A program made the position numbers and the translations under genes. A DNA stretch of 64,000 nt from Gadus chalcogrammus (lineage: Eukaryota; Chordata; Actinopteri; Gadiformes; Gadidae): positions 16,689,897 to 16,753,896 of the forward strand of contig NC_079414.1 of the NCBI RefSeq assembly GCF_026213295.1. Direction: 5' to 3'. Below, one piece after another: positions 1 to 64,000 of the stretch. Under the pieces are notes generated by a model. It worked only from the letters and a program-made list of their open reading frames with translations, was not told the DNA's origin and did not search any database. Each line of letters begins with the position of its first letter. Position 1 is the stretch's first letter.

Positions 1-651
1 ACTATGGATGACGTAGGCCGTTACAATTTTTGCCCCCGGTACAATTTTAAAGTGACACAGCCCATAGAACGCCTTGGTGCAAAGTTGTGAAATTTGGCAG
101 AGGTTCAGGACCCTCCCATTAGCCCATGAAGCTAATTTGAGGTCGCTAGCCCAACAGCTCTAGCGCCACCAACAGGTCAAAGTTCGACATGCATTCATGT
201 TTATAACTTTCGACCCATTCATCCAATATTCACAAACAATATATCATTGGATTCCTTAGGCCAAGACGAGTTCAACACACCTTATGTCGTCGTTTTGCGC
301 CATGATGGATTTTCCGTCATCTTAGTTTATGTCAAAAACCTTCAAAATGCTACTCCTATCACAAATTTGGTCCAATCATCTCGAAACTTGGCTTGATACA
401 GAACAATGAAATATTGTTCAAATTCAAAACCGTTTGCCCGCTACAGCCAATCAAATTCGACCGCGAAGCCGCCAAACAGGAAGTAAGCAAATATCTCTAC
501 AACCCTTTGAAATATCATAACCATACTTGGTACGTCATCGCGGAGACACTCAATGAATTTGGTGACCATTGACCTCTAGGGGGCGCTATAATTAACAAAG
601 ACGTGTTTTAACTCTTCTCTCGTCACATGAGTATATTTCCCCTATATATAT
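1..651. repeat. Dispersed repeat, copy A, left of the LINE
   Basis: No coding potential is seen. The part from about 360 to 600 is clearly related to 5990-6510. Both contain a CCAATCATC..GAAACTTG block, an AAACCGTTTG block, GCCAATCA, AAGCCGCC..AACAGGAAGTAAGC and a closing GGTGACC..TTGACCTC..GGGGG block in the same order. The resemblance is moderate, so the copies are old. The LINE body ends directly at its right edge, which suggests that the LINE landed next to or inside this family. The family identity is not known to me. Confidence 0.6.
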
Positions 652-949
652 AGGCAAGGCAAGGCAAGGCAACTTTATTTATATAGCACTTTTCATACAC
701 AAGGCAGACTCAAAGTGCTTCACATATAAACATTGTTATACATTAAAATAAAATAATAGATAGTAAAAGAAAACATATGCAAAGAAATGAGTAAAATAGA
801 AAGTTAAAAAGGAAAGTGCAATGTATTTAAGAAAGTTAAAAAGGCATTTTAGTAAAATAAACCTAAAGTATTTAAGATTTAGCAGAAAGCTAAAGCAAAC
901 ATAAAAGTCTTCAATCTTGTTTTGAAGGTGCTCAGAGTTGGGGCAAGTC
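652..949 (-). other. LINE 3' UTR and terminal pentanucleotide tail
   Basis: After the ORF2 stop the minus strand runs through A/T-rich sequence. It then meets a block reading CACTTTGAGTCTGCCTTGTG on the minus strand (about 696-715) and a TATATAAATAAAGTTGCC block, ending in about four CCTTG units. Such a stem-like end with short tandem units is typical of the priming region of L2-type elements. The function as a reverse transcriptase recognition end is inferred from the family. Confidence 0.7.
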
Positions 950-3814
950 TTAAATCCTCAGGGAGTTTATTCCAGCTATTTGTTGCATGTAACTAAATCC
1001 TGCTTTCCCATGTTTCGTGTTTACTCTGGGGATAATTAACAGATTGGTCTCAGAAGATCTTAGTGTTCTAGAAGGCTTATGTAGTGTAAGCATATCAGTT
1101 AAATATTTTGGGCCTAAACCATGTAGGGATTTATAGGTTAGCAACATGATTTTAAAATCAATTCTCTGACCTACAGGAAGCCAATGTAACGATTTAAGAA
1201 TTGGTGTAATATGTTCAAATTTTTTGGTCTTTGTTAATACTCTAGCAGCAGCATTCTGAACAAGCTGAAGCTTCCTTAGAGTTTGTTTTGGGAGACCTGT
1301 AAGGAGACCATTGCAGTAATCAAGCTTACTAGTGATAAAGGCATGTAAAATTTTTTATAAGTCTTCTGTGGACATGAGCCCTCTAAGTCTTGCTACATTT
1401 TTAAGGTGATAATATGCAGATTTTGTAACTGATTTGATGTGACTTTCGAAATGTAAATCAGAATCCATGATAACCCCTAGGTTTCTGGCTTTGATTGAGG
1501 TTTTCAGGGACAGAGAGTGAAGGTGTTGGGTTACTTTAAGCCTTTCCGTTTTAGCACCAAATACAATTATCTCTGTTTTATCCTCATTTAGCTGAAGGAA
1601 ATTTCGGCACATCCAGTCTTTCACTTGCTCAATGCACTGGCACAGCAGATCTATGGGCCGATAGTCATTTGGTGATAGCGATACATAGATTTGCGTGTCA
1701 TCAGCATAGCAATGATGGTCAATATTGTTATTATGCATGATTTGCCCTAGTGGGAGCATGTAGATGTTGAATAAAGAGGGTCCTAAGATCGAACCTTGTG
1801 GGACTCCACACATCACGTTGGTTGATTCTGATACAAAGTCGCCGATGGAAACAAAGTAGTTCCTATTTTGTAGGTAGGATCTGAACCAATTTAAGACTGT
1901 GCCTGAAAGCCCCACCCAGTTTCTAACCTGTCCAAAAGTATTGTATGGTCTACAGTGTCGAATGCAGCACTGAGGTCTAGTAGCATTAGTATTGAGGTTT
2001 TGCCAGAGTCTGTGTTAAGACGGATGTCGTTTACAACTTTAATGAGGGCGGTCTCAGTGCTGTGCAGGGGTCGAAATCCTGATTGGAAGGTGTCATAACA
2101 ACCAGTTGATGCCAGGAAGTGATTAAGTTGCTGGAGGACAACTTTCTCAATGATTTTACTTATGAAGGGCAGATTTGATATTGGTCTGTAGTTGTTAGTA
2201 ATAGAGGTATCTAGGCTCCGCTTTTTTAAAAGGGGTTTAATAACTGCAGTTTTCAGGGCTTTTGGGAAGTTGCCTGACTGGAGAGAGTTGTTAACTATCT
2301 GCAATATGTCTATTGCTAGGCAGTCAAAAACATTCTTAAAGAGGTTGGTAGGTAAAGAATCAAGGCAACAGGTGGATGGCTTTAGTTGTGTAACAGTTTC
2401 CACAAGAGTTTTAGAGTCAATAACATTAAAGCATGCCATCCCTGCCACGTTACTTTTGCCTGAACAGGGTGGTAGTCCAACATTTTTGTTTGAAGTGGAG
2501 ATATTGATGGAGCGTCTGATGCCTTCAATTTTATCAGTATAAAAAGCTGCAAACTCATTGCATTACTGCGTGGAATGGAGATCAGGTGGAATTTGTGTTG
2601 GGGGGTTGGTCAGTCTGTCAACAGTTGCAAATAGGGTTTTTGCATTATTATTATTGGATTTAATGATATTGGAGAAAAATGTTTCTCTAGCACTTTTTAA
2701 GTCTGAATTGTAGGCACGGAGGCTCTCTTTGTAGATATCATGGTGAATTTGAAGTTTTGTTTTACGCCAGATGCGTTCAACCTTCCTGCATTCTTTTTTC
2801 TGTGCTGTTACAGAGGCAGCTTTTCTCCAGGGTGCCTTTTGCTTTCCAGAAATCGTTTTAACCTTATAAGGTGCAATGACATCCATGATTTTCAAAATTT
2901 TCAAATTAAAGTTTTCTACAAGATCATCAGCAGAACATGGGTTGAGAGGTGGTAGTAAGGAGATGGCCTTTCTAAAAAGTACATACGATTCTTCATTGAT
3001 ATACCGTTTTTTGACAGTATTTGATTTTGTCTGTATGTCGGGAATAAAAGATATATTAAAGAAAACACAAAAGTGGTCAGACAAGGAAGGATCAGTCACA
3101 GAGAGATCAGAAACATTGAGGCCCTTTGTGATAACCAGGTCTAGAGTGTGGCCCTTACAATGAGTAGTCTCTTTCACATGTTGGGACAGTTCAAATGTGT
3201 CCAAAATGGTAAAAAGTTTTTTTGCACACTTGTCATTCAAATCATCAGTATGAAAATTGAAGTCACCAGTTATAACTAGACAGTCAAAGTCTGTGGAGAT
3301 GCTAATCGAAAAAATTTGCAGAGTATGTGGGTGGCCTGTAAATAATTAATAGGAGAACTCTGGGGGAGCATTTCAATACAGCACAAAGGTATTCGAATGA
3401 TGGAAAATCACCAAATAACATCTGTTTCCCCTGAAAATCATTTTTAAATATAACAGCAACCCCTCCACCTCTTTTTCCAGATCTACATGCATCAAAAAAG
3501 TTATAGTTGGGGGGAGCTGTCTCTATCAGAACGGTTGCACTGTTATTTTGTTCCAGCCATGTTTCAGTTAAAAACATAAAATCCAGTTTAGAGGAGGTAA
3601 TAAAATCATTAACTAAAAATGATTTGTTATTAAGAGACCTAACATTAAGTAGACCCATCCTGATGGTGTTGTTGATAGGCTTTAAGGTTGTTTTTGGTTT
3701 GGAGGAAATATGTATGAGATTTGTGAGGTTAGCAGTGTGTCTACGTTTCCCTTTGTTTACTCTCTTAGTGGTTACAGCAGGAATGCAAAAGTTGCCATGT
3801 TTTGACATAGACAA
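950..3814 (-). pseudogene. LINE ORF2 (endonuclease + reverse transcriptase), decayed
   Basis: The reading frame is split into four open blocks. Block 3814-3302 starts the endonuclease (GLLNVRSLNNKS, then TETWL and GGGVAVIF). Block 3240-2563 carries the rest of it, with HTLDLVITKG and a SDH motif. Block 2562-1891 opens the reverse transcriptase (NYRPISNLP, QSGFRP, LDLSAAFDTVDH). Block 1915-1355 holds GVPQGSILGP and the catalytic YADD at about 1697-1708. The frame then continues past a TAA near 1353 to the true stop at about 950 (SKLDYCN, LHWLPV, YKSLHGLGPKYL). I count two frameshifts (near 3300 and 1915) and two nonsense codons (near 2562 and 1353). The catalytic residues remain readable, so decay is recent to moderate, but the enzyme cannot be made as one chain. 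Confidence 0.9.
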
Positions 3815-3880
3815 CCTTGGGTTCAGCAGATTATGCGAAACGTCCTTTATACTTTGTCTACGGCTGAACCCTTTTTTGTC

Positions 3881-5446
3881 TCAGTAATACTCAGGACTAC
3901 TATCAGTACAGGGGGCGGGGGGCTGGGGCGCCCTCCGCTTTGGTGTTATCAGCCTGTGGGAATGACCTGGCGATGCTATCATTGACACAGATGCAAGTTT
4001 GATGCCTACATATTCCTGTTTCTTAAATTCAGCTGGAAAATCGCAAAGGGAGGAGACAGTGGAGCTGGAGTTGTTGTGGCTATGGGAGAGATGAGGAGGG
4101 GGGTGGCCGTTCCTCGCCAAGCCAGCATCAGCGATGGGGGAGGGCACGGTGTCCATGGTGTCGGGCAGGCTGTTGTCTCTCTTCAAGGTCTTTGGTCTGT
4201 AATGCAGAGGAGGGGGGTGGCCGTTCCTCGTCAAGCCAGCATCAGCGATTGGGGAAGGCACAGTGTTGATGGCGTCGGGCGGGCTGTTGTCTCTCTTCAA
4301 GGTCTGTGGGCTGTCTGTCGGGCGGGCTGTCTGTATCTGTGTGTCAGATAGTGGCAGAGTAGATGTGTGGGGGAGGCTGTAGTCTCGCTTCTTCTCAACC
4401 TGTGTTCTGATTGCGGCCTGTGCGTCAGACCATGGCAAGATTGTGGCCTGTGCGTAAAGCGAGAAGAGAAGATTGTCCCTCAACAGTTTTGAGCCTAACC
4501 TGTTTGGGTGTAGGCCATCTGCTCTGAAAAGATATTTGCGCCCCCAGAATAAGTTGAAATTGTCAATAAAGCCCCTTCCTCTTTCATTGCAGACTCTGGA
4601 AAGCCATGTATTCAGTGCAAGTAGACGACTGAATCTGTTTATTCCCCTGTCAACTGATGGTATGGGTCCACTGATGAATGAGTTGATGTGTATTTTGTCC
4701 AGTGTATCCAATAGATCAGTGTAATCCCTCTTCAGAAGTTCTGACTGTTCTCTTTGAATATCATTAAATCCTGCATGCACAATAATCTGTGAGATTTTGG
4801 GGTTTTCCAATATGATTTTGGCTAGTTTATGGTTGATATCACTAACCATTCCATATGGGAAGTTGCATGTTTTGATCTTCTTACCGGTTATATCCTTGAT
4901 GGTTGAGTCTCCTATAATCAGAGTGTCTGGTTCATCTGCTTCCTCTGAGATGGGCCCTTGTTGGACGGTGGCAGACACATGCGCAGCCCGCCTCCGTGGC
5001 GACTGGTTGTTCCATGTCTGTCCGTACCGTCTGTCCGGACACATTTCAGGGGTCAGGGGTGCACAGGTGGCCGAGGCATGCGCAGCTCGCTTCCATGGCG
5101 ACTGGTTCATGTTCCGTCTCTGTCCGCACTGTCCGTCCGGACGCATCTCGGGGCTCAGGGGTGCATGGGTGGCAGGCTCGTTCGTGGACTCTTGAAGTGG
5201 CAGGAACCGGTTCTTCAGTGGCAGGGTTAATTTCAGTGACGGGCTAATCCGGCTGATAACTTCAGCTTTGGGTGGTTTAGCATTTGGCGTTGAGTGATCT
5301 TGTTGATTCACTTTGGTATGTTGTTTTGGCTTAGCGCCGACTCTGTGCCAGTGAAACGCAGCTGGAACTGTCTCTCTCTTGTCCAGCTTCGGGAAGGATA
5401 CAGTGTAGCTTTGATCATCTTGCTGTATCTGAGTGAGCTCAGCAAA
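3881..5446 (-). CDS. LINE ORF1 with SGNH/GDSL esterase-type domain, 5' end missing
   Basis: One uninterrupted minus-strand frame ends at 3881. A GTG at 5311 begins a 476-codon stretch, but about 45 further codons are open upstream to the element boundary, so the real start is lost and GTG is not a supported start. Counting from 5311, esterase block I is LIIGDST at residues 131-137, block III is HAGFND at 179-184 and block V is DGLHPN at 265-270. The Ser, Gly, Asn and Asp..His residues expected for an SGNH hydrolase are therefore all present. The N-terminal part holds a degenerate duplication (PLSPEMRPD.. and PLTPEMCPD..). The proline-rich C-terminal part holds another (TLKRDNS..VPSPIADAGL twice). 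In L2 elements ORF1p binds nucleic acid, and the role of the esterase is unsettled. Confidence 0.85.
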   Translation of the reverse strand, partial: FAELTQIQQDDQSYTVSFPKLDKRETVPAAFHWHRVGAKPKQHTKVNQQDHSTPNAKPPKAEVISRISPSLKLTLPLKNRFLPLQESTNEPATHAPLSPEMRPDGQCGQRRNMNQSPWKRAAHASATCAPLTPEMCPDRRYGQTWNNQSPRRRAAHVSATVQQGPISEEADEPDTLIIGDSTIKDITGKKIKTCNFPYGMVSDINHKLAKIILENPKISQIIVHAGFNDIQREQSELLKRDYTDLLDTLDKIHINSFISGPIPSVDRGINRFSRLLALNTWLSRVCNERGRGFIDNFNLFWGRKYLFRADGLHPNRLGSKLLRDNLLFSLYAQATILPWSDAQAAIRTQVEKKRDYSLPHTSTLPLSDTQIQTARPTDSPQTLKRDNSPPDAINTVPSPIADAGLTRNGHPPPLHYRPKTLKRDNSLPDTMDTVPSPIADAGLARNGHPPPHLSHSHNNSSSTVSSLCDFPAEFKKQEYVGIKLASVSMIASPGHSHRLITPKRRAPQPPAPCTDSSPEYY

Positions 5447-5969
5447 CTATATACCCCTACTATCCGTACTTCCTAGCCAAAATTTTAGTACGTAGTACGT
5501 TCCAATTCAGATCCGGCGAAAAGAAGTATACTTCAAGGACCCGGATGTCGTACTCAAAACGGGCTAATCGTGAAGTGTGGATCGAAGGACACTTTCCGTA
5601 CTCAACGGCAGCCATCTTAGCTACGTAGCGGAAGAGGCGGAGCCAGGCTGAGCCAAAGTCGGCGCATTTTCCACATAGCCTGCATTAATAGAGTCATTTT
5701 GTAGTTTTTATAGTTTTTATAGCTTTTTATAGCTGCTAGGCGTAAATAGTTCACCGTTCAAAGCGGGATGTTTATTGCGGGGGAGGAGCCGCGGCGGCAG
5801 TCGTGATCGTAATTTCCGGTTAGTGCACCACGGAGTACTCGATTTGGAACAGCACTCACATCTGAAAAATTAACGTACTCAGTGAGTACGTTATCCGTAC
5901 TACCCGTACGGATAGTATACCTTTAAGTATACTCATGGAAGTACGGGTATTGGAACACGGCACTGGTGA
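5447..5969. mobile_element. Remnant of short inverted-repeat DNA element (MITE-like)
   Basis: The segment is full of GTAC/CCGTAC motifs. Its right end, read on the minus strand, gives GTGTTCCAATACCCGTACTT and then ACTATCCGTAC. The left end on the plus strand gives CTACTATCCGTACTTCC followed by GTTCCAATTCAGAT. These act as imperfect, partly offset inverted termini with no coding frame between them. The outermost left terminus is not seen and the LINE ORF1 begins there, so the left end was probably cut off. The superfamily is not assignable by eye. Confidence 0.5.
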
Positions 5970-5989
5970 TACTCTCAGACGGCCCCATA

Positions 5990-6510
5990 TAGCTCAGAAA
6001 ATATTTCAGAAATTGGCGGCCATGTTGAAAGTTGTCAAAATCAACATTTCATATCCACAGGCCACAGATTATGTCCAATCATCATGAAACTTGCCCTATA
6101 TGATCTTCAGACCAAGCCGAACAAACGTGCTAAGCTTCTTTTTTAAATTCTAAACCATTTGGCCGTCACAGATCATCCAACTTGACGGCAAAGCCTGGCC
6201 GCCATGTTGAAAGTTGTCAATATCAACATTACATATCCACAGGCCACAAATTATGGCCAATCATCATGAAACTTGCCATATTTGATTTTCAGGCCAAGTT
6301 GAACAAACCTGCCAAACAGCTTTTTCTAATTCCAAACCGTTTGGCCGTGGCAGCCAATCATACTTGACGGCAAAGCCGCCTAACAGGAAGTAAGCCTGTT
6401 CTCAGCAACTCTTAAACATATCACAGCCAAACTTGGTACATAGACTCATGACATCATTCTGGGGACAGTCAAACAATTTGGTGACCTTTGACCTCAGGGG
6501 GACGTCAAAC
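5990..6510. repeat. Dispersed repeat, copy B, with two tandem 182-bp units
   Basis: GCCATGTTGAAAGTTGTCAA occurs at 6019 and again at 6201. Both are followed by ATCAACATT, CATATCCACAGGCCACA, CCAATCATCATGAAACTTGCC and AAACC-TTTGGCCGT, giving a 182-bp period. The end of the second unit runs into AAGCCGCCTAACAGGAAGTAAGC and GGTGACCTTTGACCTCAGGGGGAC, which matches the end of copy A at 360-600 in the same orientation. The open frames here are short and unsupported. Confidence 0.7.
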
Positions 6511-7069
6511 AACAATGACTTTATTTACCATTACGCCCACTTACAATAAACTGCAATTCTTGCCGCATACTCACATAACGCTGGAGTTCATTCCACCAGC
6601 TGTCGTTATTACCAATTACCGAGACGGTCGTCATGTAGCAACCTAGCCGACTACGTCCGTCTGGCAGAATTAGCTCATCGAGTCCCATTATGCTTGACAC
6701 CCACATTGCTGCATGCAGCTATATTTATTATTATAAATATTATTATCAGATGCATTCTCCCTTTGATTCAAGCTAAATAAATAAATTAAAAGCTCTTTGT
6801 TGCAACCTTGTGACATCTGTATACAATTGTAGCTCGATATGTGATTGTATCAAAGGCAGTTTGAAATCATCACCTGAAACATTTTAAGCGTTTTGATTGG
6901 TTGCTGCATGAAAATAGTTTCAAAGAGTTCGAGTGACTGTCGCTCCTCAGGTTCAAACACATTTCTAATGCATCGCAGAGGTCTTTAAACCATGCAACCC
7001 AATTCAACTGCAGAGCCAAATGGGTACAGCTTGTCCTACTTAGGTATGTGCACACCATTTTAATATGAT
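6511..7069. other. Non-coding stretch, nothing recognised
   Basis: I see no exon matching the expected next part of inpp4b and no clear repeat. About 6715-6800 is AT-rich. The short open frames on the minus strand have no family features. Confidence 0.6.
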
Positions 7070-7320
7070 GTGCATGTATTTACCTGTCTGTCAACTGTGG
7101 CACCCATTGCACTCCTGACCATCCCTGGAAGAAGGGATCCCCTACACTGCGTTTCTTCTCAAGATTTCTTCCTTGCTGATTCAAGGGAGTTTTTTCTTGC
7201 CCGTGTGGGGGCATGGGTAAAGGGGGGTGTCACAAATATTTGGCCTGTTAAGCCCTTTGAGACTGTAATGGTGATTAAGGGCTATACAAATAAAATTGAA
7301 TTGAATTGAATTGAATTGAG
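7070..7320 (+). mobile_element. LINE/SINE-type 3' tail with (ATTGA)n end
   Basis: The block has the layout common in teleost retroposon tails: AGGGAGTTTTTTCTTGCC, then a G-rich patch, then CCTTTGAGACTGTAATGGTG, AAGGGCTATACAAATAAA, and a terminal run of about five ATTGA units near 7293-7319. It is a 5'-truncated insertion on the plus strand, opposite in direction to the LINE at 652-5446. Assignment to an L2-related family is from memory of such tails and not certain. Confidence 0.7.
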
Positions 7321-7778
7321 CCAACTTATGTATGTGGCTCCCACATTAGTGTTTTGGTTAGGTTAAGGGGTCAAAGATTAGGCTAATGGTATGTGTTTTT
7401 TGGGATCGGGTTAATGTTAGGGTTATGGTTAGGTTGACGGGATACGGTTGGGGGTTGGCTAGGGTTATGGTTAGGGAGAACAAATGGGGCTTAAGGTAAA
7501 GATCGCCAGGGGCATGTATAGGCCAAGCTCTACCCTTGGCTCTGTGGTGAGCAACCTCTTACTCAATTGCAACTTACCACCAACTCATGTTGCTTGAAAG
7601 ACTCACTGTGTAATGCCATCCTAGGTGCTGATTCCTGTTAGTTATACAAACCGCGTCCAAGCACTATCCTAGTTTTACACATAATGTACAGTTTCTCTTT
7701 CTGCGTAGTGTACAGTGGGAGTGATCCTCCCACTCAGGAAGAGGACACTGCTGGGCCCCAGAGCCCGCCCATCCTCAC
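7321..7778. other. Intron downstream of inpp4b E12, with TTAGGG-like degenerate patch
   Basis: Between about 7355 and 7475 the plus strand is rich in GGTTAGG, GTTAGGGTTATGG and similar words, a degenerate telomere-like composition often seen in fish introns. The rest up to the E12 donor has no recognised feature. Confidence 0.55.
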
Positions 7779-7905
7779 CGCCGGCCGCAGATGGAAGGCT
7801 GGCGGTCACTGAGGTCGTCCGTCTTGGCCTCTGTGATCTTGAAGGACACTCTGTGCAGATCCGAGATCCCGATCTCCATGTCTTCCAGCATGCCGATCTC
7901 CTCAC
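7779..7905 (-). CDS. inpp4b: inpp4b exon E12
   Basis: The acceptor is TGTGAAG at 7906-7912 and the donor is CG/GTGAGG at 7779/7778. The exon starts with two bases (GT) that complete the Ser codon split with E11, then reads EEIGMLEDMEIGISDL, HRVSFKITEAKTDD and ends in ICGRR. This matches the conserved segment that leads into the phosphatase domain. It is 127 bp and ends after the second codon base. The next exon should begin with the EHYVV-like segment; none is visible down to position 1. Confidence 0.92.
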
Positions 7906-8370
7906 CTTCACAACACAGCACAGAGCAGCGGCGTGTCAGAGCTCCATCCTGAGACGCTCACCCAGAGACTCTGACTGACTGGATCACGATGCCTACAGTA
8001 TTGGCTGTTGTACATGTTTATCTGCCTTATTGATCGCCTTTGTACTGATGTCTCAGATATTATCACTCCTCTGGTTCAATTCCCACCGATGGTCCTATGT
8101 TACATTTCATTCCTTCCCGATTTCAAACCACTCTCTAAAACAAATAATACATCCTAAAATCTGCATGTAAGAAAAGAAATTGCAATTAATCTGAAAATCT
8201 GTAATTACAAAGAGAGAGGGATGACCCATGACCTCTTGCTTCCAAAATGCCCTGCTTTTTGTCACTGTGGGAACAGCCAAAGCTAAACCTTCAGGGAAAT
8301 CCTTTTGAACGTGTAGTATAAAAATAACTCTTAATAAGTAGTAGTTTTAGGGACACTGGAAAGCGCAGGT
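7906..8370 (-). other. Intron E11/E12, part downstream of the minisatellite
   Basis: This is non-coding sequence between the end of the tandem donor array and the E12 acceptor. I recognise no gene, RNA or transposable element in it. Confidence 0.6.
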
Positions 8371-9049
8371 GGGTTACTCACTGTAGGTGCTAAGGGCCCC
8401 AGGCGGGCTGTGGTACTCACTGTAGGTGCTAAGGGCCCCAGGAGGGCTGTGGTACTCACTGTAGGTGCTAAGGGCCCCAGGCGGGCTTTGGTACTCACTG
8501 TAGGTGCTAAGGGCCTCAGGCGGGCTGTGGTACTCACTGTAGGTGCTAAGGGCCCCAGGCGGGCTGTGGTACTCACTGTAGGTGCTAAGGGCCTCAGGCG
8601 GGCTGTGGTACTCACTGTAGGTGCTAAGGGCCCCAGGCGGGCTGTGGTACTCACTGTAGGTGCTAAGGGCCTCAGGCGGGCTGTGGTACTCACTGTAGGT
8701 GCTAAGGGCCCCAGGCGGGCTGTGGTACTCACTGTAGGTGCTAAGGGCCTCAGGCGGGCTGTGGTACTCACTGTAGGTGCTAAGGGCCCCAGGCGGGCTG
8801 TGGTACTCACTGTAGGTGCTAAGGGCCTCAGGCGGGCTGTGGTACTCACTGTAGGTGCTAAGGGCCCCAGGCGGGCTGTGGTACTCACTGTAGGTGCTAA
8901 GGGCCCCAGGCGGGCTGTGGTACTCACTGTAGGTGCTAAGGGCCTCAGGCGGGCTGTGGTACTCACTGTAGGTGCTAAGGGCCCAAGGCGGGCTGTGGTA
9001 CTCACTGTAGGTGCTAAGGGCCCAAGGCGGGCTGTGGTACTCACTGTAG
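8371..9049 (-). repeat. 39-bp minisatellite containing the E11 splice donor, 18 donor copies
   Basis: On the transcript strand the word CTACAGTGAGT recurs every 39 bp from 9049 down to 8386, an interval of exactly 17 x 39 = 663 bp, giving 18 copies. Each unit consists of 12 bases of exon E11 (AGCACCTACA region), the GTGAGT donor and 21 further intronic bases ending GGCCCTT. Translated in the exon frame a unit reads SEYHSPPxALSTY, where x is W, E or G, with no stop until a TAA just after the last copy. The order of x from the exon outward is W W E G G E G E G E G E G E G G G; one unit has Q for H. Because 39 is divisible by three, use of any donor keeps the phase needed by E12. Confidence 0.95.
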
Positions 9050-9168
9050 GTGCTCAGCAGGCTCTCAAACTGGGCCAGCACCCCCACCAGATGGAGCTGC
9101 TTCAGGAAGCCCTCGTCCTGCATGCCAGCAGACAGCCGCATGACGAACCCACAGGCCAGCGCAGACAA
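9045..9168 (-). CDS. inpp4b: inpp4b exon E11, last exon before the donor array
   Basis: The acceptor is TGTACAG at 9169-9175 and the first donor is CTACA/GTGAGT at 9045/9044. The exon reads [41 protein letters not shown] and ends after the first base of the next Ser codon, which E12 completes. It is 124 bp, with phase 0 at the start and 1 at the end. The upstream intron consists of (TG)n right to the acceptor with no ordinary pyrimidine tract. Downstream, 17 more identical donors follow. If a distal donor is used the protein gains multiples of 13 residues. Confidence 0.94.
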
Positions 9169-9170
9169 CT

Positions 9171-10028
<858 letters not shown>

Positions 10029-10029
<1 letters not shown>

Positions 10030-10797
10030 TTTGTTAGGAGTGTGACTACTATATAACCAGTAATTGTGCTTCCATTGAAGTATGAACTAGCATTCCCTGC
10101 ATTAGGCCTTGCCATTACTGCTCTGCCTTCTTGGATTTATTTTGTACATGTGCAACTTCAGAAACAAAGTCTTCAGACATCTGTACAACTTTGGAAACAC
10201 TGCAGTGCCTGGAGCAGGAAACTGAAAATAATCCATGTGGACATTAGGGAGCCTGTGTGTGGAAGTCGTAACACAACCAACCTTATTATTAATGTTAGCT
10301 ATAAATCTGGAGGAGAAAGCCCTGCCAAAGCACCTCTGGCTTGTAAGTAGGAGTAGGGGTAGGCTGGGGGTCAAGTCTGACAGCTGGCCAGACAGGAGAA
10401 CGTAAAGTCGACCGACAGCCAGCGCTAAGCGGGATTTGTCGCAGCCATGATTCAGGACAAGGAATGCCGAAACAAGAATTTGAGGAGCAGGTGGGAGTCT
10501 TGCTGGATCCAACCCAGTGTCATTTGGAGCTGGGAGTTGACCACTGAAAACACAACACTATCCTCCACTTTATATTATTAACGGTGACAGTCCGAAATTT
10601 GACTTTTATATCAAAACCATTTTTACGTCATTGCATGTATTTTAGATCATAACGGTGTGGGAACTACACGCCCCAACTCTCAGCCCAAAACATGATTTCT
10701 AAAATCTCATAGTGTTCGACTTCCATCTGAAACAGTGGGTTTACTGGCTCTTTAAGTGTTTTTCTCCGTGCCTTATTGGAGAACCTTGGCTACCTAC
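10029..10797 (-). other. Intron E10/E11, non-repetitive part
   Basis: Lies between the CA array and E10. Open frames of about 94 and 136 codons on the two strands have no recognisable protein features. No other feature was seen. Confidence 0.6.
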
Positions 10798-10970
10798 TGC
10801 CTGACTGAAGACCACGTCCCTCCTGTGCTGGAGATGCAGGCCTTGGGGCACACTGCAGGCTGTCTCCTGCAGCAGCACGAAGGTCATGGCCCTCTTAGCC
10901 CGCTCTACCACGTCCACCACGCACTCCCTCAGCCTGGCCACCGGAGGGCGCAGTTGCTCCTTCCAGTCCC
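10798..10970 (-). CDS. inpp4b: inpp4b exon E10
   Basis: The acceptor is TTTCCTGAAG (AG at 10971-10972) and the donor is GCA/GTAGGT at 10798/10797. Two starting bases complete the codon split with E9, then the exon reads DWKEQLRPPVARL, RECVVDVVERAKRAM, TFVLLQETACSVPQG and LQHRRDVVFSQA. It is 173 bp and ends in phase 0, flowing directly into ALSALACGF of E11. It encodes the helical region before the phosphatase domain. The GTAGGT donor is slightly off consensus. Confidence 0.93.
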
Positions 10971-11406
10971 CTTCAGGAAATTAGGGAAAAAGGAAATCGA
11001 AACCTGGTTTCAATATAATATTATTATATATATTTTGGGGGAAATGGTTATTTTAGGGCAAATGTTTTGTTACTTACAAATATAATTTCACTTATTCATG
11101 TTCATATAATTCTATGATACTACTACTACTATAACTACCTTTCCTTTCTGGTATTGTTTTATTAATCACAGAACAGACTATACATTGTAACTAAATAGTG
11201 ACTCAGTTGTAGAAAACCAGATGGTAGAGCCAATTAATGTAGCGTCATATCGTGGAGGCACCAGCATGTCCGCAAATGATCACTTGCTGAACCTGCCTGT
11301 AGGGGGCAGTGTTAGTCTGGCAAATTATAAAGGCTTCGTGTTACATACTGCTTGTATATGCGGTTTCAACATTCTCAGAAGTTTCACGGGTGAAAAAATT
11401 GGACAG

Positions 11407-11446
11407 ACACACCCAAGCAGACAGACGCACACATGCAAACACACGC

Positions 11447-11500
<54 letters not shown>

Positions 11501-11531
11501 GCATACGCACACCTACACACGCACAAACACA
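11407..11531. repeat. (CA)n microsatellite
   Basis: CA dinucleotides with a purer core at about 11452-11499 and CG- and TA-containing variants at both ends. Confidence 0.95.
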
Positions 11532-11984
11532 CAGTTAATTGCATTGCCTTGTCAAAGACATCATGTCTTATCTAATTCTGCAAATACCGCCTCTGCATCG
11601 GGAAGAAGGGAGGAAGCACAACACTAACTGTCAGCTGTTGCCAGTCCACCTGTCCAAACATCCCCACCCCCACTGTCCTGTCATCAGAAGACATGGCTTC
11701 ACTAATCTCATCCCCAGAGATAACCCCCCCCCCCGCCACTCATTATTCCCTCCCATGCTTCTGCTCAGACCTCCAGATGAGCGATTGCCCCCGCTGACCT
11801 GTGCTGCGTGTTCACAGCCCGGCCTGGGCGTGGAACGGTCTCAATATGAACGCTTCATGTTCTCTTTAGATGCAGAGCAGAGAGCGTGTACTTTGGGCAC
11901 ACGTGTACGGATACGCATGCGCTCGCACAGGGCAAGCTTATTTTTTAATTGCTCTTATTATAGTGCACCCTCTCCCAACTCTGT

Positions 11985-12410
11985 CTCTTCATCTCTCTCT
12001 CTCTCTCTGTGGCCCTTGGTGGCCTGGATGAACTGATGCTGCTGCATCATGTGCCTTCTGCCTCTCTTGCCGATCTCTCTCTCTGGTGCTAAACAAATGT
12101 AGCTCTATCATGTGTCCCTCCATCCCAGCTCTGTCTTTTTCTCTACCTCGCTCGCTGGTAATAAACTAACGTGGATCTTTCATGTGTCCCTCTCTGTCAG
12201 CTCTCTCTATCTCTCACCGCTCTCTCTCAGACCTCTCTCTAGGTCTCTCTGCCTCTCTCCCAACTCACTCTCCTGTAATAAACTAATGTTGCTCTATCAT
12301 GTGTCCCTCTTTCCCAGCTCTATCACTCTCTATATCTCTCTCTCTCGCCTTCTCTCCCTCTGTGTCTCTTTCTCTCTCTGGTAATAAGCTAATGCAGCTC
12401 CCTCGTGTGC
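11985..12410. repeat. Degenerate CT-rich tandem repeat
   Basis: A motif like TAATAAACTAATG..GCTCTATCATGTGTCCCTC..CCCAGCTCTnTC recurs about five times. The TCATGTG or CGTGTG words lie near 12048, 12108, 12180, 12297 and 12399. The spacing is irregular (about 60, 72, 117 and 102 bp) because CT runs of different length separate the copies. Confidence 0.7.
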
Positions 12411-12924
12411 CAGTTGGCAGCGCTCCCTGGCTGGTCAGTGGTCTGAGTTCAGGCTGGAGGAGGGGGGGTCTCAATGGGAAGTGATGGGGGATCGCCCACC
12501 CTGGCCAGTCACTAATGAAAGGCACTGCAATATGTATTCCTGTCTTCCAGGGAGGGCGGGATGTCTGGGAAAAACACCCGGTCAACATCCACCAACGTCA
12601 ATTGGCCTTTATTATATGTTAACAGTGTGGCTGATTGATTGCTCTGGATTCGGCTTTGCCGCCAGAACATTATGAGCTAGAATTGATTATTAAGAGTAGA
12701 TTCCTTAAGGAAAAGCGGCCAATACAAAGCCAGTTCCCTCCGGTATGTAACTGACCAACGCGGCCGTATTGCAGAGTTGCTTCTGGCTACTGTCGTACAA
12801 TACAGCCATATGGTGCACAAAAAAGTCGGACCTTCCACTGAATCGCCTTTAAAACATTCTGCTAGCCCTTTCCAACAATATCGACAACATCCAGCATTTC
12901 TTTTCAGGATGCATGTTATTTTAC

Positions 12925-13063
12925 CAGGATTGTGGGAGGTGATGACATCAGCGAGCTGCTGGTCAGGGATTAGCTCCCGGTTGTTGTTGTCTTGCTCCTG
13001 GAGTTTATCTACCATGGCGATCACACAGTTGAGACTTTTGGCAACGTTGGCCCAAACTCTGTC
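12925..13063 (-). CDS. inpp4b: inpp4b exon E9
   Basis: The acceptor is CTCTTGCAG (AG at 13064-13065) and the donor is CCTG/GTAAAA at 12925/12924. It reads [36 protein letters not shown] and [10 protein letters not shown] in phase 0, ending one base into a Gly codon completed by E10. It is 139 bp. The first half is among the best conserved INPP4 segments; the NNN-containing second half is variable. Confidence 0.95.
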
Positions 13064-13430
13064 CTGCAAGAGCACAAGAGACAGAGTGAGTTGGAAATCA
13101 GCCCGAAGGGAATCAGCCCAAATGACCATTTGACAATCTTCTCTTGCTCTCTTTTCATCCATCTCTGCCAGTTTTTTGTCACATTTCTACGTGTGAGGCG
13201 AATGACAGCGATATATCTATACACCACAGATTTACAAAAGACAAACAGAAAAGTAACTTTTCCTTCTAAATGTTGGTGTTCAACCCACTTTTAAGCAGAA
13301 CATATTCAAAAGTTTCCTTCCTCCATAAAGGTAATAACTCACAGCCAATCAGAGTGACTATATCCAGAACACAAAAAAGGCTAACAAGTGGGCAGATGAC
13401 ATCACAGAAGCAGCAACCAATCCCACTTGC
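13064..13430 (-). other. Intron E8/E9 with GC-AG borders
   Basis: This 367-bp intron starts GCAAGT on the transcript strand (13430-13425) and ends TTGCAG. GC donors normally carry the remaining consensus unchanged, as here (GCAAGT). The nearest GT (GTGGGC, five bases upstream) would break the frame into E9, so the GC donor is the only one that joins DEEEW to DRVWANV in phase 0. Confidence 0.85.
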
Positions 13431-13805
13431 CCACTCCTCCTCGTCGTATTCGTTGTGGTGCGGTATGGAGTCCTGCTTCTTCGGCCCCGCCCCGCCCTCT
13501 CCATCCTCCACCCCCCTCAGCTCCGTCACGTTGTTGTTGCACACCACGGGGCTCTCCGCACTGGCCGGCCCGATCACCACCGAGGGGCTGTGGCCTGGGA
13601 GCTGCTTCTTCGGGGCCGGGCTGCCGGCGCTGGGGCTAGAGTCCTGGCTGGGGTGGTGGTGCTGGTGCTGCTGGTGGTGGTGTTGGCCTGCCTGCGCGTG
13701 GCCCTTACCCGGGGTCTGAGACACGAAGCCTGGCCGTGCGGCGTGCAGTGCCAGCAGGGCACTCTTGACCATCTCATCGTTCAGGGCGTGGACGAATTGC
13801 TCCGT
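13431..13805 (-). CDS. inpp4b: inpp4b exon E8, with His/Pro-rich linker
   Basis: The acceptor is CACCGCTCAG (AG at 13806-13807); the donor is the non-canonical TGG/GCAAGT at 13431/13430. The 375-bp, 125-codon exon begins TEQFVHALNDEMVKSALLAL, continues HAARPGFVSQ, then enters a low-complexity linker. That linker includes GQHHHQQHQHHHPSQDSSPS and a Pro/Ser/Lys-rich stretch, and the exon returns to conserved QDSIPHHNEYDEEEW. The linker is clearly longer than I recall for mammalian INPP4B, by roughly 50 residues or more. Both borders are phase 0, so length changes in the linker would not disturb splicing phase. Confidence 0.93.
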
Positions 13806-15694
13806 CTGAGCGGTGACGAGAGTGGGGTGATGGAGCAGGGAGAGGGAGAGAAAGAGGAGGGTGAGGGATGCGGGAGTCATGCATTGCTTTCAGAGATTTT
13901 ACGGTGCAGCACTTATGAACAGCACACCCGCGCTGGTTCAGGCGGGGAGTAAGAGAGAGATAGAGCTGGATGGAGACAGAGAGAGAGGCAGAGAGCAGAG
14001 GAAGATGGAGAGAGCGAGGAGGAAAGAGCCAGAGGCTGAGATGCTCCCGACTCACAAAAGAAGAATGACAACAAAAAAAGAGCTCTGCGTTTCAGGAACG
14101 GAGCGCACCCCACTCCGCTACTGCACGCCGGAGTGCACGGCAAAAATAATAATGAAAACCGCGGCAAACAACAAACAATTCAATTACTTCTCGGAGATTC
14201 CTGGCTCTCCTGCGAGGGGAGCGCCTCCTTTGATGTGAGGTTGGTGGGCCGTGGTAGGCTGATGATGAGCTGTAGAGCGGCATCATGCCCGCTGCCGCCA
14301 GTGTAGAGGCATAAACAGCGCAGAGCTCTCAGTGCTAATTGAGTTAGCACTGGCAACCAGCAATTATATTACGACAGGGAACTAGAGTACACAAGACATT
14401 TCAGCTTTCCAGCGATAAAAATAAGGCTTACAGAAGTAATGTAAATTCCCTATTTATTCCCATAGCCATCCATGCTCTTTACATTGTGTATTGCTGGAAC
14501 GTAGCGGCTTGCTAGTAGTGTGACAAATAAGAGGGAAATACTTGAATAGTGCCTAAGAGCAGAATTGGGAGAGGCTTCATGAAATGTGTTTGACAAAGTA
14601 CAAGTTCATCCAGTCCCTGTAGTCTATCACCTCCTGTCCATAGTCCTTGCCTTTGTTTGAAATGTGTAATGTTTAATTATACAAATAAGGTATGACAGTA
14701 TTAGCAAATATGGAAAAGGGGGAACTGGTTCATTTCATTTCCTAACTTGCCACATAGGATATTGTCAATGTGTGTCAATCCAGTTCAATTCTGTGCTGCG
14801 GACATTAATTATATAGTTTCCATATTTCCCTTTTCAGATGGAATATCCCTCTCTCATTTGCAACATGATATACAGAGATATGTATCGTTTAGGAATGAGA
14901 GAGCAAGCCAAGCAATTAACTATGACGGAAACTGGATTTATTCTGTAATCTCCTAAAAGAAGAAGATCAGGAATTGAAAATGTAAATCCATATTCAAATT
15001 GGACCCATTTTATCTGGCCATAATGTTAATTTGCAACCGTTGGAGAGAGCATTCATTATTCATTATCTTTCGAGGGATGAGTGAACAAAATGCTGGCACG
15101 CTGGGTTCAGTCATACTTGGTTACATCGTATAACCACATTTTTAACCGTGGGGTCAGAAAACCAATGTGTTCGTAAGAATCTGTATTCTCTGAAAGTTTC
15201 GGGTCTACAGTAATGCAGCGATTAAGAACATCAATCTACTCTAGGGCTTGTTTCCGTTATTCATGAAAAGAGTAACTAAACAGTATCTTCTATTATTTAA
15301 ATCAAGCTCAGTGTTTAGCGAAGACTGGGGAGTTTGGAAGATTATTATTTGTTTTGTATTTCTTATAATGATGGGCCTATTTCAACGAATGGTTCCTCAT
15401 GATCTTAGCCCATCTACACTTTCTTCCTGGAAAAAATGGGCATGCTGGAAGAGCTTTGACTTGCAGATTGTTAAGACCAATGTTAATCCCGCTGGTTCTA
15501 GTGTTGTTCCTCTCTTGTTTTTTGATACATGTTGTTTCCACTTTATAGACAATAGAAATCAATCAACCTTCTACCAAGATCTCAAAGAAACCCTGGTGGC
15601 ATATTCTGTTTGCTTCTTTTTCTCCATTTTTGATTGAATCAATGTCATTAAAGTTACTATCTAATTTTTTCCTTTCATAGAAGAGTCAAACAGG

Positions 15695-15798
<104 letters not shown>

Positions 15799-16431
15799 AT
15801 TTAAATGCCATTCTTTAACACAACAAAATGCCAATTGACAGCTCTGACAGAATGCCTTGAATGAAGTCGAGAAGTAAATATAAACTAAGCATGTACCGTA
15901 ATTAACTTGAGCTCAATTTTTAGTATGTTGCATATCAATACCTTCACACATACCAGCACAATTCCAGTGGCATTTTGATTTAACCTTATGGGGACATGGG
16001 ACAGCTTTAACTATGATACCTCCATTTAATTTCTCCTCCTGATTATGACCACATCCCTCCTGTATGGAGAGAGGTGGGTGAGTAAAAGATCCCTTACGGC
16101 ATGTTATACACATGTCTACATCTCTATATCGTGTATATGTTTCTGGGGCAGTAAGAGATTGAAGTTTTTTCTTACAAGGGTCCTTCAACACCGTGTGGGG
16201 GGGGGCCACTGTCACCTGTACTGTTGGGGGAGTCGCTGTTGTGGGCCACGGTGCCGTTGATGATGGGGGAGTTGCTGTGTGTGTGTTTGTGTGTGTGTGC
16301 GTTTGTGTGTGTGTGTGTTCGCGAGTGTATGTATACAGATATAAATCAGAGGAGCAAACAGTTGATTCAAGCGTTGTGACAGTGAACAGTTGATTTGGTG
16401 TGGGACATTTTAGAGGGTACATCTTTTAACA

Positions 16432-16510
16432 CAGGCACACACACAAACACACACACACAAACATGCACCCATGCCTACACATACACACACACTCACACAC
16501 ATGTGCGTTT

Positions 16511-16581
<71 letters not shown>

Positions 16582-16712
16582 TAAACACACACACACACAC
16601 ACACACTCACACATACACCCTCACACACACAAACACACACACAAACAGTTTACACTTGATGTGCACAATTGCTTATCTCCACCTTTATCAACCACCCACT
16701 GTGTCCCTCAGA

Positions 16713-16808
<96 letters not shown>

Positions 16809-16826
16809 CACAGGCACAGGCACATG
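16432..16826. repeat. Two (CA)n arrays split by unique sequence
   Basis: A compound CA-rich array occupies 16432-16651, with a pure core at about 16514-16577. About 60 bp of unique sequence follows. A second array runs from 16712 to about 16806 and ends in a few CAGGCA units. Confidence 0.95.
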
Positions 16827-17069
16827 CCCACGTGCACAGCGTGAGATTTTAATCAGAGCGAGCGGCTACTTGTGCTGACCAGGCCAGGGGTTCAGTTGGC
16901 CTCGGGGTGCACGTCTAATCAAGGACGGGGGGAAGTGGTGACAGTGAGAATGTACCAATTAAACAGCCTGATTGGGCTGCTACTCCGCTGTGGCAAAAAC
17001 AATCTCTCTCCCTCAACAGATTGCAATCTGACAGCGGCAGATGTAATTCATTAATTATACTGATAAAAA

Positions 17070-17072
<3 letters not shown>

Positions 17073-17107
<35 letters not shown>
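17073..17107. repeat. (CA)n microsatellite
   Basis: About 17 CA units following a short A run. Confidence 0.93.
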
Positions 17108-17108
<1 letters not shown>

Positions 17109-18649
17109 CACTCTACCACACACCCGGCCAACTCCGTAAACCCCCACCTCGCTATTTATTATCCTCGGTTTGTTTGTTATTTCAATTTTTTACGAGGCGT
17201 TATGGATATGCTGCAATGCTTCTGTCTGGAAGGGTATAACTGTCACAGGACATTACTTGACCAGAAGGTTTATTGTGAACAGATCCTGGGCCCGGCATGG
17301 ATTCGTGTACACATTAAAACAGGTTTATATGCCTAGCCCACCCTATTACTGGATACACGGGGGTCACCTACTGTCCTCTGACTGTTGCCGTTCAACGTTT
17401 CCAACACCAATGAGATGGTAGAGCAGCTACGGTGGTGAGATAGTATGCTGGGCGAACATATTGTTTCCAGATGATGTGGATACGGGGAAAACTATTGGCT
17501 AATGGTTTAAAGCGGAGCGCCTGAGAATATAATGAAAATGTTTGGAGCAAGATGGGCGTATTGGGTTTATAATGACGTGTGATGATAAGCCCAGCGGGAG
17601 GCCACTGCTTTAAACACACAGTCGGAAACTTTGACAGAAGTAGATGAAGCATTACTACCAGGACAAATATATTGGGAAGTCTGTGAAGAGCACCGCCCCA
17701 CCTGTCTGTGTTTCAAAAGACCTAGAGAATATTAGTATTGACTGTTTTTCTTCTGTATTTCATTCAGGTGTGAACAGTAGGAAGAAAATCTTAAACACAC
17801 AAGATGAAATACATCAGCAGCTGCAGCTTTAAAACAGCAAGCAAACAAAGAAAAACATAGATGTTCCTGTCGGTTTTCTTCCATTGCAGATTCTCCTGCG
17901 ATAATCATTCCTTCGGTTTAATGCTGGGTAATGCTGGACGATTTTTCATATTTAGAAAACGTGAGACTACACACCTCACAAAAGATTAAGATACACTTAA
18001 CTGTCGTTGGAGTGTGGAAGCAAACATCTTTTTTTTCTCTTGCGATCAAAATAGGGACTTTTGTGCAAACAAATAAGCTATGCTAGCTAGCTCTTGTGAT
18101 CGTTGTTTCGGAAAATTTAAAACTCTACAAGCTGTTTCTCCATTTCGGAAGCCAATTAAGCTTTTGCTGCCACGGCTTCTGTTATGATTACTTGATGAAT
18201 TGTTGGTATTGCGTTTAGTCTGCGTGGCTCGCAATTGGCTAATGTCTTTCCGACATCAACGACTATCAATGGCCAGTGTCCTCTGGTGTAGTCAGGGTTG
18301 CTACAGGATAACGGATCGTAAATATCTAACAGGTATAATATTTTAATCGGTTGGCCCTGATTGTTAAAAACACTGTCGACATACCCCACAACACAGGAAA
18401 ATCTGGCCCAAAAAATCCAGACTAACTAAATCAAAAAATCCGGGCTTTGCAGACGAGTCAGGTGGGGAAAATTTGTCCTGTAGTATGTACCCATAACTTC
18501 TGTATTCCTCTTCGATTTATTTTCCAACAATTTCCAAATTGCTTTGGCAAAATCCCACCGTACAGTGTAATTACTGTACGATACCCTACTGAATTAAAAG
18601 GCCATAGAGACCACAGAGGAGCTCCAGCACGGTCCAGCAGGCGACTCAC

Positions 18650-18827
18650 CTTGTCTGCCAGGTTCTTTAGGGCCAGGGTCAGCCCAGGGCGAGAGTGCTC
18701 CTGGGCTGCCTGCAGGAGCTGGTCTGCCAGGCTGGAGATGAGGGGCTGGAGCAGGCCCATTGTGGTCAGCACCTCCTGGGCCTTGGCCGTGTGCTCCGGA
18801 GAGTAGTAGATACACTGATAAGCTGTG
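18650..18827 (-). CDS. inpp4b: inpp4b exon E7
   Basis: The exon reads (S)TAYQCIYYSPEHTAKAQ, EVLTTMGLLQPLISSLADQ, LLQAAQEHSRPGLTLALK and NLADK, with donor AAG/GTGAGT at 18650/18649. The preferred acceptor is CTTCAG (AG at 18828-18829). A second acceptor, CTCCAG six bases upstream, would start the exon at 18833 and add Phe-Ser in frame. The first base completes a Ser codon split with E6. It is 178 bp and ends in phase 0. The pyrimidine tract in front of it is a (CT)n microsatellite plus a C9 run. Confidence 0.93.
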
Positions 18828-18841
18828 CTGAAGCTGGAGCG

Positions 18842-18846
18842 GGGGG

Positions 18847-18920
<74 letters not shown>

Positions 18921-18968
18921 CAGACAGAGACAGAGACAGAGACAGAGAGAGAGAGACAAGAAAGAGGC

Positions 18969-19029
<61 letters not shown>
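18842..19029. repeat. (GA)n microsatellite abutting the E7 acceptor
   Basis: Mostly GA dinucleotides with GACAGA interruptions in the middle (18914-18985), preceded by G9 at 18841-18849. On the transcript strand it forms the polypyrimidine tract of exon E7. Confidence 0.95.
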
Positions 19030-19031
<2 letters not shown>

Positions 19032-20560
19032 CCAATTACATTAAGTGAGTATACACCAATCAGGGGAAATCCCTTAAAGTAAACAACTTGGCTTCGGCCT
19101 ACAATACACGGACGTTTGAATAAAAGTTGTCCTAGGAGTTGTACTATTTTCTACTTTTACCTTTAATTACTATGCATCGTTACTTTTGACAATGGCGTAG
19201 TTTCTCATTTCTAAGCTGCTCTCACAATAGTTGCAAACTTCAATTTTGGAATAGAACTGAATGTGAGGAATGGTAGAGTCTTTTTTGATCAGGGTTGAAT
19301 TGTTGGGGGTCGAAGTAAAATCATCTGAGATTTGGGCATCTAATAACAGTATCTGGCGACACGCTCAACCTCCGTCCCGTTGATAACGATGGAGGTTTGT
19401 TTTTGGTTTAAATTTGTTTCTTCCTCTTTTTGTGTCTTTCATCAGGGTAATAGTGTTATCATCAAGCATTATGCATCATAGCCTATGCTTAAATATTTGG
19501 ACAAAGGCCAAAGAACTGTAGGAAAACAATCACACTCTTCCAGCAGTTAGACGTTGCTGTAAACAACTCTGTGAGCATAACATTACAGAAAGTTGACGCT
19601 TGGCAAAAAATGCAGTCATATAATCCCTGGTAGGTTAAAAAATGTTAATGACATTGTAAGTATTTGTGCAGGGTTATCGAACTTGCTATCTCAGTTAATT
19701 CAGAAGGAAACGGAGGAAGGAGAAGCATCTGAAATGGATGAAGGTGAAGACATAGATGAACAATGATGATGTTCTCCAAAAGTTCTTTGCAGAAAAGCTA
19801 TGCACATTACTCCAAATCCTTATTGTTGCATAGAATTTTCCATTGAAGATATGATCATTCTTGGAAAGCGCATGAAGCGCTAGTAAATTATGTTAAACAA
19901 GGCCACCTTTTCAAAGCTTTGTTCAACATGAGGCGGAAAAAGTTAATGGTTATTGTGAGAATGCTAAATAGCAGTGATGTAAATGTTTGTATACAATGTA
20001 TACAGGCTAGGGGTTTTGCACTCATTTTATTTTAAAAAGTCTAGATGCACTAGAACTAAGGTTGTCAAACCATTATGTCTGCTACATATTAATGTAGAAC
20101 GCCATTGTGCTAAAAGTTAATTTGTCATTTCAGTACCTCCCTAGCGAACTCACCATCTCCCTTCATTAAATGAATTAAGAACTTTAAGGTGACCCTCATT
20201 AAAAAAAAAGAGAACTATTTGATTCCACAACCGCTCTTTACCCTAGGTGCTATTCTCGTAGCTAATACTACATGCTATTGTCAGCAGGCCTCAGCAGACA
20301 CTGAGTCACTAAAACTTGTCACCGCGGTAATGCCGGCGGGGTTAACAGACAAAACGGCCCCAGATTCGTGGAGACAGTATATTTTTATGGATAGTATGTA
20401 GTGTATTTATACACTACACAGACATGGTCAATTGAGGTATTACACAGTACAGTAAGATAACATATAGTAGATTTTGAAAGGATGCAGTATATTTGCAGAG
20501 GATGTTGTATATTTAGAGCATATACCGTATATTTAGAGTCTTATTTAGAGTACTGTAGGG

Positions 20561-20621
20561 ATTTAATGAGTAATGTATTCCTCATGGGCTTAGCCCATGA
20601 GGAATACGTTACTCATTAAAT
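20561..20621. repeat. 61-bp near-perfect inverted repeat (30-bp arms)
   Basis: The arms 20561-20590 and 20592-20621 are reverse complements except for one position, which would be a G.U pair in plus-strand RNA. They are separated by the single base 20591. Directly after it, GATGCTTAACGTGT occurs twice (about 20623 and 20664), with CATTACTCATTAAA words between that repeat part of the hairpin arm. Confidence 0.92.
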
Positions 20622-21427
20622 GGATGCTTAACGTGTACTCATTAAACATTACTCATTAAAAGCCGATGCTTAACGTGTGGACATTTCCATGGATACAAAA
20701 ATCCCAGTAAGAGAAACACTCATAATAAGCACATCCATGGCTCAATGCACTTATGTTTTATGTTCATGTGGTTGTTTGACCGAAGATTCCATGCGCCTGT
20801 TGCAGTGGTCGGCCGCTCGGTGTATTTAACGAATAAAGCCTTCGACCGTGGAGCTCGAACCAGCATGTTTCAAGACTCTCGAGTCGAGTCACCCCGCACT
20901 GGATGAATAATGAATCTCGTGTTTATTTGAAGGGACCCATTTGATCGGAGAAGGTCACACCTTTGGCAGTTCATGGTCTCAGGGCAAAAAAATAAATATT
21001 ATACTATCACTCAAATCGAATATCCCCCTCCCTGGGCCGCGCTGAAGTTAGGTGTGACTTTCGATGAGTTTTGTGCTGACTTCACTGTAAGCGTGAAGCG
21101 CAGGGTGCGACTGCGGAGGCTTGCGAGCCTCCCAGCTAATCTGGAGTCAGCGCTGTGTGAACCTCTATGTAGGCCAGAGCCCAGAGCCTGGTCCTCAGGC
21201 ACAATGCACTTAAGACAAGAACAGACAGGCATGGAGAGGAGGGGAAAACAGATAGGGCCGGATATAGATAGTTACGATATTTATTTCATTCTAGGCACAG
21301 ATAGTTGTAGACAGACGGATGCAGAGTTATAGATAGAGTTACAGATAGGCAGATATATGGGTAGATGTAGCGTGTGCCAACTATGAAGATTTGAATCAGA
21401 GAGAGCGGGAGAGACTGAGTGAGGCAG

Positions 21428-21646
<219 letters not shown>

Positions 21647-22674
21647 TAAAGGGAGAGAGGGAGGAAGGACAATGTGTCGAGGGAGGGAAGACAGATATAG
21701 ACAGAGAGAAATTTACGAGAGAGTGAGACAGAAAGACCCATCATATGTTCTGAGATCCTGCTGATATGTGGACCTTACAGAGAAGTGCGCTGGGCTCAAG
21801 CGTGTCTCAGGCTGGCTGAGATCTCCAAGCCCTGGCTTCGTCCTCACAGCTAATAAGCTCTCTGGAGAAACGACCACCAGTTAGTCTGGACAGACAATCA
21901 AATGGCATGTGACACAGGAAGCACACACAATGTATAAACACCTGGCACAAAAGTTTCACATAAGAACTGAAGAGAGCCCCGTATAGAATCCATCGGAGAA
22001 GAACTCATTGTTGCATGTCGCGGAGGAAAAGATTTCTCTTTGTGTGCTACAAACAGAATGTTGGAAAACTACAGGAAAAGTTAGAGGAGGAGAACTAGTG
22101 CCTCAGTGGCTTAGATTCAATAACGGCCCTGTTCGCTCATAAGTACAAATCCAATCCCATTAGGGCCGCCTATGCGGGCAATAGGGAAGGTTTGGGAGCT
22201 GCCACCTGATGCCTGGACAGAACTGAACCCGCCCCCAACAGCCAGCAAAGACAAGGGCCTTTATTTACCCCCCGGGCTGGGCTATCAATACAACATCTCC
22301 CTAACAAGATGGTAAAACACAAAGAGCAAATGATTGACCTTGATCCATTGCAGCTCGACGTCATCGGTTCTACTGGTGAACTGAGGGTTACGTTGTTTTT
22401 AAGCCCAAAAAGAGGGGAAATACTTGCAGTAGGATTCAACTATTCGGAGAAGATGTAGTTCCAAGAAAAGAGGAAAGGTATACACATCCAGCAGATGCAA
22501 ATGTATTGCAGGTTGAATGGTAGCCCTAGCACTACTATGGTTTGTATTTGTGGGCTAAGACATCTAAAAAGGAGGGGGGCCTGTTATCCACGTAGCTTCG
22601 ACCCATTTGTTTCTTTCTTAACACCGTCATTGTATAGGAGGGTTAAAATGTGCGATGTTGTATATGAAATGCAT

Positions 22675-22925
22675 CACCCACAGTGGAGTTATACTATAAG
22701 TGTCCGAGGAGCTTAACCCTCTCTCAGGCACACCACCAACATCCATCGATGGCCAGATGGAGCTCCACACACAGTATGGGTTATATATATGTGTCCGAGA
22801 AGCTTAACTCTTTCTTGGACGCGGGTATCAACATAAACGCTGGCAAGACGGAGCTCCACACATCCACACACACCGTGGGGTTATATAAGTATCCTAAAAG
22901 CTTAACCCTCTCTCAGACACGCCTC
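22675..22925. repeat. Three-copy diverged tandem repeat, about 91-98 bp period
   Basis: Each copy contains a TGGAGCTCCACACA or similar word, GGGTTATATA, a GTGTCCGAGAAGCTTAAC-like core and CTCTCTCAGACAC. The GCTTAAC core lies at 22711, 22802 and 22900. Confidence 0.75.
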
Positions 22926-24418
22926 ATATAACCAGTGAAGAAGAGCTTATGCTCCATCCTTTTGCCAAAATATCCTATGTATTTAGAGGATTCAATTAGA
23001 ATGGAGCCTCACACACTTTTTAATCAAAGTGTAAAATAGTGTAGCCAAGTGGCAGTTTGTGGATGAGAGGGATTATGTTAAATGGTTGTGCATTCTTTAA
23101 AACATCCATGGTCTGGAGACTTTCGTGTTTGAGGACGTTCCCTGTTCGATAACTAAAAGTAGGCTATCATTCGTTTGGAGAAAATTGGTATCATGAATGA
23201 AGCTAAACACTGGCTTGGAGCGCTGACTGCTATCGAGATGAATGATCATTACATGTAAAAGCTAGCGATAATTACAGGTCTATGGATGTCGTTTTGTCTA
23301 CAGTCCCATTCAGCCCCGTGATGTGTAATTATTTGATGAACAACAATCACGTTCAATGTAAAAAAATATATATCAATAGAATTACAGACTCAACTAAATA
23401 CAGTTGATTAACTGTCAAGTGTCATGTTCTTAAATCTTGAAATTAACTTTGAGCTACTCAGTGCTGTTGTAGTCGTCGACATTTCTTAAGATCGTACTGG
23501 TACAAGATACAGGTCAGTGCTGGCCACCGTGGTGGTTCGAAAGGGAGGGGTGAGGGGGAGGGATTCAGTTGGTTGCAATTTGAAACTTCACAGCTAGATG
23601 CTATTAAATTAGACATTTTTCACAATGCACCAATAACCTCCATCCCTGCTCAACCACCTAAAAACCACGTAAAAAACCTGAAGCAAAGATTCACAAATTG
23701 GGCTAAACTTTTTATCACTAACTGCAAGTCTATAAGCTGCTAATGAAGGTCATTACTAAAACTAGCAAACGATTGCCTGAACAAAGACTACCCCCTGTAG
23801 GGGGCTTCTTCTCTCCGTGATCAGTAAGAATCTGTTGGAACACAGGAGGGATGCGGGGGTGGGGTTGGAGCAGCCAGAGAACCGCTGAGCCCAGTGGTCT
23901 AATTAAGCACCCCCCCGCCCCACCATCTCCTGTCCACGTGCTAATTAATAGTGGAGGGCGAGGGAGGCTCTGCCGACAACCAGGCGAGGGTGTAAAATAG
24001 GGCTGCGTAAGCACGGAGCCTTGCGGCTCTCCAGGTGACTGCCAAAGCCTCTTTCATCATCCGGACAGCCAGCACAAGTCACTGATCATACACCCGGGCG
24101 GCTGCCACACGTCCCCAGCAACCAGAAGGAACAGAAGCGAAAAAGAAAATCTATACTCTGTCATAGAGAAAGGGAATGGGGGTGGGGTCAGAAGTGATCT
24201 CGTTATTCCAGCCACCAATCTCCCTCTGTTATAACGTCCAACACTGGCTGACCACCAGTCTCACCACCAACATTGCCATAAGCACCCATGTGGCAGGGAG
24301 AGACCAGCCAAGACCTTCCTCAGTCATTGAGAGACAAGATGGGGAGAAGCACTGATCTCAAGGCAGACACAGCTCGGCTGCAGTGTGCTGTTGCTGCTGC
24401 CAATATCTTACTCTGATA

Positions 24419-24752
24419 CAGAGAGAGAGGGAGAGAGAGGGAGAAAGAGGGAGAGCGAGAGAGGGAAAAGAGAGAGAGGGAGAGAGAGGGAGAGAGAGGG
24501 AGGGAGAGATACGGAAAAGAGAGAGAGGGAGATAGAAGAAGTGAGTGAGGGCGAGAGAGAGGGAAAAGAGAGAGGGAGAGAGAGGGAGGGAGAGTGGGAA
24601 AAGAGCGAGAGAAGGAGACAGAGGAAGTGAGAGAGGGAGCGAGAGAGGGAAAATAGAGAGGGAGAGAGAGGGAGGGAGAAAGTGAGCGAGAGAGAGAAGG
24701 AAAGAGAGAGAGGGAGAAAGAGACAGATTGAGAGAGGGAGAGATGGAAAGAG
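24419..24752. repeat. GA-rich block with GAGAGAGGGA units
   Basis: Imperfect purine repeat dominated by GAGAGAGGGA and GGAAAAGAGAGA words. Open frames on both strands here are simple-sequence artefacts. Confidence 0.9.
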
Positions 24753-25162
24753 AGAGAGTCCGGAGCTGGCTGTTCAAGCTTCTGTCTGTCAACGAGGTGC
24801 CGCAGATCAGTGCCAATGTCCCTCGTCTGAACCTCTCAGACCACCCGCCAAAGGAGCCAGCTTACTTTGCAAGGGTGGCCGTGCGAGTCCCAAGTTCTGT
24901 GAACACAAGAGCCACATGGCTCTATCCACTATGTGTTGAATCCAGAACCCACAATCTATGCCTCCCCACCTCCAGTCTGTCCTCCAAATGCGTCTGAAAC
25001 TCTTGGTTGGCACAGAATGACTTAATAGTTATCTCAGAGTGTGGTGGACAGCATGCAAGACCACACATTCTGGCGAGGGTGGATTCAGTGTTCTCTCCAG
25101 CAAAGCTGTGGAACAGAGGGTCCCTAGCTTTCATGTAACCTCTTTATCCACTTTGTATCCTC

Positions 25163-25285
<123 letters not shown>

Positions 25286-27290
25286 CTTTCTAGCGGGTGT
25301 TCTTCCATTGAACAATAATGGCAGAATAATTTGAAAGCAGTGTTAATGACAGATATCGCCAAATCAGTGGTTGACTGGGAGGTTCAATTAAACATAGATA
25401 AATAAGTGAAGGACACCCCACCCATTTTTAAAAGACAGATTTAAGTGGGAGTGCATACGTTAATGAAAGATAAATGCTTTTGCTTTGTGTGTACATTTAC
25501 CAAAGGGTTTCCAGTGGAATACAAAGGACAGATATTGATTACACCCCTAGCTGTGTCCATCCAGAGACAGCCTGCACTGCCCACTGCTCCGGTCTGCCAA
25601 GTTCTCCCATTGCAGATCTCTTTTTTTAATGGTTATGGGAAGAGCTCCCTCCCTCTCCTCAGTGTCCTGGGAACAAAGACGAATGGCTCTTTTATTGCAT
25701 TCTTGGTAACACCAGCCCTCTCTTGCTCTTTCTTCTTCGTTTCTTTTCTCATTGTTTTCTTTGTTGAAGCAGTAGCGTTGTCTGTTGATTGACGAAGTCT
25801 CTAATCGGATCGAATTTTCCTCTTTTAAAATTCGCCAGGTATGCTGACAAACAAGGTTTAGTTGGGCGTAAGTTTGCCACATCACGAAAAAGCCCTTATA
25901 GTTTTGATCACTTAAATGCCATGCCAAAACCAACATCGTTACTGCCAACGGTCAGAACTTCTCTTTTTAGTGAACCTTCATGAAAAAATATCACACATAG
26001 TTAAATTGTCATTCAAAGTAAACACACATTAACACCAAATAAAGAGACTCTAAATACTCAGTGGAATTCGAAGCGGAAACATCAAGTTAGAATTTATTCC
26101 CGTTTCTGACGATGAGTGACAAAATGGCGGGATTCCAGGTCAAAGTCAGCAGAGGCTCATTGAAGTCCGACGCAGGTCAGCCAGGCGGAAAATTGGAAAC
26201 TTCAAGCTACAGTGAGTCATTAACTAAGTCAAATATGAAACAAAAAAAGTGCCGTCTCCCAGCGGAACTTATTCTAGTCTAATCTCTCATTCAAAGGAAA
26301 ATTATTTCACTTCAGTGGACTCTCATACAAAAAATATGCAAAACTCTTATCATCATAGTATAGCGCGTGTAAGCAGATAAAACCGACCATCTTCAGCAAA
26401 TTCGCTCCCGCGTGCGAAGCCTCCAACCATTTTCCCATCAACGCCGTCCGTTTTTATAACCCCACTTCAGCCTTGCCTCCTTTTTTATATTGTTGAGCGC
26501 CAAACTCCTGTGGAGCTAATTGGAACTGGCGTGCTTTGTAATGACTTTGCAATCCATGCGAAAGGCTTACAGAATAATCACCCTTCATTTCCTGCGGCAT
26601 CACTCAAGTGACCGTGGACGCAGGATCCTCCTCCTGCGTGTATGGCCGCCCTGCGTTCGAAAGAGCCGCGGCAGCACAATTCAAACGAGTACTGCTGATA
26701 CGGCTGCTCCTTACTGTAGTAGTGAGCGAGTGGGAAAGGGCTGGCACGTGATTAAGCCTGCATGCATGCAAAGCTTCATTATGTGTGTTTGTGTGTGGGC
26801 TATATGGGTGTGTATCCGTTTGTCTGTGTAATGAATGAGAGTGTGCATTTGCGAAGCTGAAATATCGGCCGTTCAGGATGACCCCTCATTTGCTCTGAAA
26901 AATAAAAGCCCTTGGTTTTTTCGGGAAGTAGGGATCTACTCAATCGGTCAACCTTTTGCTTTTCAATTGAAATAGAAAAGTAGAGGGTAAGAGTTGTGGA
27001 TGACTCAGAGAAAACAAGGCACAGGAACCGAGGTCAACAGGAAGGTCATTCGCTGCACTAGCATCCTGGACAGAGGTCCTACCAGTGGAATATGAAAATC
27101 TATTTACTTAATATCTACTTATGACCAACCCTCATCTTGGTTCTATAAACAGCTGTCATTTCTGCTATTACTATTATATGTACTATAAGCAATGTATTTC
27201 CAACCGCTTTAGTTTGTATATAACCAACTGTTAGTTTGAATATAACCAAAGATAAATAAAGTCTGTATAACTGTATAAACTAATTGTGTT

Positions 27291-27357
27291 TTAATGGTAT
27301 AATGGTATTTTATGATACCATGGTATTCTATGATACCATTATACCACATAATGGTAT
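27291..27357. repeat. Nested inverted repeats (cruciform-prone)
   Basis: GGTATAATGGTAT at 27296-27308 is the exact reverse complement of 27333-27345. Between and overlapping them are two tandem 18-bp units, TGGTATTTTATGATACCA and TGGTATTCTATGATACCA, each itself an inverted repeat. A third ATACC..GGTAT pair follows to the right. Confidence 0.85.
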
Positions 27358-27409
27358 AATTTTTCACTCTCACTGTTCTAGTCAGTATGTTTTAGTTTGT
27401 GTCGTAATT

Positions 27410-27720
27410 ATTGTAGTGTGTACTGAGTGTTTTATATCTTGTATGGTAAACCTTCTAGTGAATGTAATAAAGTTTGTACAGCAACAGTTCAAGCCGGTAT
27501 GCTGTAGTTTGTGTAGTAACCCTTCTAGTGACTTTAATACAGTTTGTACAGCAACAGTTCAAGCCAGTATGCTGTAGTTTGTGTAGTAACCCTTCTAGTG
27601 ACTTTAATACAGTTTGTACAGCAACAGTTCAAGTCAGTATGTTGTAGTTTGTGTAGTAACCCTTCTAGTGATTGAAATACAGTTTGTACAGCAACAGTTC
27701 TAGCCAGTATGTCATCGTTT
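27410..27720. repeat. 70-bp tandem repeat close to the E6 donor
   Basis: The word GCAACAGTTC lies at 27481, 27551, 27621 and 27691, an exact 70-bp period. Units contain GTTTGTGTAGTAACCCTTCT, AGTGACTTTAATACAGTTTG and TACAGCAACAGTTCAAGCC. A more diverged partial copy precedes them. The array ends about 40 bp inside the intron from the E6 splice donor. Confidence 0.93.
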
Positions 27721-27759
27721 GTATTGGAGTGGCTTTGCTGTGGGTCGGTTGGGTCCTAC

Positions 27760-27868
27760 CTCTTCTTCTCGGCTTGGTAGCGGCTCAGAAGTTTCTGCAG
27801 CCCGCCATTCTTGAATCCCTGGTAGTGGGCTGCCGGAGCGCCCACTGTGACCACGTCGTAGGCAGCGT
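27760..27868 (-). CDS. inpp4b: inpp4b exon E6
   Basis: The acceptor is GTGTGCACAG (AG at 27869-27870) and the donor is AGAG/GTAGGA at 27760/27759. Two bases complete an Asp codon split with E5, then the exon reads [35 protein letters not shown], and ends after two bases of the next codon. It is 109 bp. [15 protein letters not shown] is a hallmark INPP4 segment. Confidence 0.95.
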
Positions 27869-28338
27869 CTGTGCACACAGAGCAGCGAGACAAATCGAGA
27901 GGATTCACCAGTCCCACTCACACAGCATGCCATCATACCCCTAAACCCAGAGACAGAGTCCCTTGCAAAAAAACGACAACTGGAGGAAAACAGAATCAGG
28001 GGATGTAAGTTGTTGTTTTGTTTCTGAAAGGTTGAAACAGTTTTCCGTCGCTGCTCCCTTGTGAATGTTTGCAGCCTGGCGTGAAAACGGATCTCTCCAG
28101 ATTAATTCCGACACATGTGCCTTTGGAACTCTTTCACAGACGCGCGTTGCGTGGGAAATGCGGTAAGCTCATTGTGATGGGTTCACATCACAGCCCCCTG
28201 AATCCCTTCCCGTATTCCTTCCCGGGCGCCCCCTGCGGTCTCCACATGGCTCTGGTACCGCGTTGAACAAGAAGGACAACCAATGTCACGCCGCTTCATT
28301 CCAATTTGCACAGCGCCGTCAAAAAGTAAATAAAACAC

Positions 28339-28348
28339 TCACGCACGC

Positions 28349-28442
<94 letters not shown>
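28339..28442. repeat. (CA)n microsatellite
   Basis: CA array with a few CG variants at its left end and a core of about 44 units. Confidence 0.96.
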
Positions 28443-28443
<1 letters not shown>

Positions 28444-29954
28444 GACGGCGCGGCGGCTAGCACAGAGGTGCTTAAAACAGGCCTTGTTTCAGATGAGTAA
28501 TGGATAAGCCTGACACTTATATCAGAGCAACTCAGGAGTGGAGAGGAGGGGTTATGGGGGATTATGGTGCTGAATATTTTCGGGGGGTTGGTTTTAGTGC
28601 CAGGTCAGTTAATGAACACCCTGGGGGAAAGGCCACTGGTAGCTCTGCTCTCGGCGTTGAGGAGGCTGTTCTGAAGAGCTGTTCAAAACACAAAACTAAT
28701 GACACAGCTCTGCTGCAGATGTGGCCCCAGCAATGCAGATGACAGGGTGGCTGGACTGGCTCCCCTCCAACCCCGAAGCGCTGACTTAATGGACACTGGG
28801 GTAAATAGGGGGGAGTGGTTGGGGAATGAAGGGGTTAATGGTGTCTTCCCACTAATGCAGATCCCACAGAATTCCCAAATCATTATCCCAGTGCCTGGCC
28901 GATGCGCCCCCCCTGCCTGCCACACGTTAGGCCCCTGGAGTTATAAACTACCGACTTCCCCTTAATTGGTTCTGCTGCAACAGCCGCAGACTGAAATACA
29001 ATGGTGGGTCTCTGAACATCAATCACAGTGGCCAATTTGTGCTGTATTTGTCTGGCCTCCCCCTTTCTTTGGTCCCCTTCCCTATAAATTGCCAGGGAAA
29101 CGAGCGGGCTGAGAGAACTCTCTCACACTTTCCCACACAGAAAAAGAAATTGATTGTGGCAGTGTGGAGATAAGTTGTTATAATTCATACCCACCACCTA
29201 TCCTGCTGTTAAGCAGTGATAAAACACCCTTTTTACAAGGTTCAAATGAGTGCCGAACAACGTGTTTATCGCAGTGGCGTCAAGCCCGGCTATTAGCCTT
29301 TGAAATATTTCTGCAAAATGTCACTTTCAAGGATGAAAACTGAGGTATAGTAAATCATCAAGAACCTGCCCTGGAGATGACCTGATAGATTTCTTTAGGA
29401 ATCCTCTGTAAACCTTCATGACAAATTGGGGACGTGAGGAATTGGACAGGGGGAAGTAAAAGATTACCCCTGTGAATTCAACTTTTTGAAAGATCTGTCT
29501 TGTTGCACCGTGGATAAATAACTTTGCTTTTATAAATAATGAAAGCTTAAAGGATGAGGTCTGCGTATTTCTGCAATTCTTTTTTTTTTCACTGCCGGTA
29601 GCCTCCATGAAACACAACAATTTATTTTCCTGCTGATCACATTCATCACTTGTTTAGTGATCGACAGATACTGAGCGACACACAGAGATTTCCATTGTTC
29701 AAACCGCGGGTTTGCTTTCGTCTACGAAATCTATCCATGTGATTAATTACACTTTCACACAACACCAAAAGGCTGCTGTTGAACGGGCAGTGAGGCAGAG
29801 ACAGTAAACAAACGTCAGAAGGTAGGATCCTGTGAGTTGTATCTTCTTGAATCTTCCCTAGAATCACTTAACACCGTTTTCTCGAAGGGATGGGTTTTGC
29901 TACCAAAACAGGACGTTTGTACAAAGTCTACCATAGCAGAGGAAAGTGCCTATC

Positions 29955-30140
29955 TGCCATTATTTATTTACCATTTACAATTTAGCCATTTGGCAGACGC
30001 TTTTATTCCAAGCAATTTAGAGTGAATCTTGTCAGAAGTAAATCGTAGGAGGCAGCCATGCGTTAGACATTTTGCAGACATTGGGACTCGAACTCAGCAC
30101 CTGGGATTGAAAAACATTTGACACTAGACTATCCTGCATC
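29955..30140. mobile_element. SINE-like/tRNA-like teleost repeat remnant
   Basis: CATTTGGCAGACGCTTTTAT then CCAAGCAATTTAGAGTG resembles the very common teleost block (GCAGACGCTTTTATCCAAAGCGACTTA). It is followed about 70 bp later by GGGACTCGAACTCAGCACC, a reversed tRNA B-box-like word. The exact family is not assignable. Confidence 0.55.
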
Positions 30141-30437
30141 CATTGTTCTTTCTTGGACAACAGTCAAAGTACACAGCACCAGGGCCAAGTGTCGATCCGC
30201 CCTAATCTTGTTCTAGGTCTGTACGTGTTGATGTCAGCGATAAGATTAAAAACCTACAATCCCTGACCTGTCCTTATCCTTATCCCCTATCCATTTGTTC
30301 GCCAACAAACAAGGCTACTGTAGGATGACGAGATGGATGCGACGGGATACTTTCAGTATCTTATGTTCCATTTTACGGGACACAATGGCTTCAGAACCTC
30401 AGGACATTCAGAATGTCCTCCTCGAGCGGTCGAGTAC

Positions 30438-30542
30438 CTGATTTTCTGGGGCAGGTCACCATCATCCTCTGTGTGTGGAGGTTGATTGGGATAAACTCCA
30501 GAGACTTCTGGGTTTTGCAGCAGCTCGGCTTGAAGGAAGGAC
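30438..30542 (-). CDS. inpp4b: inpp4b exon E5
   Basis: The acceptor is CCCTGCAG (AG at 30543-30544) and the donor is TCAG/GTACTC at 30438/30437. It starts with two bases completing a Gly codon, reads PSFKPSCCKTQKS, LEFIPINLHTQRMMVTC and PRKS, and ends one base into the next codon. It is 105 bp. The upstream pyrimidine tract is a C20 homopolymer (G20 on the plus strand). Confidence 0.93.
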
Positions 30543-33500
30543 CTGCAGGGCGGGCGGGGGGGGGGGGGGGGGGGGAGAAGAAGGGAAAGGACAAGAACAG
30601 AGTGTGAACTGTGTTGTTAAGCATAACAGTGTTGGTCAGTGAACTTTTTAAGAAGAAACCAGCCACAGCTGGGCGTGAGGCCAGCAGTGCTGTAGGACAC
30701 TATTAACGTACTTTAACTGATTTAACCTAGCTAGGGCTGGGCGAAAAACACAATAGAAAAGGCGATAATGCAACTATGTAACAGAACTTTTTCTTTAGAC
30801 GCATTAAGGCAGGCACGATATGCACCCGCTAGACGCTCATTTTCAATGAGACGAGCAGCACCGCATGGAGGACCGGTATCTTGTTGTCGGATAGCAACTA
30901 GCAATTAAACAAGCAAATAAACAATCACGACACTCAAAAACGACTGTGCACGAGATGAATTGTGGACAAGACGCGTCGTCGTTATGTTTAGTCACTGAGA
31001 CAATTAATGCTTGTCCTCCATTTAACGTAATTCCTCAATAAATCGCCCGATTTAATTTTTTTTATTTTTGCGCTTCTAAGAGTAGTCAATCATTTTCATT
31101 ATTCACACTTCCCCACGTAAGTTTAAACTATTGAAGTGTTACCTTATTGGACAAGGCCCCGCTAATTCCTTCTGCTCATGGGAAACAATCATATCCTATC
31201 TTCAAATGGTGCTTTAAAAATGAGAAGGACTTCCCCTTAATCCCGATTTGGACTCACCAATAAATAACGACTTTGTCCTAAAAAAAACATAAAACAGCCG
31301 TCAAAACACCCATTTTTATGCATAATCCTTTTAATGAGGGATTTGATGTATTTTACACTGACTATTTTATTCAAAAGCTCCAATTAACACCCTTCCTCTA
31401 CTCAACAGAGAAGCAACGTTATTCTGCACAGTATTCAAATGTAATCTCAAAGAGCACAATGGTTGAGCAAATCTCAAATATGTTAATTGTGATCTTTGAG
31501 ACCACAGATCATGTTGTGATGTTGGCGTAGAGCGACGATCAAAGGCTTTCAACACAACAACGTACAGACAAGAAATCGGGAAAGTTCTCATTATCTTTTA
31601 CAAATTTGCCATGTAATTAAAGAGCGGTCTGTTCACTTATCTCAAACGTTTAGGTTCCCTTTCATAAAATGTGACACAATTAGATATGGATGCTGTTTCA
31701 ATTTTCAACAACTAATAATGACATGTTCTGACTTTCACAGATAAGGAGAAACAATCATTTCACAGTTCCCACACACTCCACCAGCAGTTATCAGCACCAG
31801 CAGGGTATCTTGAATAGTGCCATGGCCATGCCAAGTGTCAGTAATCGTGTTTTTTTTTCTCTCTCATCACTGAGGGGAAGCTTGCTTATGTCGTTAAACG
31901 GACATGCTAGTTAACAAAGCACTATTAACCCGGCTTGTCTCTTTCGGCTGCTAACTCTCTGATTCCAACACCACACAGTCTGCCAATTAAGTTAGAGTCC
32001 TTAGTTAGTGTGGCAGGTTTGATCTCTTTTAACCGGAGCTGAGTCCATAAATCTTACTAAAGAGTCTTTCTTTTTAAGTGGGGTCTAAAGAGCTCTTGGG
32101 ATCCAGCCGAATGGACTCGTGGACATTTGTGGATCGGCAAATTAAACACAAAAGCACACAGGTGCCTTTTAGGCAAAAACTGAGAAAATTATCAAAACGC
32201 TGTGCCGTATGATTTGTTTCAGGGTGTAGGCTGAGCTTCAGCTCTCTTGAAGGATATCTTATGTAGTCATACATAAGTAACTCCACAGTTTAAGAAAGAG
32301 AGTTTGAAAACTCCTCCAAAAGTCTAGGCACTTTGGCTCCATTGGGAACTGGCCTTTATGAGATGGCTTTGCTGAGGCTTAGACATCAGCGGTTTTTAAC
32401 GCTTTCATGCTCGGTATTACACCTTGGTCTGTTGAAAGGCCACCAGGAACTTTTCTTTATGAGATGGTTCAGCTGAAGCTTGGACATCAGTGTTTTCTAA
32501 CAATTTCAAGTTAGGTATAAATCGTGCTACGCGTATAACTTCCAGTGGAATAAACAAGACAGAAAAAGAAGAGAAAGATCTTGATCATATGTGAGCATTA
32601 ATGCCTGTAAGTGTAGTTGTGTGTCTCTGTATGGTTTTCTTAGCAAGGTTGAACATGCAGTTGCATTTCACAAATGAAAAAAGGTAGTCAGAAATGACTG
32701 TGTGCAAGGACAGAAAAATACTAGTATAGGCAGGTTGCTGGCCTATGCAACGGAAGAAGCTGGGTGCGAATGTTAATAACCAATAGCTGGCATCTCGCTT
32801 CCTTTTTCCTCCTTCCCATCATTTCTCTTTAAAAAAAAAATCTAAATTGCAGTGTTTGCTTGGACTGTCAAACTGACTTCTTCCTGATTTCTTCAGGATA
32901 CAATGCAGTCACTGCGATTTGTGGGTAGTTCGTTTAATGACGTGAGTCATTGAGACAAGACGCAGTCATTCATGTGGTATTATTGACCAACTGCAGGCAT
33001 TAATTGTTTGATAAGATCGGCTGAGTACCTTTACAACCCCCTCAGTGATTGAAGCCTAATGCAGGGCTATCATCAGGTCACAAATATGCCTTTGTCCGGG
33101 TGAACATGCACATATGTATTTAATTTTAATTATACCAGGGATCTTAGCTCATTTAGCAATGTGCTCTGGATATCCTGTCTTATATAGGATACATGCCAAA
33201 ATTCTAACACCGACAATTATAGATCAATTATATAAATAGCTGACTGTAATCAGCGTTCAGAAATGAAAACCCAGTTTGAAATTGACTCAACGCAATATTA
33301 CATTTCATCTTCCAGAGCTAAACCAGGTTACCTCTACATGATCCTTACACACAAAGAAAACCTCCATAACAGCTTAACTAACAAGCTTCTGAAAAGTTTG
33401 ATTTGGTTTCCAACGAGATGTTTGAATTGAAACATCAATATGAAGACGCTTCTTCAAATAGCACCTGCACTTGTCTCATCACCGAGGATATGGTCATGAG

Positions 33501-34929
33501 TGGCAGCTGTGTACAGACACGTCTAGAGAACAGGGAGAGTCGAATGACGGGGAACAGGTTGCTGGAGGTCCAACAAACAACACCCATGACAGGATTACAA
33601 CAGCCTCTAATTGTCCCGCTCGCAAACAAAGGAGGTGGCGATGATTTATTCATGAGCGGAACAGTTATTAGAGCGTCTAAAGTGCGTGCTGAGGTCAGCC
33701 CGGCTCATTAAAAATGAATGGAAATGAAACACTAAGGATGTTGAACCTGAGCATGGAGAATCTGCCCTGGTCTCCCCGAGGACTGCTGTGCTCTCCTGCC
33801 GCCACTCCGTACGCGGAGTGATGTAGCGCTACCCCTCTTTTTTACTACTATCTTCGCTCTCTTCGGCTACTTCTTTTGCTCCTGATTCTGCTCAGCTCTC
33901 TCCTTGACACTCCTCCCACATCAGATGGCCCGCCACTTAAAACACATGGTGGAAATCAGCAGGGAAACAATGCAGGCTTCTGTTCGACAACTTGCTTATT
34001 CTTCTCAATAAGAAGCCCCTTTTAATTCAGACTACAGAAGCAGGGACTGTAAGCAGGGAAAAAGAATTGTCCCATTTCTGTCTACTCAGTTTTTTCCCCA
34101 TCTTACGCTATATGACATTTATATACCGTAAATGCCATTTGTTTGATGTCTCACAGTGAACTGACTGCATATATTCTTAGCACGGTGGCCCCGTTGGGAA
34201 CAGCACCCCTAACCTCGGTCGGCGTCCATGATCCATCTGTAATCCTCTGCCGAGGCCTCCTGGAGATTTTTGCTCCATCTTTCTTCACACCCGCCCACTC
34301 TACATGGGCTCAGATGCTCCCTCCCTGTACGCAAGTCCTCCACACCCCCCACACCCCCCCGCTCCGCCTCTCACCTCCCCTTTGATCACATTAGCTATCA
34401 ATAATTGATCCTCCTCCCCTGTGCTCCTGTCACTATGCGTTGTCGCGCCTCGGAGCCGGGCGCCGGGGTCCATCGCATGTCGCGTGACATCTGGCCGATG
34501 GCGTTCCAGAAGAAAAAGAACAAGGGAGTATTGTCAGGAACCATAACGATCTGCACCGCGTACTTCTTACCGTCCGAAACAACAACCTTGGTCTTTGCCG
34601 CTCACTCCCACCACCCCCCCAAGGGAGGCCCGGGCGTGCTGAGGGGAAGTGGCGAGGAGTCATCATTACTCAAACGGCTGGTCGCAGGGGAGCGCCACAC
34701 TGACAAACATCTCATTACAAGACAGTAGGGAGTCGTGGTCAAATCCATCACTTGCCAATGGCCACAGCGGCAAAGCCCAGAGTGAATAATCAATAAAGTT
34801 GAGGAGGATGGAGAAGAGAAAGATAGAAAAGGAGACAGAGACGAGAGAAATACGTTTGTATGTAATTTCCTCTTATCTAGAAATAACTGGATATTGTCGA
34901 GCATTGTTTGTGAATTGTACACTTTGGAA

Positions 34930-35040
34930 TTAGTTTAGGGGATGTTTGTATCCAAGGCATTGGACCTTGGGGACCGAACTCATACCCTTTCAACTGGGAG
35001 GCGAAGATTCTAACCACAACACTGTACAAACACTTGCTAT
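34930..35040. mobile_element. tRNA-like repeat remnant
   Basis: TATCCAAGGCATTGGACC, GGGGACCGAACTCATACC and then GGCGAAGATTCTAACCAC follow the layout of the GGGGATCGAACC..TTCTAACCAC teleost repeat. This copy is short and diverged. Confidence 0.45.
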
Positions 35041-36308
35041 TGGTTAATAACAAAAGTTGTCCCCGTTTCTTTCATTTGGTAGCATTCTTTTTTTTCCATC
35101 ATGTGCTCTGAGTACATACTATACACAAATGCAACAAAGCTGCAAGAAGTCTCCACAAAAGACTTGATTTATGGAGTAGATTGTGTATAATTTCACAATA
35201 ATAAGACAATTTTATTGTTGCATTTGAAAATAAATCCTCCATTGCTGCATTGTGCAAAGTTTTATGGTCAAGTAAATCAAACCTGAATGGCAACAAAAAT
35301 GAAGCAAGAAATGTAATTTTTTTCTTATTTATGAAAATAGGAAGATTGCTCCAAATTTTTGATTGATATTTGCTCCAATGACTTGATTGGATGCTTACAA
35401 ATAAAACCAAGTATCCAAAGTCGCCTGATGGAACCAATTTGATGTCAAGAGTAAAGATCAACATACGCCCCAGGCTAAGGCGACGATTGGCTCTCTTTGA
35501 ATGGGACGGTGACATTGTCATCTCGGACACAGCAGAACTTCTGGAGGGAGACCCTTACACAAAACATCCAAGGGGCAGAGAAACTCTTTGTTTTCTTTTT
35601 GTTTCTGTTTCGAGTTGTTCTACTGGAGATACTCATGGATTTCAGAAAGGGATTTTAATAAGGGTATTTCTGCAGGGGCCAGCACGGGGTGATATGAAAC
35701 CTTTACAGACACTTTTTTTTTTTACAGTTTACTACTGCTGGCCTAGTTTGTTGTTCGCCAATTACACGCTTACAGATCCACGCCTCCAGCAAAACGGTTG
35801 GTCGTAACAAATATGAAGAGAAAGATAGTGAAACCTCCCGTACTCCCAGATTTGTGCTGGTCTGCCCTCAGATATTAATCTAAAGTTATATTTGTGAGAC
35901 TACTGACAATGTAACAGTAAAGCCTTTTATTTTAGATGATGAAAGTCTACATTACAAAGTCTATGCTAACTAAAACTATAAATGCAAAATATCGTATCAT
36001 TAGATCTGTGAAACACAGGCCATGTCCTTTGAAAGCCCAAAACATTTTAAGTGGGAATGTAATTATGTTTGTCTTTGCGAGGGAGTGTAAGTGTGTCTCT
36101 CTTTATGTCTATTAAAGTTGATCAGCATAAAAGTTGCAGATGTTTTCAAGTGTTTGTGTGTGTGTATTTGTGTGTTTTTCTTTTTATATCCATAAGTTTT
36201 GGTATGCAAATGGAAAATATATATATGGCAACTATGTAACTATGTAGGTTCTGGGCATGTGTTTTGCATGTTTGAAGGCAATTCTATGAAGGTGTGTATC
36301 TATGTATG

Positions 36309-36336
36309 TGCGTGTGTGTGTGTGTGTGCGTGTGTA
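36309..36336. repeat. Short (GT)n tract downstream of E4
   Basis: GTGCGTGTGTGTGTGTGTGT-type tract on the plus strand, hence (CA)n in the inpp4b transcript, starting about a dozen bases into the intron after E4. Confidence 0.85.
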
Positions 36337-36347
36337 AGGAGGCGTAC

Positions 36348-36478
36348 CAGTGATTTTCTCCAGTTGGGCCAGCGTGTCCTGGTAGGAGCTGACTAGGCCT
36401 CCATACTGTGTGATCACCTCCCTCCTCAGAGTGTCCCAGTGGGGCGACAGATCCCCCAGGTCTCTGAGCTCCTGTACC
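36348..36478 (-). CDS. inpp4b: inpp4b exon E4
   Basis: The acceptor is TTATCTAG (AG at 36479-36480) and the donor is ACTG/GTACGC at 36348/36347. It reads (R)VQELRDLGDLSPHWDT, LRREVITQYGGLVSSY and QDTLAQLEKIT. It has one leading base and one trailing base, 131 bp in all. LGDLSPHW is a conserved INPP4 landmark. The exon lies between a transcript-strand (TG)n array upstream and a short (CA)n tract downstream. Confidence 0.94.
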
Positions 36479-36514
36479 CTAGATAACAAACAGAGGCGCA
36501 CACAAACACAAACA

Positions 36515-36518
<4 letters not shown>

Positions 36519-36610
<92 letters not shown>
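36519..36610. repeat. (CA)n microsatellite upstream of E4
   Basis: About 46 CA units on the plus strand, (TG)n in the transcript, ending about 40 bases before the E4 acceptor. Confidence 0.96.
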
Positions 36611-36613
<3 letters not shown>

Positions 36614-37375
36614 GAATGAAGCAGATGGAAAATCACACAGATCTCCATAACAGCCTGTGGCTAGGACAAAATACTGAATCACAATCAATCAATAACGAAT
36701 ATCCTTCTCCATGGCCTTCTAACGTTCTCTATATACATGTCTAAACATTATGCCATGTATACAAAAGTGAAGACTATTTCAACATAACAATGAGGAGAAT
36801 ATTGAGGAAACTGGACCATCAAAATCAGTTGCAGACCATAGCAACTAGCCTTTAAGGGAGAGGGAGGGCAGGAATGACATCAGAATTCTCTTTGTTTAAA
36901 TAACCTGCTCATGACCTCGTCTAAAGGATAAACTACATTTGCATTTGTATCAGACACATCAGAGCGGATGGCCTACACGCCAGATTGAACAGTAAATTGC
37001 GGTGAAAGTATAGGAAATACTTCAGAGACTTTACAATGGCGTTACGGACAAAGAAAAAATGATACCGGCGGTAACCTGATGATTAGAAGTCCAATTTGTG
37101 GGTAATTAGTTACAACCCATAGAACCTGAAACGCGGCTTGTGTAAACAATTCTTTAGAATTGTTTGTTGAAAGGAATATAGCTGCATCATGCAGCACTCC
37201 AAGCTGTCTTTATCTTGAAAGACTTTACCCAGAAAGAATTTCAATAACATCAGACCGAGAGAGATCTAACTTAAATAATGCTGTTTTGATGTTTACTACC
37301 TTAGCCCTATGTAAACCAGATTAATTGTGGAGGTAAGCATTCTGTGTCCACAGTAAAAATACTTTCTTTCCTGTG

Positions 37376-37480
37376 TAGCTCAATTTGGTGGGTAGCTCAC
37401 TTTGCAGTACCACTGCCAAGTGAAAGGGTTTGATTCCCACTTGGTTTTGAATCCCACCAGGCCACAAAGGCTAATAAATG
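37376..37480 (+). mobile_element. tRNA-like SINE head
   Basis: TGTGTAGCTCAATTTGGTGG resembles an A box and AAGGGTTTGATTCCCACTTG a B box, in the layout of fish tRNA-derived SINEs. A more degraded counterpart lies in the second duplication unit at about 38515-38640 (GGGGTTTGATTCCC). Confidence 0.6.
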
Positions 37481-38302
37481 TATCTACTCACAGATTCTCT
37501 GGGTTATAATCACCCACTTATGGCAGAACGTAATAAGCATTTGAATCAGGGACATCAGAGCAGACAGCCTACTCGCCCTATTGAACAGTAAATTGCAGTG
37601 TCACGATAGGAAATAATTGAGGGAAATGTATAATGGCTTTCAGGAAAAGCTAACAATGATGTATGCATTGTTCCTCGGATAAAGACTACACTGTGTAGAC
37701 AATTACAACCCATAAAATGCGATAGCCTGCTTGAATGAGCAATTCTTCCGAATTTTCTCAATAATGAGTATCATTGAAAGAAAAGTGCGGAAAATATGTA
37801 CTAGTATTTAAAAAGCACATCAGTGGTAGCTGTTATGTTATAGGGCCATATGTGCTTCTGCTTGTTTTCTTCCCTCTGCCAACGTAGTGAAAAGCGCGTG
37901 AAGCAATGGTAATGGTAAGATAGGATAAGCTTCACTGATCGTATTCATTGTACGGCTTTTTCTTTCACAGCGGGTCGGATGAAAAACAACACACGGTGAC
38001 ATGATGACCGGCCTCTCTCTCTCTCCCTTGTCTCTGCAGTGGTAAACAAACTTGGTGCAGTGAACTGCCTTCGGGGACAGGGGTAGAGCCACACGCTGGG
38101 CGACTGCGCCGCTTAGGAGGTGGTTGTCGGTAAGTAAGGCTGCGCTTCTGGCAGCGGAGGCATGGGGGGCTTCTGGTCTCTTAAGTGAACGGAAAGCCAG
38201 CCGACGTACATTACTGATCGAGAGCCGCATAGCCGTATCTTGCGGCACTCCCAGCTGTGTTTGCCTTCCGATGTTTTATACATACAGAATTCCATTTATG
38301 TC

Positions 38303-38306
38303 GCAC

Positions 38307-38399
<93 letters not shown>
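38303..38399. repeat. (CA)n microsatellite
   Basis: About 48 CA units with one CG variant near the left end. Confidence 0.96.
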
Positions 38400-38404
<5 letters not shown>

Positions 38405-41269
38405 ATCCAATTTAAATAATGCTGTTTTGGAGTTTATTCCCTTAGCCCTATGTAAGCCAGATTAATTGTTGAGGTACGCATTGTTTGTCCACAATACACA
38501 ACAAATTTGTGTCCTGTGTATTTTGTATAGCACGAGACGGGGTTTGATTCCCTCTGGGTTTATTTCACACTTGGGGCCCCACGCACTCAGAAAGGTTTCC
38601 ACTGGAAGAAATGTACTAAGACACACTGGGTAACAGCAGCCCCCAAATGAGCTACAATATATCTATAAACAACAATTCAACAGGAACAATCCCCTCTGCA
38701 TTACTAAATACTGATCACAACTGTTCTTTTAATATCAATGCAGGTGTGGCAATATACGATTTTAAAAGCATGCTGATGTCTCAATGGTGTGCTAAAGACG
38801 GCAGTTAGAATGGAGGTAGTCGGAAATTGTACTGGAACACCATCGCTGGTGTAGTGGAGATGCTAAGGTGCATTTCACAGCCAGGGAGATCTTTGCAGGT
38901 CCTACTCCACATCTCTCTCTGGTTTCAATCAAATATATTGTTTGAAGCACAGCCACTTTGCCCAAAGTGGCCCCCTAACACCCCCAAATGTGCCATTTTA
39001 ACCAATCAAATAGCAATATTCTCTGATTTTCCCAGGGTTTATATAAGGGCCCTTTCACAGTACTAGACAGACACAGTGGTCTTTAACAAATTGCCACAAT
39101 TCCCAATAATCCATACCATCTGTCTCTCTCTCTCTCTCCAAACCACGGTTATTTTTGCGTCAGGATGTGGAAGGGTAGCTTTACACGCTGACAGACCTGT
39201 TATTTGGTGTCAGGGGGGGCAGCAACAAGGGCTTAGGGCTGCGCAATGCTGATTACACAGTAAATAGGGGAACATGTTCGTGGCCAAATTAAGGGGATAA
39301 GGCAGCGAAAGGGGAGAGAGAAAACCTATCATTGTGTCCCCTCATCAGAGCTCTATTGTCCAGAAGAAAGTATAGAGGGGAGAAAGGTGAGGCAGAACCA
39401 ACACCTGGTATTAGATTTGCTTTGTAAACCGTACTTTTATCCACAATAAACATTAACTATTACTCACTTAATCGTGGTTAAATAAGCAAAAGAAAGAAAA
39501 AGAAAATTGTGGCTTGAGGCTTTCTCTTCCTGTTTTGCAGATTCATCATTTTTTTCTGGACAGGTAGTTAGTCATTGGCAACAGATTGTCGCAGTTGGTC
39601 AGAGGCCATCTAACTAAGAAAACAATCCATGCAACTTAGGGAAGTCCAACAAAAGAAGACCGGAACAAAGAAGTTAATAATGAGAACGTTTCAATGGAGC
39701 CAACAAGCTAAATAGGGGAGAAAAATAGACCAAATAGTATTACAAAATAATTATCAAAAACACTGGCAGCATAGTAATAGTCAGTGTTTGACTCCCTGGT
39801 GAGAGGATCTGGGTTTCTGATCTGGGATCTGAGCAAGCGGCCTAACCACACCCGTCAGTCCCTTTTGATAAAGGCCTCTCTGAAAGGACAAACTAATAAC
39901 ACTATACTATAACAACGTATTCAAGAGCAAGTGGCTGTAAAATGGATTGCGGAAGAAAGTGGACTCAAGAATGTAAGGCAGAGAGGACACAGGCGAGGAG
40001 GAGCTGGGGTGAAGCAGACACAACAGGCTTACAGAATGCCTCGTTTTGTCCCCTCCAAAAGCCCTGTCATGGAGCCTCCTTTTATTTCACGGTGTGTTAT
40101 ACTGTCCGCTCAATTTAATCACAGAGGGGTTGGTGTCGCAGGTCAATCCAACCTGTGTGTGCGGAATGCCAAGCGATCTGGGTTGTTTTCTTCACAAAAC
40201 ACACCGTCCCGGGGAAAAACGGCCGCATTTAATGATCACACCGTTTACGTTCTCAGAGAACTCACAGTTATATGAATATGATTATGGGTAGACATTGATA
40301 GCTGTCTGGGGATGTTATATCAAATCAGTTACGCTGATAAGCTCCATTTTTACAAAATCTAACACACACACACTAACACCGTAACAGAGATTCTCCCACT
40401 GTACATTGATAGTTCATATTTAATGAAGTAGTAAAAGAGGACAGATCGTCTGGCAGTAGCATTCTCAAACAATATATCACAATGTCACTCCATTCAGATT
40501 TTTGCGCCAGTAAAGCACTTAAAAAGCAAATAGCTAGCAGCAGCATTGTCAGACTTGGCTAGCTGGAGAGGCTCCGGAATCCGTGGAGACTTTTATAACC
40601 ACATTGATGTTGATTATTAAACATATCAACTCAAATATAGCCACTGAGCTATCTCTTGGAGGCTTGATTGGACTGAGGAGCCTTGACTTCTAACCTACTG
40701 CGGACACACATATGCTGCCGTGGAAACACTAAACCATTAATTACGTTACAGCTGGTTTGACTTTTGTTGAAGTATCATGGCAAATGTCTTCAAAGACTTT
40801 TGTGGACATTCAATGGATTGTGAAATAAACAGCCTCCATCAATTCATCACTTGCTGTCGTATTATTAAAGCTCTGATTGCATCATTGTTGTTGAAAGTAT
40901 GTGGTTTACCTGTTGTTGCACTTTGGACGTATTCAAGCCTATGGGCCAGTTTACCTTTACATATGAGCAGGCCGATATTAAAACACAATGAACTGTCTTA
41001 AGGAACTCTAGTGGTGCCTCAGGGGGAGGACATTTCGATTGACTTTCTGCAACGCATTGGGCTCTTTGTTAGACAGGGAACAAGGTAGGGATCAGCTGTG
41101 TGTGTGCTTGTGCCCACATCATCTTGACCAGCTCCTTATTCAAACTGCACCCTAATGAGAAGGCTGTAGCGGTTTTGTGGTTTCCATTGCTCTTAGGTTA
41201 TGCATGTTATATAACCCATTCAATGTGTGTAGATTAGGAAGAATTCGCTTGTGTTGGTGTGTTGGAGTG

Positions 41270-41400
41270 TGTATATGTTTGTGTGTGCATTTATTTATGC
41301 ATGCATGTCTGCATGTGTGTGCATGTTTATGGGTTGGTGTGTGTGTGTGTGTGTGTGCATTTGTGTGTGTTTGTGGGTGTCTTTGTGTGGGTGTGTGTGT
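41270..41400. repeat. Imperfect (GT)n tract
   Basis: GT-rich sequence interrupted by ATGCATGCATGT and TTTGTG words, purer from about 41336 to 41400. Confidence 0.85.
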
Positions 41401-41673
41401 ACTGAAGAGGGGGACAATGATTGCAGTGTTTCAGAACGGAGCAGGTGAAGTCCCCTTTGAAGTGATAAACACGGATGAATAATGCATAGCTTCCCCACGA
41501 CGGCTGCTAATCTTAGGGAATCATTTATGCCTTTTAAAATGTGCCTTCAAGAAGTTAAACACCTTGATAAAAAATCAGCCAGGAACCAACAGAGCGGATA
41601 TCAAGTTCAACTTTAAATACTGAGTTAAAGTACCCCTGAGCTCAGAGTTGAGTGAGTGATGCAATGGGCTTAC

Positions 41674-41821
41674 CTTGTCGTGTCTTCCTGAATGTACAAG
41701 GACAGCAGCTGCTTGGGCAGGCTGAAGGAGAGAGTGCATTCCTCCATTTGTTCTCGGACCAGCATCCACTTGCTGTCCACTGTCTGGAACCTGTACACCT
41801 TGCATACAGGGTTCTTGAACA
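41674..41821 (-). CDS. inpp4b: inpp4b exon E3
   Basis: The acceptor is CTCTCTAAG (AG at 41822-41823) and the donor is ACAAG/GTAAGC at 41674/41673. It begins with two bases completing a Val codon, reads [48 protein letters not shown], and ends after two bases. It is 148 bp. NPVCKxYRF and [11 protein letters not shown] are the recognisable parts. The acceptor follows a (CT)n/C-rich tract. Confidence 0.94.
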
Positions 41822-41823
41822 CT

Positions 41824-41940
41824 TAGAGAGAGAGATGGAGAGAGCGGGGGAAAGAGAGAGAGAGAGAGGGGGAGAGATAGAGGGGGGGGAGAGAGAGAGA
41901 GAGAGAGAGGGGGGGGAGAGATAGAGGGGGGGAGGGAAGA
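41824..41940. repeat. GA/G-rich tract abutting the E3 acceptor
   Basis: GAGAGA with G-runs (G5 to G8). On the transcript strand it is a CT/C-rich pyrimidine tract ending at the E3 acceptor. Confidence 0.92.
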
Positions 41941-42897
41941 GCGAGTCCCGAGAAAAATTTAGAGAAGGATATTTGGAGAATTCAAAAAATACAGAAGAAC
42001 TTGAGACCAATGTCATACCGCAATGACAAATGACCTGATCGACACAAACAAACAAATTCAAACTTTTTACATTTCCAAGACAGCGAAAGGAGCGTTCAAA
42101 GCAGCTTTCACGGATGGGGAGACTCAAGGACGCAACTGTCAAGGAACGTTGGAAAGTGGCAAATGAAATTCTATAATCAATAAGTGTGTCTGAGGTAGAT
42201 AAGGTGCTGCTGGTCCTCCAGGAAAAGGTCTGAACTCTTTTCCTTCACCCCCGCGGAATTAACTCAAAAATACATTACCACGTTATGGCCCCCATAACCA
42301 TTTCCTTTTCTGTGTTTGTTGTACAGTGATGGATTTAAACTACGACCTGTGGGTTTCCAAACGGCACTCTACAAAACCCCTCACATCCCTCATATACCAT
42401 CCCGTTCTCTGATTGGACCCTGTTTGCATTCCGTCCAAACTCCTTCGGTTTCGATTGGCTAATGGCAACAATTGAAGACCGGAGGACGGAGAATGTGAGC
42501 TGTAATGCTCTTATCTGCATGCTGGCAGCAGAGGGCAGGGAAGGCACAAGCAGAGCCGCAAGCAGAGTTAACAGCTTCCCTCTCTCTCTCTTCATTACCG
42601 CAGTGTGGAAGGGAAGTCACTCAGTAGTAAGTCAGTGGTGAAGTACCCGCGGTGGAACTCTGGTAATCTCCCCTCTGTGGCGCCACATAATGTTGCTCCG
42701 GGTACATTGGAAATGTGGATGTTTTGTTGGGCTAAAACCATCAGCTGCACCACCACACCTTCAGGAAATATCTATTCCAACAAGCAATGCGTTTGCAATG
42801 CTAAGCTGTTTACGAATATATAAATATATCTGTGTATGTCTATGTTTATATATGTATAGATAAATACATATTTATATTAATATACCTTTATCTATTC

Positions 42898-43040
42898 TGT
42901 CGAGCTCAACTGCTAGCGCACGCCATAAATACTGCCAGGGTTTGGGGTTCCATTCCCAAGAGATTAGGCATTTTATTCTTCATGAAGTCGGGGGGAAACT
43001 CTGCACCGGCATTGGCCTACACTACAGACTTAGAATAAAT
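42898..43040 (+). mobile_element. tRNA-derived SINE remnant
   Basis: GTCGAGCTCAACTGCTAGCG, ATAAATACTGCCAGGGTTTG and GGGGTTCCATTCCCAAGAG follow the A-box, linker, B-box layout of a fish SINE. The B box has one mismatch (GGTTCCATTCC). Confidence 0.6.
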
Positions 43041-43636
43041 GTTTTATTAGTAAAATAAAGTATACAATATACACAAGGCTGGCCATAGCTAGTTTGTCCG
43101 CCAACATTAGTGGATATAGACGAGCAGTATTAGACTAAGTGAAGAAGCGCGGAAGAAAGGAAGGAATAAAGGAGAGAACGGGTGAGAGGGTAAGTGAGGG
43201 GACAGATGGAAAGGGTCCGGGATGAAGACCCCAAACAGCCGCTGACGCCCACCTTCATCCCAGAAAACAGATTAACCTGTGACCCCGACCCCCCTTGTAG
43301 GACCATGCTAATCTGACAGCCAATCAGAGTGCTGCGTGCTTTCATCTCGGCTCTTAAGTCAATTAGCACCCGGAGCTCCTGGGCATGGGCCCCCCTGGCT
43401 GCCATTCGCACCCCCAGACCCCCTTTGGGAAAGATAATAAAAAAGAAGAGGCCCCTAAATTGAGTCAATCGACCCTGTGTGTTTGTGTGCTGGGGTAGGG
43501 GGGGGGGGGGGTTGGATTGTTTTGAAGGCTGGCAGCTGTGTACCTTTGCGCCAAAAAACGCCACTTCCTGGCTAATCTTAGATTGAGGAAATGACAATGA
43601 CACCATGACAACCGGTCAGGGAAGGAAGATGAGAAA

Positions 43637-43650
43637 AACACACACAAACA

Positions 43651-43710
<60 letters not shown>
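43637..43710. repeat. (CA)n microsatellite
   Basis: CA array with two AAACA interruptions on the left and a core of about 29 units. Confidence 0.95.
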
Positions 43711-43714
<4 letters not shown>

Positions 43715-44054
43715 ACACAAACACAAGGAATGGTTTGAAGAAGAAAGTTGCGAGAGGAGCAAAGAGGTTAGAAAACCCAGAGTCATGGAAGAAGGGAATC
43801 AAAATGAAAGCTAATTCATTCTCATTGAGGGACCTCGAAGCTGTGGGAGGTCTGCTTTCTGAAGGCCAACCACATTTCACCTATAGTCAACACATTCCTC
43901 TCTCTCTCCATCTCCATATTTTCCAGAGATGAATATGGTATTTTTGGAGTTGCTTCCTAATTAGCCCAACCCAGCTGGCGATATCGTCTGCCACTCCACT
44001 AAGAACAAAGGATGCTTACCTAAGTGTGAGACCAATATCATATCCCCCATTGTT

Positions 44055-44194
<140 letters not shown>

Positions 44195-44502
44195 GTATTT
44201 ATCTCCAGCTCTCCAAAGAACTCCCAAGGTCAACTCACCCAAGCAGCAATAATCTACATTATTTAATTGAATGAAAAGTCTCTGGAGAGACCGCAACTCC
44301 CATTTCTTGCAGGGGTTATTTAAGGGCACTGCATTATAAGTTCATACATGCTAAAAGATGACCAGACTTGGGGAAAATGCTACGTTTTTAGCGAAGGTTA
44401 AATGCATTGAATTTTGTGAATTATAAGATAAAGATAATGTTTTTTTATGTTACCGTGGTAATGGACAGGGCAAATTATAGGTGTGTAATTAGTGAACATT
44501 AC

Positions 44503-44572
44503 CGGGTCCTGTAGCCAGGCAGCTCTCTCTGTTGACGCAGGCGTGGGACGAGGACTCACACACCATGGCACA
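44503..44572 (-). CDS. inpp4b: inpp4b exon E2 (short)
   Basis: The acceptor is TCTCTCCAG (AG at 44573-44574) and the donor is CCCG/GTAATG at 44503/44502. The 70-bp exon starts in phase 0, reads CAMVCESSSHACVNRESCLA then TGP, and ends one base into the Val codon completed by E3. Conserved features are few (CAMVCE corresponds to the CALVCE-type word of INPP4B), so its support rests mainly on phase agreement with E1 and E3 and on good borders. Confidence 0.82.
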
Positions 44573-45734
44573 CTGGAGAGAAGAGAGAGAGAGACATAGA
44601 GAGAAAGATACAAACAGAAAGAGAGAGAGGCTTAAAGTAAATGGCAGCTCATTTACAAGGTACATGTGGAGGAAAAGAAGCCAGTGATTGACATATGGAA
44701 ATAAAACTTCAACGGTGGCGATGTTCCATCCATATCTCCTTTGATTCTCCTCCATATGTCTGTTACGCCCACAACTCTCATCCTTCAAAACGTTGAGCGT
44801 TCTCCACCTCTGCTTATCCCTGCTCACACACAATATCAAGGTGTCTCAACAGCCGACACTCTTGCAAAAGCTACGCTACGGCAGACAGACAAAGCCATTA
44901 AAACAGTTCCCATTAACGCACCGTAGCAGTAGATAGAACAGTAGACGTTGAGCTGTGGGGTCCTGCGAGTTCAAAATAAACTGCCTCCTCCCATCCGTGT
45001 TTGACGAATGGCGGGCGGCAGCAATGTGTGCGAGTGTGTGTGCGTGTGCTTGTGGTAGCAGAGGGATGGCAAGGTGTTAAAAAGAATGTCCCAGCTGTCA
45101 GGGAGGGAGGCTGGTAAACGTACAGCAAAGCTTTTGTCTTCAAGTTATAGAACAATTTAATTGTGTATAATCGGCCAATTGGATATCCTTAGGAAGTGTC
45201 ATGAAAATAAATCATGAGATGAATGCAGCTCGTGAGACAAACAAAGGTCATCATATGTACATTATTGTCATCGCTGGGAACAGAAATCATATTGTCCATC
45301 CAAACAAAAGAGATTAAATGAAGCCGGATCTGTTTGTTCTTTTACAAGGACTATTCGGCCGTTCACATTTCTCCCTCTCCAACATCCATCCTGAAATTCA
45401 ACCTTGGAATAAACAGGCTGTTTATTTTTCCTCGGTGGAGGAGCCTCTGGCTCAGTGCATCATGCGGTTGAATGTGAGAGAGGACGGCACCACCCAACAA
45501 AAGTCAACAGCCGCGGTGGGCATCTGGTCCAGGGATGTATCCCCGAATCCTCAAACCATGAATGTTTCAGCGGGAGTCAAATCCAAAGCTTCAGTGGACT
45601 CCAGAAATAAAACACCAAGCTACGAAATGATGACGGGGGGTATTATGGGATCCAACACAAGCTCCTTTGTACTCTTGTCTGGTTTTCATAAAAACCTTTT
45701 TGTACGCGCATGATATTTGCGTTTCTGGCTTGTA

Positions 45735-45800
45735 TCTTTGTTTGTGAATGCATTGTAAGTCGATTTGGAGAAAAGCGTCAGCTAAATAAATGTATTATAA
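45735..45800 (+). mobile_element. Teleost retroposon 3' tail
   Basis: GCATTGTAAGTCGATTTGGA followed by AAAGCGTCAGCTAAATAAATG closely resembles the frequent fish tail TGTAAGTCGCTTTGGATAAA..GCGTCTGCTAAAT. The 5' part is not recognised. Confidence 0.65.
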
Positions 45801-46049
45801 TGGGATCGATGAGCATCATCACTGCTGGTATTGCATGGCCATTACATTTCATCTGTATGTATAGTGAATTACTGGCATAAATTAGAGACCGCCACAACAT
45901 GGGCTCGACTACACAAGAACTTGGGGAACATACTGTGTATATTCGTTCATAACTATGGGTTCAGATATTATCATGACAATTTCAGTAGTTCTGTAGACCC
46001 TGGGAACTTTGAACATGCAGGTTAGATAATATATAGACCTTTTACATAC

Positions 46050-46245
46050 TATTACTACCAATAAGTACTATTAAATAGTCCTCTAGCACCTTACTTGAAG
46101 GCAACTTAGAGTGACCTATAGCTATGAGTGTCTTAGTAGCAGGGAGGATAGAGGCATCCTGCCTTATGGTGCCTACAGGTTAGACTATTGACATAGGGGA
46201 TCAAACCCTGTAACGTTCAGCTGGGAGTTGACAACATAGTCATTA
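46050..46245. mobile_element. Teleost SINE-like remnant
   Basis: GAAGGCAACTTAGAGTGACC, TGCCTACAGGTTAGACTATT and GGGGATCAAACCCTGTAACG then GCTGGGAGTTGA correspond in order to a repeat very common in teleosts. It lies just after the tail at 45735-45800. Confidence 0.55.
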
Positions 46246-46691
46246 TCTACTCTCTGCCTCTTTTACAGTCAGAAGAAGTTGTCACGAGAAGAAGCCATTG
46301 TATTGTTTTTTCCATCTTTACTGACTTTGGTTGTGACCGTATCCAGCACACTCAAATTAAATCTGCAGCCCGTGCTTCCCACTCGGTGTCAATATGAATC
46401 ACTCCTTGGAGGAGGGATATTGAAAACGCTATTGATCCCACCAAACAGCAACAAGGAATTGATTTTTTTCAACAGGTTGATGCGTTGCACATCACCCCCA
46501 AAGTGAGAAAAAGCAATTTATGATCTACGATGGGGGACTTTTAAGTATCCCATATTAAGTACTAAAATATAATCAAATAAACAGAATCAATGGATGCATT
46601 ATGAATGGGAGTACCTATAAAGTTCCTATACTAAGTCGTGTGAGGAACAGACGTTGGCACTCTGCCGATACATCTGTCGTTGTTAGACATC

Positions 46692-46950
46692 GGGCGGCAG
46701 TAGCTCAGAATGTCTAGCAACAATCTGGCAACCAGATGGTCGCGGGTTCAATCCCCGACGGAAAGACTTGAAGAGTCACGGTTTCCCCTGACTGCTGCTG
46801 CGAGCTGGCTGTTCCCTAACCCGGATGACACCCCGGCTGGTGTATGAATGTGTGAACTATGAACAGGTGAATGTGAGGCAGTAATTGTAAAAGGCATTGA
46901 GTGGCCCCAGCTATTAAAATCGCTACATAAAGGCAGTCCCCCGTTACTGA
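46692..46950 (+). mobile_element. tRNA-derived SINE with A and B boxes
   Basis: GGCGGCAGTAGCTCAGAATG carries an A-box-like word at 46701, and GGTTCAATCCC at 46745-46755 is a full match to the B-box consensus. They are spaced about 44 bp apart, as in a tRNA. The body is followed by GTGTGAACTATGAACAGGTG, AAGGCATTGAGTGGCCCCAG and TACATAAAGGCAGTCCCCC, the tail type that fish SINEs share with LINE partners. This is a SINE and not a functional tRNA gene, because no acceptor stem closes around the boxes. Confidence 0.8.
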
Positions 46951-47700
46951 TGCTGAGCGTTCCTCCATCGTATATTCACTGAGGCCAGCTTGGTCATCGA
47001 AGTAATGGTGACAGGCAACAATCTGTCTCCATCTATCTGTGTCATCTGTGGCCACCGTGACGGACTGTTTAACACAGTTTAACAGCTGCCATGCGTCTCT
47101 CTCTGTCTAAACCTGTCCCCGGAAAAAAGGGTTACTAATGACGGCGAGGTGATCTATCACTCCCTCGAGCTGGGAAAGCTGGTCTGGAATCGGATGCACA
47201 CCTCCAAGGGGACCCTACATCCACTACGCACTAAACGAAGCCACGCATGTACAAAGACACACAGACACAGGCAGATACAAAAAAACATTCACACACGCAC
47301 ACACACACGGCAGGATATGGTACTAGAAATCAGCACTCAGAAAACACTGTCCCACACAACTGCAGACACACAGAAACAACAGATTCACATCAAAGAGGAA
47401 ACTACACTTGCTGCAAGAAATGAGCAATTATCAAACGAGCCTCGCCCTTGAAGTGAAAACGATACAGGACGGTCAGAGCCCGCAGCTGGAGACAGCAAAA
47501 CCTCTCTCTGGCTGTGTTTCTTGGCAGGGAACGGCGTCAGTGATGGCTCTTTGATGGCCACAATGAGTAAACAGACATGATCAGGAGGCCCCTGAAGCCT
47601 CTGTCTTGTTTCATCCCGTCTTCCTCTTTATAGGGTCAAATGGACCTGCGTCATCGGCTGCAGAAGTAATGGAGCACCCTACTGGCTCCAACTTCTTATG

Positions 47701-47827
47701 GGGGTGCACATAAGCACACACTCAAACAGACACACACACACACCCAGACATACAAACGCAAACACGCACACACACACATGCCAACTAACATCCCCCCACA
47801 CAAATACACACATATCCACACACATGC

Positions 47828-47896
<69 letters not shown>
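47701..47896. repeat. Compound (CA)n array
   Basis: CA-rich sequence with variants, purer from about 47831 to 47888. Confidence 0.93.
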
Positions 47897-47897
<1 letters not shown>

Positions 47898-48699
47898 ATC
47901 AGGCTTGGGTGGCCAGATTGTGGGGGACACAATGGAGAGCGTAGCAGGGAACATCCTATAACCAGCATCAGAAAGGCAGGGCTAGTGTCACTCAGCCATG
48001 CAAGAGAGACACATACGTACACACAATGCCATATATTGCACAACATTCAACACATCAACATTCCTTCCTTGTTTGAATAGTCTGCCAACTATCTCCTTAT
48101 CTCTCTTTTTCCATCTATTCATCATTGATCCTATATTCAGCATTGATCATTCTAATGGTAATACCGTTCAGCATTAAATTTGGCTTTGGCGTTCAGAGAA
48201 TCTCTGTAATTTAAAGCTATCAGGTCACTCTTGCAAAAGAGGCTTCTAATTTATCTGTCTTTTGAAAGGTTTTAATCCATGTGCAAACATGTACATTTAT
48301 GTCAAACTATATCACGCATAATGGATTTTCTGCTTACGAGTTATACCGTTATGATATCTAAGCTTTTTTTTGCACCAACAGTACTAATAAACCTAAAACC
48401 CCCACAGCAGAGAAAGAGAGAGAGAGCGAGAGAGAGAAAGTGGGATAGAGACGGAAAGAGAGAGAGAAATGTTAATTCAACTCTAAAAACAGCACCTCCT
48501 AGGTTCTACGTGCCCCTTGTGACTAAAATCTCTGTATTTCTTCATTACACCAAACAGATTCCACAGAGAAATATTGGGAATCTGAAGAGAAATGTGAGTA
48601 CATACAACTTTGTTGCTTGTCAGGCAGCATCCCATGTGGATGGTTCAATCGTCAGGCTGCCGTCAATCTAACGTAGGAACACACCGTGCTCAGATCTGC

Positions 48700-48902
48700 T
48701 CAATCTCTCTCCCCTCTTTATGCCTCTCTCTTCGTCCTTTTCTCGCTCCCTCTCTATTCATGCCTTTCTCTCTTTCTTATTCCTTATTTCTCGCCGTCTC
48801 TATGCATGCCTCTCTCTTGTTCCCTCCCTCCCTCTCTCGTTATTTTTCTTTCTCGCTCCCTCCCGCTCTCTCGCTTCCTCCCGCTCTCTTTCTCTCTCTC
48901 TG

Positions 48903-48956
<54 letters not shown>
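48700..48956. repeat. CT-rich tract ending in (CT)n
   Basis: Degenerate CTCTCT sequence with CCCTCC words, becoming a pure (CT)n at about 48911-48955. Confidence 0.9.
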
Positions 48957-48958
<2 letters not shown>

Positions 48959-49487
48959 AGCATGAAGAGTGGAGCTCAGCAGTGTGAACAGTATAGAAGG
49001 GGATTACGAAGGGAAGAATGGACTTGATGGACAGGATATATCTGCTGCTTGGCCACATTACCACAGACTCTGACAGTAGTAGAAGGCTGTTACATGCACG
49101 CAGAGTACTAGCAAGGCTGGATATCTCTCTCAAAAAACTTTTTTGCTTTGCCTCTTCTTCTTGGAGGATTTTCTATTGTGCAAGAACATAGGAAGTGATT
49201 CGCAAATTTATGGCAATACATTTATTACTCATTGTAATCATGCAGTCCGAAAGATAGAAAAACCGACAGACACACACATATTCATATACACATGCACATG
49301 CACATGCAAATTCACACGCGCACACACACACACACACACACACCAAAACCCCCACACACACACCCCCAACCAACACAGACACAAACACAATCCCCTTGGG
49401 CTTGGCTGAAGTTTTATTTAATCTCAGCAAGGCTACTTGAGCAGTAACAGACTAATCCTATAAGCATTAGCACCAGGAGTGTGGCAA

Positions 49488-49624
<137 letters not shown>

Positions 49625-49674
49625 TATATGTACAGAGAGTTCCCTCTCCCTCTCTGTCCCCAACCCCGCCTCAC

Positions 49675-49786
49675 CTTCTGCGCCGCGGCGTCTGTTGTGA
49701 TGTGGTCCATATCCGCCTCCTCCATCTCCCCTACCCTCAGACGACTCACCACCACCGAGCCCCCCGCACACACACCATCAGAGGAC
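49675..49786 (-). CDS. inpp4b: inpp4b exon E1 (first visible exon)
   Basis: The acceptor is CTTGCCGCAG (AG at 49787-49788) and the donor is CAGAAG/GTGAGG at 49675/49674. One base completes a codon from an unseen upstream exon, then it reads SSDGVCAGGSVVVSRLRVGE, MEEADMDHITTDAAAQK. It is 112 bp and ends in phase 0. The MGEIE..ADHITTD-type segment directly after the C2 domain is typical of INPP4B. The preceding exon must end after two codon bases; I did not find it up to 64000. Confidence 0.93.
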
Positions 49787-50023
49787 CTGCGGCAAGACAC
49801 AGAGAGAGAGGGAATATCAATATGAATCCATATTTCTTAGTGGTAAAAACAAATAGAATAGCGGGAATTATTAGATACTGGCTTCTCCGCCTCGCGGCAC
49901 AGTATGCACAATGGGCGAATTAAAAACCTGGGTCCTTGCAGACCCCGAGCCCCCTCAACGGCCCGTTGAGATGCATATGAAAATACCTTATGCATATTAC
50001 ATACATGTGTATACAGTAGTAAA

Positions 50024-50040
50024 CACAAACACACACACGC

Positions 50041-50082
<42 letters not shown>

Positions 50083-50102
50083 ACACGCACACACACACAC
50101 AC
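50024..50102. repeat. (CA)n microsatellite
   Basis: CA units with several CG and GA variants. Confidence 0.94.
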
Positions 50103-51467
50103 AGTAAATATCATACCAACCAACCAATGGTGGGCATATAATCAAGTTAATATTAATTATGCTACTAAATTCACTATTAACAGATCTAAATATGCCTACT
50201 GCTCTTTGATGACGTTGCAAGGCAATAATGTCTCCAAAATGGAGAGTTGTTTTCAAAGAGAATATTCTCCTTTTGCTAGAGTTCTTTGACATGTTTGTGT
50301 TGTTTTGACTGCTATGTAGCTTGACATGGAATTTCCATATCTCACCTGCGGGAGTCTGGCTGTAATCTCCTCAGAGATGATGTCAAAAGGCAGACGACTT
50401 AATGTGACACACATTCTGTGTCCTTTGACAGTTACCGTCTGGTTAGAAACATTCTTGTCATAGCGAATCTAAAGGCTTTAGCGTTTACAACTGCGACGAT
50501 ATCACCTTGGGGTAATTAACCAAACCGTGGGTTGAGTTGTTGGCTGACGCAGCGCTATCTGCTAAACTCAGCTCCCTTTACCCACTGTCGACAAGCTGTG
50601 TTTAAATGGATCTATTTACACGTGCGCTGAAACAGGCACAGCTTCCCTAATTCTGTTAATTGTGTTTATTTATAGATGTCTTTTCTTTGGACCTCCAACC
50701 TGCATTTGAGTAAATCAACCCTGTTTTTGAACAAAATGTATTTTTGTTTGTGCTCATACGAGAGAAATAGAGGAAAGATATTCGTACATATGCACAGTTT
50801 TTTTTTTATTGATGGCAAATCCCTTTTTTCAGTTCAAAAACACTGTTCCAGGGTAGAATTTCCTGGAACAGGAGGGGGCGACGAGGAACCCAGCAGTGGA
50901 AAGCCAGAGACAAAATGGGGACCATCAGAGACGCATCAGGAACGCATTATCCCCTCTCACAGCACGACTCGGCGACAATGAGGAAAACAATCGGGTTATG
51001 ATACACAGGGAAATCTACAGGGAGACAATGCTAATGATATAATTTCATCCACATAGGCTTGCTATGCTAACTTGGTAATGCTAAGTCCTCCTCTTGATAA
51101 CCACTATAGGGAAATTATAGCAGGTGCTGATGCTAACGCTAAGTGTAGAGGGCCTCCATAGAAACTATACCTATATCAGGAGGAAAACGATGCCAAATTG
51201 TCCGTGTAGCTTCTCCATAAAAAGGCCACATTTCGATATCAGGGAGGTGGCCAATAACAATCTCTTAACCAATGACGTTGCTATGATTAAGGAGGTAATA
51301 GAAAATCTATAGTATTGGCTGAAAGACAGACATCCTCAAAATGAAGAATAATGATCCCTGGACAAGGCAGGAGCCAGTTGGACCCGCTGAAATAGAGCTA
51401 TCCGTAATGCACTCACTTTCACTCCATGCTGACAGAAATTATGCCATGTCCAAGAGCCAGCTAATGG

Positions 51468-51470
<3 letters not shown>

Positions 51471-51535
<65 letters not shown>
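51471..51535. repeat. (GA)n microsatellite
   Basis: About 32 pure GA units. Confidence 0.96.
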
Positions 51536-51538
<3 letters not shown>

Positions 51539-51938
51539 AGAGAGATATAAGGAGTAGAAAGCTTGGCAGAGTCTTAGAAAATGGCAGGCCAGTCAGGAGG
51601 GGAGAGAGAGAGGCGCATTTCAAGGCCAGGCCATCTCTGCTGGGAAGAGGGGGAGGAGGGAGTAAGTTTGATGACTCCCCCCAGGGGAAGGCGAGGTGGG
51701 AGAATAGGTGCAGAGGGAAAAGGAGATCCATCCGGAGCACCGGAGGAGAGGATGGGGAATTAGGGAGGGACGGAGCCGGGGTAAAAAAAAATAGAAAAGC
51801 GGGTGCAGTTTGGACAGTGTAAGTTTAACTTAGTGTCTTACAACAGTCCCAGAGCAAGGGAAGTAATGTTGGCTGGATTATAAATCAAATTAATGTCCCT
51901 TGCTAGACACCTGTCTCAGCGTTTGCTTCTCCACGCTG

Positions 51939-52135
51939 CCCCCCCCCCCCCCCCCCTTATCCTTCATCCCACATCACCATCATCCGCCTTTCCTCTCTGT
52001 TCCTGTCTCGCTCTCTCCCTCTCTCTCCGTCTCTCCGTCCATCCCCTTCCCCTCCTAACTCTTCTCTCGCTTCTCTCTTCCTCCTCCTCACTCTCCCTCC
52101 CACTCACTGTCTATCTCTCTCTCTCTCTGCTGAGT
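51939..52135. repeat. C18 homopolymer and CT-rich tract
   Basis: An 18-base C run at 51939-51956 followed by degenerate CTCTC/CCTC sequence. Confidence 0.88.
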
Positions 52136-53720
52136 ACTGGGGCGCAGTAGAAGAAAGTCACCCTGACTTTGAAAAAACAGTGTGAGCTGACAGTCGCCTT
52201 ACACATAATGGAGAGAGAGAGGGCGAGAGTGAGAGAGAGAGAGAGAGCAGAGGAGATTAACATGCATCACATTTAGTGTTTGGTCTTCCCGAGGCAAACG
52301 GTTCTTGTAGCTCGGACCGGCTACTCTTCAGATTGTCTCGGTCCATCCACTAATGAAAGTTCCCGACTGGAAGCAACCACGAGGACATCTGTAGAAAATC
52401 TCTCATGGATAAATGATTTATGCATATTAGAGAAAGAGATCAAGAGGGATGCTGCCAGTTACAGATCTACCGGTTATTATACCCACACAATATGAGTTAT
52501 CATATATCTATACCTATAACTATACCTAGAGTACTAATACGAACCTCCACAGTATATAACTGTGGGTGCTTGTGCGTCGTATAGATTATTGATTTATGCT
52601 TTTGGGAGTTATTAAACCTATGAATAGTTTCGATATATCAAAGCTGTACTTTTTGCACCCACAGTGCTAATAAGAAACTGCCCAGCTCATATTGAAATAT
52701 CTCTACATATATTTTGGTGAAAAAACAAATCTGCATATCTACTGCACTCCTCCATCGATGTCATGACCCCCACCACAACCACTACCAACACCCCCATGCA
52801 TCCCCCCGGGCCCCCCCATCTCTCTCCGTGCCTCTCTCCGTCTGTTGGAGCTGGCGTGGGCACAAATCTGCAGATTGCTCCTTGCCTGAGATCTCATCCT
52901 TCCATAAATCCAATTGGCCCAGGATTACTTTTATGACAACACTTAATCAGACAGCTTTGTTAAAGTGACAAAAATAATGTGCTTAAAACCTTCCGTCGCC
53001 GCGAATCTGGCACCGCTGAAAAGGGGACGTCTTATCAAGGAGGCAACGTTCTATTTAAAAAGCTGATCTCCATTTAAAATCCCATCCCGCCGGTTACACA
53101 AACACGCCATTCCCCCGTGTGCCACACGTCAGCGAGCGTGGGAGTCCTGGCGCCCGATGGCGGCACTGGAACTGACTCTCTTCACGGTATCTCCCGAGGC
53201 TCTGGACGGAGATGGGAGGTTTGACGGCGTCTCGCGCTGAAGCGCTAGCTGTGACCCCTGTTTGATTCCCAGCTTCGGTCCTGCGCTTTTGTTCGAGCGT
53301 CCCATTGCCTGGTCCCTCTTCACTGTTTCGCCCCATACAAGCAGCCTCGTGAGACCGTCCTGATCCCGAACCCTCACGTCATCGTGGTTTCTGTCTGGCC
53401 TGGATCCCATAATTTGAACGGGAGCTCCCTTCCTCTCAATGGGATCCATGGGGTTTTAGTTTGTGTCGAACAAGGAGTGCCGCAGTCTGCCAAATTTAAT
53501 TTAATTTTTTCCGCCAAAACAGATTGAACAACGATGTTGAAACTGAAAAAGAATAGCAGATATCTGCAGAGGGGGCTTTTCTCTTATAAGAATTTTTTGT
53601 TGCTTTCAACAGAGTCATAAAGAGTGAATGGAGCCGAGGGTCCCTCTGAACCACTGGAGTGTATTTTCTTTTAACAACGTCAGGCTGCAGCCATATTTGG
53701 AAATCAATTGCTTTCCAAGC

Positions 53721-53801
53721 AGTATTCAAGTTTGGGTTTCACTATGAAACCAGGCTGGGCAGCAAGACTGATATTCATAGTGAAAACCAAACTTGAATAC
53801 T
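53721..53801. repeat. 81-bp hairpin: 28-bp arms, 25-bp loop
   Basis: The arms 53721-53748 and 53774-53801 are reverse complements with a single mismatch (AGTATTCAAGTTTGG..TTCACTATGAA). The loop is 53749-53773. No tandem copies are seen nearby. The size would fit a microRNA-like precursor or a minimal MITE, but sequence alone does not decide this. Confidence 0.92.
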
Positions 53802-54693
53802 TTGATGATCTCACAAGGCTACCATAGAGGCATAGAAAGTCCATTCAAAATATAAACACAGAATAATCTGAGACACCATATTACTAACTTTGCGAGATGT
53901 AAAGAACATTCGGGGGCATTTTTACAAAAGCATTGTGTGCTTGGACACAAACAATGTTGTTTTCCTAACTAATGATTGCCTCAAGTTATTCGACTTTGCA
54001 TGATCTGCAAACAGTACTCCCCAGTGTTACCATGATCCTTGTCACACAAGAGAAGGTTACTCGGCATCAGACAGAGGTTTTTTTTGTACACACTGTTTGC
54101 CGTCCAAAAGAGGAAGCTATAGAAGGGCAGTATGTCGTCAGGAAGCACTGGCAGAGCTAACTTTGAAAAGAGATAGGAACTGCACCAACGCATTAAGCTA
54201 CTGCAAATGGAACAACTGTTGTTAGACGTTTCCGACACGACTTTCACACTCACACCCACTTGTTTTACATCACAGGTCAGACTCAAATGAGGCAAGCTGG
54301 CTCCATAAGACTCTATCTTGAGTACATACACTTCAGCAACAGAGACTTCATTGAAAACTTCATCAAGAAATGTTCTACTTTGACCTATTTTTAGTCAGGG
54401 AACTGTCGAGATACAATTGGTGTCAGAGAGACTCTTTCCAGTTGCTGGCGACGGTTTAAAGGAGTCGCTACAATGTCATAAAACCCTTTGCAGATCTCAA
54501 TAGAAACCCATCAGGGCTAGAGGGGGAAAATACTTTACAGCTCTAAAACCTTCTTACAATATCTGAGCATTCTTGATATGAGATAGGCCCTACCATTTCC
54601 TGGAGAACTTCACAGATTGCTTCTTACACTCTCATTCTCACACCCAAACAAACACTGTCATTGTTACACTCGCACACACATGCTCTATCTCGT

Positions 54694-54943
<250 letters not shown>

Positions 54944-56900
54944 ACACAAAGTCTTTCTCTCTCATCCATGCACGCACATTGTTACATGCACACACGAGGA
55001 AACCTCTCGGGCAGTGCTACGGCTGTCAGGTGTGTTCCTCCCCAGGAAGCAGGCCGAGAGGCAGGCTACTGACAGGGGAACCAGCAGGGCCGCAGCAGCT
55101 CAGCCCGTCACCACCGGCCCCTCATTAGGGGCCCACACTTCAGCAGTGAGACAGGGGGGACACACGCACCACCATCTACATCTGCTTTCACACCCCTCAC
55201 CATGCAACCTGTCCTCCGAACACCCAGCGCCTCCGGGAGGACAACCTACCAGCCAACACCTCGCAACGGGGAAAGATGTAACGTGTCCGCACGTATCAAA
55301 AAAGTGAAGCGCCGAGGCACGGGGACACAAACAATGAACAACAACAGTTACAGTGACACGTCAGGCAGTGAACTGCGGTCGGGGTAGTTGACCTATATAA
55401 AAAGCAGGAAGGAGCTAAGTGTAGTGACAGATGGGAGATGGATGGAGGACGATCGCTACACCACCACGAGGGCTTTAGTGGAGGTGGGGCAGAGTGGAAG
55501 TGAATAAGCACAGGAGTGTGGGAGTCAGCGGTAAGGGGGCCGGGTAGTGGGGAGGCCTGGATGCCGGGACTCCATCAACGTGACATCACCGCTGGCATTG
55601 TTCAAGCAGCCGGGCAGACACGCGCAGTTATCGCACACACGCGCACACACGCCCACACACGCGCACACACTAACTGGGCCTGTGTGGAAAAGTCCCGCCC
55701 CACACCCACAGTGTTTCCCTAATAAAGAACCCTGCTCCCGATTCCTCCTGATGAGGTAAACAGAGGCCGCATTAGGCTTCATGTAAAATTCACTCCGACT
55801 TGCTTGCATAAGTGAAGAGATAAAATATGTGAAAAATATATGTGTGTTACACTGCACAAACTAGGCCAAATTGCATCATCTTCCTTAAGTTGATATTCAT
55901 CACTTAGCGGGGAATGCAGTGGACGGTGGTGTTTGAGCACGTGAAAGGTCGCAGGTAATTATTCTCATGTGAATAGAGGGCAGACTGGGAGACTGGATAT
56001 ATATTTACAGAGTATTATGTGTGTTATCGTTTCACTGTAATATCCGGGGCCTTTCAGACTGGATATGGACTGTTAGAGGCCTTCCGATTAAATGCACTAC
56101 ATCATAAGAAGGAATAGCACTCAATGACAAGAATGGAAAAGAGAATTTGCTTACAAAGGAACGCAACCCTAGAACAACAAAAACAACAATGACAAACGAT
56201 AGAAACATTGAAACCACACGTCACCCTGGAGACCTGACAGCCACTGCGTGAATCGCACGGCGCCAGATGTGTGTTAGGGAGAGGCAATTTGTGCGACGGT
56301 AATGTGGCCTGGGGTTTTGGATGGGAGTTAACACTGTGTCAGATCCCCCCGTCGCAGCGCCTCAATAATGTATACCCCCGTGTCTTTATTTGGTAAGTAA
56401 TTATGGAACGCCCCAGCGACACACAGAGGCACGTGTGACACGGTGATCGGAGAGCGTAAACTCACAATCAATGGGAAACATAATTGGATTTGGTTGTGCG
56501 CACACACTCACACGTACACACTGCCATAAACATACACACGCAAACGCACACGCGGTTTGCTTCTGTGAACTATCACCTGTAGATTTTCAATACATCGGAC
56601 TAATTGGCGCCGGGACTCAACTTAATTTATTGAAAGCGTGTGTCTTCAATGTTTGTGTGCATTTATCTGTTCTAGATAACACAATACCATGATATTTCAG
56701 ATGATGCAATAGGAGTGAGAGAGTGGAAAGAACTGAGCAACCTAACCGAGGGATTGTCACCACTCACAAGTTTCTCTTGTTTTTCCACTCTTAAAGAGCA
56801 TGTTTTCAAATGAAACCTCAAGCTATCCTAAATAAGAACAGATCTGAAAGCATCTGCAAAACATCTAAACATCGTGTTTTCAAATACCCCCGCGATGTCC

Positions 56901-56951
56901 CAAGACACTTGCATTGTCTCAACATAGAGAGAAAGAGGGGGAGGGAGACAT

Positions 56952-56997
<46 letters not shown>

Positions 56998-59900
56998 TGA
57001 GAGAAAGGAAGAGACAGTGGTATTGGGTATTGACAAAGTGTTGGAGTGCAACAAAAGAGAGAGTGCGATGGAAAGAGATAAAGATAGAGATAAGTAGAGT
57101 GAGATAACATAAAGGGAGATGGGGAATGAGAGATAAGGACAGAAACAGAGAGGGGGAGCAAGAAAAAAAGAGAGATAACTATACCGATAAAGTGAGGTAG
57201 AGAAAAATGTAACCAACATCGCTGCTATTGAGACTGAGTCTTCATGATCATCGTGATAAAGGCCTCATAATCATTTCTCAACAATCTGCGAACGGGCTGA
57301 CAAGCCAGTGTCCCTGTGTGTTTACGTAAAAACAGATGGCTCTCGCGCAGTAATTGCATCTGAGGGGAAAGAAGCCTACTCACGCTGTATCTGCAACGAC
57401 AGTTCCAGACAACCACCCATCTCTTTTTTTCGCTTTTGCTCGGGGGGGACGGTGGCGGCTTCTACTGGTGCAGTTTTGCTTGTCTTCATCGTGTGTATCA
57501 TTGCTCACATTCAATACGAAAAGATTGAAGCCTACAGGATTGCCAGAGAGGATTGCGCTGAGATTGGAACCATTAAAGTGTGTACACGGAGAACACAACA
57601 ACAACAACAACAACATCAACAACTACGAGCAGGCTCAAGCGTTCTGTGGGCTGATATCTGTCATACTCCTGAATTAGCATGAGCTTAAAATGCTGCCTGG
57701 GGTTGGAAAATATAGAAAGGAAAAGTGAAGTATTTTAGCATTTATTTTGTGTCCGTGTTATTTACTCTTTCAAAAAGACAGCCTTTTTAGGAAATTGTGA
57801 TTGATGTGGTTTGAAGGGTTATCTGAGGTTGTGTATATATATTTATATGACTGAGATGAAATAAATGTTCTAGTGTAGTAAACAGTGCTTCTAAATAAAT
57901 TGCAATGCTCTTTTATGTTCGAGTAATATTTGACTACGATGGTTACTTGCCATCTCCTGTGCGATGCAATTCGTCAAGGCCTTAGCACACAATAACGACT
58001 TAATTTAAAAAGTTGAACCATTCATTCGCAACATATAAATTTACCACCATGTACTGCTTGCCTGCTTGGCAAACTCGGCTCTATATTTTTTTTCGTTTAA
58101 AGTTCTGGCTTTTACTATGTTCAAGAAAAACGAAAAACTAAATATAATCTAGTTTTGTACAATTCGTTTTAACTGGCCAACAAGATTATCCCTGTCAAAG
58201 GAGCTCGCCTCAGTGAACACAACCTGTCCTTACTGCAAGATTATCATCGCTCTACCACTGCGGACCTGCTCCGATTGTGATGCGGTCTGCCACTAGTGAC
58301 CTTTATGTGCAAGTATCAAGACAGGGCTGTCCATCTGGGGGGTTGAGTTCTTCCTATAGGGGGTCCTTGGAGCGGTTGTCCTGTGGCTGCGGTCAAACAC
58401 TGAACATACATGTTTACACAACCCCTTCAGATGGGAGGACCTCAGTATTTGTCTGTTTCTATGACAACAGGAATGGGCATTATCTGAGTAAACCACATTA
58501 TCTGAGCAAAGGAACCCCCCTTGTAGCCGTTGTGGTATCATGGGCCTTGTTCACCGAGTGGCTATCCCCTACACAGCTAGCATTAAGAACCACGAAGCCC
58601 GTAGTCGGACCATCTTCAGCTGCAGTATGTACCATTTAAACCCCGGAAAAACTTAATGTGGCAAAATGGCATGCAACCAGGCTGGCTGGGCCACAGGCAG
58701 TTAATACAACCAGGTGAAGTTGATGCTCACCTGAAGCCTAATCCAAACAGACACATGTCTCCAAAGTGTAGTAGTACTTATGAATTCCTTACTGAATAGA
58801 TCCTTCTCAGTAACTAATGAGCAGGTAGTGACAATACATCTTGCTTGTTTGATGGTCGACACGAACCCCCTAAACACTATACTATGAGGAGAAATGTCAA
58901 CTGTGTATGTTCCGATGCAGCACCCAGGCTGCCACTGTCAATTGGCCTACTCGCGCAAATCGACTTAAAAAGATACCGAAAAGATATCAGCTAGCGAGAA
59001 AGAGAAATGGTTTCCTCCTTGTTCTAGGTCGTTAAGGATGTTTCCATCTCTGGCGGTTGCATGCGTCACCTGTAGAGCTACATAGGGATGGGGTTGTTAG
59101 ATTGGAGGGCTTGAACGGATCCATGAAGACATAATGGAAACCAGGAGAAGAGTTGGAAATCACCCCAGGGGAGCGTACACTAACAAGCTGTTATCTATGT
59201 TATGGTACATCCATCGTCAGAGAGGATGGAAGGGTGTGATTGTGTGTGTATATGTGTACCGGTATGCATGTGTGTGTGAAAAGGCACACACGTGTGCAAT
59301 CGTGCACCTCTTATGAGCGTGTGAATCTGCAAACTACGGCAAATTGAGACGTAGCGCGATCGGGTGTAATTCGCGGTCCTGAACTGCTGCGCTGATGTCG
59401 GCAGGCAGTAAGCCATTGTTGTGCTGTTGCTCCTCCATTGATTCTGGCTGGCAGGAGAGGGGATGGGGATGTCTCTGGGAACTGATGAATCCAGCGAGGG
59501 TTTTTCATTTTTTTCGAGTTCAGAGGAATCATGCCCACCTAATCGCCCCGGAGGCATAACTACATGCCACTTCTCCTGCTGCCATAGACACAGGCACACA
59601 CACACACAAACACACACAAATGCATGTGCAAGCCAGCACAAACAAGAGCACATATACACACGCATACACATATGAACATATCCCCCTAGTGTGATATGTG
59701 GTAGCAAGGACAGGGGTGCAGCTGGGTATGTCACCCTGCCCTGTTAAATGATATTTAGGCTGTCAGGTAAGGAAGCACGAAGCAAATTGCCAGAGAAAGA
59801 TTGTTTCTACTCTGTATCCCCAGCCAATACATCACTGCCTGATTCCATCTCAAAGTTACAGAGATGCGAGACGGAAGCAGGAGAAAGGGAGGTATGAGTA

Positions 59901-62900
59901 AGAGGAGAAAGCACGAGCAGTTTCTCACAAGACAACACGGATTAAGGAAAAAAAGAGGAAATGGCTTTAGAATTCATGGTGCTAATCCTCTCCCCCCGAG
60001 CAGTTTACCACCTTGGCAGCTTCAAGAGCAGAGCTTTTACAAAACATCTTTGGTGACTTGCACTGATCTGTCAAAAGTGACAATAGCACTCTGAAATTAT
60101 GTTGGTCACACTTTTTTAATTGGCTAGCTTTAGACAGCTAAATGATAAAAAAGATGTGCTCATTTATCTATTTGAAACTCTTGTGAAACTGGCAACAGAC
60201 ATGGTTTCCATAAAAGCAGCCGGTAATCCCTGGTTTCACTTCCGGACCAAAGGCCTGCTGCTGTCTGAGATAGTTTGATCACTGAAGACTTCCAGCGTTG
60301 ACTTACTGACCCCCAATCAATAACTTGTTGTTGTTTAACCAGACAACCATGGCTTGGGTTAAATGAATAGCATTAGCTCTCCACAACTCAGACTGTAGCT
60401 GTGCCGTTTATAAAGGAATAGCTGTCCCCAGTTTCAGAATTTGAACCAAGTAGAACATTGTTTAGAATAGAATGACCACACTGGCAGGCTTATAATTTCA
60501 AACAATAATACCGTAGCCTAACCTCTTTGCATAATCCAATCAATCACATTAATCTTACACTTGCACTACCTAATAGATATTCAAATGCACTCACTTGGCT
60601 ATCTTTAAATGCATGTTTTTCCTACAGGGAATCCCTGGAGTTTGCCCAACACAAGACCTTTTGTGCGGGGCCAGACACACCACAACGCATATAAATTCAC
60701 TCCATCTCATTATTAACGGCAACGCACGCAAGTGGCCCTTCCGCATGTTCATACAACACAAGCGAGATCATCCCAACTGTGTCCACACTACAAGTCAACG
60801 TGAAGTACCCCTTGTAATGCTAACAGGCAGATGCATTACACAACAGATACATCAGCATGCCTGGCTGGTTGAGCGCCCAAGCGCCTTGTAGTGGCACGTT
60901 GGTCAGTTCTGTTTACAGGGTTGTTAGCACCAAAGCATTGTTTGATTTAAACTGTCCAATGCAAAGCTACTTACCTTTCAACTATTGTTTGTAGTGTTTT
61001 TCCAATTTGAAACTGTATTTCATTTACTACTATTTAGAGATTTGGTAAACCCTTCAACCACAGAGACTGAAATCAAATGAATCTAAGGTTGTGGACATTG
61101 GGGATCGAACCCAGTGCCTTTCGGTAACCACATGGAATAACTGAATAAGCAGAAGTGTTGACATCCATACATAATGACTCTTGATGATGTGTGAACAAAT
61201 AATGAGAGGTGCTTAACCATCAGGTTGGCTGAATTTGTTGTTGTGCTGCTTTTATTCCACCTCTTGAAGCCCTAGCAAAAACTGGTTACACTGTATAGAA
61301 TAGTAAGAATATACTTGCACACACATCTCCCCATAGATGTGGTGGATGTGAGGTTGTTAAAGGTTGTTCAATGAAAACACACAAGCCCTTATTTCTGAGA
61401 TAGTCTTGCATTGCAAGGCACCGAAACAACAAAGCAGTACCTCTTTGTCCTTTGTTCAATAAAACAGAAACAAGAAAATAAGAATTTAACAGCACTGCCG
61501 AATACAACAAGACAACTGCTCTCTTTTGCTTTCTCTCCTTTCCTTGCAATTTTTGTCCTCATTTACATCTTCCCTTCATTTGGACAAGGACTTGGCATGA
61601 GTTGCTCCCCTCTAGACCGGCCGAGCCAAACGACTGGGCAGATTTATTGAAGTAAGCTCTCTGTCTTTGGCTCCCAACGCCACATTTCCCTCGTTTTCCC
61701 CTTTATTTATGCACATTGGAGGAGATGAGATACTGAGATACTGTCACAACGATGGGAGCTATGGCCGGTGACGCTGGCCTCCATGTTTATTCACCACCGT
61801 GTGTTCAAGTTCCCATTCGCTCTATTTAATTATACTATATTATATATGTCCATTATACACACGTTGTCTGTCGTCTGAGTTGGAAAAGTGAAAGTAAAGT
61901 ATATCCTGTCTTAACGGAAGGGGGTTGAGATGTCTAGCAAGGTGTTGGCCTTGAAGACCGACTGGTAATTTGGTTTATGTGTACGAAAGACTGGGTTTTA
62001 TCACTGTGCATTTATTCTTGTTTTCCTGAATAAGTATGCTTTTTTTTTTTGCATAGCCAATGTTCTTCATTGTTCTGCAACATGATTGTTTTGGTTTTCA
62101 TAAAATCCAAACCACATCCAATCCTTTGTGGAAGCGGGAGATGGTTTTGTTTAAACATGGATCAGCCACGAGGACGGGATGAACTCGGGTTTACAGCCTA
62201 GGGTGACCAGGCACCACTGACACAGGGACACCTGATACAGAAGTGTCTGCAAAATGAACTGGGTTAGAATCACCCCTATCCTTCAAACTCCCTATTGCTG
62301 CAAGAAGAAATACAACACTATCCATTCGTAGTTTGCGTTTGCTTGTTGCTATTCATATTTGTGGACTTTCCGTTAGCTTACAGTTTTTATGGATGACATG
62401 TACGTGGATCATTTTTAACTATTTCGCGGTTCTAGGTCAGTTGTTCAAAGAACTGATCGTGTACCATCAAGCTGGAAGCAAACCCACACATGTCAAAGCA
62501 TGACTGCCCATCTTGAATGAATAAGTGAATATCATATTCAGGGTTCTCCCCAAGTAATGTAACAGTGGCGCTGTGCCACCATGCTCCTTTCAGCTACCAT
62601 GTGACTCTTAGCTGTTGTCTAATTTCAGAAAGGGTTAAATTATTTTTTCAAAAAAACTTCAAAACTACAATATCATAAGTAAGTGCTGTGTGGTAAATGT
62701 CAGTCGCTTTCGGATGCACTCTCTGCCGGAGTCCGACTCGGTCAGGGCAAAGCTCAATCCACGGGGTCGGTTGGTCGGGTGTGCGAAGCGTGTCACAAAC
62801 CCGACCACCCGTGGCTAAAAAGGACCAGGAGCATCAGAAGATTCAATTTTCTGCCTTGCTCTGTGTTTAATATAATGGGTGGTTATTGATGGCGCCATGA

Positions 62901-64000
62901 TTTGTAGTTTGAGCAAAGTTTTAATGAAATTGCACTCCAGCACAAGCCCTATTCTAGAGCAAGTGAAGAAAAGACAAACATGCACTATGCTGGATGATGG
63001 AGGGCCGAAATAAATTGTAATTTCAAATGGGGTCTATTACCTAAGCATTCTGATATATTTTGCCCTTGTTTCAACCCTTGTGCTCCCCCCTGTCCTCCTG
63101 AGTGCTTTGCAATAGTGGGAAGGAGAGCTTGCATCACCATTTTGATGAACTCCTGCGGAGAAGCCTGATATCATCCTATGCTGCCAAACTTGTTGGCATG
63201 CTTTTATATCATTAAGATGTTTTGATGTTCTACTTATAGTCTGAGCAGTTGCGGTTGAAGATATAGAGAATATCACAGCTTGATGTTAAAATCGTATAAA
63301 TAAAGAACTATCCACTGCGAGATGTTACAAGAACCAAACTCGATATGTATGCAAGGCATCTCAAGAGGGCACTTGTTATGAACGCTAAACTTTCATTGCC
63401 AACTACAATGCAAGTTTCGCGGGGCTCTTCAACAAGTATACTCTGGTAAGTATTTGCCCACTGGAGAGCCGTAGTCCTTTTAGTGGTGATGATGAAGAAA
63501 GGGATTGTGGAAAAGAGAGAACTGTTGATCACATGCTGCATTATTCAGCATTGCCATTGTATGCCTACGGTTGACTTTCTGCGCAAAAGAAGGGATCGAA
63601 GTTGAAGGCTAGAGAGTGCTGTTGTTGTTAGTGGGCTGAATGTGTTGTCTTCTTATGAATCTCTCGCATGAGGAAAAACAACAGAAATAGACTATCATTG
63701 TACATATGTTTACCCCATTTACTGTTCAGTTATCGAGCAGAAACTTTAATTCAAAGTGTTTATGTGCTGTTAGTGTGAGAGTTAGAGTTAGACTCTGTGG
63801 TTCAAACCCGGAACTTCAAACACCCTAGCGGCAAAAGCCACATAAATATGAAGAAAGCTACATACATATGAAGAATGAAGATTAACGCATATTTTGATTC
63901 TTACGGTAAAGCTGTGTATTGCTGGATTCTGTCCTCTACTCTGCTAATAAAACCAAAGTCAATGAATCATCCTTTGAAACGCAGTAAGGAGCAGGTTTTT
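56901..64000 (-). other. Upstream inpp4b intron or flank, part 2
   Basis: There is a GA tract at 56955-56994 and a tRNA-like repeat remnant at about 61075-61135 (ACATTGGGGATCGAACCCAG). Otherwise I see no exon, RNA gene or clear mobile element. Open frames at 57308-57682, 58277-58639, 60595-60891 and 62683-62889 lack recognisable domains, codon consistency or splice context. Confidence 0.6.

Follow-up and report, generated by a model that had tools for sequence, protein, structure and literature searches.

An exon-end minisatellite in inpp4b of Gadus chalcogrammus carries 18 identical, in-frame splice donors

Exon E11 of inpp4b in Gadus chalcogrammus runs directly into a 39-bp minisatellite, in which the native splice donor is followed by 17 identical copies, each of them leaving an open frame when joined to the next exon. 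This array is best read as a near-neutral exon-end minisatellite, where splicing goes mostly through the first donor and an occasional slip to a later one would insert 13 residues for every unit passed, a reading to which we give a probability of about 0.55, and there is a real chance that the inpp4b isoforms predicted from it, longer by multiples of 13 residues, are made at a low level. The repetition of the donor is itself far beyond chance, while the array being in frame and open is within luck. A splice-donor minisatellite is already known in kind from IFI6, and the inpp4b array is a further case.

The window, which is the whole stretch of 64,000 nucleotides analysed here, corresponds to G000:C3:16689897-16753896 of a 630-Mb assembly, with inpp4b on its minus strand. 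In it, 11 exons and their splice sites were placed by tblastn and splice-site inspection, where the query was a human INPP4B sequence used as an approximate guide. E11 (9045..9168, minus strand, 124 bases) ends in phase 1 at a border that agrees with the junction position in fish INPP4B proteins, while E12 (7779..7905, minus strand), located by the same two means, starts at 7905. The exon at 13805-13431 has a donor of GC type (GCAAGT, window 13422-13430). As the CKSAKDRT exon (L009) and the final exon (L010) are found beyond the window, inpp4b looks intact. Orthology to INPP4B, the type II inositol 3,4-bisphosphate 4-phosphatase, is indicated by matches of 96-98% to the gadid proteins in the region queried, and the CX5R motif is present intact further downstream than the array; the closest proteins for this region among the best 120 of 4215 matches are those of Gadus morhua (98%), G. 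macrocephalus (97%), Merluccius polli (97%) and Lota lota (96%). Neither E11 plus E12 nor the reading frame of the array matched any family in Pfam.

The minisatellite was delimited by Tandem Repeats Finder at 8375..9054 (minus strand, 680 bp, 17.4 copies, 97% matches), and thus is an array of minisatellite size starting at an exon-intron border, as in IFI6. Its minus strand contains 18 GTGAGT sites, with the G at 9044, 9005 and so on to 8381, and all 17 intervals are exactly 39 bases. Every one of the 18 sites is an intact donor reading AGCACCTACA/GTGAGTA, the downstream donors being identical to the first across 17 bases. The native donor (donor 1; GT at 9043..9044, minus strand) connects to E12 in the same frame as in fish proteins, and the 17 further donors span 8380..9005 on the same strand (G at 9005 - 39k, k = 0..16). 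This exact series confirms the gene, the exon border and the 18 equal donors proposed in an earlier note on this DNA, which also placed the unit correctly across the border but divided it into 12 exonic and 27 intronic bases; the exact exonic share is 10 bases (9054-9045), with 29 intronic bases per unit. Sequence differences among the 17 units are confined to columns 11, 17, 21 and 22 and leave the donor unaffected; as read from the unit alignment, three of these changes are nonsynonymous and one is synonymous. In units 6 to 14 one codon switches between GGG and GAG from unit to unit, the pattern expected from a recent expansion of a 78-bp dimer. A 78-base probe from the array, searched against its own genome, gave eight matches, all on the inpp4b array, in a search that is not exhaustive for repeats.

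An in-frame TAA stands directly after the last donor (8374..8376, minus strand, exon frame), so that full intron retention would terminate the protein there. No decayed extra unit was detected above shuffled sequence downstream of the array. In other fish genome fragments, predicted proteins that continue past E11 into the intron terminate shortly after the donor, P0159 and P0162 after STYSE, P0155 after STYSEYL and P0134 after STYSQ, where each end may be either a stop or the end of a contig; if they are stops, the sequence flanking the last donor of the array would resemble the old start of the intron.

All 18 joins from E11 through a donor to E12 are open, and each extra donor would add 13 residues (unit SEYHSPPxALSTY), up to 221. 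The common phase, the stop-free unit and the gain of 13 residues per unit, with 221 as the maximum, had been claimed before and hold, while the placement of the insert "just before the phosphatase domain" proves loose, as the insertion point lies approximately 170 residues ahead of CKSAKDRT by the human guide. Such an open frame is no rarity. Shuffled units are open in the given frame with a frequency of 0.73, and with one chance in three that a period is divisible by 3, an array would be in frame and open with a probability of 1/3 x 0.73 = about 0.24, or roughly one in four per array.

Donor-repeating arrays were also collected elsewhere in the same genome. The 47 loci cut out comprise all 22 arrays among the AGGTGAGT matches listed, all 12 of AGGTAAGT, 7 from AAGGTGAGT, a set which omits four further places of one family on contig C4, and 6 chosen by eye among the CAGGTGAGT matches listed. 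Nine comparison arrays were kept by eye, not by a blind rule, for an exon-like open frame reaching the first donor, and open frames of at least 25 codons were present in several of the 38 loci dropped as well. The nine arrays have 69 extra donors between them, of which just 1 is in phase and free of a stop, as against 17 of 17 in inpp4b. The best supported cases are EXOSC10 and DCAF15, the two for which the next exon was seen, while the seven others are weaker. The EXOSC10 array (L055; G000:C1:28442500-28444800; exon match E 3e-17) has 13 donors with a 32-bp period and is out of frame, and with the next exon KYSKPIFTEESY the frame is kept without an earlier stop by donor 1 only (1/13). The DCAF15 array (L064; G000:C3:28276200-28278500; E 5.6e-17) has 8 donors spaced by 46 bp, once by 42 bp, and is likewise out of frame; its next exon reads SLQVLADSDRCTWIVL followed by a stop, which we take to be the end of DCAF15, and again donor 1 alone keeps the frame without an earlier stop (1/8).

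Among the weaker cases, the reading frame of a glycoprotein hormone receptor (L079; G000:C5:24223600-24225800; E 6e-25) runs directly into a GTGAGT array. The seventh-helix exon was not found in about 10 kb downstream, which leaves the exon border there unproven, and the locus may be a broken receptor copy or an unusual intron. An exon of the galactosyltransferase family with a donor array scores above the Pfam cut-off for Glyco_transf_7C and CHGN, while the UGGT and collagen array exons give matches below the cut-off or weak ones, the collagen-like exon (L083; G000:C20:23952400-23954500) consisting of 54 bases, after which comes a donor array with a period of mostly 33 bp. The open frames before the donor arrays of L063, L081 and L087 had no homology match, and NCBIfam assigned no family to the two comparison exons searched.

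Counts of donor words were set against a reversed-pattern control, giving 665 versus 395 for AGGTGAGT, 21 versus 289 for AGGTAAGT, 60 versus 14 for AAGGTGAGT, 209 versus 38 for CAGGTGAGT and 510 versus 160 for ACAGTGAGT, where at least 16 of the 510 belong to the window's own array. No enrichment of donor words in arrays is claimed and the idea was dropped, because the sign differs from word to word and overlapping matches count one array repeatedly. A 1.6-kb array at G000:C3:28302866-28304492 consists mostly of 26-bp units, many of them with ACAGTGAGT.

These findings may be joined in a simple mechanism. The 39-bp repeat would have grown from the last 10 bases of E11 into the intron, copying the donor 17 times in frame, and growth in this direction would spare both the exon and its first donor, so that selection would hardly see the array grow. 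Donor-repeating arrays are tolerated at exons where hardly any donor but the first is functional. As heavy use of later donors would damage most of the comparison genes, the first donor probably dominates there, and with next to no other productive donor in those arrays, donor 1 would be expected to prevail as a rule. Slips in inpp4b cause no frameshift, and longer isoforms are therefore expected in this gene at a low level. Counted for this near-neutral reading are the 18 open joins, the contrast with 1/69, the insert-free fish proteins (120/120), the precedent of IFI6, the repeat load of cod and the odds of 0.24; one fully open array in ten is within that estimate. Counted against it are the equality of the donors in sequence and the selection of the comparison arrays by eye from 47 loci. 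Moreover, selection for frame in inpp4b is another possible reading of the difference between 17/17 and 1/69.

The closest competitor, already among the options of the earlier note, is a silent intronic minisatellite, where the first donor alone is ever used and the mRNA is unaffected. It lies near the preferred reading and appears rather unlikely, though a serious candidate. It agrees with the protein searches: 7987 candidates scored against the whole array yielded no unit-bearing protein, none of the 48 matches to a three-unit query contains the unit, and an insertion at the E11/E12 junction is absent from all of the best 120 of 4215 fish matches (database clustered at 90%), which read SLL-STYSEE[IFV]-GMLED throughout. 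It also agrees with the tolerance of out-of-frame arrays in other genes. Total silence is harder to reconcile with the donors themselves, as the downstream sites equal donor 1 over 17 bases and in U1 pairing, where each array donor has a U1 duplex energy of -7.1 kcal/mol, which ties for sixth place among the 11 in inpp4b, and the last one -7.3. Nor would folding hide them, since all 20 shuffles of the 839-base stretch with the array fold more strongly than the stretch itself. The two downstream repeat donors that IFI6 employs, according to the available part of PMC4526556, argue against it as well. Two GT sites in the same intron, at 7961 and 8086, pair more strongly with U1 than the array donors.

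The extra donors might instead serve as a platform that holds U1 and helps to define E11, whose acceptor would have been worn down by TG repeats. TG tracts beside acceptors can cause exon skipping, as in CFTR exon 9, and a TG-rich tract of 872 bases (9169..10040, minus strand) reaches the E11 acceptor, which with 9 of 17 pyrimidines has the fewest among the 11 placed inpp4b acceptors. A role in U1 support is thus thinkable, but it is putative, drawn from sequence features of inpp4b, and we consider it very improbable.

The earlier note had suggested a length-variable coding module, and in a selected form of this idea the array is kept since SEYHSPPxALSTY repeats of variable length serve the protein. 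The 17/17 productive extra donors, against 1/69 in the comparison arrays, would suit it. The junction stretch STYSEE[IFV], on the other hand, has a single length in 120/120 fish proteins, six gadid representatives included, the open frame is within luck, and the three nonsynonymous and one synonymous unit changes give no sign of constraint at the protein level. The repeat, whose presence would be expected of a coding VNTR, was seen in none of the 120 listed fish INPP4B proteins, a result that is informative only for species carrying the array. As Gadus, Merluccius and Lota may lack the array, their insert-free proteins may say nothing on donor choice, and clustering at 90% could hide rare isoforms, against which the result is weak. 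The coding module accordingly finds no support in these proteins, and selection for it is most improbable. Two AlphaFold predictions had mean pLDDT of 33 and 42, and no structural reading is drawn from them.

It would be equally surprising if the last donor won, with U1 on all sites, the donor nearest E12 used and a main protein longer by 221 residues. When strong donors are duplicated, splicing can favour the copy closer to the following exon, and this intron-proximal preference in duplicated-donor experiments counts against the preferred reading and for use of the last donor, as do the equality of the donors and the marginally better U1 pairing of the last. The exon would then go from 124 to 787 bases, the whole-array search found no protein of that kind, and EXOSC10 and DCAF15 would be disrupted if they followed such a rule. 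An assembly artefact, with a true allele of one or a few units, is hardly credible: tandem repeats are error-prone in assembly (PMC6868369, in the part available), but the 680-bp array lies within a 28.6-Mb contig, its unit variants follow a patterned order and similar arrays occur elsewhere in the genome.

The human 6-16/IFI6 minisatellite reportedly provides multiple splice donor sites (as described by Turri et al. in 1995), which contradicts the previous statement that no system of this form had been described. In IFI6, two downstream repeat units act as donors and yield three mRNA species, as stated in the available part of PMC4526556. The inpp4b minisatellite likewise sits at an exon-intron border with units that supply splice donors, while it belongs to another gene and lineage, has a unit of 39 bp as against 12 bp in IFI6, and its donor use is predicted where that of IFI6 is reported. 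Among the listed matches to minisatellites and splice donors in the literature, as far as their text was available, no donor-repeating array was recognised beyond IFI6. Mucin-type VNTRs are exonic coding tandem repeats. The inpp4b array resembles them in a period that is a multiple of 3, an open frame and likely length variation, but with donor 1 in use it is intronic and codes only through donor choice. It shares with EXOSC10, DCAF15 and the seven weaker cases the origin of the array at a coding exon end with GTGAGT repeated, and differs in that all 17 of its extra donors are in phase and stop-free, against a single one of the 69 in those nine. Atlantic cod has a very high density of tandem repeats, 21% of which are heterozygous, according to the available part of PMC5241972, the main text of which does not mention splicing.

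The inpp4b array offers a natural experiment on spliceosomal choice between many equal, evenly spaced 5' splice sites, where the read-out comes in steps of 13 residues and the out-of-frame arrays of EXOSC10 and DCAF15 are natural contrasts. In a bolder and doubtful extension, repeat-rich gadid genomes would repeatedly turn donors into minisatellites, and inpp4b, being in frame, would gain an 18-rung isoform ladder of a phosphoinositide phosphatase that depends on allele length and spans 0 to 221 residues. The recurrence of such arrays behind several genes in one genome is more interesting than the inpp4b array alone, and should exon-end minisatellites prove common among gadids, they would offer tandem repeats a simple route into coding sequence that leaves the parent exon unbroken.
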